Below, piece after piece: positions 1 to 64,000 of a stretch of DNA of 64,000 nt. Below the pieces are notes generated by a model. That model had not been told where the DNA came from. It saw nothing but the letters and a program-made list of their open reading frames with translations, and did no database searches. A program made the translations under genes and the position numbers. Numbering within the stretch: position 1 is the stretch's first letter; each line of letters starts with the position of its first letter. Source of the DNA: Bacteroidota bacterium (GTDB lineage: Bacteria > Bacteroidota > Bacteroidia > Chitinophagales > Saprospiraceae); the NCBI GenBank assembly GCA_020160935.1, contig JAIUPL010000002.1:310001-374000 (forward strand). Direction: 5' to 3'.

Positions 1-1407
1 GCCACTTTTTACCAGAATGGTGGCGCAGCGGCTGATTTGTCGCCGGCTATACTGGAGCGCACCTTGTTTCATGCGGCCAATAGTTATGCTATTCCGCATG
101 TGCAGGTGACGGCCCATTCCTGCAAAACCAACCTGCCACCCAACACGGCATTCAGGGGTTTTGGAGGACCGCAAGGCAAATTTGTGATGGAAGCCGCGAT
201 CGATTGTGCCGCCCGACAACTGGGCGTACCGGCAGCGCTTATTCAAGAAAAAAACCTGCTGAGCGATGGCTACGAATTTCATTATGGTCAAATTGCCGCC
301 GGCGCCGAAGCGCGCAATTGCTGGCAGGCTTTGGAGAAAAAACATCCCTGTAAATCCGTTTTATCAGAAATAGAAACATTCAATACCGCCCATCGTTGGA
401 AGAAAAAAGGCGCCGCCTGGATGCCCATCTGCTTTGGCATTTCCTTTACCAATACCATGATGAACCATGCGCGGGCCCTCGTGCATGTGTATTCCGACGG
501 CAGCGTCGGAGTCAGCACCGGCGCAGTGGAAATGGGGCAGGGCGTTAACATGAAAATGATGCAGGTGGCCGCGCGTATTTTCGGCATTTCCCTGCAACGG
601 ATCAAACTGGAAACCACCAACACCACCCGGGTAGCCAATACCTCGCCCTCGGCAGCAAGCGCCACCGCCGATTTGAATGGGAAAGCACTGTCTGATGCGT
701 GTTTTCAAATCAGAAGTCGGCTGGAAACCATTGCACGTTCGGCTTTGAATGCTTCAGAAAACGCGGCAATTTCCTTGCAGGATGAACAGGTTTGGCTGGA
801 AGGGAAAGCGACCGACCTGTCCTGGACGGCGCTTATTCAGCAGGCATTTGTACAACGCGTCAACCTGAGCGCAAAAGGCCATTATGCCACACCGCAGATA
901 CATTTCGACAAAACCACGGGAAAAGGCCATCCTTTTGCCTATCATGTATATGGTACAGCCCTGACAGTTTGTACGGTCGATTGCTTGCGTGGCACGTATA
1001 GCATCGATCTGGTGGAAGTCGTACATGATTATGGCAACAGCATTAATCCGGGCATCGATCAGGGACAATGCGAAGGCGGTATTGTGCAAGGTATTGGCTG
1101 GATGACCATGGAAGAAGTGGCTTATAATGCGGACGGCCGGCTGCTCTCCAATGCCTTGTCGACCTATAAAATACCCGATGTTTATGCTGTGCCACAGACG
1201 CTGCTTATTCATGCGCTGGAAACCGAGGGCGCCGAACTGGCCATTTTTAAATCAAAAGCAGTAGGCGAACCTCCCCTGATGTATGGCATCGGGGCATTTT
1301 TTGCCTTGCGCAATGCCGTGCTGGCGTTTCATCCGCAATCCAGCATTACCTATTCGGCGCCCATGACGCCCGAAAAGGTGTTGACGGGTTTGTACAACAA
1401 AGGTTAA
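1..1407 (+). CDS. xdhB: Xanthine dehydrogenase, molybdopterin-binding subunit (3' part)
   Basis: The frame is open to the left edge, so only the C-terminal part is present; the first visible residues read ATFYQNGGAAADLSPAILER, as in this family. The protein is the large molybdenum cofactor subunit of xanthine dehydrogenase, which hydroxylates hypoxanthine and xanthine to urate in the cytoplasm. Family motifs seen are AFRGFGGPQG, a cofactor-contacting AVEMGQGVNMKM stretch, and AVGEPPL near the C-terminus, whose glutamate (codon at 1267-1269) corresponds to the catalytic base. The partner FAD/iron-sulfur subunit should lie to the left, outside the window. Molybdenum cofactor genes moeB and moaA occur 42 kb to the right, consistent with use of the cofactor. 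Purine hydroxylase is the best call; a related hydroxylase of another N-heterocycle cannot be excluded. Confidence 0.93.
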   Translation, partial: ATFYQNGGAAADLSPAILERTLFHAANSYAIPHVQVTAHSCKTNLPPNTAFRGFGGPQGKFVMEAAIDCAARQLGVPAALIQEKNLLSDGYEFHYGQIAAGAEARNCWQALEKKHPCKSVLSEIETFNTAHRWKKKGAAWMPICFGISFTNTMMNHARALVHVYSDGSVGVSTGAVEMGQGVNMKMMQVAARIFGISLQRIKLETTNTTRVANTSPSAASATADLNGKALSDACFQIRSRLETIARSALNASENAAISLQDEQVWLEGKATDLSWTALIQQAFVQRVNLSAKGHYATPQIHFDKTTGKGHPFAYHVYGTALTVCTVDCLRGTYSIDLVEVVHDYGNSINPGIDQGQCEGGIVQGIGWMTMEEVAYNADGRLLSNALSTYKIPDVYAVPQTLLIHALETEGAELAIFKSKAVGEPPLMYGIGAFFALRNAVLAFHPQSSITYSAPMTPEKVLTGLYNKG

Positions 1408-1513
1408 TCGGATTTCAAAAAAATCCGGAATCCATGTTCATTTCACAGAAATAATTCATTTTTGTGGAGCGTTTTACCCCAGGCTACCTTCACAACCAAT
1501 TGAACAATCATTT

Positions 1514-2497
1514 ATGCCTGCACATGCTATTTTCGAGTCTGTACGCCAACAACTTCAACAGGGCGAAACAGGCGGCGCTCTGGATACCCTCATTAAATAC
1601 CTGGAGTCGGAAGGCAAACAAACCGAATTGCTTCGCACCCTCCGGGTGGTGCAGGCCAATTACAACGCTGCCCAACAGCAGGAACTGAAAGGCATCCTCG
1701 CTTTTCAGGAAGCGCAGCGCGAATATTCCAAAGTAAATGATGCACTGCTCAGGACGCTCGACGACCTTCATGCAGGGCGTCCGACAAACACTGCATTTGC
1801 AGACGTTGGCCGACGCGTCCCCTGGATTTGGGTGGGGCTTGGCCTTGCCCTCCTTGCGGTTGTGGGCGCGTTTTTTATTTTCGGAAAACCCAACACTCCC
1901 AAAAAAGAAACCACGGCGGCTACCTGCCCCGAATTTAGAAAGGTGGATTACCGCATTATGATTATTCCTTTTTTGAGCCTCAGCGGCGATACGGTGATAC
2001 ATCCCAGCGTGAGTATTCAGGCACGGATACGCCAACTGACGACCAATAACAAGATGTCGACGGATGTGGAACTGGCGCCGGGGCCCCGCATTACCAGCCT
2101 GCCCGATTGGGCGCGTGCCGAGCAAAAAGGCAAGGATTGTGGCGCCGATCTTGTCATCTGGGGGCAATTTGAAAAAGTGGACGATTCTCTGCAAATTGAT
2201 GTACATTATGTGTTCACCAAAGGCGATCAACTGCCGGGGCACACCGATTTTCAGCCGTTCAAAAGCCTGACAGCCTTGCAAAAAAGTGGGAAATCATCGG
2301 GACTTCGTACCCTCGATGACGCTGTGTTGTCATTGTGCAGCGTGCTGGCTGTACATGCCAACCGGCCGGAAGTAGCAGAAAAATGGCTGGGAAAAATTCA
2401 GGACACTTCTGAAAAAGATGACAGTCTCATGGACGCTATCACACTGGTCAAACAAAACCGGCAGCGCAGCAACGTGGGGAAAAAACCGTCTGAATAG
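1514..2497 (+). CDS. Membrane protein with N-terminal effector-associated domain (EAD11-like)
   Basis: This is a 327-residue protein in three parts. Residues 1-85 form an all-helical domain (LIKYLESEG, then a YN-x(3)-QQQELKG-like helix and ALLRTLDDL) that resembles effector-associated domain 11, a small adaptor domain known from bacterial conflict and signalling systems. Residues 100-122 are one hydrophobic membrane helix (IWVGLGLALLAVVGAFFIFG). Residues 135-327 are a soluble domain with a CGADLVIWGQFEKVDDSLQI stretch that recalls TolB-like/FlgO-like nucleotide-cyclase-associated domains. It starts at ATG 1514 without a clear ribosome site. It stops 8 bp before the convergent MerR gene. No EAD-bearing effector is visible next to it, so its partner must be encoded elsewhere. 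The EAD assignment is from residue pattern only. Confidence 0.65.
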   Translation: MPAHAIFESVRQQLQQGETGGALDTLIKYLESEGKQTELLRTLRVVQANYNAAQQQELKGILAFQEAQREYSKVNDALLRTLDDLHAGRPTNTAFADVGRRVPWIWVGLGLALLAVVGAFFIFGKPNTPKKETTAATCPEFRKVDYRIMIIPFLSLSGDTVIHPSVSIQARIRQLTTNNKMSTDVELAPGPRITSLPDWARAEQKGKDCGADLVIWGQFEKVDDSLQIDVHYVFTKGDQLPGHTDFQPFKSLTALQKSGKSSGLRTLDDAVLSLCSVLAVHANRPEVAEKWLGKIQDTSEKDDSLMDAITLVKQNRQRSNVGKKPSE

Positions 2498-2505
2498 CAG
2501 GTTAG

Positions 2506-3432
2506 TCAGACAAAAGACCCTTTTTCCTGTAAATTTTTCAAAAACTCCAGTGTGTCGGGCAAGCCGCTCAACACCTTGGTATTTTCCGGCAGTTTTACCG
2601 GATTCATAAACAACTGAGCGCCCGTGAGCAGCAATTCGCTGCCATTGATCGAGCGCGAGGCATTGTCTACATAGTTCTGGATAGACTGCCGGGGAAGCGG
2701 CTCCTGTAAAATGGTAAAGATGTAGGCCGGTTTCAGTGTATGGCTGATGTCGCGGATGTCATTCAGAGAGGTATTGGCGCCAAGGTACACCACTTTATAG
2801 CCACGCGTGCGGAGCAGATAATGCATGAAAAGAAGCGTCAGTTCCTGGGTTTCGCCCTCGGGCGTGTAGAGCACAAATGTGGGTGCGTCGCCCGGTGCAT
2901 CGATGGGTTCTTTATCGATAGCAGCCATCAGTTTGCGTCGAATGAGGTTGGAAATAAATTTCTCGTGCGCGGCACTGATGCTGTTGGTCAACCAGAGAAT
3001 ATTGAGTTTGTCGAGAAAAGGATAAATGAGTTCGACCATGGTGCGCTCGAACCCGTTTTCCCAGACGTAGGCAGAAAAGATGCGTTCGAACCCAAGTTCG
3101 TCCATGTCGATCATGGAAAGGGTGATAGCGTCTATCTGCGTGTTGTGGCTGTTGTTGTTTTCGGCAATTTCTGCCACCAGATCGGCAATGCGCTCGTGCG
3201 GCATGCCAGCCAGTTTGCTGATTTTGTAGCCATGCCGGTTCAACAGGGCAATATTGAACAGCAGCCGCAGTTCCTCGTCGGTGTAATATCGGATATTGGT
3301 ATCCGTTCGGTGTGGAACCACAAGGCGATACCGCTGCTCCCATATGCGTATGGTGTGCGCTTTGATACCTGTCAGTCGTTCCAGGTCCCGGATCGAATAT
3401 ATCGCCATTGTTAAAATATCCAGTTCAGCCAT
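2506..3432 (-). CDS. MerR-family regulator with B12-binding-like C-terminal region
   Basis: The N-terminus (YSIRDLERLTGIKAHTIRIW, then EQRY and NIRYYTDEELRLLFNIALL) is a MerR winged-helix DNA-binding domain. The middle (about residues 95-185) matches the four-helix cap of CarH/LitR-type photoreceptors and keeps the Trp (ILWLTNS) and Glu (AHEKF) positions. The C-terminal part (about 190-295) is a Rossmann-like B12-binding fold (LYTPEGETQEL ... GYKVVYLGANT). The usual lower-ligand histidine in the E-x-H-x-L-G segment is Gln here (GETQELT), and the cap histidine after Glu is Lys. It may therefore act without cobalamin. Such regulators in Bacteroidota often control carotenoid or stress genes, but none is adjacent. 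Either Met1 or Met9 (MAIYSIRD) may be the start. Confidence 0.85.
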   Translation of the reverse strand: MAELDILTMAIYSIRDLERLTGIKAHTIRIWEQRYRLVVPHRTDTNIRYYTDEELRLLFNIALLNRHGYKISKLAGMPHERIADLVAEIAENNNSHNTQIDAITLSMIDMDELGFERIFSAYVWENGFERTMVELIYPFLDKLNILWLTNSISAAHEKFISNLIRRKLMAAIDKEPIDAPGDAPTFVLYTPEGETQELTLLFMHYLLRTRGYKVVYLGANTSLNDIRDISHTLKPAYIFTILQEPLPRQSIQNYVDNASRSINGSELLLTGAQLFMNPVKLPENTKVLSGLPDTLEFLKNLQEKGSFV

Positions 3433-3621
3433 ACAGCCAGTCCGGTTATTAGCAATTGGTTGACTATCAATGTTTTCAACAAACCGCTAACGGAAGCTCC
3501 CAACTGGCGAAGAAAAGTAACTGTAAAGGTACTACAACAGGACAATTTGTGGAAGGTTCACGTGTAAAATTCGGAAAACGTTCCACAAAAACATATCAGG
3601 GTAAAGTAGCCTGAAAGAATC

Positions 3622-4388
3622 CTATACACGTTCGCCCACCAGCCATCGCTTAAAATCGGAAGACCGCTCGGTGCTCACAATGGTATCCATATCGGCTGGT
3701 GGATCAAGATCGATTTTACCCTGCTCTTGGAGTAGGAATGCATTTCCTTGATAGCGTTTACATGTACGATAAACTGGCGGTTGATGCGGTAAAACAGGGT
3801 GGGGTCGAGCAGGCCTTCCAGTTTGTCGAGCGGGTAATCGACCGGGAAGCGCTTGCCCGAACTGCGCGATACCACAAAAGTGATTTTATCTTTGGAGTAG
3901 AAATAGGCGGCATCGCTCATTTCAACCAGTTTGAAACTGCTGCTGAAACGGATCAGCATGCGCCGCAGGTAGTTGCCGCCGGGCTCCTGTTTGCGCATGG
4001 TTTCGAGCAAAGGTGTATAATTGGGCGCAGGCTGAAATACACGCTTGTATTTGTCGATGGCTGCTTCGAGATCGGCCGTTTTGATGGGTTTTAGCAGGTA
4101 GTCGACGGCCGTTACCTTGAATGCTTTCACGGCATATTCATCGTAGGCGGTGGTAAAAATGACGGGCGCCGTTACCGTTACGTGTTCGAATATTTCAAAA
4201 CTGGCGCCATCTGCCAGGTGTATGTCCAGCAATATCAAGTCAGGCTGTGGGTTGTTTTGTAGCCATAGGACGGCCGTTTCCACACTGTCGAGGCGGTCAA
4301 TTACCACTGCTTCCGGGGCAATTTCTCCCAGCATTTTCTCCAATCGGCGCGCTGCGGCGTTCTCGTCTTCAATGATGAGTATTTTCAT
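3622..4388 (-). CDS. LytTR-family response regulator, apparent frameshift near the C-terminus
   Basis: The receiver domain starts at MKILIIEDE (ATG at 4386-4388), with phospho-acceptor Asp55 in LILLDIHLADG, the conserved Thr (IFTTAYDEY) and Lys (LLKPI). A LytTR DNA-binding domain follows (YFYSKDKITFVV, FYRINRQFIVHVNAIKEMH). As written, the frame stops early at 3675 with an odd tail (HQPIWIPL). Adding one T to the run at 3714-3717 (one A on the coding strand) restores a family-typical end, DTIVSTERSSDFKRWLVG, stopping at 3622-3624. It lies 391 bp downstream of the LytS-type kinase 4780-7689 on the same strand and is its obvious partner. The defect may be an assembly error in a homopolymer or a real loss of the last about 30 residues. 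Confidence 0.85.
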
Positions 4389-4779
4389 AGTGAGTGGTGA
4401 GTAGTGAATGGTGAGTAAGGGCGTTTTTAGGGTGCGGTAGTGTGGTTTTGAAGGGATGGATGAGGAGGGTATGATTTGTTTGTTTTTGGTTTTTGCTGGA
4501 ACGAATACCCAGGTTGTTGCCGTGATTTTTTGAACGCATACCCGGGGCATGGGTTGTTTTTGGGGGCGGAACGAATAGCCGTGATTTTTTGAACGCATAC
4601 CCCGAGGCATGGGTTGTTTTTTGGGGGCGGAACGAATACCCAGGGCGTTGCCCTGGGCTATTGAATACGCCCTTTCAGGGCTATTTTGTGGTGATGACGA
4701 GCGCCCCCTCTCACCTCTCTCCCTCTCTCACTCTCTCACCTCTCTCACCTCTCTCACTCTCTCACTTCTCTCACTTCTC
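4389..4779. repeat. Low-complexity and direct-repeat spacer between kinase and response regulator
   Basis: No gene is seen here. Positions 4519-4577 and 4578-4638 are two near-identical direct copies of a roughly 60-bp unit (beginning gccgtgattttttgaacgca and ending ggcggaacgaata). They are followed by a palindromic stretch (cccagggcgttgccctggg, 4639-4657) and a gccctttcagggc hairpin (4669-4681). From about 4700 to 4819 the + strand is an almost pure CT tract built from ctctcac and cttctctcac words; this tract also supplies the stop codon and last residues of the kinase gene. The leader of the response regulator (4390-4420) is made of gtgagtagtga-like words. Confidence 0.8.
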
Positions 4780-7689
4780 TCACTCTCTCACTTCTCTCAC
4801 TCTCTCACTCTCTCTCAGAGGTACTTTTACCGTGAAGAACGCTGAATTATCTTCCACAATGACCGGGCGTTCTCCAAACAGTCGGTAACGGTGAATCAGG
4901 CTTTGCAGGCCAAAATGAGTGCTGGGCTCAGGTTTTATTTTTTTCTGGATGTTGTTTCGCACCACCACGTAATCGTCGTTGTCTATAAACATTTCGATCG
5001 TAAGGGGGCGGGTGGAAGAGATGACATTGTGTTTGACGGCATTTTCCACCAGCATTTGCAAGGCCAGCGGCATTACCAGGCCCGTGTGTCCGTCGAGTCG
5101 GTCGATGAGGTGAAAACCGTCTTCATACCTTTTTTTCAGAAGGAAATGGAAACTCTCCACAAGTTCTTTCTCTTCCTGCAGGGTGATAAAATCGCGCTCG
5201 CGATAGGCCATCATGCTGCGATAGAAGTCGGACAGGTGTTCGACGTACTCGACGGCGATTTTTGGATTTTCTTCAATAATGGTAATGAGCGTATTAAAAC
5301 TGTTGAACAGAAAATGCGGGTTGATCTGGCTTTTCAGGGCGGCAAACTGCGATTCCACATTTTCGCGTTTCAACTGCGCCTCTTTTTTCAGGCGAGCCTC
5401 CCGAATGCGTACAAAAGCGTAGAACATGGCCCCTGCCAGCAACAGGCAAAACAGAATAAACCACCACTGCGCCCAAAAAGGTGGCTGGATGGTAAACGAC
5501 CACGACGTTTCGGGCACATGATCGAAATTGCCGTGTTCGCTGGTCTGTACCCGGAACGTGTAATTGCCCGGGGGCAGGTTGGGGTAGGAGGCCAGCGGGT
5601 CTTTGGAAATTTTCCAATTCGGGTCAAATCCTTCCAGTTTGTACCGGTAACGCACCGATTCGGGACTGGAATACCACAATCCGGTAAAATTGAAAATGAA
5701 ATAATTCTGATCGTAAGCAAACGTATGCTGCTGAAGATCAACAGATTGCATTAGAACCGATACAGCCGTGATGTCGGGCTGCGGGTCGTCCAAAAATGAC
5801 TCCCCGTATGCGGCGATGCGCACAATTCCCTGACGGGCGCCAATCCAGACATTCCCGCCCTGGTCGCGATACAGGGCATTCAGGTTGACTTCCATGGTTC
5901 CGCTTTGCAATTCGCAAAAAACGGCATGGTCTACCCGATCCGGGTTTAGCAGGTCGAAACCGTCGTCGTAGCCGATCACAATCTGGCCATGGCCTGTTAC
6001 GGCCAGCCCGGTTATTTTGTTGCTGTGCAGGTGGTTGGCGGTGGTAAAATGCCTGAATTGTCCGTCTTTAAACGAAAAAAGACCATCGCGATCCGTACTG
6101 AACCAGATACCGCCTTTGTTATCCTCTGCAATACTGTAGATCGTTTTCAGTTTCGTGTCGCCCGCCTGGGTATACGATTGCATCCGGCCATTTTCCAGCA
6201 TTTGCAGGCCATCTCCATCAGTGCCGAACCATACGCGCCCTTTGCTATCGGTAAATACTTTATAGATGTAACTGGTTCCGAGCGCTTTTAACTCGGGTAT
6301 GCCAGCCTGCACTTTATGCGTGCGGGTATCACAAACCGTGATGCCACCCAGGGTAGCCAGCCATACCCGCTGGGCGTCGCCGCTGATAGACAATACGCTT
6401 CCATTGGCGAGTCCGTCTTTTTCCAGGGTATGTTGGCGGAGTGCGCCTTTTTCATCTACTACATACACGCCGTTGCCAAAAGAACCTGCCCACACTTCGC
6501 CGTTGGGCGATTGCCACAGGGAAATAATATTTTCTGCCCGAGGCAGAATCTGTCGGTAAGTGTTGTTTTCTCTTAAAAATAATCCTTGCTGGCTCCCGGC
6601 CCAGAGGCGGTTGCGGCTGTCGACAAGAATAGCCTGTACATTGCCGAAAGAAGGCGTGAGAATGCCAAACATGGCCTGTGCGCTGTACATGGCGCCTTTG
6701 TCGGTCACCACCCAAAGCAAACCTTCGCGATCCTTGAAAAGGTGCTGGATTTTTGCAAATCGTAGAGGATTCTGATCGGGTAGTGCATAAAGCGAAGCAG
6801 AAGACGTTTCGAAACGAATCAGGCCATTGTGTTCGGTGCCGATCCAGACTTCCTGTGTTCCAAATGCAGCCAGGCTGGTGACGGGCCCGTATGCCCAGTC
6901 TTGCGTACGGTATGTGCAGCGTTTGGCTGCGATATTATAAGAACAAACGCCATAATCGTGCGTACCCACCCACATGTTTCCCTGGCCATCAGGCGCCAGT
7001 GCCGTAATGATTTGATCGGGGAGGCCATTGGCAGCGCTCAATTGCTGTACTTTTTTTTGCCCTTTGACCTGCATGGCGCAAATGTTGATGCCGGCATCGG
7101 TAGCGGCCCAGATGTTGCCTTTCCCGTCGGTAGCCAGTGCATAAATATCATCGCTCGACAAACCATCGTCTGCAACATTGAACTGATACATTCGATTGTC
7201 TTTCCACACATACAGCCCTTCGCCATAGGTGCCGATCCAGCATGCGCCGGAGGAGTCTTCTGAAAAAGCCGTAATAGCCTTGGTCGGCAATCCTTCTGAA
7301 GGCTGCCACACCTGAAGCACTGCGGATTGCATGGGTTGGTCGTAGGCATTACCGGCGAGGATAGAAGGAAAATTACCGGTCATGGAAACATAAGCGATGC
7401 AACCGTTTTGAAAACCCACCCAGATGCGGCCCTGCGATTCGGACAAGGCCGTTACGCGTACTGTCTGCAGGGAATCCGGTATCAGAATGGGCTGGAAAAG
7501 CAGGCCATCATACCGCAACAGGCGGCCTTGCGCGCCACACCAGATCCACCCACGGCTGTCCTGTAAGACGGTAGTGATACGCACCTCTCCCAGTTCTTTT
7601 GCCGAATGCACCCTGAATTCAGGCATTTGCGCCTTACCCGATAAGTACGCACCGAAACAAAACAATAATATGGAGAGTATTCTTTTCAA
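4780..7689 (-). CDS. Two-component sensor kinase, Reg_prop beta-propeller / Y_Y_Y / LytS-type histidine kinase
   Basis: A 969-residue membrane kinase. An N-terminal signal sequence (RILSILLFCFGAYLSGKAQ) is followed by about 600 periplasmic residues of two-component propeller repeats (WIWCGAQGRLLRYDG, GNMWVGTHDYGVCSYN, GRVWFGTDGDGLQML and others). Next come a Y_Y_Y domain (RYKLEGFDPNW ... LPPGNYTFRVQ) at about 665-730 and one membrane helix at about 735-757. The His_kinase domain carries the phospho-acceptor in QINPHFLFNSFNTL (His about 792) and the N-box LVENAVKHN. The start seems to be TTG at 7689, since no ATG precedes the signal peptide. The architecture is like half of the Bacteroidota glycan-sensing systems without the fused AraC output; the output protein is the LytTR regulator downstream. 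The C-terminal residues RESERVREVRE are encoded by a CT-rich simple repeat. Confidence 0.93.
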   Translation of the reverse strand: MKRILSILLFCFGAYLSGKAQMPEFRVHSAKELGEVRITTVLQDSRGWIWCGAQGRLLRYDGLLFQPILIPDSLQTVRVTALSESQGRIWVGFQNGCIAYVSMTGNFPSILAGNAYDQPMQSAVLQVWQPSEGLPTKAITAFSEDSSGACWIGTYGEGLYVWKDNRMYQFNVADDGLSSDDIYALATDGKGNIWAATDAGINICAMQVKGQKKVQQLSAANGLPDQIITALAPDGQGNMWVGTHDYGVCSYNIAAKRCTYRTQDWAYGPVTSLAAFGTQEVWIGTEHNGLIRFETSSASLYALPDQNPLRFAKIQHLFKDREGLLWVVTDKGAMYSAQAMFGILTPSFGNVQAILVDSRNRLWAGSQQGLFLRENNTYRQILPRAENIISLWQSPNGEVWAGSFGNGVYVVDEKGALRQHTLEKDGLANGSVLSISGDAQRVWLATLGGITVCDTRTHKVQAGIPELKALGTSYIYKVFTDSKGRVWFGTDGDGLQMLENGRMQSYTQAGDTKLKTIYSIAEDNKGGIWFSTDRDGLFSFKDGQFRHFTTANHLHSNKITGLAVTGHGQIVIGYDDGFDLLNPDRVDHAVFCELQSGTMEVNLNALYRDQGGNVWIGARQGIVRIAAYGESFLDDPQPDITAVSVLMQSVDLQQHTFAYDQNYFIFNFTGLWYSSPESVRYRYKLEGFDPNWKISKDPLASYPNLPPGNYTFRVQTSEHGNFDHVPETSWSFTIQPPFWAQWWFILFCLLLAGAMFYAFVRIREARLKKEAQLKRENVESQFAALKSQINPHFLFNSFNTLITIIEENPKIAVEYVEHLSDFYRSMMAYRERDFITLQEEKELVESFHFLLKKRYEDGFHLIDRLDGHTGLVMPLALQMLVENAVKHNVISSTRPLTIEMFIDNDDYVVVRNNIQKKIKPEPSTHFGLQSLIHRYRLFGERPVIVEDNSAFFTVKVPLRESERVREVRE

Positions 7690-7707
7690 AATCTGTATAA
7701 AGGTATT

Positions 7708-8268
7708 TTAATCGGCAGGTTTCAGATCGGCGTCGATGGTAACGGTAATTTCTTCGGCTATTTTCTGATACACGATACGGGGAATCGTAATGTTGTGGTC
7801 GCTGAGCGGCACGGTAAAAGTGGATGTAATGTGTATACGCTTGCCTTTTACCACCACCTGGCTTTTGATAATGCGTTCCTGCTCGATGCCGTGCACGGTG
7901 ATTTTGCCCTTGGCCCTGACAGCATACGTGCCTTCAACCTGCAAATCGACCTGTTCGATGATTTTGCCTGCAAAACTTGCTTTTGGAAACTTGTCGCTTT
8001 CCATGTAATTTTCATTGAAATGCTCGCGCTGCAGCCGGTTGTTGAACCCTTCGAAAGAGCGGATTTCTACCGTCCAGGCAAAACTGTTGGTAGAAAGGTC
8101 AACCGCGCCGCGCAATTTGTTGCTTTGAGCCTCGATCACTTCGAGGGCGGCGTCCGATTTGAGCAGCACCTTGCCCGTTTCGCAACGGAATACCACCGGT
8201 TCGGGCAAAAGAAAGACCGATGTGCAGCAAAAAGACCAGAGGAAAAGCAGGACTGGCATACAGTTCAT
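7708..8268 (-). CDS. YceI family periplasmic protein
   Basis: A 186-residue protein with a signal peptide (MNCMPVLLFLWSFCCTSVFL). The rest matches the YceI lipocalin-like barrel, which binds polyisoprenoid or amphiphilic molecules. Typical parts seen are FNNRLQREHFNENYMESDKF, the PKASFAGKI strand, GKITVHGIEQ and a final ITVTIDADLK. It ends 18 bp before the start of the sensor kinase gene on the same strand, so it may be the first gene of a YceI-kinase transcription unit. Function in this organism is unknown; family members are linked to envelope or redox stress. Confidence 0.85.
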   Translation of the reverse strand: MNCMPVLLFLWSFCCTSVFLLPEPVVFRCETGKVLLKSDAALEVIEAQSNKLRGAVDLSTNSFAWTVEIRSFEGFNNRLQREHFNENYMESDKFPKASFAGKIIEQVDLQVEGTYAVRAKGKITVHGIEQERIIKSQVVVKGKRIHITSTFTVPLSDHNITIPRIVYQKIAEEITVTIDADLKPAD

Positions 8269-8454
8269 TTTAAAAATCGCCTAAAAATAGAAGGTACCTG
8301 ACAGTTCGTTCGAATTTTGAGACTGAACCGGTAAAAAACCGCGCCGGGCCGGATTCTGGCAAGAATTTCGCTTCTTTAAAATATTGAATGCAAATGGTCG
8401 TTTTCCGTTCTTCTAAAAACAGGGCGGCTTTGTTGCATAACTTTAAAAATGCAC

Positions 8455-8462
8455 TACCTTTG
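8455..8462 (+). promoter_or_regulatory. Bacteroidota-type -7 element, TACCTTTG
   Basis: TACCTTTG fits the -7 consensus TAnnTTTG, and GTTG lies 19 bp upstream at 8432-8435. It points to the small gene at 8497, giving a leader of about 28 bases. Confidence 0.6.
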
Positions 8463-8496
8463 GTGCGCAATATCGTCCTAAAATCATATTTCTGTC

Positions 8497-8709
8497 ATGC
8501 GATTTCCATTTGGCAACAAAAAAGACGATGCCCTGCATAACGACCAGGATCATAAATCCAAACGTTCTCTGGACGACCTGGAAGATGATGACATTACCAA
8601 ACTGGGCAAAGACGAAATGAACAAACTGGGCGGTGGCCGCGACGCTTCCAAGCCCTTGTCCGGATTTCCGGACCTGCGCGACAGTCTGGGAAGTACTATC
8701 CCACTCTAA
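8497..8709 (+). CDS. Small charged hypothetical protein
   Basis: A 70-residue, highly charged, soluble protein (KRSLDDLEDDDITKLGKDEM in the centre, PLSGFPDLRDSLG near the end) with no signal peptide, membrane segment or cysteine. I do not recognise the family. A good promoter (TACCTTTG at 8455-8462) precedes it and a strong hairpin terminator (8755-8791) follows, so it is probably a real single-gene transcript. Composition and length would suit a small regulatory or nucleic-acid/protein-binding factor, but no function can be assigned. Confidence 0.7.
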   Translation: MRFPFGNKKDDALHNDQDHKSKRSLDDLEDDDITKLGKDEMNKLGGGRDASKPLSGFPDLRDSLGSTIPL

Positions 8710-8754
8710 ATATTGTCTGGCCGCTTTCCATTTATGTTCTGCAAGTATGTATAT

Positions 8755-8791
8755 CCCGAATTGTTCCGCTAAGGAGCAATTCGGGATTTTT
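8755..8791 (+). terminator. Rho-independent terminator after the small gene
   Basis: A 13-bp stem (8755-8767 with 8773-8785, one G-T pair) with a 5-base loop is followed by five T residues at 8787-8791. Confidence 0.85.
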
Positions 8792-8794
8792 GTT

Positions 8795-8827
8795 TTTGCC
8801 CCTCAATAGAGATTTTTTCTACATTTG
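8795..8827 (+). promoter_or_regulatory. Promoter TTTG-N21-TACATTTG
   Basis: TTTG at 8795-8798 and TACATTTG at 8820-8827 with a 21-bp spacer match the Bacteroidota housekeeping promoter. It decides the start of the next gene: transcription would begin near 8833, so ATG 8846 is used rather than the in-frame TTG at 8825. Confidence 0.75.
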
Positions 8828-8845
8828 GAGGCGAAAACACTCCAT

Positions 8846-9814
8846 ATGCAACATACCCTCCGCGAACTGCTGGAACAAAACCTGATTGAAAACCAGGATG
8901 CCGAGCGCATTCAGTCCCTCGAACAACAAAGCCCCTTTTCGCTGCACTGGGAACTCAAAACCCTGCTCTATTTGGGCGTCATTCTCCTCAATATCGGGCT
9001 GGGCTACCTGATTTATCAAAATATCAACCATATCGGCCATGTGGCGCTGATCACCCTGATTGGGGGTGTTTGCGCGTTTTGCATGGCCTATGCCATACGG
9101 CACCGGCAGCCTTTTAGCCGGAGTGAAACGGAAAGTCCGACACCTTACTACGATTATATTTTGCTGCTTGGGTGCCTGCTGTTTCTGGTATTGGAAGGTT
9201 ATGTGCAGTATCAATACAACCTGTTTGGTACGCGTTACGGACTCGCTACTTTTATTCCCATGGTGTTGTTTTTCGGGCTGGCGTACTGGCTCGACAACAG
9301 GGGCGTATTGTCGCTGGGCATCACTGCATTGGCTTCCTGGGTAGGTATCACCGTCGCCCCGCAGGAAATATTGAGTAAAAACGATTTCAGCAGTGGCGCC
9401 ATCGTGTACACAGGGGTAGCATTGGGCGCATTTCTGAGCATCGTACCATTTCTGAGCGAGCGCCTGAACTTTAAGAAGCACTTTTCACTGACCTACCTCA
9501 ATTTCGGGGTGCACATCGGCATGATCTCCTGCCTGGCTGGCATGATGGGGCTCGATCGGGAAATTGTGTTCTTTCCGCTGCTGTGTGTGGCAGTTGGGTT
9601 CTTTTTGTGGTATGCCCGTACGCGAGGCTCGTTTTATTTCCTGACTGTGGCTGTGGTGTACGGGTATATCGGGTTTACATACCTGCTGGTAAATCATACG
9701 GCTTCCTGGCATTTCGACTTCATGTTTTACCTGCTCTACTTTTTCCTGTCGTGTGCAGGCGTCATTTATTTCCTGATCCACTACAAACGTTTCATCAAAA
9801 ACAAACAGTCATGA
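8846..9814 (+). CDS. DUF2157-like polytopic membrane protein
   Basis: A 322-residue protein. The N-terminal about 45 residues are soluble (TLRELLEQNLIENQDAERIQ), then about eight hydrophobic segments run to the C-terminus (LKTLLYLGVILLNIGLGYLI, YILLLGCLLFLVLEG, FIPMVLFFGLAYWL and others). This layout, a short helical head followed by a membrane bundle, is that of DUF2157-type proteins of unknown role. It is translationally coupled to the next gene: its TGA overlaps the next ATG (ATGA at 9811-9814). The pair probably forms one membrane complex. The start is chosen from the promoter at 8795-8827. Confidence 0.75.
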   Translation: MQHTLRELLEQNLIENQDAERIQSLEQQSPFSLHWELKTLLYLGVILLNIGLGYLIYQNINHIGHVALITLIGGVCAFCMAYAIRHRQPFSRSETESPTPYYDYILLLGCLLFLVLEGYVQYQYNLFGTRYGLATFIPMVLFFGLAYWLDNRGVLSLGITALASWVGITVAPQEILSKNDFSSGAIVYTGVALGAFLSIVPFLSERLNFKKHFSLTYLNFGVHIGMISCLAGMMGLDREIVFFPLLCVAVGFFLWYARTRGSFYFLTVAVVYGYIGFTYLLVNHTASWHFDFMFYLLYFFLSCAGVIYFLIHYKRFIKNKQS

Positions 9815-10965
9815 CAGCATACAATCCGCAATGGCTCGATGCCTTGCGCATCCGTGAAATGGTGGCTGCATGGCGCCGGAACGAATGGCTGGGCGAGGAC
9901 AAATGGAAAAACATTCAGGCGCATTACCCCGAGTCGTTTTATTCACCCAATTTATTCGTACGCATTGGCCTTGCCTTTTTCAGCCTGATACTGCTTTCGG
10001 CGGCCATGGGTTTGCTGGGGCTTTTTTTTGACCCCGATTCTGAAACAGCCTTTGCCGGGTTTTGCCTGTTTGTAGGTGTCCTGGCCTTGCTTTTCCTGGA
10101 GTTTTGGGCCATCCGATCGGCCAGGCATTACGGCAGCGGCGTAGACGATATGCTGCTGTATTTTGCCATAGGGAGCATCATTGCCGGACTGTGTATGCCC
10201 ATGCCGTATCAGACGGACGAGGTGGTGTATTACAGCGTGGCATTTCCATTTCTTGTGCTTGGGAGTGTTCGTTATCTGGATCGGGTATTAAGCGCAGCAG
10301 CCTTCCTCTGCGGCCTGCTGATATGCTTGAAAATAGCGATGCAGGTACCTAACCTCGCGATTTACCTGCTTCCGCTGACAGGTATACTGTTTTCGGTGGC
10401 GATCTACCTGTTCGCACGCGAAGGCCAGCGTCGGTACAACTGGCGTTTTTGGCATCGTCAACTGGCATTGCTGGAGTGGATGTCCATTGTAACCCTCTAC
10501 CTGAGCATCAATTACTGGGTGGTGCAACTGTTCGCATTCGAGGCACTTCAAATAGAAAACATCCCCCTGCCCTGGTTTTTTTGGGTGCTTACGTTTGTTT
10601 TGCCGATCGCTTACATCTGGGCGGGTGTGCAGCAAAAAGATCGCCTGATGCTCGATACAGGTCTGGGTGCTGCTGCAGGTGCTGTTTTTACCTTCCGCTA
10701 TTTCTTTCATGTGCTGCCCTGGGCCTGGGCGGCGGTTATCGCCGGTGCGGTGTTGTTTGTGGGTGCATATTTCAGCATTCGTTATCTGCGCAGCCACAAA
10801 GGCCCGTACACATATGCCAGTGAAGGAGACAAGATATGGTTGCAGGAATTGGAAGAACAATTGATAGAACAGACCATTGCCAGCCAGAACCCGCCGGTTC
10901 CGGTGAAAAAAGATGGTTTCGGAGGCGGGCAATTTGGAGGAGGAGGAGCAGAAGGAAATTTTTGA
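9811..10965 (+). CDS. Polytopic membrane protein, partner of the preceding gene
   Basis: A 384-residue protein with a soluble N-terminus (WLDALRIREMVAAWRRNEWL) and about nine to ten hydrophobic segments. It ends in a glycine-rich tail (GGGQFGGGGAEGNF), which occurs in several Bacteroidota membrane proteins of unknown function. The ATG overlaps the stop of the preceding membrane protein, indicating coupled translation, and the two resemble each other in layout (DUF2157/DUF4401-like). An upstream in-frame extension exists inside the previous gene but is not needed. No function is known. Confidence 0.75.
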   Translation: MTAYNPQWLDALRIREMVAAWRRNEWLGEDKWKNIQAHYPESFYSPNLFVRIGLAFFSLILLSAAMGLLGLFFDPDSETAFAGFCLFVGVLALLFLEFWAIRSARHYGSGVDDMLLYFAIGSIIAGLCMPMPYQTDEVVYYSVAFPFLVLGSVRYLDRVLSAAAFLCGLLICLKIAMQVPNLAIYLLPLTGILFSVAIYLFAREGQRRYNWRFWHRQLALLEWMSIVTLYLSINYWVVQLFAFEALQIENIPLPWFFWVLTFVLPIAYIWAGVQQKDRLMLDTGLGAAAGAVFTFRYFFHVLPWAWAAVIAGAVLFVGAYFSIRYLRSHKGPYTYASEGDKIWLQELEEQLIEQTIASQNPPVPVKKDGFGGGQFGGGGAEGNF

Positions 10966-10966
10966 C

Positions 10967-10998
10967 CTTGAAATAATCCGGCATACCCTTTACATTCG
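10967..10998 (+). promoter_or_regulatory. Promoter of tRNA-Gly
   Basis: CTTG at 10967-10970 and TACATTCG at 10991-10998, 20 bp apart, end 11 bases before the mature tRNA start. Confidence 0.5.
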
Positions 10999-11009
10999 CC
11001 CTTCATTCC

Positions 11010-11084
11010 GCGGGATTAGCTCAGGGGTAGAGCACAACTTTCCCAAAGTTGGGGCCGTGGGTTCGATTCCCATATCCCGCTCCA
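11010..11084 (+). tRNA. tRNA-Gly (anticodon CCC)
   Basis: The acceptor stem GCGGGAT/ATCCCGC, D-arm, anticodon stem CAACT/AGTTG with loop TTCCCAA (anticodon CCC), and T-arm GTGGG-TTCGATT-CCCAT all fold as a cloverleaf. CCA is encoded (11082-11084). Confidence 0.97.
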
Positions 11085-11090
11085 GGCAAT

Positions 11091-11133
11091 AAAAAAACGG
11101 ACTGCACCGGAAACCCGGCACAGCCCGTTTTTT
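11091..11133. terminator. Bidirectional terminator between tRNA-Gly and the giant secreted protein gene
   Basis: An A-run, a hairpin (ACGG, CTG and CCGG blocks paired with CCGG, CAG and CCGT) and a T-run are arranged so that either strand ends in T residues. It serves two converging transcripts. Confidence 0.75.
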
Positions 11134-11154
11134 ATTATTTCCACAAATTCTCTC

Positions 11155-14100
11155 CTAACGAATAATCACTACTGGCACCGTCTCGCGCAGGGAAGCCGAT
11201 TGAATACGGATGAAGAACATGCCGTTTCCAAATTGCTTGCCTTCCCATTGGAGGCGATTTTCGCCCGACATTTTACCGTCGAACAGGGTAGTGACAATTT
11301 TGCCGCTCACATCGCTCACCAGCACCTGTACGGATTCTTCCGTAGCCAGGGTAATATCGATATTCACCATATCCGTAGACGGATTCGGGAAGCAATTTAC
11401 CTGACCGCCCGTAGTAACATCAGATGTTCTTTCCTGTGTAGCAGGACGCTGTGGCGTGTTGGTGCAACCGAAGAAATATGCGCTACCCTGGTCGAGTGCC
11501 GCGCCCACATCATCTTTGTATGCGCCAATTACGATGGAGTTGCCACCGATGGCCACCGAATGGCCAAAGTTGTCATTGGCTGCCACTGAAGCACCGGTAA
11601 GTTTGTTTACCTGAGCCCAACCGCTGCCTTCCGTGAAGACGTAAGCAGAACCGGAGTTGGTGCCCATATCGTCGTCAAACTGCGAACCTATCAGTGCAAT
11701 GCCTGCTTCGATAGATACACTGGAACCGAACTGGTCGGACGGGGCTGCATCAGAAGGAACCAGTTTGGCTACTTCCGGCCAGGAAGCGCCGCTGCCCTGG
11801 AAGATGTAAGCCGAACCGGCATTGTTGATCATGCTGTAGTCGTCGAGGTAAGAGCCTACAATAACCTGATTGCCGCTGATGGCTACGCTGGAACCGAAGT
11901 AGTCGCCTGCGCTGGCATCGGAAGCCGTCAGTTTGGTGGCTTGTCCCCAGTTGTTCGTACCTCCCTGATCTTTGGAGAAGATGTATGCAGCACCGCAGTT
12001 GACACCAAAATCGTCATCATAACGGGAGCCTACAACGGCGTTGTTGCCGTCGAGCGCTACACTGATACCAAAGTTGTCGTTTGTGCCGCCATCGGAAGCA
12101 ATTCTTTTTACTTCACCGCCCCATGAAGTGGCAGCGCTGTAAATGTACACAGAGCCTTGGTCGACTTTGGTTTCCACATCGTCCAGATCGGCGCCTACGA
12201 TCGCATGGGTACCGGTAATGTCTACAGAAATACCGTAGTCATCATTCGCAGCGCCATCGCTGGCCAGAAGTTTTTTCGTCAAAGTCCAGGTAGCACCTGA
12301 ACCAGAGAAAATAAATGCTGCACCTTTTCCGGCGTATTTGTTGGCGCCTACGATCACCAGACCTCCATCGATAGCAACGCTTTGGCCAAAGAGGTCGTCT
12401 GCATCACCGTCGGGTACTACAAGTTTAGCAACCTGTGTCCAGTTGCCAAATACGTCTTTTTCCAGAATGTAGGCTGCACCGCTGTTGGTACCTTTACCAT
12501 TGTCGTCGTATGGAGCGCCAATGATAGCACGGCTTCCGTCTACGTCTACACTGTTTCCGTACCAGTCGCCTGCAGCGCCGTCTGTAGCAAGTTCGATACC
12601 GAGTGCATCGGTACAAGCCTGACTGCCACCGCCATTGTTTACGTTTACAGATACATTTTGCTGGCATTCAGTCGGATTGCCGCTACCGTCAGTTACTACC
12701 CAGGTAACCACTTCTCCATCGCCGAACAGCAGTTCGGGCGTACCCTGAGCCAACAGGACAGACGAAACCGAGCAGTTGTCGGAAGCCAATGGTGCTTCCA
12801 GGTTGATGCTCAATGCAAATTCTTCGCCTGGTTCGGCATCGATCGTCACATCCGGGCAGGAAACAAAGGTTGGAGGCGTTACGTCAGACACCACAACCGT
12901 TTTGGTGCAGGAATTGGGGCCTACCGTATTGCTGGCAGTAAATGTAACAATAGTAGTACCGAGCGGGAATGGGCCATTGTTGCTGGCTGTAACCACCCTC
13001 GAACCACAGTTATCGCTGGCAGTAACACCAAAATTGCTTACTACACCCTGGCAACTTGCATTGGCATTTACCGCAATGCTGCCGCCGCAGCCGGCGAACG
13101 TTGGTACAGCCGTTGGCGTACATGGGCCGCTGTTGCAGGTTACACTTACCGTACGTACGCAAGTGGCGGAATTGCTGCCTACCGTAGCCGTGAAAGTAAC
13201 CGTTTGATTGCCCGAAACACTTACGTTGAAGGACTGGTTGGCCAGCGAAAGCGGGTTGCCACAGTTATCCGTAGCGCTCAGTCCCAGTTGTGCAGCCGTT
13301 ACAGTCACCGTCGTTGGGCAGTTGGCGTTCGGAAGTACGAACGGCGTAGGGCTGCCACAGTTGCTGCCGCCCGTGAAGGACGGAGTGGTGGGGGTGCACG
13401 AAGTCGGATTAGGCGTTACAACGATCGTTTGCGAACAAGTAGTAGTACTCACACCATCTGATACTTGCCAGTAAATAAATGATGTGCCTACCGGATACTG
13501 TGGTAACACCGGCGGGTTGGCAATGATGCTACCTAACGAAACGCTTGCGCAGTTGTCGGAAACGTTGATAAATGCCTGAGGAATAAATGTTGGTGCACTC
13601 GACGGTATAAAGTTGTTGCCTGGCACATCCACTTGTACGGTAAATGTACCGCAGGTGAGTGTTGGCGGCGTCTGATCCTGAATGGTTACATTCGAACTGC
13701 AAACGGCTGTATTACCAGAAGCATCTGTTGCTTGCCAGAAAACCACAAAAGTTCCTGACAGTAAAGATGGCAATGATGGTGACAGAAGTGCCAATTGCGG
13801 TGTTCCGCAGTTGTCGGATACTGTCGGCGTATTCAGCATGCTTTGTGTCACATTGGCGTTGCAACCGCTGTTGGCTGCAATAACCTGTGTTGCCGGGCAA
13901 GTGATGACGGGCGCTGTGTTTTCACGTACATCGATGGTGAAGGTACAACTGCTGCTGTTGCCTGCGTTATCGTTGGCAACATAACGCAGGGTTGTAACAC
14001 CTACCGGGAACACGCCATTGCGTGCTACAGACGTCCCGTTCAAAGTTGGTGCAGGTGTACCGGTCGTGCTCACTAAAACCGGCGCATTCATGGTCACAGG

Positions 14101-17100
14101 AGTCGAACAATCAGTGACCAGGGTTGGGTCTGCCCAATTGGCAGCCGGGCCGCTGCAACCGGAGGTCAGAACGATGATCTGGTTGCTTGGGCAACTAAAT
14201 GCCGGGCCCGTCAGGTCGCGCACTTGCACTGAAAAAGAACAAGTACCTCTGTTGGTGGCAGCATCCGAAGCACTGTAAGTAATAACAGTAGTACCCAGTG
14301 GCAAAGTAACTGAAGGAACCAGGGCTGTTGTAGCCGTAACCAATGCGCCTGCAGTGCTGTAATAAACAGGCAATGCGTTGTTGCAACCGTAATCTGAAAC
14401 AGTTGGAACCGGCAAATTGTAGGTATTGTTGCAATTAGGATAATCTGTTGCTGTCAATACCACCGGTGATGTCGGGCAGTTGCTCAGTACCGGTGCATCA
14501 TCGTCAATAACAGTTACGGTAAATCCGCAAGGCGTACCAATGTTGGCAGTAATAGCCGGGCCGTCTTTTGCCGTAAAGTTAACCTGCGTGACACCTACCG
14601 GGAAATAGCCGCCGGCATTGCTGTTGAGCAGGGTAGCAGTATTGGGCGTCGACATATTGCCGGGCGAGGCAGCACGTGAAATAACGATGCCTGCATTGTT
14701 GCAGTTATCTGTCCAGATCGGTGCACTCCAGGTTACATTGGCGCCGCAGTTGGCGGCAACATCGCTGTTAACTGTGATATTGGCCGGGCAACTGCCTGCT
14801 TGCAGCGTTGGGCCAGTCTGGTCTGTTACCTGAATGTTGAACGTACAAGTGGCAGTGTTGCCGGAAGCATCTGTAGCAACTGCACGCAAGGTGTGCGTAC
14901 CCAGGGGGAACGTCGAGAGGCCAATGGTAAGGGCCGTATTGTTGGATGCCAGCCTGTAGGTTACTGTGCCCGGATCGCAGGGTGCAACAGCCGAGCTCGT
15001 AGCACCCGGGTTGCCGAGTGTATACAGGCAGTTGGAACCGGCCGCTACTACTACCGGCGATACAGGGCAGGATACGCTTGGAGGAACCGTATTGGTCACT
15101 TTAACAGTAAAGGAGCAAGAGGCTGAATTGGCAGGTGAAGCAGCATCGCTGGCGTAATAAGTTACAGTTGTAATGCCTTCGTTGAAGACTGCTGATACAG
15201 GCATGCCGGCAGTTCCTGCTACACTGGATGTAGAGGTGTTGCCACCTGTCAATGTCGCTGTCGGGGTATATACTAAAGTACAGTTATCCGTTGCAGTAGG
15301 AACCGTCCAGGTAACTGTTTTGGTACATCCATTCATATCCGCAGGAACGGTCTGATTTTGCGGGCAGGTAATGCCGAATGTAGGCGCCTGAGCATCTACT
15401 ACCGTAATGGTGTAACTGCAGGTAGCAGAGTTGGCACTGGCATCTGTGGCCCTGAAGAAAAATGAATGCGCACCCAATGGCAGCATCGACAAAGCCAAAG
15501 GAGGTTGTTCCATCGCTGGTGATGCCGTCGCAAAAGTACCATCCGTTGTACGGACTACTGATAAGCCCGGGCAATTATCCGTAGCATTCGGTAGTGTCAG
15601 GTTGATCGTTGCCGACGTGCAAGAGTTGGGAGCCGTAGGAATCGTTATCGAAACCGGGCAGGTAAGTGATGGCGGTTGTATGTCGGTGACATTTACAATG
15701 AATGTCCAGTAAGTAGTCGTGTTACTTCCGGCATCTGTTGCCCAGAAATAAACCGTTGATGAACCAACCGGGAAAGTATAACCCGAAGGATGGCTGGAAG
15801 TAAGGCTTACATTGCCGCCACAGTTATCGGTAGCCGTTACGTCTGGCGCCAGCCAGGAGAACGCGGCGCCGCAAACACCCTGGGTAGAGTTGAGGGAAAC
15901 CGTACTGCCGTTTGCAATAACAGGATTTCCGATGGTCGTAGATCGTGGGCCTGTATTCACCGTAACCGAAGGTGGGATACCGTCGGTCACCGTCACCGTG
16001 AAGTTGCAATAGCCAGTGTTGCCGCCGGCATCTTGCGCAGCATACGACACAGTCGTTATACCGACCGGGAAAAAGGATGTTGGCGAATGGCTGCTGTTCA
16101 TACTGACAATGGCTTCGCAGTCATTAGGTGTTGGGATGGTCCACAGGTTGCCAATATATCCGCAGTTGGGAGCACCCTGGTTTTCCATCAAGGGGCCGAT
16201 GTCGGTCGGACAGTTGGTCCAGGTCGGTGCCGTATTCGACACCACATTAAACACCTGCGTCTGGGTGCTCGTGTTACCATGCGAGTCTGTGTACGTCCAG
16301 GTGACCGTCGTTTGGCCCAACATGGCCGCCAGCGAGCCTGGAGAGGCAACGCCATTTACAGCGGTTGTGGGGCATGCATCTGTGGCCGTCGGGATATAAC
16401 TGGCAGGGAAGTTGGCCACCGAGCAAATGTCGATGGATTGAGCCGGCAGTGAAGCAACATTGGGCACGGGGGGCGTTTTGTCTACTACCGTAATAGTGGA
16501 CGAACAGGTAGCGGTGTTCATCGCCTCATCAGTAGCCGTCAGTACCAAACTAGTGGGGGGCATACCAACTGTGTATTCCGCAGCACCGTTCGACATAGCC
16601 GTATTGTCAGCATCCGCACAAGTGAAACTCAAAATACCGGTGCCTGTCACAGTAAATTCAAGTTCATTGATACAGGTAAAAGTCGTGCTTACAAACAGGT
16701 CTTCATAGTCTACCTGGCTAGGATCCACCGTTACTGTACCATTGGCATTCAGATTTACCACATACGTCGGTGCACATGTAATAACACGGGCAGTCAGTGG
16801 TGCATCATTGCGATAATATACAAAAGTACCAGGGTTTCTACCTGAAAAACAATCCAGGTCGCCGTCGCCGTCAATATCTACAAAGGTTGGCGAGGAGTAG
16901 TCGGTGCCGCTGGCACTGATGTCTTTCGGATTGGGCGTTCCTCCATTGTCAAGCGGAGAAGAAGAGGAGCCGGAGCCGAAGTGTGTGAAACTGCTGCCAT
17001 TGTTGCGGAAGTAGCGAAACACACCACTGGCCACACCTACATAAATATCCAGGTCGCCGTCGTTGCCAAAATCAGCAGCAGTCAAACATGCATTGCTGGT

Positions 17101-17865
17101 GATATCGCCATTGGCGCCTACGCCACCCAAAAGTGCATTGCTCAAAGGGTTGCTGCCGCCGGTCAGTTCATTAAAAACCGGGTTGTAGTCACTATCTTCA
17201 TTTCTATAATATCTGATAGAGTTCGTACCGTTACTACGGCCTACAAAACAGTCGTAGTCGCCGTCAAAGTCAAAGTCCAGGAAAACGGGAGAGGCATTGG
17301 CCCCAACATCTTCGCCGTCGAACGGATTACCGTCAAAAAACACTGAGTTCGGACCTGTCTGCTCCACAAAGTTGGGCGTAAAAACATCACCTTCATTTTT
17401 ATAGGCAGTAATGGTGCCATCACCGGTACCTACAAAGCAATCCAGGTCACCATCCGCATCGATGTCGACGAATGCAGGTTTGGCATTGCTGCTTACGGTA
17501 AATCCGTCCATCGGATTACCGCTACCTGTGGTGGCAATAAAGTTGGGTACACTCGCTGTGCCTTTATTGAGAAAGAACAGGATTTCACCTGCCTGAGTGC
17601 CCACAAACAGGTCTTTGTCGCAGTCGTTGTCGATGTCCACAAAAACCGGAACGGAACGGCTGCCAACGTCTATCCCGTTGAGTGGGTTAGAGGTAGTCAA
17701 CTGTTGGTTGAATGGCTGGGCCACCAGATTACCAATAAAAAAGAACAGGAGAACAACGAGCAAAAAAGGAAGAATATGCTCATTCGTGGTTGGGCCGACA
17801 TGTCGGGACATACATATACTGCCAACCCGCGTGTTGCCACGCTTGGGATTTGTAAACTTTTCCAT
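11155..17865 (-). CDS. Giant secreted protein: VCBS repeats, about 14 HYR modules, seven FG-GAP repeats, type IX secretion tail
   Basis: About 2236 residues from ATG 17863-17865 (MEKFTNPKRG). The N-terminal region carries a hydrophobic signal (PFLLVVLLFFFIGNLVAQ) after an unusually long polar stretch. Five VCBS/FG-GAP-like repeats with calcium-binding motifs follow (FVDIDADGDLDCFVG and similar). Next come about 14 hyalin-type (HYR) immunoglobulin-like modules (PPSLTCPVSI, APVITCPATQ, WQATDASGNTAVC). Seven integrin-alpha-type FG-GAP repeats come next (DDLFGQSVAI, DNFGISVAL, DQFGSSVSI), enough for one seven-bladed propeller. The end is a Por_Sec_tail sorting domain (CFPNPSTDMVNI ... GMFFIRIQ). 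It should be exported by the Sec and type IX systems and fixed to or released from the surface; adhesion is the likely role. Confidence 0.92.
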   Translation of the reverse strand: MEKFTNPKRGNTRVGSICMSRHVGPTTNEHILPFLLVVLLFFFIGNLVAQPFNQQLTTSNPLNGIDVGSRSVPVFVDIDNDCDKDLFVGTQAGEILFFLNKGTASVPNFIATTGSGNPMDGFTVSSNAKPAFVDIDADGDLDCFVGTGDGTITAYKNEGDVFTPNFVEQTGPNSVFFDGNPFDGEDVGANASPVFLDFDFDGDYDCFVGRSNGTNSIRYYRNEDSDYNPVFNELTGGSNPLSNALLGGVGANGDITSNACLTAADFGNDGDLDIYVGVASGVFRYFRNNGSSFTHFGSGSSSSPLDNGGTPNPKDISASGTDYSSPTFVDIDGDGDLDCFSGRNPGTFVYYRNDAPLTARVITCAPTYVVNLNANGTVTVDPSQVDYEDLFVSTTFTCINELEFTVTGTGILSFTCADADNTAMSNGAAEYTVGMPPTSLVLTATDEAMNTATCSSTITVVDKTPPVPNVASLPAQSIDICSVANFPASYIPTATDACPTTAVNGVASPGSLAAMLGQTTVTWTYTDSHGNTSTQTQVFNVVSNTAPTWTNCPTDIGPLMENQGAPNCGYIGNLWTIPTPNDCEAIVSMNSSHSPTSFFPVGITTVSYAAQDAGGNTGYCNFTVTVTDGIPPSVTVNTGPRSTTIGNPVIANGSTVSLNSTQGVCGAAFSWLAPDVTATDNCGGNVSLTSSHPSGYTFPVGSSTVYFWATDAGSNTTTYWTFIVNVTDIQPPSLTCPVSITIPTAPNSCTSATINLTLPNATDNCPGLSVVRTTDGTFATASPAMEQPPLALSMLPLGAHSFFFRATDASANSATCSYTITVVDAQAPTFGITCPQNQTVPADMNGCTKTVTWTVPTATDNCTLVYTPTATLTGGNTSTSSVAGTAGMPVSAVFNEGITTVTYYASDAASPANSASCSFTVKVTNTVPPSVSCPVSPVVVAAGSNCLYTLGNPGATSSAVAPCDPGTVTYRLASNNTALTIGLSTFPLGTHTLRAVATDASGNTATCTFNIQVTDQTGPTLQAGSCPANITVNSDVAANCGANVTWSAPIWTDNCNNAGIVISRAASPGNMSTPNTATLLNSNAGGYFPVGVTQVNFTAKDGPAITANIGTPCGFTVTVIDDDAPVLSNCPTSPVVLTATDYPNCNNTYNLPVPTVSDYGCNNALPVYYSTAGALVTATTALVPSVTLPLGTTVITYSASDAATNRGTCSFSVQVRDLTGPAFSCPSNQIIVLTSGCSGPAANWADPTLVTDCSTPVTMNAPVLVSTTGTPAPTLNGTSVARNGVFPVGVTTLRYVANDNAGNSSSCTFTIDVRENTAPVITCPATQVIAANSGCNANVTQSMLNTPTVSDNCGTPQLALLSPSLPSLLSGTFVVFWQATDASGNTAVCSSNVTIQDQTPPTLTCGTFTVQVDVPGNNFIPSSAPTFIPQAFINVSDNCASVSLGSIIANPPVLPQYPVGTSFIYWQVSDGVSTTTCSQTIVVTPNPTSCTPTTPSFTGGSNCGSPTPFVLPNANCPTTVTVTAAQLGLSATDNCGNPLSLANQSFNVSVSGNQTVTFTATVGSNSATCVRTVSVTCNSGPCTPTAVPTFAGCGGSIAVNANASCQGVVSNFGVTASDNCGSRVVTASNNGPFPLGTTIVTFTASNTVGPNSCTKTVVVSDVTPPTFVSCPDVTIDAEPGEEFALSINLEAPLASDNCSVSSVLLAQGTPELLFGDGEVVTWVVTDGSGNPTECQQNVSVNVNNGGGSQACTDALGIELATDGAAGDWYGNSVDVDGSRAIIGAPYDDNGKGTNSGAAYILEKDVFGNWTQVAKLVVPDGDADDLFGQSVAIDGGLVIVGANKYAGKGAAFIFSGSGATWTLTKKLLASDGAANDDYGISVDITGTHAIVGADLDDVETKVDQGSVYIYSAATSWGGEVKRIASDGGTNDNFGISVALDGNNAVVGSRYDDDFGVNCGAAYIFSKDQGGTNNWGQATKLTASDASAGDYFGSSVAISGNQVIVGSYLDDYSMINNAGSAYIFQGSGASWPEVAKLVPSDAAPSDQFGSSVSIEAGIALIGSQFDDDMGTNSGSAYVFTEGSGWAQVNKLTGASVAANDNFGHSVAIGGNSIVIGAYKDDVGAALDQGSAYFFGCTNTPQRPATQERTSDVTTGGQVNCFPNPSTDMVNIDITLATEESVQVLVSDVSGKIVTTLFDGKMSGENRLQWEGKQFGNGMFFIRIQSASLRETVPVVIIR

Positions 17866-18071
17866 GAGGAGTCGTTTAGCGGTTAGAGAATCTGTTGCAG
17901 TAGATGTCGGAAACAACAGGTGCTGCCAAGGAAACGGCAGCCAGGGATGAGGATTCGGTATAGAAGATTAAATATAGGGCTCAAAAGTATGGAAAAATTC
18001 AAATGAATACCAAATTTCGGTTAATAAAATTATCATGGCCCAAACACAGCCCCAATGAAGGTGGCCGCTTC

Positions 18072-19028
18072 TTATACCCCTCGCCCGTTCCACATCATTT
18101 CCAACAATCTGTTGCCGGTTTTCCATACCTGAAAATAAGGGGTGAGCCGCCCGCCGAATGCGCGCAACAGATGCTCCATACCGGGGTCCATACTTCCTTC
18201 AAAATCGAGGCTGCAACCTTGCCTTGCGCACCATTGAATACATTCCCAAATCATGCGGTAGTTGATGTGCGCCAGTTCGGCTCCGGTGTGTTGTGCACTG
18301 CTGACCAGCGCTGCATGGTCATTGTTGTGCAGGAGGAAAAAACCGGCCACAATTTCCCTGGTCACAGCATGTCGCGCCAGCAGCAAGATTCCGTTGCCGC
18401 GTGCATGTGCGGTTTGGTACACGGTGCGCAGGTGTGAGAGTGGCAGCGGGATGGATAATTGGCGCCGCCGGTAGGTATGTTGCAACAATCGCAAATAGGC
18501 ATCGAAGTCGTCGGATACATACACGTCGAAAAGCGATTCTGATTGCCGTATTTTTTTTCGGGTCACACTTTGCAACAGGGCATCCGACTGGCGCACCTCT
18601 TCCTTATTTAATATATAGGTGTATCGGGTGGTTTGCCGGAAACCGTTCCAGAAAAAAGGCAACCAGTTTGTTACGTCCGGTCTGAAATTTTGCCTGAACA
18701 GCGCCACCGCCGGCAATTGCCCAATCAGATCCGAGTACACCTTTTTTTCAAAATGAATGTGATAGGATGGTTTCTGGCCAGCCTGATCCGGATAATGAAT
18801 CAACGGCCCGCTGTAAGTGCTCATCGGCGCTTGCAAAATAACGGACAATCCCCAACGCTTCGTACGGAAATAAGGCAACACCCCCCATACACGGCCCTGC
18901 GCATCCACAGATACAGCAGCCGACCAGTTGTCGGGCCCGCAAACAACATCGAGCCACCAGGGCTGGAAGTAAATCGGGGCATTTTCAGCCCGGCAGAATT
19001 CTTCATACAGGGTTTTGCGGCTTGTCAC
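18072..19028 (-). CDS. FemAB-like / GNAT-fold acyltransferase
   Basis: A 318-residue cytoplasmic protein. It opens with a pattern typical of FemAB-like proteins (APIYFQPWWLDVVCG). It continues through VLPYFRTKRWGLSVI to a second GNAT half with AGFFLLHNNDHAALVSSAQH, LAHINYRMIWECIQW and DFEGSMDPGMEHLLRAFGG, as in the BioF2-like acetyltransferase family. Members transfer aminoacyl or acyl groups in cell-wall, capsule or lipid synthesis; the substrate here is unknown. No ATG lies in a suitable place; GTG at 19026-19028 is the apparent start. A heptamer repeat (19051-19096) lies about 22 bp upstream of this start and shares the intergenic region with the divergent gene at 19254. Confidence 0.8.
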   Translation of the reverse strand: MTSRKTLYEEFCRAENAPIYFQPWWLDVVCGPDNWSAAVSVDAQGRVWGVLPYFRTKRWGLSVILQAPMSTYSGPLIHYPDQAGQKPSYHIHFEKKVYSDLIGQLPAVALFRQNFRPDVTNWLPFFWNGFRQTTRYTYILNKEEVRQSDALLQSVTRKKIRQSESLFDVYVSDDFDAYLRLLQHTYRRRQLSIPLPLSHLRTVYQTAHARGNGILLLARHAVTREIVAGFFLLHNNDHAALVSSAQHTGAELAHINYRMIWECIQWCARQGCSLDFEGSMDPGMEHLLRAFGGRLTPYFQVWKTGNRLLEMMWNGRGV

Positions 19029-19050
19029 GTCTTCGTACTTTTGCAGGATT

Positions 19051-19096
<46 letters not shown>

Positions 19097-19191
19097 TTCA
19101 CATCATCAGCAATCTGCCTGCTAAATGATGAATTCCTCCCTTATCAAACGAAAGTATTGTTTTTTTACCTCATAAGCCCACACTCATCATT

Positions 19192-19249
19192 CACTACTCA
19201 CTACTCACTACTCACTACTCACTACTCACTACTCACTACTCACTACTCA
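19192..19249. repeat. Heptanucleotide tandem repeat, unit cactact
   Basis: About eight perfect copies of the 7-base unit end five bases before the ATG of the membrane protein gene at 19254, occupying its leader. Confidence 0.95.
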
Positions 19250-19253
19250 AAAA

Positions 19254-19757
19254 ATGACCTTACGCGAATTCTTCGACTACCTGAGCCAACAGCCTTTCGT
19301 AGTGCTCGCCTATTTCATAGGAATACCGCTGACTGCTTTGCTGGCGGGCGTCATGGGTCGCGGAGAGGGAAATCAGAGTCCCTGGAAATACCTGTATTCC
19401 GTGCTCATCTATCTTGTTTGTGTGCCAGGTATCTTCTCTGTGGCATTGAGTGTGTATTTCTTTTTGTTTGAGCGGGGCAGTTTGATGGATGCCAATGTGT
19501 TTGTACATATTTTGCCCATCCTGTCAATGGTATTGACACTGGCCATCATTCGTCGGAATGCGAGCTTCGAACTTATACCCGGTTTTGGTAAACTGTCCAG
19601 CCTGATGATGATGATCGGTTCGGTGTTCATTTTGATGTACCTGCTCGACCGCATTCACCTGGTAGCCTGGGTAAATGTACCGGTGCAATACCTCATTTTG
19701 ATCGTTGCCGGCTTATTGGTCGCTTTCAGATATGGCTTTAAAAGCCTCGTATCCTGA
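19254..19757 (+). CDS. Hypothetical four-to-five-helix membrane protein
   Basis: A 167-residue protein with hydrophobic segments at about residues 15-33 (VVLAYFIGIPLTALLAGV), 47-72, 83-100, 113-130 and 140-160. No catalytic motif is visible. It resembles conserved membrane proteins of unknown function found in Bacteroidota. The ATG sits only five bases behind a heptamer tandem repeat, so repeat number could alter promoter or leader spacing. LptC follows about 60-80 bp downstream on the same strand, perhaps in one transcript. Confidence 0.65.
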   Translation: MTLREFFDYLSQQPFVVLAYFIGIPLTALLAGVMGRGEGNQSPWKYLYSVLIYLVCVPGIFSVALSVYFFLFERGSLMDANVFVHILPILSMVLTLAIIRRNASFELIPGFGKLSSLMMMIGSVFILMYLLDRIHLVAWVNVPVQYLILIVAGLLVAFRYGFKSLVS

Positions 19758-19817
19758 GCAAGATATAAGCGCACTCCAGCGTTATGGAGCCCGTTTACGT
19801 TGTTATAGTAAAAAAAC

Positions 19818-20411
19818 ATGTTTTTGTTTGCGCAAATGTATCACCTGTCCGGTTTGTTTCGCCTCGTCTGCTACTCAAGCTTTTTGATGATCAGCCTTTG
19901 TGGCTGTGCCGACGAACCCAAAGAAACCCGACAGGTATTTACCCAGGACGATACGGCGGTGGAAGTGGGTAAAAACGTGGAAATCCTGTATTCAGACAGC
20001 GCACTGGTGCGGGTGCGGGTTACGGGCCCTGTGTTGCATAATTTTGTAACCCGCGACAACCCGCGACAGGAATTTCCGGAAGGGATAAAGATTGAGTTTC
20101 TGGAGCCCAATCTTTCGGTGAAAAGTGTGCTCACTGCCAAAAATGCTATCCGCCAGCAAGAGAAAGGCCGTATTACAGCCCGCGACAGTGTAGTGATGAC
20201 AACCGTAAAACAGGAAAAACTGGAAACTGCCGAATTGATCTGGGATGAAAAAACCGCCAAAGTATTTACCGACAAATTTGTGAAGGTAACCCAGCCCGGC
20301 GAAGTTATTTATGGTTTCGGTCTGGAAGCCGAACAGGATTTTTCCTACTGGAAAATTATCGTGCCGAAAGGACGCATCAAGGTGGATCAGTTGAACGACG
20401 CTTTGAAGTGA
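19818..20411 (+). CDS. lptC: LptC-like lipopolysaccharide export lipoprotein
   Basis: A 197-residue protein with a lipoprotein signal (SSFLMISLCGC) and a beta-jellyroll-like body (VEILYSDSALVRVRVTGP, FPEGIKIEFLEPNL, SVKSVLTAKNAIRQQEKGRI, ARDSVVMTTVKQEKLETAEL). It matches the LptC family of Bacteroidota. LptC bridges the inner-membrane LptBFG exporter and periplasmic LptA. The start may be Met1 (19818) or Met7 (19836); both keep the lipobox. The other lpt genes are not nearby. An M23 peptidase follows 89 bp downstream. Confidence 0.85.
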   Translation: MFLFAQMYHLSGLFRLVCYSSFLMISLCGCADEPKETRQVFTQDDTAVEVGKNVEILYSDSALVRVRVTGPVLHNFVTRDNPRQEFPEGIKIEFLEPNLSVKSVLTAKNAIRQQEKGRITARDSVVMTTVKQEKLETAELIWDEKTAKVFTDKFVKVTQPGEVIYGFGLEAEQDFSYWKIIVPKGRIKVDQLNDALK

Positions 20412-20500
20412 GGTTTGGAGAGAGGCAGCAAGGAAGGGGCAAGTAGCAAAGAGCAACAATGCAAGCAGATACCCAGAGATGGGTTAACCGATAAAAAAAC

Positions 20501-21457
20501 ATGAAATATTTTGCGTTTCTAAAGAAGTTTCTGGACTTCTTCCGCCGATCGGACGACGACGACCGCAGCCTGATGGACAAACTGCGCGACAAGTACCGGC
20601 TGGTGATTATGAACGACGATACCTTCGAAGAAGTAACCTCCATCAAACTCACTCCCTTGTCTGTGTACGTCGGATTGAGCACCCTGATTGTTGGTACGGC
20701 TATTCTGGTAACCATGGCCATCGTGTGGACGCCCTTGAAACGCTACATCCCCGGTTATGGCGATTTCAAACGCGATGGCGAAATTGCAACACTCGTCGAC
20801 AAGGTGAATGCCCTGGAAAATGAGGTGGAAGCCACACGCCGCTACAATGAAAATTTCCGCAAACTGCTGGTAGGCGACCTCGAAACCATGAGCAAGGAAG
20901 CCGCCGAGAAACAGGGCAAACCTGCCGACACGGCCGATGCGTTACCCCAGGAAGTGGACCGGATTCCGGAAGACGAACAACTGCGCAGCGCCGTTGCGAA
21001 AGGCACTTTTACAGCCGACCCTACGCTCGCAACGCCTGTTGCCCAGGCCAGCGCCGGATTTGCGCCGCGAGATATTCCGCTCGAGCAACTGTTTTTTATG
21101 CCGCCGGTTTCAGGCGAAATGACCTCCGGCTTCGACTTTAAAAAAGACCACTACGGAATAGACATCGCTGCTCCCAAAAATACGGCCGTTAAATCAGCCG
21201 CCGACGGCGTGGTAATTTCGGCCGGCTACACGGTCGAAACAGGCTACAGTATCGCCATCCAGCACCCCAACAACGTGGTGACCATGTACAAGCACAATTC
21301 TGTACTGCTCAAACAAACCGGTAGTTCGGTAAAAGCGGGAGAAGCCATTGCCATTATCGGCAACTCGGGGGAGAGTACCTCGGGCCCACACCTCCATTTT
21401 GAATTATGGTATAAAGGACAGGCCGTAGACCCCAGCGATTATATCAATTTTAATTGA
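20501..21457 (+). CDS. M23 family metallopeptidase, membrane-anchored
   Basis: A 318-residue protein. A cytoplasmic charged head (residues 1-50) precedes one membrane helix (LSVYVGLSTLIVGTAILVTM, about 52-75) and a coiled-coil-like linker (VDKVNALENEVEATRRYNEN). The C-terminal LytM domain has both zinc-site motifs intact: HYGIDIAAP (H-x3-D) and GPHLHFELW (H-x-H). Such proteins cut peptide cross-links of peptidoglycan or act as envelope scaffolds. The end is followed by a 70-bp perfect inverted repeat (21470-21666). Confidence 0.9.
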   Translation: MKYFAFLKKFLDFFRRSDDDDRSLMDKLRDKYRLVIMNDDTFEEVTSIKLTPLSVYVGLSTLIVGTAILVTMAIVWTPLKRYIPGYGDFKRDGEIATLVDKVNALENEVEATRRYNENFRKLLVGDLETMSKEAAEKQGKPADTADALPQEVDRIPEDEQLRSAVAKGTFTADPTLATPVAQASAGFAPRDIPLEQLFFMPPVSGEMTSGFDFKKDHYGIDIAAPKNTAVKSAADGVVISAGYTVETGYSIAIQHPNNVVTMYKHNSVLLKQTGSSVKAGEAIAIIGNSGESTSGPHLHFELWYKGQAVDPSDYINFN

Positions 21458-21469
21458 AAGATACGGCAT

Positions 21470-21666
21470 GCGGTTCGGCTTCGCCTCACGCATAGAAATG
21501 GGACGCGGATTTTGCGGATGATGCGGATTGAGTAGATTTCTATGGCTTCGCCTACTTTTATTCTGATAAAAAATCAATAAAAGTGTCAGCCTTCAAAAAT
21601 CTACTCAATCCGCATCATCCGCAAAATCCGCGTCCCATTTCTATGCGTGAGGCGAAGCCGAACCGC
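21470..21666. repeat. Long inverted repeat A (perfect 70-bp arms)
   Basis: Arms 21470-21539 and 21597-21666 are exact reverse complements, separated by 57 bases. It fills the space between the convergent M23 and symporter genes. The arms contain words such as gcggattttgcggatgatgc and ggcttcgcctcac; the spacer holds a smaller cttttatt/aataaaag hairpin and another copy of ggcttcgcct. It could terminate both transcripts. Confidence 0.95.
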
Positions 21667-21677
21667 CTATATCCTCT

Positions 21678-23318
21678 TTACCAGAACATCAGGTACAAAG
21701 CCGAAAGGATACCCAGGATCAGCACCATTCCTACCGTAAAGGCCGGTGAGGTGCGGAACATGGACGAATCCACTTCAATTCCTTTGTTGTTTTGTTGTCC
21801 TTTCTTGTCGAGCAGACTGATAATAACCATCAGCGCCACAAGTGTCAGGAATACAAATCCCATGCGGTGCAGGAACGGCATGCCTACAAAAACCTTTTCC
21901 AGGATCAGGCCCGTAGGAATCGTGGCAATGGCGCCTGCGAGTGCCGCATTGGCGGTGGCCCGTTTCCAGAAGAAACCGAGGAGGAAAATGGCTACCACAC
22001 CTGGAGAAATCAGTCCGGTGAAATCCTGAATGAACTGGAATGCCTGGCCAAAGTTGGCCAGAACCGGCGCTACTATTGCACCTATAATAATAGCAACGAT
22101 AATAACGATACGACCCACCCGCACCTGAGTAGCCTCATCGGCTTGCGGATTGAAGTACTTTCTGTACAGGTCGAGGGTGAAGATCGTGGAAATACTGTTG
22201 GCTTTACCTGCCAGCGAGGCTACGATGGCGGCAGTAAGTGCCGCAAACGATAAACCTTTCAGCCCGAGCGGCAGCAAGTTGAGCAATACGGGGTAAGCCT
22301 TGTCGGGGCGCACGGCTCCGTTTTCCATCAGTTCGGTCTGGAACTGGCCGTTTTGATACAATACATACGCAGCGATACCGGGCAATACTACTATAATAGG
22401 CATCAGCAATTTCAAAAATGCTGCGAACAGCAAACCCGCACGAGCCGTTGGCAGGTCGGCGCCCAAAGCCCTTTGGGTGATATATTGGTTGAATCCCCAG
22501 TAGTTGAGGTTGGCGATCCACATGGCGCCGAAAATGACTGCCAGTCCGGGAAGTTTTTCATACGCATCTTCCATGCCACCGGTGCCATTGGGCATCATCA
22601 TCTGGCCTTTTTCCAGAATCATGTGAAAATGTGTGCCTGCTTTTTCCTGCAACAGGGAAAGGCCGGCCCAGGCGCCCGATTCGCCAAACTGCGTGGCTAC
22701 GAGATCCAGTGCCAGATACGTAGTGGCCAGACCGCCCAGGATCAGTACCAACACCTGAATCACATCCGTATAACCGATTACCTTCATACCTCCCAGCGTG
22801 ATGAACACGGCAAAAATGCTCAGTCCGATCGAACAGGTCGTAAAACTCAGTCCCGAAATGGTGCTCACCGCCAGTGCACCAAGGTAGATAATAGAGGTCA
22901 GGTTGACGAATACATATACCAACAACCAGAACACTGCCATCACGGTAGCCACCAGCGGGCTGTAGCGCTGCGACAGAAACTGGGGCATGGTGTAAATCTT
23001 GTTCTTCAGGTAAATAGGCAGGAAGAATACCGCTACCACCAGCAGGGTAGCAGCAGCCATCCACTCATACGAGGCAATGGCCAAACCCATGGCAAAACCG
23101 GAGCCGGACATTCCGATAAATTGCTCGGCACTGATATTCGATGCAATCAACGAAGCGCCAATAGCCCACCAGGTCAGAGCCCCTTCCGCCAGAAAAAAGT
23201 CATTGGCACTGGCTTGTGCCGATTTCTTCCTTTGATAAATCCAGTAGCCATAGCCGGCCACTACCAGGAAGTAGATGAAAAAAACAACGTAGTCCAGAAA
23301 TTGTAATTCTTTGCCCAT
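21678..23318 (-). CDS. Sodium/solute symporter (SSS family)
   Basis: About 546 residues with some 13-14 hydrophobic segments. Family landmarks are the first helix (YVVFFIYFLVVAGYGYWIY), FFLAEGALTWWAIGASLIASNISAEQFIG (the SSS signature), GGMKVIGYTDVIQVLVLILGG, and LTAAIVASLAGKANSISTIFTLDLY. Sequence style is closest to sodium/sugar (SGLT-like) carriers, with an N-terminal head and a long C-terminal tail helix, but the substrate is not certain. ATG 23316-23318 is the start; a TTG four codons upstream is less likely. It is convergent with the M23 gene across inverted repeat A. Confidence 0.9.
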   Translation of the reverse strand: MGKELQFLDYVVFFIYFLVVAGYGYWIYQRKKSAQASANDFFLAEGALTWWAIGASLIASNISAEQFIGMSGSGFAMGLAIASYEWMAAATLLVVAVFFLPIYLKNKIYTMPQFLSQRYSPLVATVMAVFWLLVYVFVNLTSIIYLGALAVSTISGLSFTTCSIGLSIFAVFITLGGMKVIGYTDVIQVLVLILGGLATTYLALDLVATQFGESGAWAGLSLLQEKAGTHFHMILEKGQMMMPNGTGGMEDAYEKLPGLAVIFGAMWIANLNYWGFNQYITQRALGADLPTARAGLLFAAFLKLLMPIIVVLPGIAAYVLYQNGQFQTELMENGAVRPDKAYPVLLNLLPLGLKGLSFAALTAAIVASLAGKANSISTIFTLDLYRKYFNPQADEATQVRVGRIVIIVAIIIGAIVAPVLANFGQAFQFIQDFTGLISPGVVAIFLLGFFWKRATANAALAGAIATIPTGLILEKVFVGMPFLHRMGFVFLTLVALMVIISLLDKKGQQNNKGIEVDSSMFRTSPAFTVGMVLILGILSALYLMFW

Positions 23319-23522
23319 GATTGGTTGCAATATGTGTTGAAAAGTGTGTAAGAACCCCGGATAAAAAAACTTGCGTTTCTTTTTTCAGCAAGGTTTCAGA
23401 ATGTGTTTGAATTGATTGTAGCGAATTGCAGAATAAAAAATGCAGCGATATTGGGGCGCCCAAATATATGGAGGTGTTGCTTAGTAGTATGGATAAATGT
23501 GGAAAAAACATTGAAAGAAAAA

Positions 23523-23555
23523 CTTGCTTCGTTCAGGAAAAAAGTCGTTCCTTTG
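23523..23555 (+). promoter_or_regulatory. Promoter of tRNA-Cys
   Basis: CTTG at 23523-23526 and TTCCTTTG at 23548-23555, 21 bp apart, about 20 bases before the tRNA. Confidence 0.5.
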
Positions 23556-23575
23556 TGGCCGCTTTTTGAAACGAT

Positions 23576-23646
23576 GGTTTCGTGGCCGAGTGGTTAGGCA
23601 CAGCTCTGCAAAAGCTGCTACAGCGGTTCGAATCCGCTCGAAACCT
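23576..23646 (+). tRNA. tRNA-Cys (anticodon GCA)
   Basis: Acceptor stem GGTTTCG/CGAAACC, anticodon stem CAGCT/AGCTG with loop CTGCAAA (anticodon GCA) and T-arm GCGG-TTCGAAT-CCGC are all present. CCA is not encoded. A terminator follows directly, so the gene is separate from the rRNA unit. Confidence 0.96.
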
Positions 23647-23649
23647 CTA

Positions 23650-23683
23650 AAAGCCCTCACAGAACGCTGCGAGGGCTTTCTTT
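23650..23683 (+). terminator. Terminator after tRNA-Cys
   Basis: A 9-bp stem (AAAGCCCTC with GAGGGCTTT, 23650-23658 and 23671-23679) with a 12-base loop is followed by a T-rich tail. Confidence 0.8.
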
Positions 23684-23764
23684 CTCCCTCGGATGTCGTT
23701 TTATGATTGAAAAGGAGCAAGAATCCACCAGAATCAAAAAAGTTTCAAAGTTTTTAAAAAAAGA

Positions 23765-23797
23765 TTTGGTGGTTAAAAACTTTCATTCTTACCTTTG
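23765..23797 (+). promoter_or_regulatory. rRNA promoter P1, TTTG-N21-TACCTTTG
   Basis: TTTG at 23765-23768 and TACCTTTG at 23790-23797 are separated by exactly 21 bp. This is the first of two identical-architecture promoters before the 23S gene. Confidence 0.8.
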
Positions 23798-23857
23798 CGC
23801 CCGCTTTGATAGAGAGGGGTTCACGGAAAGAAAAAATGAAAAAAAAGCGAGCATAAT

Positions 23858-23890
23858 TTTGAAAGGGTTTGGAAGTGTTTCTTACCTTTG
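23858..23890 (+). promoter_or_regulatory. rRNA promoter P2, TTTG-N21-TACCTTTG
   Basis: TTTG at 23858-23861 and TACCTTTG at 23883-23890, again with a 21-bp spacer, stand 93 bp after P1. Downstream, about 300 bases of leader run to the 23S gene with small hairpins (aacccgt/acggggtt near 23950-23970, gggtcatgccc near 23990) but no 16S gene and no tRNA. Confidence 0.8.
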
Positions 23891-24200
23891 CCGCCCCAAA
23901 CAAAATGATGCAAATCAAGCCCAAAAGAGGGCTGTTGTTTAAAAAAATATCAACCCGTCAGTAACGGGGTTATTCTATGGAATAATGAAGGGTCATGCCC
24001 TTATTGATGTGCGATTATGAGCCTCCGTAAGTATTTGTTTAGGTCTTAGCCTGACTGGACAATGAAAGTGGAGAAAGGCGAATAAAAAGTTCATTGACAA
24101 GACTGGGAAATGCAATGGAGAAAAGAGGAGAAAGGAAAGAGGCGTAAAGGTTTTACAATTGAGTAAAGGCAAGAGCGCTGTATGTAAATACGGTGCGAGA

Positions 24201-27027
<2,827 letters not shown>

Positions 27028-27221
27028 TTTTTACTATACTTGAGTTGTTGGATAGTGTATCTAGTTAGATAAGTTATCGAACAATGGTAAAACCGAGCCT
27101 GGATCACTAGAAAATCTCTGCTTGAAACCATTGTCATTTCTCGGTTTTTTGTCATGATTTTACCTGCAAACAGGTGAAATCAAAAGAAAAGAGAGCAGTA
27201 AACACACCTGCTCGAAGACAT
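27028..27221 (+). other. 23S-5S spacer
   Basis: No tRNA is present. Two nested complementary pairs are seen (aacaatggt with accattgt, and aaaaccgag with ctcggtttt), which could form a processing stem. Confidence 0.6.
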
Positions 27222-27335
27222 GTTGGTGCCTTTAGCGATGGGGTCCCACCTCTTCCCATTCCGAACAGAGTCGTTAAGCCCATCAGCGCTGATGGTACTG
27301 AGGTTGATGCCTCGGGAGAGTAAGTCGGTGCCAAC
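27222..27335 (+). rRNA. rrf: 5S ribosomal RNA
   Basis: 114 bases; the ends pair (GTTGGTGCC with GGTGCCAAC, allowing G-T pairs). The core has the conserved tcccattccgaacag and gaacagagtcgttaagccc stretches. A terminator follows. Confidence 0.95.
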
Positions 27336-27345
27336 TCAAACTATC

Positions 27346-27380
27346 AGAGCCTTGTTCCTCTCGGAACAGGGCTCTTTTTG
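27346..27380 (+). terminator. Terminator of the 23S-5S unit
   Basis: Stem agagccttgttcc with ggaacagggctct (one small bulge/mismatch), loop tctc, then TTTTT. Confidence 0.88.
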
Positions 27381-27572
27381 TTGGTCTGTACCCGATTACA
27401 AGCAACATTTTGCAGTGGCGCTTACCCGACAGTTTTTCATATTAGGCATTATTGTTGGCAGTACAACACGCTGGTTTACATACCAATACGCAATAACAGG
27501 CGTTATCTCAATGTACTTTTCTCCAGGAAACCGATAATTTTGTACAAATTTCACGAACTCGCTTTACCTACG

Positions 27573-28208
27573 ATGAGAAGCATTTTTTTCCTGTTACTGA
27601 GTTTGTTTGCCCTGACGGCCCAGGCTCAGAAAACAACCTTGCTGGTACCCAAAAAAGGTACTGAAACGGCCCCTGCCCCTGCTACCTACTCAACCCCCAC
27701 CACCGTAACCGTTATTCCTCAACAAGGCGATTCCCGCCGCGCTGCTGCTGTAGCCAAAGTACAACACCGGTCAACACCTGTTCCGGCTACTTCCGCTAAA
27801 GGTGATTTGAGCCCGGTTACCTACAGCACTGTAAGTGAAATTGCCCCGGAACCCGGCACCACCGTAACCGTCAACGGACAGGAACGATTCCGCGATGTAC
27901 GCGCCGGTAAAGGCCAGGTGCATTTCGGCGTGTTTACCCCCGTCGATGAACTGTATTTCATCCAGTTTGGTGTTTATTGTAAAGACACTCCCGTTACCCA
28001 CGCCCCTGCGGTCGACGGCGTTTACCTCGTATGGCATGCTGAAAGCACATGCCCCAGTGGCGATAAAGGCGCAGCCTATATCGTAAAAGGACTGCCAACA
28101 GCCGAAGAAGCAAAAGAAGAAGTGAAACAACTGAAAGCGCAAGGTATAGATTGCTGGTACAATCCTGCATTGACCGGCGCTAAGGTGGAAATTATTGGCG
28201 TGCGATAG
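27573..28208 (+). CDS. Secreted protein with SPOR-like C-terminal domain
   Basis: From ATG 27573 the protein has 211 residues. It has a signal peptide (SIFFLLLSLFALTAQAQ), a proline/threonine-rich linker (about 20-85), and a C-terminal region of about 85 residues (ELYFIQFGVYCKDTPV, GAAYIVKGLPTAEEAKEEVK, QLKAQGIDCWYNPALTGAKV). The last part has the rhythm of a SPOR domain, which binds denuded peptidoglycan glycan strands, although the match is weak. Two cysteines in this domain could pair. The gene is preceded by a TAATTTTG -7-like box at 27535-27542 and followed by a bidirectional terminator. Confidence 0.6.
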   Translation: MRSIFFLLLSLFALTAQAQKTTLLVPKKGTETAPAPATYSTPTTVTVIPQQGDSRRAAAVAKVQHRSTPVPATSAKGDLSPVTYSTVSEIAPEPGTTVTVNGQERFRDVRAGKGQVHFGVFTPVDELYFIQFGVYCKDTPVTHAPAVDGVYLVWHAESTCPSGDKGAAYIVKGLPTAEEAKEEVKQLKAQGIDCWYNPALTGAKVEIIGVR

Positions 28209-28231
28209 AACCTTGCTAATGGCAAGAAATG

Positions 28232-28274
28232 AAAAACACCCTGCCAGAATACTATTCTGACAGGGTGTTTTTTA
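28232..28274. terminator. Bidirectional terminator
   Basis: AAAACACCCTG pairs with CAGGGTGTTTT and CAGAATA with the inner arm ATTCTG; the A-run and T-run at the ends suit both converging genes (27573-28208 and 28304-29749). Confidence 0.9.
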
Positions 28275-28303
28275 TGAATTTTCAGGGATGTGCTATCTTA
28301 AAC

Positions 28304-29749
28304 TTAATCATCGGTTGCCTTGGCCTCTCCGGATTTGTTTTTCTTATCGGTTACCCGCACGCGCATGCCACCTTTCAACTTGCGGGCAATAGCAGCATAA
28401 GGTCCTGTAACCACTTTTTCTCCTTCCTGCAAACCGCTCACCACCTGAATAAAGTCGTTGTCCTGAATGCCTGTTTTTACTTCCCGCATGGCTACTGTAT
28501 CGCCCGTCACGACAAAAACAACTTCCTTGATATTGTCCAGGTCATTTTCTTTTTCCTTTTCCTGGTCATTTTCATTTTTCTTTACCTCGGATTCATTTTC
28601 ACGGGCAGTAACAGCGATCAGGGGCACACAAAGCGTACTGTCGGCAGTATTGGTAAAAATATCAACAGAGGCAGACATGCCCGGACGGAAAGGATAACGA
28701 CGCCCGTCTTTGACGAGGTCTGTGTAGGAATTAGCGTCGACCCTGATTTTTACCACAAAATTGGTTACCTGGTCGGTGTTGAGCGCTACCCCTGTGCCTG
28801 AATTGGTTGCGCTGTTGGCGATCTCGCTCACTTTACCCTTGAATTTACGACCGAGGTAAGCGTCTACTTCGATATCCGTTTCATCGCCGACACTTACTTT
28901 CAGGATGTCGTTTTCGCTCACGTCTACCTGTACTTCCATCGAGCGCAGGTTGGCAATCCGCATCATTTCCGTACCTGCCATTTGCAGTGTGCCTACCACG
29001 CGCTCGCCTCTTTCGACGTTGAGTTTGCTGATAATACCGCTCACAGGTGCAGTGATGATGGTTTTTTGAAGGCTGGTGCGCAGTTCCTTCAGGCGCGCAT
29101 TGGCGCTGCTGATACCATAATCGGCTACGCGCACATTTTCACGCGCACTGGCAAGACTGCTTTCCGAAGATTTCAGCATGGCATCTGCCGATGCCAGTGC
29201 CGCTTCTGCAGCGCGCAGGTTGCCTACCGAAGTATCGAATTCTGAAGCAGAAATGACCCCTTCCTTGTACAGTTTTTCGTTGCGCTGGTGCGTATTGCGC
29301 GCCACTTCGAGTTGAGAAGCCGCACGCTGGCGGTCGGCTTTTAATTGCTCGATCTGGGCGTTGCTGCTCTGCACGTTGGAGGACGATATTTCACGCTGCG
29401 CACGTGCAGTACTTACCGATGCCTGTCCTTGTTCGAGGGCGCTTTGGTATTCATCGGGGCGGATTTTTGCCAATACCTGACCTATGGTGACCGAATCACC
29501 TTCTTTTACATATAATTCTATGATTTCGCCGGAAACATCCGAACTGATTTTAACCTCGGTTTCAGGGAAAATTTTACCGCTGGCGCTTACCATTTCACGA
29601 ATGGTACGACGCTGGGCAGCCTCGGCGTTTACTTCTTCTCCTTTTGGCGATTGCCGACCTTTAATTATTGCCGCTCCGATGAGGAGTGCGAACACACCGA
29701 TTAAAACATACAAAAGGGTCCGTTTCCGTTTAGGCGCTGCGTTTTTCAT
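28304..29749 (-). CDS. Efflux periplasmic adaptor (HlyD/MacA/RND type)
   Basis: About 481 residues from ATG 29747-29749 (MKNAAPKRKRTLLYVL). One N-terminal membrane anchor (LLYVLIGVFALLIGAAII) is followed by a barrel/lipoyl half (VSGEIIELYVKEGDSVTIGQ), a long alpha-hairpin (about 110-240; SSNVQSSNAQIEQLKADRQR), the second lipoyl half (TIITAPVSGIISKLNVERGE), beta-barrel and membrane-proximal domains. A Glu/Lys-rich insertion (ENESEVKKNENDQEKEKEND) precedes the last strands. It should link an inner-membrane ABC or RND pump to an outer-membrane TolC-like channel. Neither partner is adjacent. It follows the DUF4112 gene on the same strand with a gap of about 160 bp. Confidence 0.9.
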   Translation of the reverse strand: MKNAAPKRKRTLLYVLIGVFALLIGAAIIKGRQSPKGEEVNAEAAQRRTIREMVSASGKIFPETEVKISSDVSGEIIELYVKEGDSVTIGQVLAKIRPDEYQSALEQGQASVSTARAQREISSSNVQSSNAQIEQLKADRQRAASQLEVARNTHQRNEKLYKEGVISASEFDTSVGNLRAAEAALASADAMLKSSESSLASARENVRVADYGISSANARLKELRTSLQKTIITAPVSGIISKLNVERGERVVGTLQMAGTEMMRIANLRSMEVQVDVSENDILKVSVGDETDIEVDAYLGRKFKGKVSEIANSATNSGTGVALNTDQVTNFVVKIRVDANSYTDLVKDGRRYPFRPGMSASVDIFTNTADSTLCVPLIAVTARENESEVKKNENDQEKEKENDLDNIKEVVFVVTGDTVAMREVKTGIQDNDFIQVVSGLQEGEKVVTGPYAAIARKLKGGMRVRVTDKKNKSGEAKATDD

Positions 29750-29911
29750 GTCCTGGTTTGAAATTTTTTCTGATAACAGGCACAAGAATACTTCCGCGAC
29801 CGGCAGTGCGGAAAATAGTTGGATAAATGACCTGAAACAGCGGATGAAAGTTATCCCGACGTCGTTGTTACGTCGCCTGGTATCTACGAAAAGCAAGATT
29901 GTAAAAAGGCA

Positions 29912-30403
29912 TCAAAACAAACTCCACACCCATGCTGTCAGCATAGCGCCCAGTTTCCAGATACCCCATAGCATCACGATGAACAAGGCAAAGAACAATA
30001 ACCCCAACAGAAAGAGTGACGTTTTCGCGTTGGGCCGCACTTTGCCATCAGCATAGTATTCACGCAAAAGATTGACGTTGCGCCTGTTGGCTTTAAATCC
30101 GAAATCGAACAGATCGCCTATGAATGGTACAATGCCAATGGCTGCATCGAGTACGATATTTCCCATCATCTGCAGCATCAGCAGCGGGCCAGCCCCTCGT
30201 TTCATCATCGTGCGGAACAACAGCCCCGAAACCAGAAAGCCGGCCATGTCGCCTGCATAGGGAATGAGCCCGATGATACCATCGAGCCCAAAACGCAGGT
30301 TGGTTCCGGGAATCACAAACTGGTTGTCGAGTAGTTTCGCTACGGCATCCAGTCGCGTCAGATCAGGGTCGACAGGCGCGGATGCCGATGTTGTTTCACT
30401 CAT
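29912..30403 (-). CDS. DUF4112 membrane protein
   Basis: A 163-residue protein with the conserved DUF4112 core (LDNQFVIPGTNLRFGLDGII, GLIPYAGDMAGFLVSGLLF, DAAIGIVPFIGDLFDFGFKA, NRRNVNLLREY) and a C-terminal hydrophobic pair of helices (LFLLGLLFFALFIVMLWGI). The function is unknown. It begins 7 bp after the stop of the glucosaminidase-LysM gene and is probably cotranscribed with it. Confidence 0.88.
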   Translation of the reverse strand: MSETTSASAPVDPDLTRLDAVAKLLDNQFVIPGTNLRFGLDGIIGLIPYAGDMAGFLVSGLLFRTMMKRGAGPLLMLQMMGNIVLDAAIGIVPFIGDLFDFGFKANRRNVNLLREYYADGKVRPNAKTSLFLLGLLFFALFIVMLWGIWKLGAMLTAWVWSLF

Positions 30404-30410
30404 ATGTATT

Positions 30411-31946
30411 CTATCCTTTAATTTTTAACCGTTGCCCGATTTGAATGGAATCACCGGTCAGGCCGTTGAGTTGTTTCAGTCGGGTGACGGTCAGGTTATA
30501 GCGTTTGGCAATATTGTACAGCGTATCGCCTTTCACTACCTGGTGGTAGCCATCCGGCACTGGCGTAGTTGGTATGACAGGCTCGGTGGGGGTATTGTTC
30601 ACTACAGGTGGCTGTGGCGAAGGCGACCAGGTACCACCCGGCACCGGGTCGGGCGGATAGGTTGTGCCGCTGGTTGCCGGCTTGGTAGTGGTAGACGGGG
30701 GTTTGGTGCCCGTTGTACCCGTATTGGCGTTGGGCTGTGTGGGTTTCGGGTCTTCGCCACCAATCTCAGGCAGGAGTTCACCATCGTCGGGCGTCATGGT
30801 GCCGGGTGCAGGAGCACTGGGCGAAGAAGTCTGAATGCCGGGCTGGTTGTTGATTTGAGGGTCGTTGGTCACGTCGCGCAGGCGAGGTGCATCGCCTTTT
30901 TTACGTTTGGTTTTCAGGTAAATTTTCTCGCTGACAGCCGGCTCCTGACCAGGTTGCAAATTGTTGCGTTCCAGCAGTTTATCAAGTTTGATGGCATACA
31001 ACTGCGAAATGTCGAACATGGTCTGTCCTTCGTTCACATAATGCTCATTGGCACGCCCGCGCCATTTGTCTTTCTTGCAGGCGATGTAGACACGTGTGCC
31101 AGGCTTGAGTTTTACACCTGGAGAATAGCCGCGGTCGTTGTAATCGGCCACTTTGGTCGTATTGATGCGGTAGGCTTTGGCTATATCGTCGAGTGATTCA
31201 CCTTCACGGGAAAGCACGACCTTGACGTCGTTGACACGGCCGATGCGGTTGACAGGTGCGTTGACAACCGGAGCGCCGCCGGGGCCTGTGGGTTGGGGTG
31301 TTCCGTTGGGCGTACCGGGCACAGTGGTTGGTTTGCTGCCTGGACGGTCGTATTCATACAGTTTGTATCGCTCGATGAGGTTGATCAGTTGCGTGGAGTA
31401 GGTAGGCGAAGAAGCATACCCGGCCGACTGCAGACCGCGCGCCCAACTTTTGTAATCGGTACGATCCAGGTTGAAAAGAAATCCGTAGCGGTTGTATTTT
31501 TTGGGGTCGCGCAGGAATTCGCCGTGATCGTGGTAACTGTCGGCCACTTCCTTGTAACTGCGGAAACAGGATTCGATGGAATTGCCACTGGCATCCTTGT
31601 CGTCGTCGCGTTTGTAGTAGGTAGCGCCCGACCATCCGCCGGCGCATTTGATACCGAAGTGGTTGTTGGCGTTTTGAGCAAGGTCACTGGTACCTGCGGC
31701 GCTTTCCAGAATACCCTGTGCCAGGATAATACTGGCGGGTATTCCGCCTGTTTCCATTTCCCGAATGGCGGCGTCTTTAAAACGCGAAACATAGTCGGCA
31801 TTGCGGTCGCCGGTAGTGCTTTCTGTGCTGTACTGTGCAGGGGTCTGGGCGCCTTTGCCGGCGCTGTCGGAAGGCAGATCCTTGAACAAACTACAGCCTG
31901 AAACAAGAAGGGAAAGGAAGAAAAGCGAAAAGATGAGGTTTCTCAT
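30411..31946 (-). CDS. Glucosaminidase (GH73-like) lipoprotein with LysM domains
   Basis: A 511-residue protein. The lipobox is in the signal FLSLLVSGC. Residues about 50-200 form a mannosyl-glycoprotein endo-beta-N-acetylglucosaminidase (FlgJ-type) domain with catalytic Glu in ILAQGILESAAGTS, then NNHFGIKC, AGYASSPTYSTQLINLI. Three LysM modules follow: REGESLDDIAKAYRI, NEGQTMFDISQLYAI and, at the very end, VKGDTLYNIAKRYNL, the last after a Pro/Thr-rich linker of about 100 residues. It should bind and cut peptidoglycan from the periplasmic face of the outer membrane, probably during growth or division. A TACTTTTG promoter element lies at 31996-32003 (minus strand). Confidence 0.92.
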   Translation of the reverse strand: MRNLIFSLFFLSLLVSGCSLFKDLPSDSAGKGAQTPAQYSTESTTGDRNADYVSRFKDAAIREMETGGIPASIILAQGILESAAGTSDLAQNANNHFGIKCAGGWSGATYYKRDDDKDASGNSIESCFRSYKEVADSYHDHGEFLRDPKKYNRYGFLFNLDRTDYKSWARGLQSAGYASSPTYSTQLINLIERYKLYEYDRPGSKPTTVPGTPNGTPQPTGPGGAPVVNAPVNRIGRVNDVKVVLSREGESLDDIAKAYRINTTKVADYNDRGYSPGVKLKPGTRVYIACKKDKWRGRANEHYVNEGQTMFDISQLYAIKLDKLLERNNLQPGQEPAVSEKIYLKTKRKKGDAPRLRDVTNDPQINNQPGIQTSSPSAPAPGTMTPDDGELLPEIGGEDPKPTQPNANTGTTGTKPPSTTTKPATSGTTYPPDPVPGGTWSPSPQPPVVNNTPTEPVIPTTPVPDGYHQVVKGDTLYNIAKRYNLTVTRLKQLNGLTGDSIQIGQRLKIKG

Positions 31947-32132
31947 GTGTCAGTTCGAGTTTTTGAGTGTGCGGTACACTTTCGCAGGTATTGCGCAAAA
32001 GTAAACGCGTTTCGGAAAAATCTATTCTGTTTATTCAATACATATACGCGTTTGGAACAGCAAACCTGCCCGGCAGGAAAGAAAAACTTGTCAATTTGAA
32101 AAACAGTTCGATTTTTGCACAAACTTGATACC

Positions 32133-33689
32133 ATGAAAACACCACTCCTGTCTACACTGCGCAGCGCATTCCAACTGGCCCGATTTGCCCAGACACATCC
32201 GGAACTCTCTACCGACGACGTGCTGGCACAACGCGAGCAAGCCTTTCTTTCCCGCAGGAAATTTTTGAAAACCGGTGCACAGGCCGGCATGCTCCTGGGC
32301 CTTGGCGGCAGCGCGCTGGCCGGCGATTTTTTAACCGCAGGGTTTGCCCAGAAATACAAAATCGCCATTGTAGGCGCGGGTATTTCAGGACTCACCGCCG
32401 GATATTGCCTGCAAAAAAAAGGCATTCGCGCCACCCTGTTTGAGGGCGATAAACGCGTGGGAGGACGCATGAAAAGCGCCCGAATTTTTGCCGATGGCGC
32501 TATCAACACGGAAATTGGAGCAGAATTTATCGATACCGTCCATGAAGATATGTTCTGGCTGATCGACGAACTGGGCCTGCGTCCTCAATTGATGGATATG
32601 GAGGCTGACCATTTTGGCCAACGCGACGCTTTTTTTATTGAAAACAAACATTACCTGTTGAGCGATGTGTTGCAGGAATTCAAAGCCGCCCTGCCCATTA
32701 TCCAGACCGACCAAAAAGCCTCAGGGGGCAAGCAAGCCGTCTTTTTCGATCGCATGTCGATGGCTGATTATATTTCCAAAATGCCCGTAAGCGACTGGGT
32801 AAAAAAAATGCTCGATGCCGCTTATGTGGGTGAAAATGGCCTGGAAACCGCCGAACAAAGCGCAGCCAACCTGCTCAGCATTTTTTCCATTCACGAAGGC
32901 CATTTTCTGCCGTTTGGAGAAAGTGACGAGCGTTTCAAAATTTCCGGCGGCAATGAGCAAATTCCGCAAGGACTCGCTAAAAAACTCGGCGACCAGATCC
33001 GTTTTGAACACAAACTGCAGGCCATCCGCGAAAACAGCAATGGCAGTATGACGCTTGTGTTTTCTGAAAACGGCACCACGCGCGAAGAAACCTTCGATAT
33101 CGTGATTATGACCGTGCCTTTCACGGTGCTGCGCGACATCGACATACAGATGGAACTTCCGGCGCAAAAACGCAAAGTTATTCAGGAACTGGGTTATGGT
33201 ACCAATGCCAAATTTATTCTGGAAACCAAATCGCGCCCCTGGCGCCAGAACGGCTATCAGGGATACCTTTTCAACGAACGTATCCACAATGGCTGGGACA
33301 GTGCACAAATGCAACTGAACAACGAGGGTTTCGGCACTTTCACCTGCTACTATGGTGGCGAACGTGGTAAAAATGCTGCCCGCGGCACCGAACAACAACA
33401 ACTTCAATACGTATTACCGACGCTGGAGGCTGCCTTCCCGGGCGCCCGCGCTGCCCTTACGGGTAAAATGGAAATTGCACACTGGAGCGGCAATCCGTTT
33501 ATTAAATGCAGTTATTCCTGCCTCAAACCTGGTCAGGTTACAGGTTTTGACGGCATTGCCTTCGAGCCGGTTCGTCGACTGTATTTCGCTGGCGAACATT
33601 GCAGCACCGATTTCTGGGGCTTTATGAACGGTGGTGCGGAGACGGGCAGGAAAGTGGCGAGAAGGGTAGGGAAGCGGGTAAAGAGGTGA
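32133..33689 (+). CDS. Flavin-containing amine oxidase, Tat-exported
   Basis: 518 residues from ATG 32133. Residues 40-64 contain a twin-arginine signal inside a longer N-terminal segment (SRRKFLKTGAQAGMLLGLGG). An FAD dinucleotide-binding motif follows (IAIVGAGISGLTAGYCL ... LFEGDKRVGGRMKS). The C-terminal FAD contact (RLYFAGEHCSTDFWGFMNGG) is also present, which makes it a monoamine-oxidase/L-amino-acid-oxidase family member. It would oxidise an amine or amino acid in the periplasm with release of ammonia and peroxide; substrate unknown. A possible promoter (CTTG-N19-GATTTTTG) lies just upstream. A set of hairpins follows the stop. Confidence 0.88.
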   Translation: MKTPLLSTLRSAFQLARFAQTHPELSTDDVLAQREQAFLSRRKFLKTGAQAGMLLGLGGSALAGDFLTAGFAQKYKIAIVGAGISGLTAGYCLQKKGIRATLFEGDKRVGGRMKSARIFADGAINTEIGAEFIDTVHEDMFWLIDELGLRPQLMDMEADHFGQRDAFFIENKHYLLSDVLQEFKAALPIIQTDQKASGGKQAVFFDRMSMADYISKMPVSDWVKKMLDAAYVGENGLETAEQSAANLLSIFSIHEGHFLPFGESDERFKISGGNEQIPQGLAKKLGDQIRFEHKLQAIRENSNGSMTLVFSENGTTREETFDIVIMTVPFTVLRDIDIQMELPAQKRKVIQELGYGTNAKFILETKSRPWRQNGYQGYLFNERIHNGWDSAQMQLNNEGFGTFTCYYGGERGKNAARGTEQQQLQYVLPTLEAAFPGARAALTGKMEIAHWSGNPFIKCSYSCLKPGQVTGFDGIAFEPVRRLYFAGEHCSTDFWGFMNGGAETGRKVARRVGKRVKR

Positions 33690-33890
33690 GAAGGGCGGGT
33701 GCAATTTTCTGGTGCGTTGAAACAATTTGACAACTTTTCAGAAGTTGTCAAATTTCAGGTGAGTGTGTGTGATTAAATTTGACAACTTTCGAAAAGTTGT
33801 CAAATTTCAGGTGAGTGTGTGTAGTTAAATTTGACAACTTTCGAAAAGTTGTCAAATTGCTTCAACGCACCAGAAAACTGCGCCCTTCCG
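33690..33890. repeat. Inverted repeat B with three tandem hairpins of 52-bp period
   Basis: Outer imperfect arms (gaagggcg...ctggtgcgttga at 33690-33720, complement at 33860-33890) enclose three copies of a hairpin made of aatttgacaactt and its complement, at 33724-33754, 33776-33806 and 33828-33858. The starts are exactly 52 bp apart, and each hairpin is linked by tcaggtgagtgtgtgt. The corrected C-terminus of the Rrf2 gene ends inside the right arm. Confidence 0.93.
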
Positions 33891-34292
33891 TCACCTCCTC
33901 CACCAGCGTTTGAACAGTCTTGTTAGATAGGGAATGGATCATTTCATTTGGCAGGCAGCAAAATCATCGTGCAGCGGACAGGGATGTTCAGCATTGCAGC
34001 GCTTGATGCCCAGCGCACACTGGTCGAATACCAGATTGCCATCCGTTATTTTCAGGATATTCGTCAGCGGTATATCTGCGGTATGTTCATTTGGGAAAAA
34101 GCCGCCGCTTGGCCCTTTGGTAGAATCTAAAATGCCATGCCGAACCAGGTCCTGCATGATTTTTCCTAAAAAGTAATGCGGTATGCCGAGTCCTTCGGAT
34201 ATATCCTGCAAGCCCACCTTTTTATCGATGCGACCATGAACGGCTACATACACCGTAGCGCGCAATGCATATCCAAATGTTTTTGAAAACAT
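33862..34292 (-). CDS. Rrf2-family regulator of the nos cluster, apparent frameshift
   Basis: The winged helix (MFSKTFGYALRATVYVAVHG ... LGIPHYFLGKIMQDLVRHGI, STKGPSGGFF) and three cysteines in CALGIKRCNAEHPC, as in iron-sulfur Rrf2 sensors such as NsrR, define the family. As written it stops at 33939 after 117 residues (ACQMK). Adding one T to the run at 33947-33949 (an A on the coding strand) gives AACQNEMIHSLSNKTVQTLV and a stop at 33862-33864, for 143 residues, the normal family length. It is divergent from the cytochrome/nosZ genes and likely controls them in response to nitric oxide or redox state. The frameshift may be an assembly error. Confidence 0.85.
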
Positions 34293-34402
34293 GGCGCAAA
34301 GATATTAACCCCATCCACATTCACCACACTGACGAAAGTTACATCGGCAGATGACCACGCTCATCTCTGCCGCATACAGCACTCGAATACATTTGCCAAT
34401 AA

Positions 34403-34420
34403 AAAGAGTTAAAACTCTTT
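34403..34420. promoter_or_regulatory. Palindromic operator candidate AAAGAGT-TAAA-ACTCTTT
   Basis: A perfect 7-4-7 palindrome lies 27 bp before the cytochrome c ATG, between a TTTG at 34392-34395 and an AT-rich -7 region. It faces the Rrf2 gene, so it is a good candidate binding site for that regulator. Confidence 0.5.
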
Positions 34421-34447
34421 AATTATTTTACCAAGCAAATCTCTAAT

Positions 34448-34915
34448 ATGGTTTACAAACTGATTTTTCCAGCAATGATTCTGGCCACTGTTTTTCTGGC
34501 CTGCACCACGCGGCAGGAAGCAGACAATGCCGCTAAAAATTCACCTACCCCTTCCGAACTCGCGGCCAATCAGCCCGAAACGCATGGTACGGCCGTCAGC
34601 ACTGTAGAATTGACGCACCCGCTGAACCAGGCATGGGTTACTGCCGGTCAGGGTATTTACGATGCCAAATGCCTGGCATGCCACAAACTGACCGACGAAA
34701 AACTCGTAGGCCCGGGCTGGGCGGGCGTCACCAAGCGGCGCGAACCCACCTGGATTATCAATATGATTACCAACGTAGACATGATGCTTGAAAAAGACGC
34801 CGAAGCACAAAAACTACTCGAACAATGCCTCGTACGCATGCCCAATCAGAACGTAACCCAGGATGATGCCCGGAAAATTCTGGAGTTCATGCGTAAAAAC
34901 GACGGAGAAAAATAA
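34448..34915 (+). CDS. Lipoprotein cytochrome c of the nitrous-oxide cluster
   Basis: A 155-residue protein with a lipoprotein signal (AMILATVFLAC), one haem-binding motif CLACH and a distal Met ligand in VRMPNQNVT, giving a class I mono-haem cytochrome. It is the first gene of the nos cluster and stands 51 bp before nosZ. Such cytochromes in clade II clusters are thought to pass electrons to NosZ. The palindrome at 34403-34420 precedes it. Confidence 0.9.
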   Translation: MVYKLIFPAMILATVFLACTTRQEADNAAKNSPTPSELAANQPETHGTAVSTVELTHPLNQAWVTAGQGIYDAKCLACHKLTDEKLVGPGWAGVTKRREPTWIINMITNVDMMLEKDAEAQKLLEQCLVRMPNQNVTQDDARKILEFMRKNDGEK

Positions 34916-34966
34916 CCGCGCGGGGCCCGAATTTCTTCTTATCATTTTTCAACTCCCTATCCTGGT

Positions 34967-36967
34967 ATGAAAAATCAACACCTAATTTCAATCATTCTTG
35001 CAGTACTGTGCCTGCCTTTGCTGTTTGGCACATCGGGCTGCAAACCCAAAAACATCGGGAGTGCCGTGGAAGGCGATGCCGCACAGAAAGTGTATGTTGC
35101 TCCTGGCAAATACGATGAATTTTACAACATCGTGTCCGGTGGATTCAATGGTCAGGTATCCGTGTACGGCATACCCTCCGGCCGTTTGCTGCGTATTATC
35201 CCGGTGTTTTCACAGTTTGCGGAAAACGGCTGGGGCTACAGCGAGGAAACCAAACCCATGCTGAATACCTCCCACGGGTTTGTGCCCTGGGACGATTCGC
35301 ACCATATTGCTCTTTCCACCACCAAAGGCGAACACGACGGCCGCTGGGCATTCGTCAATGGCAATAATACGCCGCGTATCGCCCGTATCGACCTGAAAAC
35401 ATTCCGTACGACGGAGATCATGGAAATCCCCAACAGTTCGGGTAACCACTCCTCTCCGTTCCTGACGGAAAATACGGAATATGCCGTGGCGGGTACGCGT
35501 TTCAGTTATCCGATGGACGATGCCAATTCCAACCCGGATGTTGCCATCAATACCTACAAACAGAATTTTAAAGGCACGGTATCCTTCGTGGGCATCGACC
35601 CGCAGAGTGGCCGCATGTCGCTCAGTTTTCAGGTACTCCTGCCGGGCTTCAACTTCGACCTGAGCCGCTGTGGCCGCGGGCCGTCGCACGACTGGTTTTT
35701 CTTCTCCTGCTACAATACCGAACAGGCCAATACCCTGCTGGAAGTGAATGCTTCGCAGAAAGACAAGGACTTCATCATGGCTGTAAACTGGAAAAAATGC
35801 GAGGAGTATGTGAAAGCAGGCAAAGGCAAAAAATCGAAAGTGCGTTTTGCCCACAATGTGTATGACGAAAAAACGCACTCTGCTACCTCGACCATCGAAA
35901 GTGAAACAGTTGTGCTGGACCCAAAAGAATTCAAAGACATCGTGTATTTCATGCCTTGCCCGAAATCGCCGCACGGCTGCGACGTCGACCCGACGGGCGA
36001 ATACATTTGCGGCTCGGGTAAACTGGCGGCGGTCATTCCGGTATTTTCTTTTAGCAAAATCCAGAAAGCCATTGCCGACCAGAATTACGATGGCGATTTT
36101 GATGGTATTCCGGTGCTGAAATACGATGCTGTGCTGCATGGCGAGGTGAAAAAGCCCGGCCTGGGCCCATTGCACACCGAATTTGACGGGAAAGGATTTG
36201 CCTACACCTCCTTCTTCGTGTCTTCGGAAATTGTGAAGTGGAACATTGAAAAACTGGAAGTAGTCGACCGCGTACCTACCTACTACTCCATTGGTCACCT
36301 GTGCGTTCCCGGCGGCCCTACCCGCAAACCGCATGGAAAATACGTAATCGCCTACAACAAGATTACCAAAGACCGCTACCTGCCCACTGGCCCGGAACTG
36401 ACCCAATCGGCCCAGTTGTACGACATTTCCGGCGATAAAATGAAATTGCTGCTCGACTTCCCCACCACAGGAGAGCCGCACTATGCCGAAGCCATTCCTG
36501 CCAGCCTCGTTCAGCCTCAGTCCACCAAATTTTTCAAAATCGAGGAAAATCAGCACCCGTACGCTGCTCATGGCGAGAAAGAAGCCAAAGTATTCCGGGA
36601 GGGCAACAAAGTACACGTCAACATGACGTCTATTCGCTCGCACTTTACACCTGATAATATTGAGGGGGTAAAAATGGGCGACGAAGTGTATTTCCACGTC
36701 ACCAACCTCGAACAGGACTGGGATGTGCCGCACGGATTTGCCGTAAAAGGCGCCAACAACGCTGAAATCCTCATCATGCCCGGCGAAACCTGCACCCTCA
36801 AATGGGTGCCCGATCGGGTAGGCGTTTTCCCGATGTATTGTACCGACTTCTGTTCGGCACTGCACCAGGAAATGCAGGGCTACGTACGGGTGTCGCCCAA
36901 AGGTTCCAGCGTGCCGCTCACATTTAGTACCGGCAACAAAGCCGAACCTACCGGCGAAGTCAAATAA
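34967..36967 (+). CDS. nosZ: Nitrous-oxide reductase, clade II (Sec type)
   Basis: A 666-residue protein that reduces N2O to N2 in the periplasm. The signal is of Sec/lipoprotein type (PLLFGTSGC), not twin-arginine, which marks the atypical clade II. The N-terminal propeller carries the expected histidines for the CuZ centre (TSHGF, SPHGC, PLHTEF, IGHL, KPHGK, EPHYAE). The C-terminal cupredoxin has the CuA motif C-x3-C-x3-H-x2-M (YCTDFCSALHQEMQGY) and the upstream His in WDVPHGF. All key ligands that I can see are present, so it should be active. NosL, D, F and Y follow; no nosR is present, as usual for this clade. Confidence 0.97.
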   Translation: MKNQHLISIILAVLCLPLLFGTSGCKPKNIGSAVEGDAAQKVYVAPGKYDEFYNIVSGGFNGQVSVYGIPSGRLLRIIPVFSQFAENGWGYSEETKPMLNTSHGFVPWDDSHHIALSTTKGEHDGRWAFVNGNNTPRIARIDLKTFRTTEIMEIPNSSGNHSSPFLTENTEYAVAGTRFSYPMDDANSNPDVAINTYKQNFKGTVSFVGIDPQSGRMSLSFQVLLPGFNFDLSRCGRGPSHDWFFFSCYNTEQANTLLEVNASQKDKDFIMAVNWKKCEEYVKAGKGKKSKVRFAHNVYDEKTHSATSTIESETVVLDPKEFKDIVYFMPCPKSPHGCDVDPTGEYICGSGKLAAVIPVFSFSKIQKAIADQNYDGDFDGIPVLKYDAVLHGEVKKPGLGPLHTEFDGKGFAYTSFFVSSEIVKWNIEKLEVVDRVPTYYSIGHLCVPGGPTRKPHGKYVIAYNKITKDRYLPTGPELTQSAQLYDISGDKMKLLLDFPTTGEPHYAEAIPASLVQPQSTKFFKIEENQHPYAAHGEKEAKVFREGNKVHVNMTSIRSHFTPDNIEGVKMGDEVYFHVTNLEQDWDVPHGFAVKGANNAEILIMPGETCTLKWVPDRVGVFPMYCTDFCSALHQEMQGYVRVSPKGSSVPLTFSTGNKAEPTGEVK

Positions 36968-37075
36968 ACCGCGCACTCTTTCCATCATGCCGATCGGCGA
37001 TTTGGGCGGGCAAAGCGCCTGCCAAACCGTCTGAGCCGCCGGTCGGCACGATTCATTTCTTGAAATCCTTCGATT

Positions 37076-38104
37076 ATGCAAACGCTTGGCAAATCAACGC
37101 GTATCCTGCTCGGCATAGCCAGCCTGTCGCTGATAGGCACCTTCTTCGTCCCGCTCTGGCAAATTTTGTTGTGGGCGCCGCAGTACCCGGAAGGACTGTC
37201 TATGAAAATCTGGTCGAACCGGCTAACTGGCGATATCGACATCATCAACGGACTCAACCACTACATCGGCATGAAACATATCAGTGTGGAGATGTTTCCG
37301 GAATTCAATTACATCGGTATCCTGATCGGTATTCTCATCGCCATTGGCGTGCTTGCTGCCCTGACAGGAAAACCGCGTATTCTGTTCTTTTTCACGCTGT
37401 TATCTTGCGTGTATGGCGTGGCTGCTCTTTGGGATTTCTGGCGCTGGGGCTATGATTATGGCCACAACCTCGACCCGAATGCTGCCATCAAGGTACCCGA
37501 TATGTCGTACCAGCCGCCGCTGGTGGGGTATAAAAACCTGTTGAATTTCACCTCTTACTCTGGCCCTGACACCGGTGCATGGATGATCATTGGCGTGTGT
37601 CTGCTGGCGACCGGAATCTGGTGGTGGTGGTTTTTTTCAAACAGGAAAATGGCTGCAAAACAAACGGCCAAAGCATCTGCTGCTGCACTGTTGCTGTCGG
37701 CTTTGTTTCTGGAGTCCTGCACATCGGGTCCCGAGCCCATTCGGTATGGAAAAGATGAGTGTGCGCATTGCAAAATGACCTTGACTGACAAACGCTTCGG
37801 CGCTGAAATTATCACCGACAAAGGCAAGGTTTTCAAATTCGATGACCTGAACTGTCTGGCAGACTACCTGAAATCGGGGCAAATTCAGGATGCCTCCGTG
37901 GCTCAAATGGTTTCGGTAGATTTTAAAAATATCCCAGCATTTGTAGATGTGAAAAAGGCGTTTTTTCTGCAAAATGAAGCCATTAAGAGCCCTATGCGCG
38001 GCGATATAGCCACTTTTTCCTCGCAGGCCGATCGAGATGCCGTACAAAAAGAACTGGGCGGCGGAAAAGCCCTCACCTGGGAAGAAGCGCTGCGCGCATT
38101 CTGA
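37076..38104 (+). CDS. nosL: Nos-cluster membrane protein fused to NosL copper chaperone
   Basis: 342 residues in one frame. Residues 1-190 are a four-helix membrane protein (QTLGKSTRILLGIASLSLIG, PQYPEGLSMKIW, LNHYIGMKHISVEMFPEFNY) typical of Bacteroidota nos clusters. Residues 191-342 are a complete NosL: a hydrophobic lipobox-like stretch (LLLSALFLESC), then YGKDECAHCKMTLTDKRFG and FDDLNCLADYL. NosL delivers copper to NosZ. Elsewhere these are usually two genes. Here no stop separates them, and an internal ATG at 37649, preceded by acagga, could also start NosL alone. Predicted topology (positive loop RKMAAKQTAK inside, fifth helix, NosL outside) works for a real fusion. Confidence 0.85.
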   Translation: MQTLGKSTRILLGIASLSLIGTFFVPLWQILLWAPQYPEGLSMKIWSNRLTGDIDIINGLNHYIGMKHISVEMFPEFNYIGILIGILIAIGVLAALTGKPRILFFFTLLSCVYGVAALWDFWRWGYDYGHNLDPNAAIKVPDMSYQPPLVGYKNLLNFTSYSGPDTGAWMIIGVCLLATGIWWWWFFSNRKMAAKQTAKASAAALLLSALFLESCTSGPEPIRYGKDECAHCKMTLTDKRFGAEIITDKGKVFKFDDLNCLADYLKSGQIQDASVAQMVSVDFKNIPAFVDVKKAFFLQNEAIKSPMRGDIATFSSQADRDAVQKELGGGKALTWEEALRAF

Positions 38105-38144
38105 TGTTCCACATTTTAACCAAGATCATTTGAATGCCATATCT

Positions 38145-39377
38145 ATGAAAAAAATGCTTTTGATGTCGAGTATGTTGCTGGCGATGTTGCCATTGTGCGC
38201 GCGTACGCTGCACGTAGGGGCCGGGTTTCCAAATCCCACCATTTCCAGTGCGCTGTTGCAGGCTCGTTCGGGCGATACGATTTTCGTTCACCCGGGTGTG
38301 TATGCCGAAGGCAATCTTTCCATCAACCTGCCACTGACGCTGATCGGGATCGATTACCCGGTGCTGGATGGTCGGCACATCGACGAAATTATCACGGTCA
38401 ACAGCAGCCACGTTACCATCCTCGGGTTTGAAATCCGCAACAGCGGCCAGCGCAGTACCATCGACATTGCTGGCATCAAAGTGCTGTCGTCCGATTCGGT
38501 AACGCTGGAAAACAATCGGCTGCGGGATTGCAATTTTGGCATTTACCTCTCCAACACGATCGGCTGCAAGGTCATTCACAACGACGTGCAGGGCGTTATC
38601 AAAGAAGAGCAGAACAGCGGAAATGGCATTCATGTGTGGAAAGGCTCCGGCCATGTTATTGCTGAAAATCACCTGACCGGGCACCGCGACGGCATTTATT
38701 TCGAGTTTGTGACCGATTCGGAAATTCGGGAAAACATGAGCGAGCAAAACCTTCGCTATGGGCTGCATTTTATGTTCTCGCACAATGACCATTATCACCA
38801 CAACACTTTCCGAAACAATGGCGCTGGTGTAGCAGTCATGTATTCCCGACAGGTGAAAATGACGGAAAACTACTTCGGCTACAACTGGGGCAGTTCGGCA
38901 TATGGTATTCTGCTGAAAGACATTTCCGACAGCCATATCTGGAAAAATAATTTCGAACACAACTCTGCGGGCGTGTACATGGAAGGCGCCAGCCGGATCA
39001 TTCTGGAAGAAAACCAGTTTCGCGAAAACGGCTGGGCGCTGCGCGTGCAGGCCAGTTGCGATGCCAATGTGGTGCGGCGCAATAACTTTTTCGGTAACTC
39101 CTTCGATGTGGCTACCAACGGCAACCTGGTGCTCAATACGTTCGACGGCAACTACTGGGACAAATACGAAGGCTACGACCTCAACCACGATGGCATTGGC
39201 GACCTGCCATTCCGGCCCGTCAGCCTGTATGCTGTGGTAGTGGAACGGATGCCGCATGCCCTGATGCTGATGCGCAGTTTTATCGTGTATCTGATGGACA
39301 AGGCAGAGAAAATTATCCCTTCTCTGACGCCCGAACAATTGATGGATCAACAACCGGCCATGCATCCGCTTGTTTGA
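38145..39377 (+). CDS. nosD: NosD, periplasmic copper-processing protein
   Basis: 410 residues from ATG 38145, with a signal peptide (MLLMSSMLLAMLPLCA) and a right-handed beta-helix body of the NosD/CASH type (VTILGFEIRNSG, NFGIYLSNTIGCKVIHNDV, HRDGIYFEFVTDSEIRENMS, LRYGLHFMFSHND, YGILLKDISDSHIW). It is required with NosF and NosY to mature the copper sites of NosZ. It lies directly after the NosL fusion gene in the same orientation. Confidence 0.95.
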   Translation: MKKMLLMSSMLLAMLPLCARTLHVGAGFPNPTISSALLQARSGDTIFVHPGVYAEGNLSINLPLTLIGIDYPVLDGRHIDEIITVNSSHVTILGFEIRNSGQRSTIDIAGIKVLSSDSVTLENNRLRDCNFGIYLSNTIGCKVIHNDVQGVIKEEQNSGNGIHVWKGSGHVIAENHLTGHRDGIYFEFVTDSEIRENMSEQNLRYGLHFMFSHNDHYHHNTFRNNGAGVAVMYSRQVKMTENYFGYNWGSSAYGILLKDISDSHIWKNNFEHNSAGVYMEGASRIILEENQFRENGWALRVQASCDANVVRRNNFFGNSFDVATNGNLVLNTFDGNYWDKYEGYDLNHDGIGDLPFRPVSLYAVVVERMPHALMLMRSFIVYLMDKAEKIIPSLTPEQLMDQQPAMHPLV

Positions 39378-39461
39378 ACACTGCGGGAAAAAGCAGGTCG
39401 GAAATTGGATTAGCCTGGTTACTACAGAACTGTTTGTTCATCCTTTTAACATTCCAATTCT

Positions 39462-40019
39462 ATGAAAATCAACTTTTTATTCCGCATAACATGGGCCATT
39501 TGCGTGCTCTTTACCCTGCATGCCTGCAATAACGCTGGCACCGCTCCTGCTGCCACTCAGGCAACTGCGCCTTCAGATGGAGGGCAATCCACGATACAGG
39601 ACGATCTGTCGCAAAAAGACGTGGTGAAAGTGGCCGTAGGTAGTCCCGATCACACCACGCTCGTGACGGCCGTTAAAGCCGCCGAACTGGTCGACGTGCT
39701 GTCAAATGCGGGACCATTTACCGTGTTCGCGCCTACCAATGCGGCTTTTGACAAACTGCCTGCCGGTACCGTAACCGACCTGCTCAAACCCGATAAAAAA
39801 GAAACCCTGCAGGATATTTTACAATACCACGTGGCTGTGGCTGTGTACAAACCGGAGATGTTTCAGGACGGACAGATCATCAACATGGCCAATGGCGGCA
39901 ACGTAACCATCGGCGTGAAAGACGGTAAAATAACACTCAACGGCGCGCATGTGCTGGCTACTGTTCCGGCTTCCAATGGAATTGTGCATGTGATTGATGA
40001 AGTGTTACTCCCGAAATAG
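39462..40019 (+). CDS. Fasciclin (FAS1) domain lipoprotein
   Basis: A 185-residue protein with a lipobox (VLFTLHAC), a short polar linker, and one FAS1 domain (HTTLVTAVKAAELVDVLSNA, GPFTVFAPTNAAFDKLPAGT, LQDILQYHVA, ITLNGAHVLATVPASNGIVH). It lies between nosD and nosF. FAS1 proteins usually mediate adhesion or protein contacts. Its place inside the nos cluster suggests a role at the outer face of the NosZ assembly, but this is inference. Confidence 0.88.
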   Translation: MKINFLFRITWAICVLFTLHACNNAGTAPAATQATAPSDGGQSTIQDDLSQKDVVKVAVGSPDHTTLVTAVKAAELVDVLSNAGPFTVFAPTNAAFDKLPAGTVTDLLKPDKKETLQDILQYHVAVAVYKPEMFQDGQIINMANGGNVTIGVKDGKITLNGAHVLATVPASNGIVHVIDEVLLPK

Positions 40020-40168
40020 TTATCAGTTATTAGTTATTGGTTATCAGGGGTAGGTAAGGGTTAATGGGTTGAAATGCCTGGCTACTCGAATGGCAATGCC
40101 AAAATGAATGAACCAATAAACCCTTACCTACCCCTAATAACCAATAACTCAATAATCAATAACTAACC
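40020..40168. repeat. Inverted repeat C inside the nos cluster
   Basis: Imperfect arms (about 40021-40075 and 40110-40168) share the core ggggtaggtaagggtt and its complement, extended by ttagttattggtta words. It separates fas1 from nosF, genes of the same orientation. Confidence 0.85.
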
Positions 40169-40180
40169 AAAAATAAACGT

Positions 40181-40897
40181 ATGCTGGAATCTATTCAACT
40201 CTCCAAATCATTTGGCAAACTCAAAGTCCTGAAAGACATGAGTGTCCAGATGCGCGCTGGTCAGACGATTTCGCTGATCGGGCCCAACGGTTCAGGTAAA
40301 ACGACCTTTATCAAATGCCTGCTCGGGCTGGTTATTCCCGATAGTGGCAGTATCAACCTGTATGGAAACAATGTGCTGGGCGGCTGGGATTACCGGCGGT
40401 ACATCGGCTACATGCCGCAAATAGGGCGATACCCCGACAATATCCGGATCGGGCAATTGTTCGATATGGTGCAGGAAATTCGCCGCGGAACCTATCAGCG
40501 CACCGACGACGACTTGTTACGCGCATTCGACCTGCCCAAACTGGCGCACAAAACCATGCGCACCCTCTCGGGCGGCACCCGGCAAAAAGTGAGCGCCTGC
40601 CTGGCTTTTCTGTTCGATCCGGATGTGCTGATCCTGGATGAGCCCACTGCCGGCCTCGACCCCGTTGCTTCCGAAATACTCAAGGAAAAGGTGCTGGCCG
40701 AAAAAGCAAAGGGCAAACTCACCCTGCTCACCTCCCACATACTCAGCGACCTCGACGAACTGACCACCGATGTGATGTATTTGATGGATGGTCAGTTGCA
40801 GTTTTACCAGTCCATACAAGCCCTGAAGGAACAAACCGGTGAAGAAAAACTGCACCGCGCTATCGCAAACGTTATGAAACAACATCCTGCTGCATGA
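40181..40897 (+). CDS. nosF: NosF, ABC transporter ATPase
   Basis: A 238-residue ATPase with Walker A (GPNGSGKTT), Q-loop region (YMPQIG), signature LSGGTRQK, Walker B (VLILDEP) and the switch His (LLTSH). It powers NosY; together with NosD they supply material for the NosZ copper centre. The end overlaps nosY by four bases (ATGA at 40894-40897). Confidence 0.95.
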   Translation: MLESIQLSKSFGKLKVLKDMSVQMRAGQTISLIGPNGSGKTTFIKCLLGLVIPDSGSINLYGNNVLGGWDYRRYIGYMPQIGRYPDNIRIGQLFDMVQEIRRGTYQRTDDDLLRAFDLPKLAHKTMRTLSGGTRQKVSACLAFLFDPDVLILDEPTAGLDPVASEILKEKVLAEKAKGKLTLLTSHILSDLDELTTDVMYLMDGQLQFYQSIQALKEQTGEEKLHRAIANVMKQHPAA

Positions 40898-41748
40898 AAA
40901 CGCCTGCCTCTTCCATGTCTGCCGCTCTGCGACTGGCGGCTGTCGCCGATACGCCCGCTCGTGCTACCACGGTAAACCCAATCGGACGCATCATAAAATA
41001 CGTGTTGTTCGATATCCTTCAAAACCGGATTGTTATCGGATACACCTTGTTTTTACTGGCGGTGTCGCTGGGTTTGTTCGGGCTAAGCGACGACCCCACC
41101 AAAGGGCTCATCAGCCTGCTCAATATCGTGCTCATCGTGACGCCCCTGGTGAGCGCCGTTTTTGCCACCATCCATTTTTACAACTCTTACGAATTTATAG
41201 AACTACTGGCAGCACAACCCGTGCGTCGCGGAATCATTGTGTGGGGGCAGTTTCTGGGCCTGGTGCTGGCCCTGGAAACAGCCGTTTGTGTTGGTATTGG
41301 TATTCCGGTAGCCATTTATTCGCCTTCCGCTACAGGGGTGGTGCTACTCCTGGCAGCAGCCGGGCTCACGGTAGTATTCATCGCACTGGCCATGTTGGCG
41401 TCCGTATGCACCCGCGACAAAGCAAAAGGCATCGGCCTGGCACTGCTGCTGTGGTTTTACTTCACGCTGCTGTACGATGCGCTGGTGCTGTTCATCATGT
41501 TTTCCTTTGCCGATTACCCGCTGGAAAAAGCCACGCTGGTGATGGCCGCGCTCAATCCGATCGACCTGGCGCGGGTGATTGTACTGTTGCAAATGGATAT
41601 TTCGGCCCTGATGGGCTACACGGGCGCCTTGTTTCGCGAATGGCTGGGCACCGGGGCAGGCATTACAACGGCAATCGCTATTTTGCTGCTCTGGGCAACG
41701 ATCCCCATGCTGCTGGCAGTTCGTGTTTTTCGGAAAAAAGACTTGTGA
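40894..41748 (+). CDS. nosY: NosY, ABC transporter permease
   Basis: A 284-residue membrane protein with six main hydrophobic segments (IVIGYTLFLLAVSLGLFGL, LLNIVLIVTPLVSAVFATIH, LGLVLALETAVCVGIGIPVA and others) and the NosY stretch YNSYEFIELLAAQPVRRGII. Its start overlaps the nosF stop. It is the last gene of the nos cluster. Confidence 0.94.
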   Translation: MKTPASSMSAALRLAAVADTPARATTVNPIGRIIKYVLFDILQNRIVIGYTLFLLAVSLGLFGLSDDPTKGLISLLNIVLIVTPLVSAVFATIHFYNSYEFIELLAAQPVRRGIIVWGQFLGLVLALETAVCVGIGIPVAIYSPSATGVVLLLAAAGLTVVFIALAMLASVCTRDKAKGIGLALLLWFYFTLLYDALVLFIMFSFADYPLEKATLVMAALNPIDLARVIVLLQMDISALMGYTGALFREWLGTGAGITTAIAILLLWATIPMLLAVRVFRKKDL

Positions 41749-41768
41749 GGTGTCTATTTAATTGAAAA

Positions 41769-42791
41769 TCAATAAATTTTGAATTCCACCCGTCGGTTTT
41801 TCACGTTGCCGGAGGCAATGGTTTGCAGGGGGCGTGTATCACCATAACCTTCCGATTTAATGCGTTCGGCAGCAACCCCTTTGCTTGCCAGGTAGTCGGC
41901 CACCACCCGGGCGCGTTCTTTGGAAAGAATCAGGTTTTTGGCTGAGTCGCCGTGGTTGTCTGTGTGGCCTTCGACACTCAGACGCAAGGCCGGATTGCGT
42001 ACCAGAAAGCCAGATAAACGATCCAGTTCGGGTTCCGATTGGGCAAGCATGATGCTTTTACTTTGCACGAACAGGATGTTTTTGGGCAGGTACTTTTCGA
42101 GCGTGTCGGCCGGCACATCGGAGGCTTGTGCGAAGGTGTGTACAACAGGTTTGGCAGGCGCCGGTTTGGGTGCAGTGGGTTTGTTTGCCACAGGTTTGGG
42201 CTTCGACGTATTTACAGGTGGCGGGTTGTTCGTTTTGGGGTTGTGCGCAATATTCTGGTTGGGTGCAGGTAATTGCATGGATGTCGGCTGGTAAAAGAAT
42301 TTGCTGTCGATGACCTTATCATTGTATCCGAAAGCGCCTCCAAACACCGGTTTTTGGCTGGGCAATTGCCAGTACAGTTGTATTTCTCCTTCCAGCAGTC
42401 CGTTGAAATAGTCGACCTGCAAATCGTAGAAGCGATTGGCTTCGAGGTAGACGGTGCCGGAAAAAGGTTCCGAGTCGTGCATCCCCCAGGCATTGATCAC
42501 CATTTTATCGCCTACTTTCACCCGAATACCGTCGTCGACGTGGGCGCGGAATCGGTACTCACCGGCTTCGGGTGTTTTGATGCGGCCTTTCCACCTGACG
42601 GAAAAATCGGACGGGTCCATGCCTGCCGCGGGCGCCACATTGTTCCACACAAATTCGATTTTGGCGTCGGTGCGCGTCATGATTTTTCGATCGAAATTGC
42701 GGCCGTCGTAGTATTCTCCAACCAGGCCTGGTTGGGCGTACAGGTAAATACTACCCAGTATGGAAAGGGCTGTCAAAAATGTTTTCGTCAT
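41769..42791 (-). CDS. PA14 and OmpA domain outer-membrane protein
   Basis: 340 residues from ATG 42789-42791. A signal peptide (FLTALSILGSIYLYAQ) is followed by a PA14 carbohydrate-binding-like domain (VGEYYDGRNFDRK, FRAHVDDGIRVKVGDKMVIN, LEANRFYDLQVDYFNGLLEG). A Pro/Lys-rich linker follows (about 180-225), then a C-terminal OmpA domain with the peptidoglycan-binding pattern (LRLSVEGHTDNHGDSAKNLI, LSKERARVVADYLASKGV, RVEFKIY). It probably tethers the outer membrane to peptidoglycan while the PA14 part binds a glycan. Confidence 0.9.
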   Translation of the reverse strand: MTKTFLTALSILGSIYLYAQPGLVGEYYDGRNFDRKIMTRTDAKIEFVWNNVAPAAGMDPSDFSVRWKGRIKTPEAGEYRFRAHVDDGIRVKVGDKMVINAWGMHDSEPFSGTVYLEANRFYDLQVDYFNGLLEGEIQLYWQLPSQKPVFGGAFGYNDKVIDSKFFYQPTSMQLPAPNQNIAHNPKTNNPPPVNTSKPKPVANKPTAPKPAPAKPVVHTFAQASDVPADTLEKYLPKNILFVQSKSIMLAQSEPELDRLSGFLVRNPALRLSVEGHTDNHGDSAKNLILSKERARVVADYLASKGVAAERIKSEGYGDTRPLQTIASGNVKNRRVEFKIY

Positions 42792-42873
42792 AGCATCTGA
42801 ATGTTTAGTGGGAGAAAAACGCTGCTGCACCTGGAAAAATTCTGTTGTGCAGTACGCTTTTTTTGGGGGGGGT

Positions 42874-43005
42874 GAATCAGGATGACCTGGATTGGAAGGA
42901 TTAGAAAGATTCTATAGGCGATGTCGACAATTATATAAATTCTTCAAATTGTCGACATCGCCTATAGAATCTTTCTAATCCTTCCAATCCAGGTCATCCT
43001 GATTC
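42874..43005. repeat. Long inverted repeat D (perfect 58-bp arms)
   Basis: Arms 42874-42931 and 42948-43005 are exact reverse complements around a 16-base AT-rich loop. It lies downstream of moeB and upstream of the PA14-OmpA gene, both on the minus strand. Confidence 0.96.
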
Positions 43006-43054
43006 AACCGCCCTTCACTAGACACTACCAAACGCCAATTTGTTACAAAACAGG

Positions 43055-44191
43055 TCAGGAATTCCCTCCGGCGTTTTCCACTGCCTGTATTCCACCTTTC
43101 AGGTTGTACACATTCTCGAAACCAAAACGTTCTTCCAGTATAGCGATAGCCTGTGCGCTGCGAGCCCCCGAACGACAATGAACAACCACAGGCATGCTGC
43201 GGGAAATACGATCTGTTTGAAAGGGAATATCGGCCAGCGGGATTAATTCGCCCGCCAGGTTATGCTCGGAGTATTCGTTCGGTTCCCGCACATCGATGAG
43301 TTGAAAGGGCTTGCCGGACTGTTGCCATTCCAGGAATTCGTGGGCAGCAATTTCTTTAAAATTGTACTCTTTCAGTGTCTCGTCCAGCCCACAAAATGCT
43401 TCGTAATCAATAAGTTCTGTGATGGTAGGCGCATTGCCGCTCAAGGGATTATCTTCCCGGCCTCGTATCCTGAACCGGCGCGTTTCAAAGTTGAGGGCAT
43501 CGAACACAAACAAATATCCGCTCAGGGTTTTGCCTGCTCCGCTAATAATTTTCAATACCTCCAGGGCCTGCATACTGCCGATAATCCCCGGCAAAACACC
43601 CAGCACGCCTCCTTCGGAGCAGTCGGGTATAGAGCCCGGCGGCGGTGGGGTAGGGAAGAGGTCGCGATAATTAGGGCCTGCCGCGCCATCCTGTATAAAA
43701 TTAAACACCGACACCTGCCCTTCAAATTGTGATACTGCGCCGTACACCAGCGGTTTTCCGGCCAATACACAGGCATCGTTCACGAGGTAGCGGGTAGGGA
43801 AATTATCGGAGCCGTCGGCCACCACATCGTACGAACGTATTATGTCGATCGCATTGTCTCGTGTCAAAAAAACAGGGTGCAACTCCATCTCAATATGCGG
43901 GTTGAGCGCCTGAAGGTGATTGGCGGCTGCCGTTGTTTTGGGTTGGCCTATATCGTTTTCATCGAACAAAACCTGTCGTTGCAGGTTACTACGGTCTACT
44001 GCATCACCATCCACGATGCCGATGACACCTACACCCGCCGCAGCAAGGTATTGCAGCAAGGGGCTACCCAGTCCACCCGCGCCAATGACCAGCACCCGCG
44101 CTTCCTTGAGCCGCTGCTGCGCCTTCATCCCAAATTGTGGCAACTTGAAATGGCGATCATATCGTAGGAGTTCGGAGGGGGTGAAAACCAT
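43055..44191 (-). CDS. moeB: MoeB/ThiF-type adenylyltransferase with C-terminal rhodanese domain
   Basis: A 378-residue two-domain enzyme. The ThiF/MoeB fold has the nucleotide-binding VLVIGAGGLGSPLLQYLAAA, DGDAVDRSNLQRQVLF and VVADGSDNFPTRYL. The rhodanese domain (about 275-372) has the active-site Cys in VVVHCRSGARSAQA. It should adenylate the C-terminal glycine of MoaD and pass on sulfur for molybdopterin, or serve thiamine. The zinc-site cysteine pairs of classical MoeB are absent (NYRDLFP in place of C-x2-C). It is divergent from moaA, in keeping with molybdenum cofactor synthesis. Confidence 0.88.
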   Translation of the reverse strand: MVFTPSELLRYDRHFKLPQFGMKAQQRLKEARVLVIGAGGLGSPLLQYLAAAGVGVIGIVDGDAVDRSNLQRQVLFDENDIGQPKTTAAANHLQALNPHIEMELHPVFLTRDNAIDIIRSYDVVADGSDNFPTRYLVNDACVLAGKPLVYGAVSQFEGQVSVFNFIQDGAAGPNYRDLFPTPPPPGSIPDCSEGGVLGVLPGIIGSMQALEVLKIISGAGKTLSGYLFVFDALNFETRRFRIRGREDNPLSGNAPTITELIDYEAFCGLDETLKEYNFKEIAAHEFLEWQQSGKPFQLIDVREPNEYSEHNLAGELIPLADIPFQTDRISRSMPVVVHCRSGARSAQAIAILEERFGFENVYNLKGGIQAVENAGGNS

Positions 44192-44578
44192 GAGAGAGTT
44201 ATGAGTTATGAGTTATGAGTTGTGGTGCTGTTTTCTTGGTATTGTTGAGGAGAGTTGAGGGGTTGAGGGGTTGAGGGGTTGAGAGGTTTACCCTTGATTT
44301 ATCAACTTATTATACAGGATGGCAGAACATAAATCTCATTGTCAGAGTTTAAACCTCTCAACCCCTCAACCCTCTCAACCCCTCAACCCTCTCAACCCTC
44401 TCAACCCCTCAACCCTCTCAACCTCTCAACCTCTCAACCCCTCAACCCCTCAACCCTCTCAACCCTCTCAACCCCTCAACCCTCTCAACCCTCTCAACCC
44501 CTCAACCCTCCACAACCATTCCAAGAACACAGCACCACAACTCATAACTCATAACTCCAAAACCCCCATCTTTGCTTC
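44192..44578. repeat. Inverted repeat E with a long CTCAACC tract between moeB and moaA
   Basis: Perfect outer arms 44203-44230 and 44530-44557 (28 bp, built of gagttat words and ggtgctg) flank a region of gaggggtt words on the left and, at 44354-44510, an uninterrupted array of about eighteen 7-9 base units of cctctcaa and cccctcaa. No gene is seen. Both promoters of the divergent genes must lie in or beside it; catctttg at 44566-44573 is a -7-like box for moaA. Confidence 0.92.
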
Positions 44579-45565
44579 ATGCTTTTCGACAACCATGGCC
44601 GTCCGATTCATTACCTGCGCCTGGCTGTAACCGATCGTTGCAACCTGCGCTGCCATTATTGTATGCCTGAACACGGGCTGCAATGGCTATCACGTGCCGA
44701 TTTGCTGAGTTATGAAGAAATGTTGCGCCTGTGCACCTTGCTGGTGCGTATGGGCATCACAAAAATACGTATAACCGGAGGAGAACCGTTCGTCCGGAAA
44801 GATATGATGAAATTGCTGCGGTCGCTGGCAGCCATAGACGGACTGGAACAGATTCACCTCACCACCAATGGCGTGGCAACTGCCGGCTTTGTACCGGAAC
44901 TGAAGCAACTGGGTATTCGCAGTGTCAACCTCAGCCTCGACACCCTCGACAGAGAACGGTTTTTCCAAATAACACGTCGAGACGAACTTCCCCGCGTGCT
45001 GGATACGCTACACGCGTTGCTGGAACATGGTATTCCCGTCAAGGTAAATGCAGTGGTCATGGACGGGCAAAACACAAATGACCTGATTCCGCTGGCTGCC
45101 CTGAGCCGCGATTTGCCGGTGGATGTGCGCTTCATCGAGGAAATGCCGTTCAATGGAGGCGATCACATTACGGGCCGCCCGCTGTGGGATTATGTGCGCA
45201 TTCTAGACACTTTACGGGTGGAATGGCCTTCCCTGGAAAAAACGCCTGATGCCCCTTTTTCCACTTCCATGAATTATCTGGTTCCGGGATTTAAAGGCAA
45301 AATCGGCATCATTGCTGCCTGGTCGCGTACTTTTTGCGGCACCTGCAACCGCATTCGCGTCACGCCCAAAGGCGTGTTGAAAACCTGCCTCTACGACCAG
45401 GGCGTTTTACAACTGCGCGATCTGATGCGATCGGGGCTCGACGATGAAGCGCTCCAGGTGCATCTGCTGGATGCTTTCGCCCACCGCCCTGCCAATGGAT
45501 GGGAGGCTGCGGCGGCACGTGTCGACAGCCCGCTCGAAGAATCCATGGCTACGATTGGAGGGTAA
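44579..45565 (+). CDS. moaA: GTP 3',8-cyclase MoaA
   Basis: A 328-residue radical-SAM enzyme for the first step of molybdenum cofactor synthesis. The N-terminal cluster motif C-x3-C-x2-C is in DRCNLRCHYCMPE; the SAM-binding GGE is in RITGGEPFVRKDM; the C-terminal cluster cysteines are in FCGTCNRIRVTPKGVLKTC; the C-terminal GG is present (SMATIGG). It is complete. The leader is very short if the -7-like box at 44566-44573 is used. The other moa/moe genes are not in this window apart from moeB. Confidence 0.96.
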   Translation: MLFDNHGRPIHYLRLAVTDRCNLRCHYCMPEHGLQWLSRADLLSYEEMLRLCTLLVRMGITKIRITGGEPFVRKDMMKLLRSLAAIDGLEQIHLTTNGVATAGFVPELKQLGIRSVNLSLDTLDRERFFQITRRDELPRVLDTLHALLEHGIPVKVNAVVMDGQNTNDLIPLAALSRDLPVDVRFIEEMPFNGGDHITGRPLWDYVRILDTLRVEWPSLEKTPDAPFSTSMNYLVPGFKGKIGIIAAWSRTFCGTCNRIRVTPKGVLKTCLYDQGVLQLRDLMRSGLDDEALQVHLLDAFAHRPANGWEAAAARVDSPLEESMATIGG

Positions 45566-45572
45566 CATGAGA

Positions 45573-45980
45573 CATCCCGAATTTTGGTGAAAGCCAGGAT
45601 TCAGGGTAGGTTGTTTCCCGTAGAGTATTCCCCTCGTAGAGTATTTCCCGCAGATTTCCGCAGAATACACGCAGATTTCCGCAGATCGTAGAGCACACCT
45701 ACTTCAAATACGTATCGTAAAATGAGTACTCTACGATCTGCGGAAATCTGCGTGTATTCTGCGGAAATCTGCGGGAAATACTCTACGAGGGGAATACTCT
45801 ATGAGGGAAATACTCTATGAGGGAAATACTCTACGAGGGGAATTACTCTACACGGGAAATTACTCTACGGGAAATATCCTGCCCTATCTGTTCTGGATAG
45901 AAATATGTTCCGTTCCTAAAGATTCGGGAAGTCTCCTGTAAAAAAATCCCGAACCCTGGCTTTCACCAAAATTCGGGATG
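45573..45980. repeat. Long inverted repeat F (perfect 73-bp inner arms plus outer arms)
   Basis: The inner arms 45621-45693 and 45729-45801 are exact reverse complements with a 35-base loop. They are built of gcagatttccgcag and gtagagtatttccc words. The outer arms (45573-45602 and 45951-45980) carry catcccgaattttggtgaaa and its complement. More ctctacg/gggaaat words fill 45801-45880. It lies between the convergent moaA and M23 genes. Confidence 0.95.
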
Positions 45981-46005
45981 CGTATTTGTTGGACAATCGT
46001 CGTGC

Positions 46006-47397
46006 TTATGGCACTACTTTGCTATCTGTAGATTCACTTGTGTGGCCGTGTGTTTTGTATTGCACACCATTGATTTTCTGCATCAGGCTGTCGCGCACCA
46101 CTTTGAAATTCTCAAATGCTTCACCGGTAATCGGTTGTGGCTGTGGCAGGTTGAGCCGAAGGTGGTCTACTTGTTTGCCATTTTTCCAGAAACGGAAACA
46201 TACGTGCGGGCCGGTAGCCAGTCCTGTAGAACCTACATAACCAATGGTTTGGCCTTGTGCCACACGGGAACCGGCGCGAATGCCTTTGGCAAAGCCGCTC
46301 ATGTGCAGGTATTGCGATTCGTATGTCTGGTCGTGACGGATTTTCACAAAGAGGCCGTTTCCACCGCGGCGGGTGGCTTCTTCCACCACACCTTCCGCTA
46401 CCGACATGATCGGTGTGCCATGCGGCGCAGCATAGTCGGTACCGAAATGCGCTTTGTGATAGCCGAGGATCGGGTGGAGGCGGTTGAGGTTGTAGCGGCT
46501 GCTGATGCGGCTGAATTTCACCGGCGATTTCAGGAAAGCCTTACGAGCCGGGCGGCCGTCGTAGTCGAAGTAATTGGTTTTTTCTCCGGGGCGTTCGAAA
46601 TTGAAAGCATAGGATTCCTTGCCTTCACGTTCGTACATGGCAGCGATGATTTTGCCGGTACCCACTGCTTTGCCTTCCACAAAATGCTGCTCGTACACCA
46701 CTTTGAAACGGTCACCCTGTTTCTGGTGGTAAAAGTCAACGGAAGACGCTAGAATATCGATCATGCCGTCGGCCAGTTCGTCGCTCAGGCCATTGTCGGT
46801 AAGAGCCTGCCAAAAACTGGTTTCCAGTACACCCGATGCGGCCACTACTTCCGTTTTTACATCGCGTTTTACCAGATTCACTTCATACGGCGCGCGGAGA
46901 TTGAACACCACATATTCGTACGGCGAAGGTTCGTATACCATGAACTCGGGTTGTGCGCCTGCCTGTTTGGACAGGAAAAACAACTCGTGGCCGATGCGCA
47001 TGGAAGAAATATTGAACTTGCCTTTGCTTTGCTCTACAATGCTGTTGACTTGCGGATAGGTAAGTCCTTTTGCCATCAGGAGTTCTCCCAGGACATCGCC
47101 GGAAGCGAGTTTGGTTTCCGACAACTGGAATTCGTCGAGTGCAAAACCCCAGCGCATATTGTGGGGAACTACAGACAATTCCCCCAGCGTGGGAGGCGCC
47201 AGCAACATGGCGGCAGACTGTCGATCGGAAGTAAGTTGGAGGGTGGCGGCAAATAAGCCTAATGAAACAGCCACCCCTGACGCGACCATGATTTTTTTAT
47301 TTTTCCAGGTCTTGGTCAGGCGCCGCAACCACTGCTGCGGCTTCGAATTGTTTGTGTTCACGATGTGTGTAAGATTAGAACAGGTTATTAAAATCAA
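46006..47397 (-). CDS. M23 family metallopeptidase with altered zinc motif
   Basis: About 463 residues. A basic N-terminus (QQWLRRLTKTWKNKKIMVAS) precedes one membrane helix (VAVSLGLFAATL), a LysM/opacity-associated-like central region (about 90-180) and a C-terminal LytM domain with HFGTDYAAPHGTP (H-x3-D). The last motif reads GPHVCFRFW, so the second His of H-x-H is Cys. This variant is common in one Bacteroidota lineage of M23 proteins and might still bind zinc through Cys. The start could be ATG 47397 or a GTG twelve codons later (47361). Envelope peptidoglycan cleavage is the likely role. Confidence 0.88.
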   Translation of the reverse strand: MILITCSNLTHIVNTNNSKPQQWLRRLTKTWKNKKIMVASGVAVSLGLFAATLQLTSDRQSAAMLLAPPTLGELSVVPHNMRWGFALDEFQLSETKLASGDVLGELLMAKGLTYPQVNSIVEQSKGKFNISSMRIGHELFFLSKQAGAQPEFMVYEPSPYEYVVFNLRAPYEVNLVKRDVKTEVVAASGVLETSFWQALTDNGLSDELADGMIDILASSVDFYHQKQGDRFKVVYEQHFVEGKAVGTGKIIAAMYEREGKESYAFNFERPGEKTNYFDYDGRPARKAFLKSPVKFSRISSRYNLNRLHPILGYHKAHFGTDYAAPHGTPIMSVAEGVVEEATRRGGNGLFVKIRHDQTYESQYLHMSGFAKGIRAGSRVAQGQTIGYVGSTGLATGPHVCFRFWKNGKQVDHLRLNLPQPQPITGEAFENFKVVRDSLMQKINGVQYKTHGHTSESTDSKVVP

Positions 47398-47782
47398 GCC
47401 TGGTCGTTGCGAACACTCATGCTACGCTCCAAAGGCGTAGGATGAGTGTCAGCCTGGTCTCTGGCGGGGATTCGACCAACTGGCTTAGCGGCAAAAATAG
47501 AATTGCATTCCGGTTTTTTACCAATTGTTGCCGGAAAATTAACTAAACGCCCGTTCCTTCAATAGACGGACAAGCCTCTGCTTTTATTTGAAAAATGAAC
47601 TTAAGTCGCTGACAGTTAACTTTTTATGTGTAAAATTTGCCTGCATCTATCCGTTTTCTCAAAATGTAAAAAAATTATATGCGATTTTACACAATATGCC
47701 AAATCAGGCCTGAAACCTCAATTTTGTCCCGAACGGAGCCTGAAGCCCGTACATTTGCGCAGTTTTACGATCCACCTTGCCG
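47398..47782. other. Intergenic region upstream of two divergent genes
   Basis: No gene is seen. A hairpin at 47414-47448 (cactcat-g-ctacgc paired with gcgtag-g-atgagtg) stands in the leader of the M23 gene. Towards the right gene, TTTG at 47723-47726 and TACATTTG at 47750-47757 make a probable promoter with a slightly long spacer (23 bp), giving a leader of about 20 bases before ATG 47783. Confidence 0.6.
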
Positions 47783-49489
47783 ATGCGATTTTTGCTTCTG
47801 TACGCCTGCATGGCGCTTGCATGTACCCTTCCTGCCCAAAGCAGCACTTTCGATACGAACAATGAAAACTGGGGCGCCGAAGGCGATCCTGCCAGTACCA
47901 TTGCTGGGTGGGCGCCTACGGGCGGGCTGCCAGGAGGGCATATTCGGGTGGCAGATGCTGCCACAGGTGGTATCTGGTATTTTACGGCGCCGGCCAAATT
48001 CAGGGGAAACAAATGCGGCGCTTACGATCGCTGGTTGCGCTACGACCAGTTTACCAGCGACACGCTCAACCAGATATTTTCCAGTGACCCGGGCGATGTG
48101 GAAATTTGGGGCAACGGCTCAAAACTGATCTTCGACAACGCACAAAACCCGGGCCTTGCCTGGACACACTACGACATCCTGTTGCGCGAAGATGCCGGCT
48201 GGCGACTCGAAAGTTCCAGCGGCGCTGTTCCAACCGAGGCAGAATTCCGCGCCATCCTGTCCAATGTGACCAAAATCCGGTTCAAAGGCGAATACCGTCC
48301 GGCTGCCGATTTTGGTGGCCTCGACAATGTCATGCTGGAAAACGATTTTTTATTCGACCTCGACGGCGACGACAGCAGCGGCGCCGTCGGAGAAGATTTT
48401 CGTTCGGATACCTTGTGTACCGCAAACAGCCGCGTAGCAGACACAGATGCCTTGCTGGTGTCGGAGCGCCCCATTGATTCGATGGTCGTACGTATTCTTG
48501 GACTGACGGGCACCGAACAATTGAGCGCAGGTGCGCTGCCCCCGCAAATTACCCTGTCTTCCACTTCCTCGCCGGGGCGGCTGGTGCTGGTGAACAACGG
48601 CAATGCATCAGCCGCCGATTTTATTCAGGCTTTGCTGAGCGTGGTGTACCAGGATATGGCCATGCCGCCAGAACGTGGCGAACGGCTGCTGGGCGTACAG
48701 GTTTTCACCGATTGCGGCGATATGGGCATTCGCTTTGTGTACCTGCCCATTTTTCCCACACCAAATGCAGGCCCGGATGCCGACACGATTGTTTGTGCCA
48801 ACAGCCAGCCGCTCGATCTCAGGCCTCTTGTAAATGGCGCCCCGGTACCGGGTGGGTACTGGGAGCCGATGCTCATTGGCAATTATTCCTTATTCGATCC
48901 GCAACGAGACGAATCAGGCCTTTACCAGTATATTCTGGCTGGAGCGGGGCAATGCCCGGGCGATACGGCCCTTGTGCAAGTCGAGGTCGAACAACTGCCT
49001 GTTTGGCAAGCCGATACCACCCTTTGTTATCAGGATACTTTTACACTTACCGTACCGCCAGGCCTGGAAAACTGGCAATGGGCCGATGGCGGCCATCAGC
49101 GCGATCGGGATATTGATTTTCCTGGGGTGTATGGATTAACAGGCAATACCGAGAACTGCCTGTTTTCGGACAGTGTTCAGATCGATTTTTACACCTGTGA
49201 GCCTTGTCAATGGTATGCTCCCAATGTATTTTCCCCAAATGATGACGGCCACAACGATCGATGGCATCTTTTCATCCCCTGTCTGTGGCAACGGTATCGC
49301 CTGGAAGTTTTCGACCGCTGGGGCAGCCTGATCTTCGCTGCCGACGACCCGGAAAGAGAATGGGACGGTTATGACAAACGCGGCACATCCGTACCAGGCG
49401 TGTATATCTGGCGTCTGGAATGGGTGGGCGAACTGTTGGGAGTACCTTATACGTACAGGGCTTCGGGTGATGTCACGATCGTCCGATAA
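47783..49489 (+). CDS. Secreted protein with laminin-B-like domain and gliding-type (CHU_C) C-terminal domain
   Basis: About 568 residues from ATG 47783 with signal peptide MRFLLLYACMALACTLPAQS. Residues about 20-190 resemble the laminin IV/B domain (FDTNNENWGAEGDPASTIAG, WLRYDQFTSDTLNQIFSSDP, VTKIRFKGEYRPAADFGGLD). After a beta-rich middle region the last about 90 residues are a type B type-IX-secretion sorting domain (YAPNVFSPNDDGHNDRWHLF, LEVFDRWGSLIFAADDP, GTSVPGVYIWRLEW). It should be exported through the type IX system and displayed. The ligand is unknown. Confidence 0.9.
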   Translation: MRFLLLYACMALACTLPAQSSTFDTNNENWGAEGDPASTIAGWAPTGGLPGGHIRVADAATGGIWYFTAPAKFRGNKCGAYDRWLRYDQFTSDTLNQIFSSDPGDVEIWGNGSKLIFDNAQNPGLAWTHYDILLREDAGWRLESSSGAVPTEAEFRAILSNVTKIRFKGEYRPAADFGGLDNVMLENDFLFDLDGDDSSGAVGEDFRSDTLCTANSRVADTDALLVSERPIDSMVVRILGLTGTEQLSAGALPPQITLSSTSSPGRLVLVNNGNASAADFIQALLSVVYQDMAMPPERGERLLGVQVFTDCGDMGIRFVYLPIFPTPNAGPDADTIVCANSQPLDLRPLVNGAPVPGGYWEPMLIGNYSLFDPQRDESGLYQYILAGAGQCPGDTALVQVEVEQLPVWQADTTLCYQDTFTLTVPPGLENWQWADGGHQRDRDIDFPGVYGLTGNTENCLFSDSVQIDFYTCEPCQWYAPNVFSPNDDGHNDRWHLFIPCLWQRYRLEVFDRWGSLIFAADDPEREWDGYDKRGTSVPGVYIWRLEWVGELLGVPYTYRASGDVTIVR

Positions 49490-49658
49490 AACATTGTTGA
49501 CGGCCGGATTTTGATTTTCATAATTTTTTAAAATGTAAATTTGGTTTTTTTGGAAATAAAAGCAATATATTTAGCCTCTTCTTTGTCTGTGGAATATTAA
49601 TTGTTTTACCGCCCCTTCGGCACGAAACCTGCCGACAGGATTTAACCAATCAAAGCCT

Positions 49659-50093
49659 ATGCTAAATGTTCGCCAGTTACTTTCCGGAAAACCCCACAAT
49701 ACTGTGTACGCCGTTCGGCCAGATCAAATGGTAATCGAAGCGCTTGAACTCATGGCATCCAAAAATATCGGTGCTGTATTGGTCATGGATGGCGAACACC
49801 TGGCAGGAATTTTTTCTGAACGCGATTATGCACGCAAAGGAATATTGCAAGGCCGTAAAGCCAAAAGCACCCCGGTGACAGAAGTCATGACGGCCGGCGT
49901 TTTTGTAGTAGACATTAGCAAAAACATCGACGACTGCATGAAAATCATGTCGGAAAAACACATCCGCCACTTGCCTGTTGTCGACGACGGACGCGTAGCG
50001 GGCATTTTGAGCGTGAGTGATATTGTAACGGCCATCATGCGCGAACAGGAAAGTCGTATTCAAAGCCTGGAGCAGTATATTACCGGGTATTGA
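49659..50093 (+). CDS. CBS-domain protein
   Basis: A 144-residue cytoplasmic protein consisting of a tandem CBS pair: first HNTVYAVRPDQMVIEALELM and GAVLVMDGEHLAGIFSERDY, then DCMKIMSEKHIRHLPVVDDG and GILSVSDIVTAIM. Such stand-alone pairs bind adenine nucleotides and regulate partners; none is evident here. Typical length for the family. Confidence 0.92.
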   Translation: MLNVRQLLSGKPHNTVYAVRPDQMVIEALELMASKNIGAVLVMDGEHLAGIFSERDYARKGILQGRKAKSTPVTEVMTAGVFVVDISKNIDDCMKIMSEKHIRHLPVVDDGRVAGILSVSDIVTAIMREQESRIQSLEQYITGY

Positions 50094-50141
50094 TTCCTGA
50101 ACATCTTCAGGGTTTGAATGTTGAACGTCTGAAAATAAGTC

Positions 50142-50420
50142 ATCCCGAATTTTGGTTGAAGCCAGGATTCGGGATTGTGTTTTTTGTAGGTTGTTTTTTG
50201 TAGAGTATTTCCCGCGTAGAGTAATTTCCCGCAGAGTAATTTCCCGCAGAACTCGCAGATTTACCCGCAGAACTCGCAGAACGTAGAGTACCCTGTGTAC
50301 TCGATATGAAGAAATAGGTGTACTCTACGTTCTGCGAGTTCTGCGGGTAAATCTGCGAGTTCTGCGGGAAATTACTCTACGGGAAATCTGCGGGAAAATA
50401 CTCTACGCGATCAGTTTGTA
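50142..50420. repeat. Long inverted repeat G (perfect 59-bp arms)
   Basis: Arms 50233-50291 and 50320-50378 are exact reverse complements with a 28-base loop, built of gcagaactcgcaga and gtagagtaatttccc words. The left flank (50142-50171) carries catcccgaattttggttgaa, the same module as in inverted repeat F. The genes on both sides (CBS and GH53) point the same way. The rest of 50421-50488 holds nothing recognisable. Confidence 0.95.
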
Positions 50421-50488
50421 CAGAAAAACTTCCGCGAAAAAAAATCGATATGTCTCCTGTTTTATATTTCACAAACAACTGATTTTAA

Positions 50489-51916
50489 ATGCGTTGCACC
50501 TCACTTTTTACTCTTTTTATTGCCGTTGCAATTTCTATTTCCAACACACAGGCGCAGGGTTTTTACTTTGGCGCCGACCTTTCCTATGTCAATGAAATGG
50601 AAGACTGCGGGGTGGAGTTTAAGGAACAAGGCACACCGAAAGACCCTTATCAAATCTTTGCAGATCACCAGTGCAACCTCGTACGGCTGCGGCTCTGGCA
50701 CTCGCCTTCCTGGTACGATGCCTTGAATGCCGGCAACCGTTATTCCGACTTCCAGGATGTGCGCCGAAGCATCCTGCGCGCCAAGGCTGCGGGTATGCAG
50801 GTGCTGCTGGATTTTCATTTGTCTGACAACTGGGCCGACCCTTCCAAACAACGCGTGCCAGCCGCCTGGGAGGGCGTGGTGAACAACCTGCCGCTGCTGA
50901 AGGATTCGCTTTACAATTACATTTCTTCCACCCTGCTGGCTCTCAACAGTGAAGACCTGCTGCCCGACATGGTGCAGATCGGCAATGAAACCAACAAAGG
51001 TATCATGCTCTCTCCTGCCGTGGATGCTGCCGGCTGGTCGCTCGACTGGAACCGCAACAGCCAGTTGTTCAAACGCGCCATACAGGCTGTCCGCGATGTG
51101 GAAACGGCTTCCGGAAAAAACATCAAGGTGGCGCTGCACATCGCAGGGCCCGCCGAAGCGGGATGGCTCATGCAAGGGTTCTGGAGCAATGGCGTGACCG
51201 ATTTCGATGTCATCGGCCTGTCGTACTACTGGGCCTGGCACCAGCCGACGACCATTGCCAATACGGGTGCGATTATTACACAGTTGAAACAATTGTATCC
51301 CGGCAAGGAAGTGATGATTTTTGAAACCGGATACATCTGGACAACCCAGAGCAACGACAACGCCAACAACATCATCAGCGCCGTGCAACCAGGCTATTCG
51401 CCTGCCAGCCCTGCCAATCAGCGCAAATGGCTGGTCGACCTCACGCAGGAAGTGATCAATCGGGGCGGCAGTGGCGTCATTTACTGGGAACCCGCCTGGG
51501 TGTCGTCACCCTGCTGGACGCAGTGGGGGCAGGGTTCCCACCAGGAGCACGCCGCGTTTTTTGATTTCAACAGCAACCTGCTCGTCGATGGCGGCATGGA
51601 TTTTATGACGCATACCTACGATAACCTTGTAGCTGTCAAATCACCGGAAAACAATCGAAAACTGGAAATATGGCAGGATGGAACACAAACCCTGCTGCTG
51701 CAACTGGAAGGCTTCCCGGGCGATAGCAGTTTGCATCTGAATTTGATGAGCAGCAACGGAAAGATTGTGGCTTCGCGGCTGTTTAAAACAGCAGGCACGG
51801 AAAAAACGACTTATTCATTCGCTTTACCTGCCGGTTTGCCACCGGGCGTTTATTATTTGTCGGTGTATGAAGGAAGGCGTTTTGCGGCGATGAAAGGTTT
51901 GGTGTTGAGAGGGTGA
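50489..51916 (+). CDS. Arabinogalactan endo-beta-1,4-galactanase (GH53), secreted
   Basis: A 475-residue protein. The signal peptide (LFTLFIAVAISISNTQAQ) is followed by a GH53 barrel (FGADLSYVNEMEDCGV, CNLVRLRLWHSPSW, LLDFHLSDNWADPSKQ). The acid/base Glu is in QIGNETNKG and the nucleophile Glu in MIFETGYIW. The C-terminal about 85 residues form a Por_Sec_tail-like type IX sorting domain (LEIWQDGTQTLLLQLEGFPG ... LPPGVYYLSVYEG). It should cut beta-1,4-galactan outside the cell, feeding the adjacent SusC/SusD pair. Confidence 0.93.
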   Translation: MRCTSLFTLFIAVAISISNTQAQGFYFGADLSYVNEMEDCGVEFKEQGTPKDPYQIFADHQCNLVRLRLWHSPSWYDALNAGNRYSDFQDVRRSILRAKAAGMQVLLDFHLSDNWADPSKQRVPAAWEGVVNNLPLLKDSLYNYISSTLLALNSEDLLPDMVQIGNETNKGIMLSPAVDAAGWSLDWNRNSQLFKRAIQAVRDVETASGKNIKVALHIAGPAEAGWLMQGFWSNGVTDFDVIGLSYYWAWHQPTTIANTGAIITQLKQLYPGKEVMIFETGYIWTTQSNDNANNIISAVQPGYSPASPANQRKWLVDLTQEVINRGGSGVIYWEPAWVSSPCWTQWGQGSHQEHAAFFDFNSNLLVDGGMDFMTHTYDNLVAVKSPENNRKLEIWQDGTQTLLLQLEGFPGDSSLHLNLMSSNGKIVASRLFKTAGTEKTTYSFALPAGLPPGVYYLSVYEGRRFAAMKGLVLRG

Positions 51917-52050
51917 GAGATGTGAGAGGGTGAGAGATGTGAGAGTTCGTAGAGTGTACCACTCCGTTCCTGAAAATCATTAGAGCAAAGTGGTACACTC
52001 TACGAACTCTCACATCTCTCACCCTCTCACCCTCTCACTCTCTCACATCT
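51917..52050. repeat. Inverted repeat H between convergent GH53 and SusD genes
   Basis: Perfect arms 51926-51963 and 51989-52026 (38 bp), extended imperfectly by gtgagag words, enclose a 25-base loop. The two stop codons lie at its edges. Confidence 0.95.
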
Positions 52051-54252
52051 CTAATAACCTGGATTCTGCTGCAGTCCCGGATTCACCCCAATATCCTGTG
52101 TCGGGATATGGAAAATATTCCGGTAACTAGGCACGCTGGCGCCTTCTTTTACGCCTCCTTTCCAGGTCCATTTGTAGGTGCCGTCTGTGAATTGACCAAA
52201 GCGTACCAGGTCGGTACGGCGGTGGCATTCCCAGTAGAGTTCGCGGCCGCGTTCATCCAGAATCACATCCAGCGTCAGGTTGGCAGGCGTGTAATTGCCG
52301 GCAGTACCGGTGTAGGCGCGTGTTCGGACCGCATTGAAATACTGGGCGGCTTTCACCTTATCACCTCCGGCAGCGCCACGCAGAACGGCTTCGGCAGCCA
52401 TCAGGTATACGTCGGCGAGGCGGAACATTGGGAAGTCGGTATCCGGGAAGTCAGTATCCGAACCGGGCAGACCGGTAGAAGTTACGTTTTTAAATTTCTG
52501 TACCGCATAGCCTTGTGTAGCCAGTGTCAGGTCGTCGATGTCGAGGCTTTGGCCTTCGGTGTAGAACAGGCCACGGTGGTCGAAACTCGTCAGTTTGATC
52601 TGATACGTGTAGTCGGGGCGGTCGATGTCCAGGTAAATTTTATAACTACCAGACTGATCGATGTCGATGGCATCGCCGTCGGTTTCCAGCAGACCGTCGC
52701 GGCCGGTATCGCCAAAGTTGATGGAGGCATCGTTGTTGGCAACGAAGCGGAAAGAACCGATTTCAAGATTGGGTACATCTACATACAACTGCTGGAGCGC
52801 TTCGTCGTATTGCAATGGAATAGAAATGCCGTTGGTAGCGGTACCTACAATCGCCCAGTCCCGTTTCTGGATCGAATACACCTTGGTGTTCAGGTTGACT
52901 TTGATAAAGTGCAGACCAGCCTGCGGTACTACAATTTTTGCCCCGTTGGTTTCCAGCACGCCATCTGCACCATTATCGCCGTAGCGTGGCGGGCCAGAGT
53001 TGGATGGAACCGTAGTGAACTGAATTTCCGAGTTGGCCGTAGGCAGGTACACATGGCCTTCATACAGTTTTTCGTGCGGCGCAAAAGCGGACGTATCGGC
53101 GATACGTACAGCCGAGGGCGCATCGAAGTTGTTGTAGGTGCCGGGCACATACAGAGAAGGGTGTTTCACCGTCAGACCTTCGTTGAAATCCACTTTAATA
53201 CCGGTGAGGTCGGTCGGAAATTTGGCGATAAACTCTTTCGTCGTACGCGTGCCACCCCAGCCGCTGGCCACACCCGATGCCGATGGGCTCATGCTGCCTA
53301 CTACGCCGGCGCGGATAATGAACGTCATGCCGCCCCAGGTACGGGTATGAACACCGTCGAATGCAACCGGGAAGATAATTTCATTTGAAAGGTGATTGTC
53401 AGCCAGAAACAGTTTCTGATAGTCAGGTTCCAGTTGGTATCCTGCAGCCAGAATTTTGTCGCAGTACGTCAGGCATTCGTTGTATTTGGCTTGTCCGATG
53501 TACACTTCTGCATTGAGATACAATTTTGCTAGCAACATCCATGCAGCGGCCTTGTCGGCACGGGCATACTCGTTGGTTCTCGGGTCGGCCAGGTCGCCAT
53601 CGATGGCTTTCAGTTCCGATTCGATGTAGTTGAACAGTTCAGCAGCCGTGGTTTGTTTCGGCGTTTGGCCTACTACCGCATCTTCAACGGCAAACGGCGG
53701 GTTGCGGAACACGTCGAGTGCATGCCAGTAACTCAGTGCGCGCAGGAAACGCGCTTCAGCACGATAGCGGCGCACTTCGGCTTTCAGGGCGTCACTGGCG
53801 CCGCGTTCGGTCAGTTTGGCTTCGGTTGTTTCCCGAATAAATTCGTTGGCAACAGAAATCTGAACAAAAATGCGGCTGTAAAAGGCATATGTAAAAGCGT
53901 CACTGGTGGTCCATGCCTGGGCATGAAAATCCTTGATGGTCTGGTCATTCCAGCCAATCACGGCCTCGTCGGTGGTCAGTTCCTGGTGGTACCAAAAGCC
54001 GCGCAGGTATTGTCCAAAACCTTCGTCGATGTCGGAAATATCGGAATCGCCGGCAGGGCCTTGCTGGCCGGATACTGCCAGACCAGCATATATTTTAGCC
54101 AGCACCTTGCGGTACGAAGCGGGGTCTTTGTACACATTCGAAGCCGACTGGAAATCGGTATCGAGTGGTACCGTGTCGAGGTCTTTGAAGCAACCCGTAG
54201 CACCCAACATAAACAGGATGAGTGCTGTGCCTATTTTAAAAGGTGATTTCAT
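52051..54252 (-). CDS. susD: SusD/RagB-family lipoprotein with internal SusE/F-like insert
   Basis: 733 residues from ATG 54250-54252. The lipobox is in ILFMLGATGC. The N-terminal TPR part (YRAEARFLRALSYWHALDVF, AAWMLLAKLYLNAEVY) and the C-terminal part (FPMFRLADVYLMAAEAVLRG, DERGRELYWECHRRTDLVRF) are standard SusD. Between them, about 200 residues (bases 52595-53205) are an insert of SusE/SusF style (GDNGADGVLETNGAKIVVPQ, WAIVGTATNGISIPL, FRFVANNDASINFGD, DQSGSYKIYLDI). SusD covers the SusC pore and binds the glycan; the insert probably adds a binding module. Its start lies 19 bp after the SusC stop, so both are in one operon. Confidence 0.93.
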   Translation of the reverse strand: MKSPFKIGTALILFMLGATGCFKDLDTVPLDTDFQSASNVYKDPASYRKVLAKIYAGLAVSGQQGPAGDSDISDIDEGFGQYLRGFWYHQELTTDEAVIGWNDQTIKDFHAQAWTTSDAFTYAFYSRIFVQISVANEFIRETTEAKLTERGASDALKAEVRRYRAEARFLRALSYWHALDVFRNPPFAVEDAVVGQTPKQTTAAELFNYIESELKAIDGDLADPRTNEYARADKAAAWMLLAKLYLNAEVYIGQAKYNECLTYCDKILAAGYQLEPDYQKLFLADNHLSNEIIFPVAFDGVHTRTWGGMTFIIRAGVVGSMSPSASGVASGWGGTRTTKEFIAKFPTDLTGIKVDFNEGLTVKHPSLYVPGTYNNFDAPSAVRIADTSAFAPHEKLYEGHVYLPTANSEIQFTTVPSNSGPPRYGDNGADGVLETNGAKIVVPQAGLHFIKVNLNTKVYSIQKRDWAIVGTATNGISIPLQYDEALQQLYVDVPNLEIGSFRFVANNDASINFGDTGRDGLLETDGDAIDIDQSGSYKIYLDIDRPDYTYQIKLTSFDHRGLFYTEGQSLDIDDLTLATQGYAVQKFKNVTSTGLPGSDTDFPDTDFPMFRLADVYLMAAEAVLRGAAGGDKVKAAQYFNAVRTRAYTGTAGNYTPANLTLDVILDERGRELYWECHRRTDLVRFGQFTDGTYKWTWKGGVKEGASVPSYRNIFHIPTQDIGVNPGLQQNPGY

Positions 54253-54271
54253 ATCTGTTTTATTTAGATGA

Positions 54272-57247
54272 TTAGAAGTTGACACCGAAGCCGAGCAGGT
54301 ACGTACGCGGTCTTGGGTAAATGTTGTTGTCGATACCGTTGGAAATTTCCGGGTCGAGGCCGTCGTATTTGGTCACCACCAGCGGATTCTGTACGGTTAC
54401 ATACACGTTGAAATATTTGCCTATCACATTGTTGAAAGAGTATCCTGCCGTCACGTGGTCGAGGCGGAAGAAGGAGGCTTCTTTTACAAAGTAATCGCTA
54501 AACGTAAGGCTCGACTGCTTGTCCACATTGAGGTCTACTGCCGATTGGTTCACATTGGAAAGGTAACCCGTGGTGCCGTACAGGCGATCGAGGTAGCCCA
54601 TGTCGGTTTGCACGTTGTTGTACACGTAGTTGCCAATGTGCGCGCGGCCTGCAAAAGAGAATGTGAAGGCGCCAATGTTGAGGCTGCTGGTGAGGCCGAG
54701 CGTCACAGGTGGCGCCGGGTTTTTGTAGCGGTATTTGTCCAGGTCGTCTACTTTCCCGTCGCCATTACGGTCTACAAACTGATTTTCCAGGATGTTGCCG
54801 TTTTCATCGTATAGTTGCTCTTTTACATAAAACGAACTGGGTGCATAGCCTGTGTAGTGGTTCTGAATGTTACTGCCCACACCGCCGGCAATGCCGCCAA
54901 CGAGTACGCCGATGTACTTGGGATCATTGCTGGTGGTCAGTTTGGTAATTTTCGAATTGTTGTAGGCAAAGTTGGTGCTCAAATCCCAGCGCACTTTGCG
55001 CGTCACGACGGGCGACAGGTTCAGGCTCAGTTCCACGCCTTTTGTTTCCATCGTACCGATGTTGTCGATCGCGAAGTTGGACAGGTTGGACAAGGCAGGT
55101 ACCGGAATGCGGTTCAGCAGATCGCGGGTATTTCTCTGATAAACGTCCAGCGAACCCGACAGGCGATCAGTCATGATGGTGAAGTCGAGGCCTGCGTTAT
55201 ACGTCGTCGTTTCTTCCCATTGAATATCAGCCACATAAGCATTGGGGCGGAACGTAGTCACGTACTCGTCGCCAAACTGGTACTGTGCGTTGGGCATACC
55301 CACCTGATACTGAGCCAGGTAAGCGTAGTAGTCGACAAGCCTGTTGCCGATATCCTGCTGACCCGTAATACCCCAACTCAGACGGAGTTTCATGTTGCTG
55401 AAATACTTGGTGTTCTGGTCGAGGATTTTCATGGCGAAGGCCGCGGCCGGGAAAAGGCCCCAGCGATAGTCCGGCGAGAAACGCGAAGTGCCGTCTCTTC
55501 TCAATGAGCCGGTAAGCAGGTATTTACCATTGAAATCATAATTCACACGACCGTACATGGAAAGCAGGTAATACTCTGCGGGGTCCTGTCCGGTGCTCAC
55601 TTCCGATGGCGTACCTGCCGTGTCGGAGTTTTTGTAATAATTGCTCACTTCGAAATGCTGCCAGGAGTAACCGCCCATGATATCCAGGCCGTGGCGGCCG
55701 AAGGTTTTTTTGTAATTCAGGTAGGCTTCCAGCAGAGAGTTGGTTCTGGTCTGTTCGTAGTAGTTGTTTACACCGCCGCCGGTGAGGGCGTCAAACGCAA
55801 ATGCAGCGAAGTTGGGCACTACCACGGTACCGGAGCCTTTAGCGCGGTCGTAGCCAAGGTTCAGGTTGGCGCGCAATTCAGGCAAAAAGGCAAAACGGTA
55901 GTCGAACGAAGCGTTTGTGATGTAGTGTTTTACGGTCGAATTGTCGTCTCTGAGTTCGAGCAGGGCTACGGGGTTGGTCGTGGCCAAACCGTTCGGGTTG
56001 CCGTTTGCAATTTTCCAGGTGGTAAAACCGCCGTAGCGAGTGCTGGTGTCGCGGACTGGTTTGGTGGGGTCGAAACTCAGGGCGTTTCCGATCGCGCCGC
56101 GGTCGGCGAAGTGGTTGTCTGAAAGTATGCCTTTGAACGACAGGTTGACCTGCAGGCGGTTATTCAGAAACTTCGGATTCACATTGATAGCGGTCGAATA
56201 ACGTTTGAATTCATCCGTTTTCAGCAAACCGTTTTTCTGTGTAAAACCCAGCGACACGCGGTAAGGGAAAATGCCGAAACCACCAGAAGCATTGAGGTTG
56301 TGGTCGTGTCCGAAGGCCGACTGATAAATTTCGTCCTGCCAGTCGGTATTGGCCGTACCCAGCAACGCCAGCGAAGGGTGGTTGGGGTTGGCTACGCCGT
56401 AGTGTTCCTGAACGGTGGCGCGGAATTCGTCGGCTGTCAGCACATCCACGCGGTTGGCGGTTTGTGCAACAGAAACGTTGCCCGTGTAGCCTACGGTGAT
56501 TTTTTTGCCGAGTTTACCCTTTTTCGTGGTGATAATGATAACGCCGCCGGAAGCGCGGTTGCCATAAATGGCCGCTGCAGAAGCGTCTTTCAGCACGGTA
56601 AACGTCTCGATGTCGTTCGGGTTGATCACGTTCAACTGGTTGCGGCTGCCCGATACGCCGGTGTTATCGAGCGGAACACCGTCTACCACGATCAGCGGAT
56701 TGTTGGAAGCCGACAGAGACGACTCGCCCCGGATGCGGATCTGGGCGCCGCCGCCCGGCGAACCATCGCTGATGATTGTCACACCTGCCACCTTGCCTGC
56801 GAGCAAATCCTGCGGGCCGGTGATGGCGCCCCGGTTGAATTTGTCGGTCGATACGGATTGTACGAGGCCCGTAGCGTCTTCCCGCTTCACGGTACCGTAG
56901 CCGATGACCAGCACTTCACTGAGTTCCTTACCGGCAGACAGCGTGACGAGGATGTCATTGACGCCGACAATACTTTGCTCGGTGGTTTCATAACCGGTGT
57001 AGTTAAAAATCAGGGCCGTGGAATTGTCGCCTACAACGAGGCGGAATTTACCCTCGAAATCGGAGGCAACTCCATGTGCCCGATTCTCCTTTTCAATGAC
57101 CGTTACGCCGATCAAGGCCTCGCCGGTCTCGCGGTCTGTAATCGTTCCCGTCACAGTTCTCTGAGCGGAAACTGTCAGGTGCGTACCCAGCATCACCAGC
57201 GCCGGAACGACGATCCGCAGGAGTACGCTTTTGGTAAAAATATTCAT
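54272..57247 (-). CDS. susC: SusC/RagA-family TonB-dependent outer-membrane transporter
   Basis: About 991 residues from ATG 57245-57247 (MNIFTKSVLL). Signal peptide, then the carboxypeptidase-regulatory-like domain (TGTITDRETGEALIGVTVIE, NYTGYETTEQSI) and the plug with the SusC signature (LSEVLVIGYGTVKREDATGL, GSPGGGAQIRIRGESSLSAS, NNPLIVVDGVPLDN). A 22-strand barrel ends in an aromatic C-terminus (YLLGFGVNF). It imports oligosaccharides, here presumably galacto-oligosaccharides from GH53 action, with TonB energy. It is followed by SusD. Confidence 0.95.
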   Translation of the reverse strand: MNIFTKSVLLRIVVPALVMLGTHLTVSAQRTVTGTITDRETGEALIGVTVIEKENRAHGVASDFEGKFRLVVGDNSTALIFNYTGYETTEQSIVGVNDILVTLSAGKELSEVLVIGYGTVKREDATGLVQSVSTDKFNRGAITGPQDLLAGKVAGVTIISDGSPGGGAQIRIRGESSLSASNNPLIVVDGVPLDNTGVSGSRNQLNVINPNDIETFTVLKDASAAAIYGNRASGGVIIITTKKGKLGKKITVGYTGNVSVAQTANRVDVLTADEFRATVQEHYGVANPNHPSLALLGTANTDWQDEIYQSAFGHDHNLNASGGFGIFPYRVSLGFTQKNGLLKTDEFKRYSTAINVNPKFLNNRLQVNLSFKGILSDNHFADRGAIGNALSFDPTKPVRDTSTRYGGFTTWKIANGNPNGLATTNPVALLELRDDNSTVKHYITNASFDYRFAFLPELRANLNLGYDRAKGSGTVVVPNFAAFAFDALTGGGVNNYYEQTRTNSLLEAYLNYKKTFGRHGLDIMGGYSWQHFEVSNYYKNSDTAGTPSEVSTGQDPAEYYLLSMYGRVNYDFNGKYLLTGSLRRDGTSRFSPDYRWGLFPAAAFAMKILDQNTKYFSNMKLRLSWGITGQQDIGNRLVDYYAYLAQYQVGMPNAQYQFGDEYVTTFRPNAYVADIQWEETTTYNAGLDFTIMTDRLSGSLDVYQRNTRDLLNRIPVPALSNLSNFAIDNIGTMETKGVELSLNLSPVVTRKVRWDLSTNFAYNNSKITKLTTSNDPKYIGVLVGGIAGGVGSNIQNHYTGYAPSSFYVKEQLYDENGNILENQFVDRNGDGKVDDLDKYRYKNPAPPVTLGLTSSLNIGAFTFSFAGRAHIGNYVYNNVQTDMGYLDRLYGTTGYLSNVNQSAVDLNVDKQSSLTFSDYFVKEASFFRLDHVTAGYSFNNVIGKYFNVYVTVQNPLVVTKYDGLDPEISNGIDNNIYPRPRTYLLGFGVNF

Positions 57248-57671
57248 ACGAATGTGATTCAAGTTTTAGAATAGAAAAGTGAACAAAGCGGATTATTCTT
57301 ATGGTGCAAACCAGAAATTTTTTTTGCCCGGGAGGGGAAAAAATGAGAGACTAAGGTCGGAAAAACTGTTCCTCACCCTTCCTGAAAAAAATTTTTTTAG
57401 GCTCTGATTTTAAACATTGAAAATTCAGAAAAAATACAACGGAACGATTTTGCCGGATTATTGAACAACGCAATCGTTTGCGGAAGAGGTTTTACGAAAG
57501 ACGCGTTGCAAAAATAAAAATGTAAACGCGCTGCAAAATTAAAAAAAGAATAATACTGTCGTCGTTTTACATAAATTTTTCCAAGGTCGGTTTTTTCAGA
57601 ATTAAAAAACAAATTAACTTTGTGATGATTTTAGCAAAACTTTCAGTTTAATATTTCAAATACTCATAACG
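57248..57671. promoter_or_regulatory. AT-rich divergent promoter region of the glycan locus
   Basis: No gene is seen. A -7 element TAACTTTG at 57615-57622, with a T-run 20 bp upstream, directs the gene at 57672. The susC promoter must lie to the left, but I see no clear consensus there. Confidence 0.6.
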
Positions 57672-59438
57672 ATGAAGTTACGATTACTCTTTTCCCTTCT
57701 CTTCGGAGCCATGCTGATGACTGGTTTCAGCCAAGTCTCCGTAGGTATTATCGGCAGTGCTACACCTACTGGTTGGGACTCCGACACCGACATGGTACCC
57801 GATCCTGACAGCGCAGGCCTTTGGTCGATTGTGATCAATCTTACCCAAGGTGATGTCAAGTTCCGCCAGGACAATGACTGGGCTGTGAACTGGGGCGCGA
57901 ATACCTTCCCTTCCGGTTTCGGTACGCAGGATGGCCCGAACATTCCGATCCCTGCCGCAGGTGAATTTACCGTTACCTTCAATGCAAACAACGGCGAATA
58001 CCACTTCACGGTAACCTCCGACATCGGTATTATCGGCGATGCTACGCCGGGTGGCTGGGCTGACGACACCAATATGTTCCTCGATCCACTCGACTCCAAC
58101 GAGTACTTCCTTACCCTTCCGTTGACGACAGGTTTTGTGAAGTTCCGCGCCAATGACGGCTGGACACAGAACTGGGGCGCTACGGATTTCCCAACTGGTG
58201 TGGGTGTACAGGACGGTCCGAATATTCCGATCACTACTGCCGGTAAATACCTCGTTCATTTCAACAAGGTAACTGGCGCGTACAGTTTTGAAGAAGTGAT
58301 CGAATTCAACACCATCAGCATCATCGGCGACGCTACTGCCGGCGGTTGGGACACCGATACACACCTGACGAAAGACAACGGAAACCCCGATCTGTGGAAA
58401 GGCAACGTGTCGCTGACTGACGGTACCCTGAAATTCCGCGCCAACGACGCCTGGACGCTCAACTGGGGAGGCACCGACTTCCCGATGGGTGTGGCTGTTC
58501 CTGGTGGCGACAACATTCCGGTGGATTCCGGCGACTACCAGGTGACATTCAACACCGCTACGCTGGAATACAACTTCCTGCCGATCATTCCATTTACCAC
58601 CATCGGTATTATCGGCGACGCCACTCCAGGCGGCTGGGATGCTGATACGGACATGGAACAGGATCCGACCAATCCTGCTATCTGGAGAAAACGCCTGATT
58701 CTGACTGACGGCGAAGCCAAATTCCGCGCTGAAAACGACTGGACCTTCAACTGGGGCGCAGGCGACTTCCCCACCGGCTTAGGTGTACAAGACGGCGCCA
58801 ATATCCCGGTTGTGGCTGGTGAATACAAAATCACCTTCAACTCCATCACCGGCGAATACAGTTTTGAAGAACTCATCATTTTCGGCACCGTAGGTATCAT
58901 TGGTACCGCTACTCCCGATGGCTGGAACTCCGATGTGGATATGACCAAAGACCTCGTCGACGAATCGTTCTGGTACATCAACTCGATGGACCTGACCGAC
59001 GGCGAAGCCAAATTCCGCGCTGAAAATGCCTGGACGATCAACTGGGGCGCTAACACCTGGCCAACCGGTGTAGGCACACAAGACGGTCCGAATATCCCGA
59101 TCACGGGCGGTACTTACCGTATCACCATCAACACCGGCACCGGCGAGTACGCTTTCTCCGAGCCTTCTTCTACCGTCAACCTGCTCGACCAGAACAGCAT
59201 CCGCATCGCGCCGAACCCGGCTAAAAGCGTGCTGAATATCGAGGTGAACGTAGCCGAAATGCAGGGCGAAACCCGCATCGTGCTGTTCAACACCACCGGC
59301 CAACAAGTAATGGCTACGAATGTGAACATCCAGAACCGCGTATCCATCCCGGTTGTCAACCTGATGCCAGGCCAGTACACCATGCAAATGACGAATGGTA
59401 AAAACATCGTGGCCAAACAGGTGGTGATTGTGAAATAA
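57672..59438 (+). CDS. Surface protein of five SusE/F-like modules with type IX secretion tail
   Basis: A 588-residue protein: signal peptide (LLFSLLFGAMLMTGFSQ), then five modules of about 96 residues each, starting near bases 57741, 58025, 58317, 58606 and 58892. Each module opens with a G-I-I-G-x-A-T-x-x-G-W pattern (VGIIGSATPTGWDSDT, IGIIGDATPGGWADDT). Each continues with KFRAN-D-W and NWGA-x-x-FP and ends in a GPNIPI ... GEY strand pair. This pattern is that of SusE/SusF starch-binding modules. A Por_Sec_tail ends the protein (IAPNPAKSVLNIEV ... NLMPGQYTMQMTNG). It is divergent from susCD and should bind the glycan at the cell surface. The modules are similar enough at DNA level to recombine. 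Confidence 0.88.
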   Translation: MKLRLLFSLLFGAMLMTGFSQVSVGIIGSATPTGWDSDTDMVPDPDSAGLWSIVINLTQGDVKFRQDNDWAVNWGANTFPSGFGTQDGPNIPIPAAGEFTVTFNANNGEYHFTVTSDIGIIGDATPGGWADDTNMFLDPLDSNEYFLTLPLTTGFVKFRANDGWTQNWGATDFPTGVGVQDGPNIPITTAGKYLVHFNKVTGAYSFEEVIEFNTISIIGDATAGGWDTDTHLTKDNGNPDLWKGNVSLTDGTLKFRANDAWTLNWGGTDFPMGVAVPGGDNIPVDSGDYQVTFNTATLEYNFLPIIPFTTIGIIGDATPGGWDADTDMEQDPTNPAIWRKRLILTDGEAKFRAENDWTFNWGAGDFPTGLGVQDGANIPVVAGEYKITFNSITGEYSFEELIIFGTVGIIGTATPDGWNSDVDMTKDLVDESFWYINSMDLTDGEAKFRAENAWTINWGANTWPTGVGTQDGPNIPITGGTYRITINTGTGEYAFSEPSSTVNLLDQNSIRIAPNPAKSVLNIEVNVAEMQGETRIVLFNTTGQQVMATNVNIQNRVSIPVVNLMPGQYTMQMTNGKNIVAKQVVIVK

Positions 59439-59486
59439 TGATCTTTTGAAGCAAAACGGGCGATTTGTGCCTGTTTTTGAAATGGG

Positions 59487-59524
59487 AAGCCCCGCCGGAG
59501 CGATTCGGCGGGGCTTTCTTTTTT
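59487..59524 (+). terminator. Terminator after the SusE/F-like gene
   Basis: Stem AAGCCCCGCC with GGCGGGGCTT (59487-59496, 59507-59516), ten-base loop, then a T-rich tail. Confidence 0.88.
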
Positions 59525-59862
59525 ATATCAGCCTGATACTTTCCGTGGTATTTTTTCGCAGCCTGCTGCCGCCATGCCCCCCTTGTCACCCTGGCGGGGC
59601 CCGTTCACTCTATGGCGCGTAACAACGTATTTTCAAGGCAGGCACGTGGCCAATGTCGTTGACGTAAGTGGGCGATTACGAGGGGGCGATTACGAGCGGG
59701 TGGCCCAACGACGGGCGACCACGAGGGTCGCCCCAACGAACGGTCGCCCCAACGCCGCCTCCGTGCCGCTAACGGTGGGCAGCCATGCCGCCTTTATGGC
59801 GCGGAAAAGATGAGATGACTTACGTTTACCTTCGTATTTTTCGCCCGGCAAACCACCACACA
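59525..59862. other. Spacer left of the DGR with G-rich repeats
   Basis: No gene is supported. Positions 59665-59760 are rich in gggcgattacgag and ggtcgccccaacg words and include the hairpin gggcgacc-acgag-ggtcgccc (59714-59734). The last 30 bases match the leader of the second DGR target gene, with a -7-like TATTTTTC at 59835-59842. Confidence 0.6.
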
Positions 59863-60618
59863 ATGGCAAACCACCCGCAACACCTCCCCGGCCTATCCGA
59901 GCCTTTTCTGATGATCGCCATCCCCGGCGGCACATTTGATATGGGCGGAGAAAGTTGGGACAACGAAAGAAGTCTTCCCATACACCCGGTAGAACTGTCC
60001 GATTTCCGGATGGGGCAACACCCTGTAACCCAGGCCCTGTGGTTGGCCGTAATGGGGGAAGAGAACAATCCTTCCTACTTCAAAGGCCTCACCCGGCCGG
60101 TAGAATCGGTTTCCTGGGAACAAATCGACCGGGAATTTCTGCCCCGCCTGAATGAGATGACCAAAGATAAACGGCCCGCCGGTACCGTGTATCGCCTGCC
60201 AACCGAAGCGGAGTGGGAATACGCAGCGCGGGGCGGCCCGGATTGGAAAAACCAGTCTTTTTTATATGCCGGAAGCGACGTGCTGGATGAAGTGGGCTGG
60301 TACGACGACAACAGCCACGGCGAAACCAAACCTGTGGGCCTGAAAATGAAAAATGCCCTCGGACTGTATGATATGAGCGGAAATGTATGGGAATGGTGCG
60401 CCGACTGGTACGGAAGGGACTACTACAAAAAGTGCCTGGAAGAGGGTGTAACGAAGAACCCGCCCGGCCCGGAGCAGGGCTCGAACCGCGTTCTTCGCGG
60501 CGGTGGTTGGAACCTCAACGCGCAGATCTGCCGCTCTGTGTCGCGCGACTTCAGCGATCCGTCGGACCGCCCCATCAATATCGGCTTCCGCCTGGTCTTG
60601 TCGATTACCCCAGTTTAG
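59863..60618 (+). CDS. DGR target protein 1, FGE-sulfatase (C-type-lectin-like) fold
   Basis: 251 residues from ATG 59863; no signal peptide or membrane segment, so cytoplasmic as far as sequence shows. Residues 15-251 form a formylglycine-generating-enzyme-like domain ([79 protein letters not shown] ... [13 protein letters not shown]). The variable repeat encodes about residues 206-250, including the surface loop between LRGGGW and NIGFRLV. The binding residues there read W-NLN-AQ-I-C and V-SRDFS-DPS-D-R-PIN. It is a diversified ligand-binding protein rather than a working sulfatase activator. The leader matches that of target 2; ATG 59863 is chosen from that match. Confidence 0.92.
   Translation: MANHPQHLPGLSEPFLMIAIPGGTFDMGGESWDNERSLPIHPVELSDFRMGQHPVTQALWLAVMGEENNPSYFKGLTRPVESVSWEQIDREFLPRLNEMTKDKRPAGTVYRLPTEAEWEYAARGGPDWKNQSFLYAGSDVLDEVGWYDDNSHGETKPVGLKMKNALGLYDMSGNVWEWCADWYGRDYYKKCLEEGVTKNPPGPEQGSNRVLRGGGWNLNAQICRSVSRDFSDPSDRPINIGFRLVLSITPV
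60476..60613 (+). repeat. DGR variable repeat VR1
   Basis: It aligns without gaps to the template 63493-63630 (offset 3017). There are 15 differences, 14 at template A: four A to G, four A to C, six A to T. The exception is template C 63560 to G at 60543. The last 38 bases (template 63593-63630) are identical. Confidence 0.95.
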
Positions 60619-60636
60619 TTGGCTTGTTCCTTCCGG

Positions 60637-60726
60637 CTTCCTGTGAGCGAGGCCCATTTTCCGCGGCGAACGGCGCAAACAAGCGAGGGACGAGCGCAGG
60701 GAGCGGCGGGAGTGGCGGAAAATGGG
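60637..60726. repeat. Structured 3' flank of VR1
   Basis: Just after the target stop lie cttcctgtgagc (60637-60648), whose reverse complement follows the template repeat, and a 12-bp stem cccattttccgc/gcggaaaatggg (60653-60664, 60715-60726) around a 50-base G-rich loop. The same structure follows VR2. Confidence 0.8.
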
Positions 60727-60795
60727 GCAAGGGGCAAAGAGCAATAGGCAAGAGGCAAGATTTTCTTCTTTTCCCGTTCGGCCGAGGGTGATTCA

Positions 60796-60908
60796 GGTGG
60801 TAGCATGGGCTTCAGCCCGTCGGGACAGCGCCATTGATGGCGCTCACAACAAAAAATAAACATGCGCCTTAAAAGGCGCTGTCCCGACGGGCTAAAGCCC
60901 ATACCACC
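60796..60908. repeat. Inverted repeat I between the two DGR target genes
   Basis: Near-perfect arms 60796-60832 and 60875-60908 (cgtcgggacagcgcc core) enclose two small hairpins (gcgcc-attgat-ggcgc and gcgcct-taaa-aggcgc). No gene is seen in 60619-61031. Confidence 0.92.
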
Positions 60909-61031
60909 ACATGAAAAACGCTTGGCCTTTCAAAAAAACACAAGCGCTTTGACCACCTCCAAATTAGTGCCTCGCCAGGTGTCCTTCGCCCAAGCGCAAC
61001 GCCGCCGCAGTGTCTCTGACCTGCGGCCAAC

Positions 61032-61062
61032 TTTGGAATGATTCTATGCCTTCGTACTTTTA
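61032..61062 (+). promoter_or_regulatory. Promoter of DGR target 2, TTTG-N19-TACTTTTA
   Basis: TTTG at 61032-61035 and TACTTTTA at 61055-61062 stand 19 bp apart; ATG 61083 follows after a leader of about 15 bases. Confidence 0.6.
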
Positions 61063-61082
61063 GCCTGACAAACCACCACACG

Positions 61083-61838
61083 ATGGAAAACCACCCGCAA
61101 CACCTCCCCGGCCTCCCCGAGCCATTCTTAATGATCGCTATCCCTGGCGGCACATTTGATATGGGCGGAGAAAGTTGGAACAACGAAAGAAGTCTTCCCA
61201 TACACCCGGTAGAACTGTCCGATTTCCGGATGGGGCAATACCCCGTGACGCAATCCCTTTGGATGGCCGTGATGGGGGAAACCAGCAACCCATCACACTT
61301 CAAAGGCCCCATGCGGCCTGTAGAGTCGGTTTCCTGGGAACAAATCGACCGGGAATTTCTGCCCCGTCTGAACGAGATGACCATCCATAAACGGCCCGCC
61401 GATACGGTTTATCGCCTGCCGACCGAAGCAGAGTGGGAATACGCAGCGCGGGGCGGCCCGGAATGGGAAAACCAGTCTTTTTTATATGCCGGAAGCGACG
61501 TGCTGGATGAGGTAGGTTGGTACGACGGCAACAGCCCCGGCGAAACCAAACCCGTGGGCCTGAAAATGAAAAACGCCCTCGGGATGTACGACATGAGCGG
61601 AAATGTATGGGAGTGGTGCGCCGACTGGTACGGCAGGGATTACTACAAAAAATGCCTTGAAGACAGAATTGTCAAGAACCCGCCCGGCCCGGAGCATGGC
61701 TCGGACCGCGTTCTTCGCGGCGGTGGTTGGCTCGACCTCGCGCAGTACTGCCGCTCTGTGTACCGCTACTACCTCGATCCGTCGTACCGCAACTTCAATA
61801 TCGGCTTCCGCCTGGTCTTGTCGATTCCCCCAGTTTAG
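61083..61838 (+). CDS. DGR target protein 2, FGE-sulfatase (C-type-lectin-like) fold
   Basis: 251 residues, the same length as target 1 and a close paralogue; the two genes, their leaders and their 3' flanks come from one tandem duplication. Landmarks repeat (MIAIPGGTFDMGGESW, YRLPTEAEWEYAARGG, MYDMSGNVWEWCADWYG). In the variable repeat the diversified residues read W-LDL-AQ-Y-C and V-YRYYL-DPS-Y-R-NFN, rich in Tyr, Leu and Asp and clearly different from target 1. No export signal is present. It should bind a different ligand through the same scaffold. Confidence 0.92.
   Translation: MENHPQHLPGLPEPFLMIAIPGGTFDMGGESWNNERSLPIHPVELSDFRMGQYPVTQSLWMAVMGETSNPSHFKGPMRPVESVSWEQIDREFLPRLNEMTIHKRPADTVYRLPTEAEWEYAARGGPEWENQSFLYAGSDVLDEVGWYDGNSPGETKPVGLKMKNALGMYDMSGNVWEWCADWYGRDYYKKCLEDRIVKNPPGPEHGSDRVLRGGGWLDLAQYCRSVYRYYLDPSYRNFNIGFRLVLSIPPV
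61696..61833 (+). repeat. DGR variable repeat VR2
   Basis: It aligns without gaps to the template 63493-63630 (offset 1797). There are 18 differences, 17 at template A: three A to G, four A to C, ten A to T. The other is G to T at template 63494, at the repeat boundary. One A change (63624 to C) lies near the 3' end, so mutagenesis starts at least that far downstream. Confidence 0.95.
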
Positions 61839-61857
61839 TTGGTTTGTTCCTACCAGC

Positions 61858-61947
61858 CTTCCTGTGAGCGAGGCCCATTTTCCGCGGCGAGCGGCGCAAA
61901 CAAGCGAGGGACGAGCGCAGGGAGCGGCGGGAGTGGCGGAAAATGGG
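61858..61947. repeat. Structured 3' flank of VR2
   Basis: cttcctgtgagc at 61858-61869 and the stem cccattttccgc/gcggaaaatggg at 61874-61885 and 61936-61947 repeat the flank of VR1. Purine-rich agaggcaa words (61958-62010) follow before the HRDC gene. Confidence 0.8.
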
Positions 61948-62045
61948 GAATGGGGGGCAAAGAGCAAGAGGCAAGAGGCAAAATGCAAGGGACAAGAGGC
62001 AAGGAGCAAAACACATATATTACAATTATAATAAGGTGTATAGTC

Positions 62046-62486
62046 ATGCAAATTAAAACATTTACGATCCCTATTGTGGGCGGCGAAGCGATCAATGAGG
62101 ACCTCAATCTTTTTTTACGAAGCCATAAAGTGTTGGAGGTTGAAAAGCAATTGGTGTTGGCAAATGGCAGTGGCTTCTGGTGTTTTTGCATCACCTGGAT
62201 GGATGGAGGAACAGGAGTGGAGAAAGAAAAAACGGACTATAAAAAAGTATTGGATGAAGCCACTTTCAAGCGATTTTCGCATTTGCGTGACATCCGGAAA
62301 CGGCTGGCGCAGGAAGAAGCCATTCCGGCATATGCCATTTTCACAGATGAGGAATTGGCAGCGCTTGCCAAAATGGAAGAACTGACCCTTGCCAGCATGA
62401 AAACAGTAAAAGGTATTGGCGAAAAGAAAATAGAAAAGTACGGTAAACACTTCATCGAAAAAGATACCCATGCGGCGGGCGAATAA
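62046..62486 (+). CDS. DGR accessory protein with HRDC domain
   Basis: 146 residues from ATG 62046. The N-terminal about 60 residues (IKTFTIPIVGGEAINEDLNL, FLRSHKVLEVEKQL, GSGFWCFCITWMDGG) match a small domain found in DGR accessory proteins. Residues about 72-138 are a helical HRDC nucleic-acid-binding domain (FKRFSHLRDIRKRLAQEEAI, PAYAIFTDEELAALAKM, MKTVKGIGEKKIEKYGKHF). HRDC proteins replace the better-known Avd barrel in a subset of DGRs and probably help the reverse transcriptase bind its RNA. The end overlaps the reverse transcriptase start by 17 bases, so translation is likely coupled. Confidence 0.9.
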   Translation: MQIKTFTIPIVGGEAINEDLNLFLRSHKVLEVEKQLVLANGSGFWCFCITWMDGGTGVEKEKTDYKKVLDEATFKRFSHLRDIRKRLAQEEAIPAYAIFTDEELAALAKMEELTLASMKTVKGIGEKKIEKYGKHFIEKDTHAAGE

Positions 62487-63465
62487 TTTGCTGCATCTCA
62501 TAGCAGACCCGGATAACCTGCGCCTGGCATTCTGGAAAGCGCGCAAGGGGAAATCATACTCGGAAGAAGTCAGGATTTATCTCAACAACCTGCATCAAAA
62601 CCTGTCTGCCTTGCGAGTGCAGATACTCGATAATCATGTCGACGTAGGGAAATACCACTATTTTAAAGTGTACGACCCCAAAGAGCGGCAAATATGCGCT
62701 GCTGCATTTAGTGAGCAGGTTTTGCACCATGCCATCATGAACGTATGCCATCCGTTTTTTGAGCGCGCACAAATTTTTGATAGTTATGCCTGTCGGAAAG
62801 GGAAGGGTACTTATGCTGCGCTCGACCGCGCACGCTTGTACACACGCAGGTATCAATATTTTCTGAAATTGGATGTGCGGAAGTTTTTCGACAGTATCAG
62901 TCACCGGGTTCTTTTACATCAATTGCATAGATTGTTGAAAGACCATGCGGTGTTGCACCTGCTATACGCCATTGTTGACAGTTACACGTACGCACCCGAA
63001 GGCGAACCCCGCGGCGTACCTATCGGAAACCTGACCAGCCAGTATTTTGCCAACCATTATCTTTCCGAGCTCGATCACTATGTCAAAGAAGCGCTAAAAG
63101 CAAAAGCCTATGTACGCTATATGGACGACATGATCATCTGGCACGATGACAAGGAATTTTTGAAAGAGGCTCGCGTGGCAATTGATCAGTTTGTTGTGTC
63201 ACGTCTGAATTGTACACTGAAACCTGTTTTGCTCAATTACACGTCCTGTGGTTTGCCGTTTTTGGGCTATCTGATATTGCCTTTCCATACCCGGCTTGCA
63301 CAACGAAGCAAGTACCGTTTTATACGAAAATGGAAATATTTAGAGCAACAATATGACGATGGGCTGTGGAGCGAAACCGAATGCCAAAGGCATGCTTTGC
63401 CCCTGTTTGCTTTTACACAACATGCTGATACAAAAGAATTCAGGAAAAAAGTTTTGAATATTTAA
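62470..63465 (+). CDS. Diversity-generating retroelement reverse transcriptase
   Basis: A 331-residue enzyme. Motifs in order: [13 protein letters not shown] (catalytic Asp135), [17 protein letters not shown] at 182-198 with IGNLTSQ, which is the DGR-specific form of motif 4 (other bacterial reverse transcriptases have QG-x3-SP), the catalytic YMDD at 217-220, and LPFLGYLI at 262-269. Length is typical. There is no maturase or endonuclease domain, so it is not a group II intron. It copies the template RNA with errors at adenine. The template repeat begins 28 bp after its stop. Confidence 0.97.
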
Positions 63466-63492
63466 CTTTGCGAGTAAAGGTGCAGGGTCATA

Positions 63493-63630
63493 AGGGCTCG
63501 AACCGCGTTCTTCGCGGCGGTAGTTGGAACAACAACGCGCAGAACTGCCGCTCTGTGAACCGCAACAACAACGATCCGTCGAACCGCAACAACAATATCG
63601 GCTTCCGCCTGGTCTTGTCGATTACCCCAG
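63493..63630 (+). repeat. DGR template repeat (TR)
   Basis: 138 bp, non-coding in itself, matching both variable repeats. In the target frame it holds about twelve AAC codons, placed at the diversified sites of the lectin-like fold (tggaacaacaac, gtgaaccgcaacaacaac, tcgaaccgcaacaacaat). Changing A at the first two places of AAC can give many residues but never a stop codon. The open frame around it is not a gene. The reverse complement of the VR flank word follows at 63630-63641. Confidence 0.96.
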
Positions 63631-63720
63631 CTCACAGGAAGTCCGGAGGACATCCACTGAACAGGCTCTGCTCCCGCTCTCTGTTATGCAGGGACAAAAA
63701 TGCGGCGCGTAGCCGCCCCA

Positions 63721-63767
63721 GCAGCAGTATTGGTAGCCACGGATGCGAAGGTTCTGCTGCCTTTTTG
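63721..63767 (+). terminator. Possible terminator of the DGR transcript
   Basis: GCAGCAG at 63721-63727 pairs with CTGCTGC at 63754-63760 across a 26-base loop and is followed by five T residues. The long loop makes this uncertain. Confidence 0.4.
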
Positions 63768-63795
63768 TATATCTTGTAATTTATACGATACCTAA

Positions 63796-64000
63796 ATGCC
63801 CGAAACAATTCGAAACCTCCTCCACAAGTACCAACTTGCCCATCAACCTGATACCGACAGCGTACGCAGAAAAGGCAACAGTTATGCCGAACTGGACGGG
63901 AAAATCATCGCCCTGAGCCTGTCCGGCAAGGATGACCTGAACGAACTGCTGCTCGACGAATCTTGCTCGGCGCTCGAACACCTGTACCTGAACGATAACA
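63796..64000 (+). CDS. Leucine-rich-repeat protein (5' part)
   Basis: It starts at ATG 63796 and runs off the right edge after 68 codons. The visible part (MPETIRNLLHKYQLAHQPDT, then KIIALSLSGKDDLNELLLDE and LEHLYLNDN) ends in the consensus of a leucine-rich repeat. It may be a Roco/COR or other LRR signalling or adaptor protein. It follows the DGR by about 165 bp on the same strand; any functional tie to the diversified proteins is speculation. Confidence 0.65.
   Translation, partial: MPETIRNLLHKYQLAHQPDTDSVRRKGNSYAELDGKIIALSLSGKDDLNELLLDESCSALEHLYLNDN

Follow-up and report, generated by a model that had tools for sequence, protein, structure and literature searches.

A diversity-generating retroelement of the HRDC type with an antisense tail complementary to the flanks of its targets

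How does a diversity-generating retroelement (DGR) tell the genes that it rewrites from the template that it copies? The question is raised by a cassette in the window, i.e. the whole stretch of 64,000 nucleotides analysed here (contig JAIUPL010000002.1 of a Bacteroidota bacterium from the Saprospiraceae, positions 310,001 to 374,000). Its first variable repeat (VR1) is identical to the template repeat (TR) over the last 38 nt, so that the two must be distinguished by sequence outside the repeat. According to the accessible part of a paper from 2026 (PMC12875486), it is still not fully understood how the cDNA of a DGR locates its target and gets into it.

The cassette and its known relatives

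The cassette is a complete and genuine DGR, as the earlier note had claimed, and all of its parts lie on the forward strand. Two target genes (59863–60618 and 61083–61838) encode FGE-sulfatase proteins (PF03781, E 1e-46 and 5e-45) of 251 aa each, which have the FGE/C-type-lectin fold, are 85% identical and carry the variable repeat at the C-terminus (VR1 at 60476–60613, VR2 at 61696–61833). They are followed by an HRDC accessory gene (62046–62486; PF00570, 7e-17), a reverse transcriptase (RT) of 331 aa with the motifs IGNLTSQ and YMDD (62470–63465) and the TR of 138 nt (63493–63630), which contains 34 adenines. Fourteen of the 15 sites of 138 at which VR1 differs from the TR are TR adenines (hypergeometric P 3e-9), as are 17 of the 18 for VR2 (P 2e-11) and 21 of the 22 mismatches of VR3, which belongs to a third FGE target outside the window. 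Mismatches in all three local TR/VR pairs are thus biased to TR adenines, with one genome per species used for this comparison, and mutagenic retrohoming into the VRs can be predicted. VR2 and VR3 differ from the TR near the repeat end at one A, and comparison of the VR and TR 3' ends, which are the same for VR1, revealed no IMH/IMH* difference. In our judgement such a difference, described for BPP-1, is not required of every DGR.

In a quick tree of 113 rows the RT clusters with DGR RTs and apart from the two group II intron RTs used as outgroup, which was the check proposed in the earlier note. Its best solved relative is the phage DGR RT 8ub7 (138 bits, next match 54 bits), the enzyme of the Bordetella phage. 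The HRDC protein of 146 aa is predicted to consist of a beta-alpha-beta-beta N-terminal part and a RecQ-type HRDC domain, and its gene overlaps the start of the RT gene. No nuclease gene was seen in the cassette. The note had drawn the borders at 59863 and 63641 and counted two targets. The parts do lie inside these borders and both targets have the FGE fold, but the count was incomplete with three local targets and a possible fourth, remote and fused to TIR, and the borders were too narrow, as the third target lies 3.7 kb beyond the TR and the RNA module described below runs to about 63773. The nosZ gene behind the note's link to nitrous oxide was confirmed elsewhere in the window at 34967–36967.

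The note had also regarded the cassette as little described, which does not hold for its plan. It belongs to the HRDC-accessory type of DGR already known from Treponema denticola and probably lies on a chromosome. As far as the accessible text of PMC4891356 goes, the T. denticola DGR shares with it the FGE-fold targets, the overlap of the HRDC gene with the RT gene and the presence of several targets per genome, but there the accessory gene separates TR and RT, whereas here the TR follows the RT. TvpA (2y3c) is the closest structure and the best match of target 2 both in sequence and in structure (predicted model). DGR-diversified FGE/C-type-lectin domains have furthermore been described in conflict systems (PMC8195603, PMC10907252). 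With BPP-1 the cassette has in common the RT, TR/VR pairs with adenine mutagenesis and a hairpin 3' of the VR (accessible part of PMC3240598), but BPP-1 carries Avd instead of HRDC. What is unusual is the antisense tail of the TR together with the hairpins at the targets.

An antisense tail behind the template and hairpins behind the targets

The tail CTCACAGGAAGTCCGGA directly after the TR (63631–63647) matches the VR3 flank as a reverse complement at all but one base. The reverse complement of the first 11 nt of the tail is also found in the flanks of VR1 (60628–60647, core CTTCCTGTGAG at 60637–60647) and VR2 (CTTCCTGTGAG at 61858–61868). Out of 525 relatives found we kept 80 loci, 77 of which have the HRDC gene; these loci are related and their counts are not independent. 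In this HRDC clade the DNA directly after the TR has its reverse complement close behind the VR, at a distance of up to about 35 nt. Using an ungapped score (match 1, mismatch -1.5) with 10 or more as a pass, 43 of 62 loci including the window passed in a strict count compared to 32 of 613 mismatched pairs, and the same-sense control gave 2 of 62. The strict count is too low because BLAST ends overshoot the TR, and with slack for these ends 59 of 62 loci passed (mismatched pairs 43/489). L089, L129 and L149 stayed below the threshold, and in L111 and L126, which are among the 59, the match lies about 25 nt away from the TR end. In 54 of the 62 loci the match scored above every one of 100 random windows taken from that locus. 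Counted per VR, 54 of 74 passed with a match no more than 5 nt from the TR end, and of the 56 VRs scoring 10 or more, 46 begin pairing exactly at TR+1. Among 12 loci with several targets there are 10 in which every VR has kept a matching flank.

The mismatches in the pairing core are skewed towards G.T wobbles: over 55 distinct pairs there are 26 wobble and 4 A.C mismatches, with shuffled partners giving a baseline of 0.54 (p 1.5e-4), and 19 and 3, respectively, if one pair per locus is taken. An earlier count of 69 to 18 was set aside, as it included outer positions with skewed composition, and so was a figure of 32 distinct cores, which was inflated by shifted anchors. Taken together, pairing of the tail with the sense strand of the target is well supported by these comparisons, and the locus-specific co-variation and the excess of wobbles suggest selection on this pairing. 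The 3' part of the template RNA is complementary, at the level of DNA sequence, to a strand that might prime. Of 74 loci outside the clade, 2 passed with equal slack (control 7/439), compared to 0 of 69 without it; the two are the near-identical viral contigs L161 and L162, which have HRDC but match in a different geometry (TR+21 and VR-9). Eight further outside loci gave no usable TR/VR pair, among them L072 with a likely HRDC gene. A plasmid DGR with both HRDC and Avd showed neither tail nor loop, and BIP-1 has no tail at TR+1 but just 9 complementary nt at VR+20/TR+23. We found no earlier description of the antisense tail in the literature, subscription papers aside.

Next to the paired flanks lie hairpins, at 60653–60726 behind VR1 (12-bp outer stem 60653–60664/60715–60726, GAGGGACGA at 60685–60693) and with the same 12-bp stem at 61874–61947 behind VR2 (GAGGGACGA at 61906–61914). 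The BIP-1 hairpin has a GAAA loop instead. GAGGGACGA occurs in 39 of 73 VR flanks, 0 of 62 TR flanks and 1 of 310 random windows, although this 9-mer was chosen from the data on which it was counted; in its exact form it is missing from the other 34 VR flanks, and VR3 is also without the loop. The bases around the loop pair above shuffled partners at 6 of 6 positions; this test covered the 47 of 74 segments that could be fitted to a loosely defined motif, probably including a few spurious ones, and used the better stem if two were possible. The folding energy of the four flanks from the window and L054 is modest (z of -1.7 for VR1, -1.2 for VR2, -4.1 for VR3 and +0.25 for the TR), and therefore the hairpin claim rests on the comparison. 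No Rfam match was obtained at gathering scores, and the literature matches listed for the string GAGGGACGA were unrelated by title, with figure text not being indexed.

Behind the tail the TR RNA continues at its 3' end with a conserved module (63648–63770), which ends in a terminator-like stem (63720–63761) and a T run. Of 27 held-out clade loci, the RNA model R1 recovered 24 with an E of 1.4e-4 or better, with L159 weak and L129 and L151 not found. Outside the clade the best scores came from L161 and L162 (3.5e-8, from position 30), followed by L212 (9e-4) and L072 (0.0017). The 3' part of the model scores weakly in several DGRs outside the clade, and so the RNA core may be common with self-priming DGRs.

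What the tail may do

The tail probably acts like a primer-binding site with the nicked target as primer, as judged from its sequence. TR, tail and conserved module would form one transcript bound by the RT and the HRDC protein. At the target the hairpin would be extruded as a cruciform and recognised by HRDC, and the sense strand would be nicked beside it. The freed 3' end (...TGTGAG) would then pair with the tail, which begins at the base next to the TR, and prime error-prone cDNA synthesis into the TR. This antisense cDNA would fold back onto the VR, with a loop of the 23–35 nt from the VR end to the primer end, and replace one strand following resolution. A prime-editing pegRNA likewise has an RT template followed directly by a short stretch complementary to a potential priming strand, which is an analogy and no homology; unlike there, copying yields a strand in antisense to the adjacent VR, onto which it has to fold back. 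The need to resolve such a fold-back product and the lack of a nuclease gene in the cassette speak against this mechanism.

According to the accessible part of PMC12875486 the cDNA of BPP-1 is primed by the spacer RNA, at an adenine, and homing is favoured on the lagging-strand template. Guiding without priming is thus possible, and the tail might just dock the RNP on the target strand, while the cDNA, primed within the TR RNA like that of BPP-1, would reach the VR by strand annealing. The weak RNA model scores outside the clade would fit this reading, but the exact start at TR+1 is needed by a primer and not by a guide, and we regard a pure guide as unlikely. Lower still is our estimate for pairing between RNAs, in which the 3' end of the target mRNA, ended or cut at the hairpin, or the operon transcript pairs with the tail, so that the template is either primed or folded. 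Targets and TR are co-directional within one cluster and G.T wobbles are compatible with such pairing, but a single copy could prime cDNA, yet most multi-target loci keep a matching flank at each VR and a like element is kept by the remote TIR-FGE gene, which makes this improbable. By our own reasoning the arrangement could even be a functionless scar, if TR loci were born of target-primed cDNA copied elsewhere, as the complement of the flank plus antisense cDNA gives TR plus antisense flank; the co-variation and wobble excess point to selection, and this origin appears very improbable.

Returning to target priming, we consider it an even bet that the whole picture holds, i.e. an HRDC-type DGR with a target-paired tail priming cDNA and FGE proteins as changeable intracellular sensors. 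Somewhat more tentative is the generalisation that HRDC-type DGRs are natural target-primed editors, with an RNA-borne primer-binding site, a GAGGGACGA-loop cruciform marking the nick and cDNA snapping back onto the VR, in a retrohoming mode distinct from RNA-primed BPP-1 that would also serve targets in trans (here Roco/TIR sensor domains).

Targets and their possible role as sensors

A gene for a 940-aa LRR-Roc-COR (Roco) protein begins just 3' of the TR (63796–64000, continuing beyond the window), and its stop overlaps the start of target 3. On another contig (C34) of the genome a TIR-FGE fusion bears a box and hairpin resembling the local target-site element, and resting on these it might tentatively be called a remote target of the DGR. 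Its flank pairs with the TR tail over just 9 nt. A fresh VR was rejected for this gene, as its repeat is too mixed with 16 of 34 mismatches at A (P 8e-4).

As in the NTPase-FGS conflict systems (Kaur 2021, PMC8195603; Dore 2024, PMC10907252), FGE/FGS domains occur together with DGRs and with AP-GTPase (DAP-kinase Roc type), STAND, TIR and caspase parts, and Roco, TIR, caspase and STAND contexts were seen here. Unlike there, each local target is a short protein by itself, and a separate gene encodes the Roco GTPase. The cassette is in line with intracellular sensors of conflict systems as proposed in the literature: the diversified proteins might signal via the Roco GTPase or a fused TIR, and the Roco and TIR contexts favour sensing of intracellular invaders. 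The targets might instead bind other ligands such as surface, kin or nutrient signals. According to the accessible text of PMC4891356, 62% of the T. denticola target genes, unlike those here, encode predicted lipoproteins; the start of a DGR target on contig C29 of the same genome resembles a signal peptide by eye, and 10 of 16 scanned FGE targets of relatives are without the NTPase or effector domains found on the other six. Against this stand the contexts just named and targets 1 and 2, in which we also saw no signal peptide by eye, in agreement with the note, and such ligands seem somewhat unlikely to us.

Of 14 short-target loci, 10 have a Roco gene nearby, compared to 0 of 28 long-target loci (8/12 and 0/28 without the two loci that prompted the idea), with 43 of 80 loci being classable by a VR target found and at least 3 kb after the RT, and one of them mixed. 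As the tree needs no more than three Roco changes, with two (starred branches) or three (all branches) independent pairs, we do not claim a general rule linking Roco to stand-alone targets.

The locus-specific antisense tail, nearly universal among the tested clade loci, offers a base-pairing handle on DGR targeting. The match of tail and flank could also be used to test by sequence which remote targets belong to a given DGR, as tried here on the TIR-FGE gene, and pairing beside the rewritten genes hints at how such cassettes locate their targets and begin copying.

Extent of the cassette and further targets in the genome

The window corresponds to C51:310001-374000 of a 5.8 Mb genome in 51 contigs. 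All parts that the earlier note had claimed for the diversity-generating retroelement (DGR), two FGE-fold targets, an HRDC gene, a reverse transcriptase (RT) and a template repeat (TR), are present, but the extent of 3.8 kb with two targets had to be revised, as a Roco gene runs past the window edge and a third target lies beyond it. This 940-aa LRR-Roc-COR gene starts just 3' of the TR (Roc 7e-20, COR-A 3e-16) and its stop overlaps the ATG of the third FGE target. The variable repeats VR1 and VR2 differ from the TR at 15 and 18 of 138 positions, with 14 and 17 of these at TR adenines (hypergeometric P 3e-9 and 2e-11), and VR3 shows 22 mismatches, 21 at adenines. The last 38 nt of VR1 are identical to the TR and therefore the machinery must distinguish them outside the repeat. 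The structure predicted for target 2 (pLDDT 89) is nearest to that of the T. denticola variable protein TvpA. A 64-nt inverted repeat with a 20-nt spacer, containing GTCGGGACAGCGCC, is located between targets 1 and 2 (60780-60927) and looks by eye like a REP-type element. The window also carries nosZ (Sec-dependent type) with nosD nearby, at 34967-39377.

On another contig, C34, the end of a TIR-FGE gene shows 34 mismatches to the TR, 16 at A, and its final 34 nt equal the TR except for one A. Two more DGRs with different RTs are present in the same genome, one on C17 (L056 5420-9242), in which RT and VR share one strand and the TR lies on the other, with a TIR-TPR-FGE target and an EAD11 protein nearby (L056 10944-11717), the other on C29 (L057 5690-10192) with an EAD11 protein overlapping the RT start and a target bearing TSP3 repeats and an FGE domain. 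On contig C27 (L058 7561-7872) an A-biased repeat of a caspase-TSP3-FGE gene's own end follows that gene (6/6 mismatches at A over 61 nt); no RT match was found in this 16-kb locus, and repeat and gene end are possibly an orphan TR/VR pair.

RT relatives, antisense tail and RNA module

The best solved relative of the RT by sequence is 8ub7, which we take to be the Bordetella phage DGR RT. In a quick tree of 113 RTs, with two group II intron RTs as outgroup, the 22 rows of the starred set that includes the window's RT all belong to the HRDC group (80 rows), which requires two changes on this tree. Scanning species genomes gave 525 relatives, and among the best 80 retained the HRDC gene was seen in 77 loci, a TR was found in 61 and a Roco gene in 12, with the order target-HRDC-RT-TR in 51 of the 57 having both TR and VR target. 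A Prosthecochloris plasmid DGR (L236 3191-5014) carries both HRDC and Avd genes and is a possible intermediate between accessory types. Three IMG/VR contigs (L160-L162) combine a clade-like RT (41%) with the GAGGGACGA motif, the HRDC gene being seen in L161 and L162; the HRDC-type DGR may travel on viruses, or these contigs may be bacterial.

Directly after the TR come 17 nt, CTCACAGGAAGTCCGGA, that match the reverse complement of the VR3 flank except for one base; their first 11 nt match that of the VR1 and VR2 flanks, and the C34 TIR-FGE flank has 9 nt in common with the tail complement. This antisense tail was first noticed in the window and then tested in 62 loci of the HRDC clade with TR and VR, the window included. 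A score of at least 10 was reached in 43/62 loci versus 32/613 mismatched locus pairs, and in 2/62 for the same-sense control. BLAST often overruns the TR end, and with windows widened by 25–30 nt of slack 59/62 loci pass versus 43/489 mismatched pairs, the match lying about 25 nt off in two of the 59 (L111, L126). In 54/62 loci the TR flank outscores all 100 random windows from the same locus. Counted per VR, the threshold is reached no more than 5 nt from the TR end in 54/74; in 46 the match begins exactly at TR+1, and the pairing of these 46 ends 23–35 nt after the VR. Counting 55 distinct pairs over their first 13 nt gave 657 paired positions, 26 wobbles, 4 A.C and 28 mismatches of other kinds. 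The wobble share is 0.87 versus 0.54 for shuffled partners (p 1.5e-4, with tail p-values being optimistic because the loci are related), and one pair per locus (43) leaves 19 wobbles versus 3 A.C. From these sequence comparisons we regard the tail-flank pairing as well supported.

Outside the clade 2/74 loci pass with the same slack (control 7/439), both being near-identical viral contigs with HRDC (L161, L162) whose match lies elsewhere, at TR+21. All other outside loci stay below the threshold, including our own C17 and C29, the phages BIP-1, VHML and BalMu-1, and the Prosthecochloris plasmid DGR that has both HRDC and Avd. In BIP-1 (L228) there are 9 complementary nt between VR+20, where CCCGCCAAG lies, and TR+23; this is within reach of chance and is perhaps a coincidence, perhaps the tail in reduced form.

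The region that follows the tail is conserved and closes with a stem, after which a T run is present in the window; 13 of the 14 predicted pairs of this stem changed on both sides across loci. A model of the module found 24/27 held-out clade loci well. It matched L161 and L162 beginning at position 30, and several other DGRs weakly, mostly by its 3' part. Its one strong match in our genome is at the window TR, and Rfam at gathering scores gave no match in 57000-64000.

Target-site hairpin and proposed mechanism

Inverted repeats are more frequent in the sequence after VRs than after TRs, with a stem score of at least 10 in 20/73 VR versus 2/62 TR flanks (Mann-Whitney p 1.7e-6). The loop motif GAGGGACGA, chosen from those stems, is found exactly in 39/73 VR flanks, 0/62 TR flanks and 1/310 random windows, and the surrounding bases pair above shuffled partners at 6/6 positions tested. 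The loop is present behind VR1 and VR2. It is missing behind VR3, although the 12-bp outer stem is retained there and shows a compensating change. A box-plus-loop pattern matched our genome three times, twice behind local repeats (VR1 and VR2) and once behind the TIR-FGE gene on C34; the reversed pattern, used as control, matched once.

On the TR RNA the tail would take the place that a primer-binding site has on a template, and a sense strand ending in ...TGTGAG could pair with it, pointing straight into the TR. The hairpin beside this end could present a nick, and the HRDC protein (RecQ-type domain) could bind the hairpin junction. The resulting cDNA would consist of antisense VR attached to the sense strand 23–35 nt past the VR and could fold back on the VR; nicking, priming and fold-back at the target are what we infer from this arrangement. 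For BPP-1, passages of PMC12875486 give a spacer adenine as the primer of the cDNA. Naorem (2017) and Handa (2021) reportedly deal with BPP-1 priming as well. The GAGGGACGA loop is unlike the GRNA loops on 7–10 bp stems of phage DGR hairpins and the GRA loops of archaeal ones, as described in passages of PMC3240598 and PMC4372165, respectively. No account of tail or loop was found in the hairpin, inverted-repeat and complementarity passages of PMC12875486, PMC3240598, PMC4372165, PMC3521204, PMC4891356, PMC8144416 and PMC10907252, no title listed in searches of the open-licence PMC literature announces them, and a search there gave no paper combining Saprospiraceae with the phrase "diversity-generating retroelement". 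Both may already be described in subscription papers, as these were beyond the reach of the search.

Target domains and a possible sensing role

A domain scan of 20 selected proteins of relatives found FGE in 16, six of which have an added nSTAND1, caspase or TIR domain and ten have none of these three; the remaining four, which lack FGE, comprise two Roco proteins, one TIR protein and one SIR2-EAD11 protein. The Roco gene lies near short unfused targets in 10/14 loci and near long targets in 0/28, an association resting on few independent origins. DGR-diversified FGE/FGS domains have been proposed as intracellular invader sensors, as passages of PMC8195603 and PMC10907252 put it. As the earlier note had stated, no signal peptide is apparent by eye in targets 1 and 2, and this, together with the Roco neighbour and the TIR fusion, is consistent with that proposal. 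Targets 1 and 2 are putative intracellular invader sensors.
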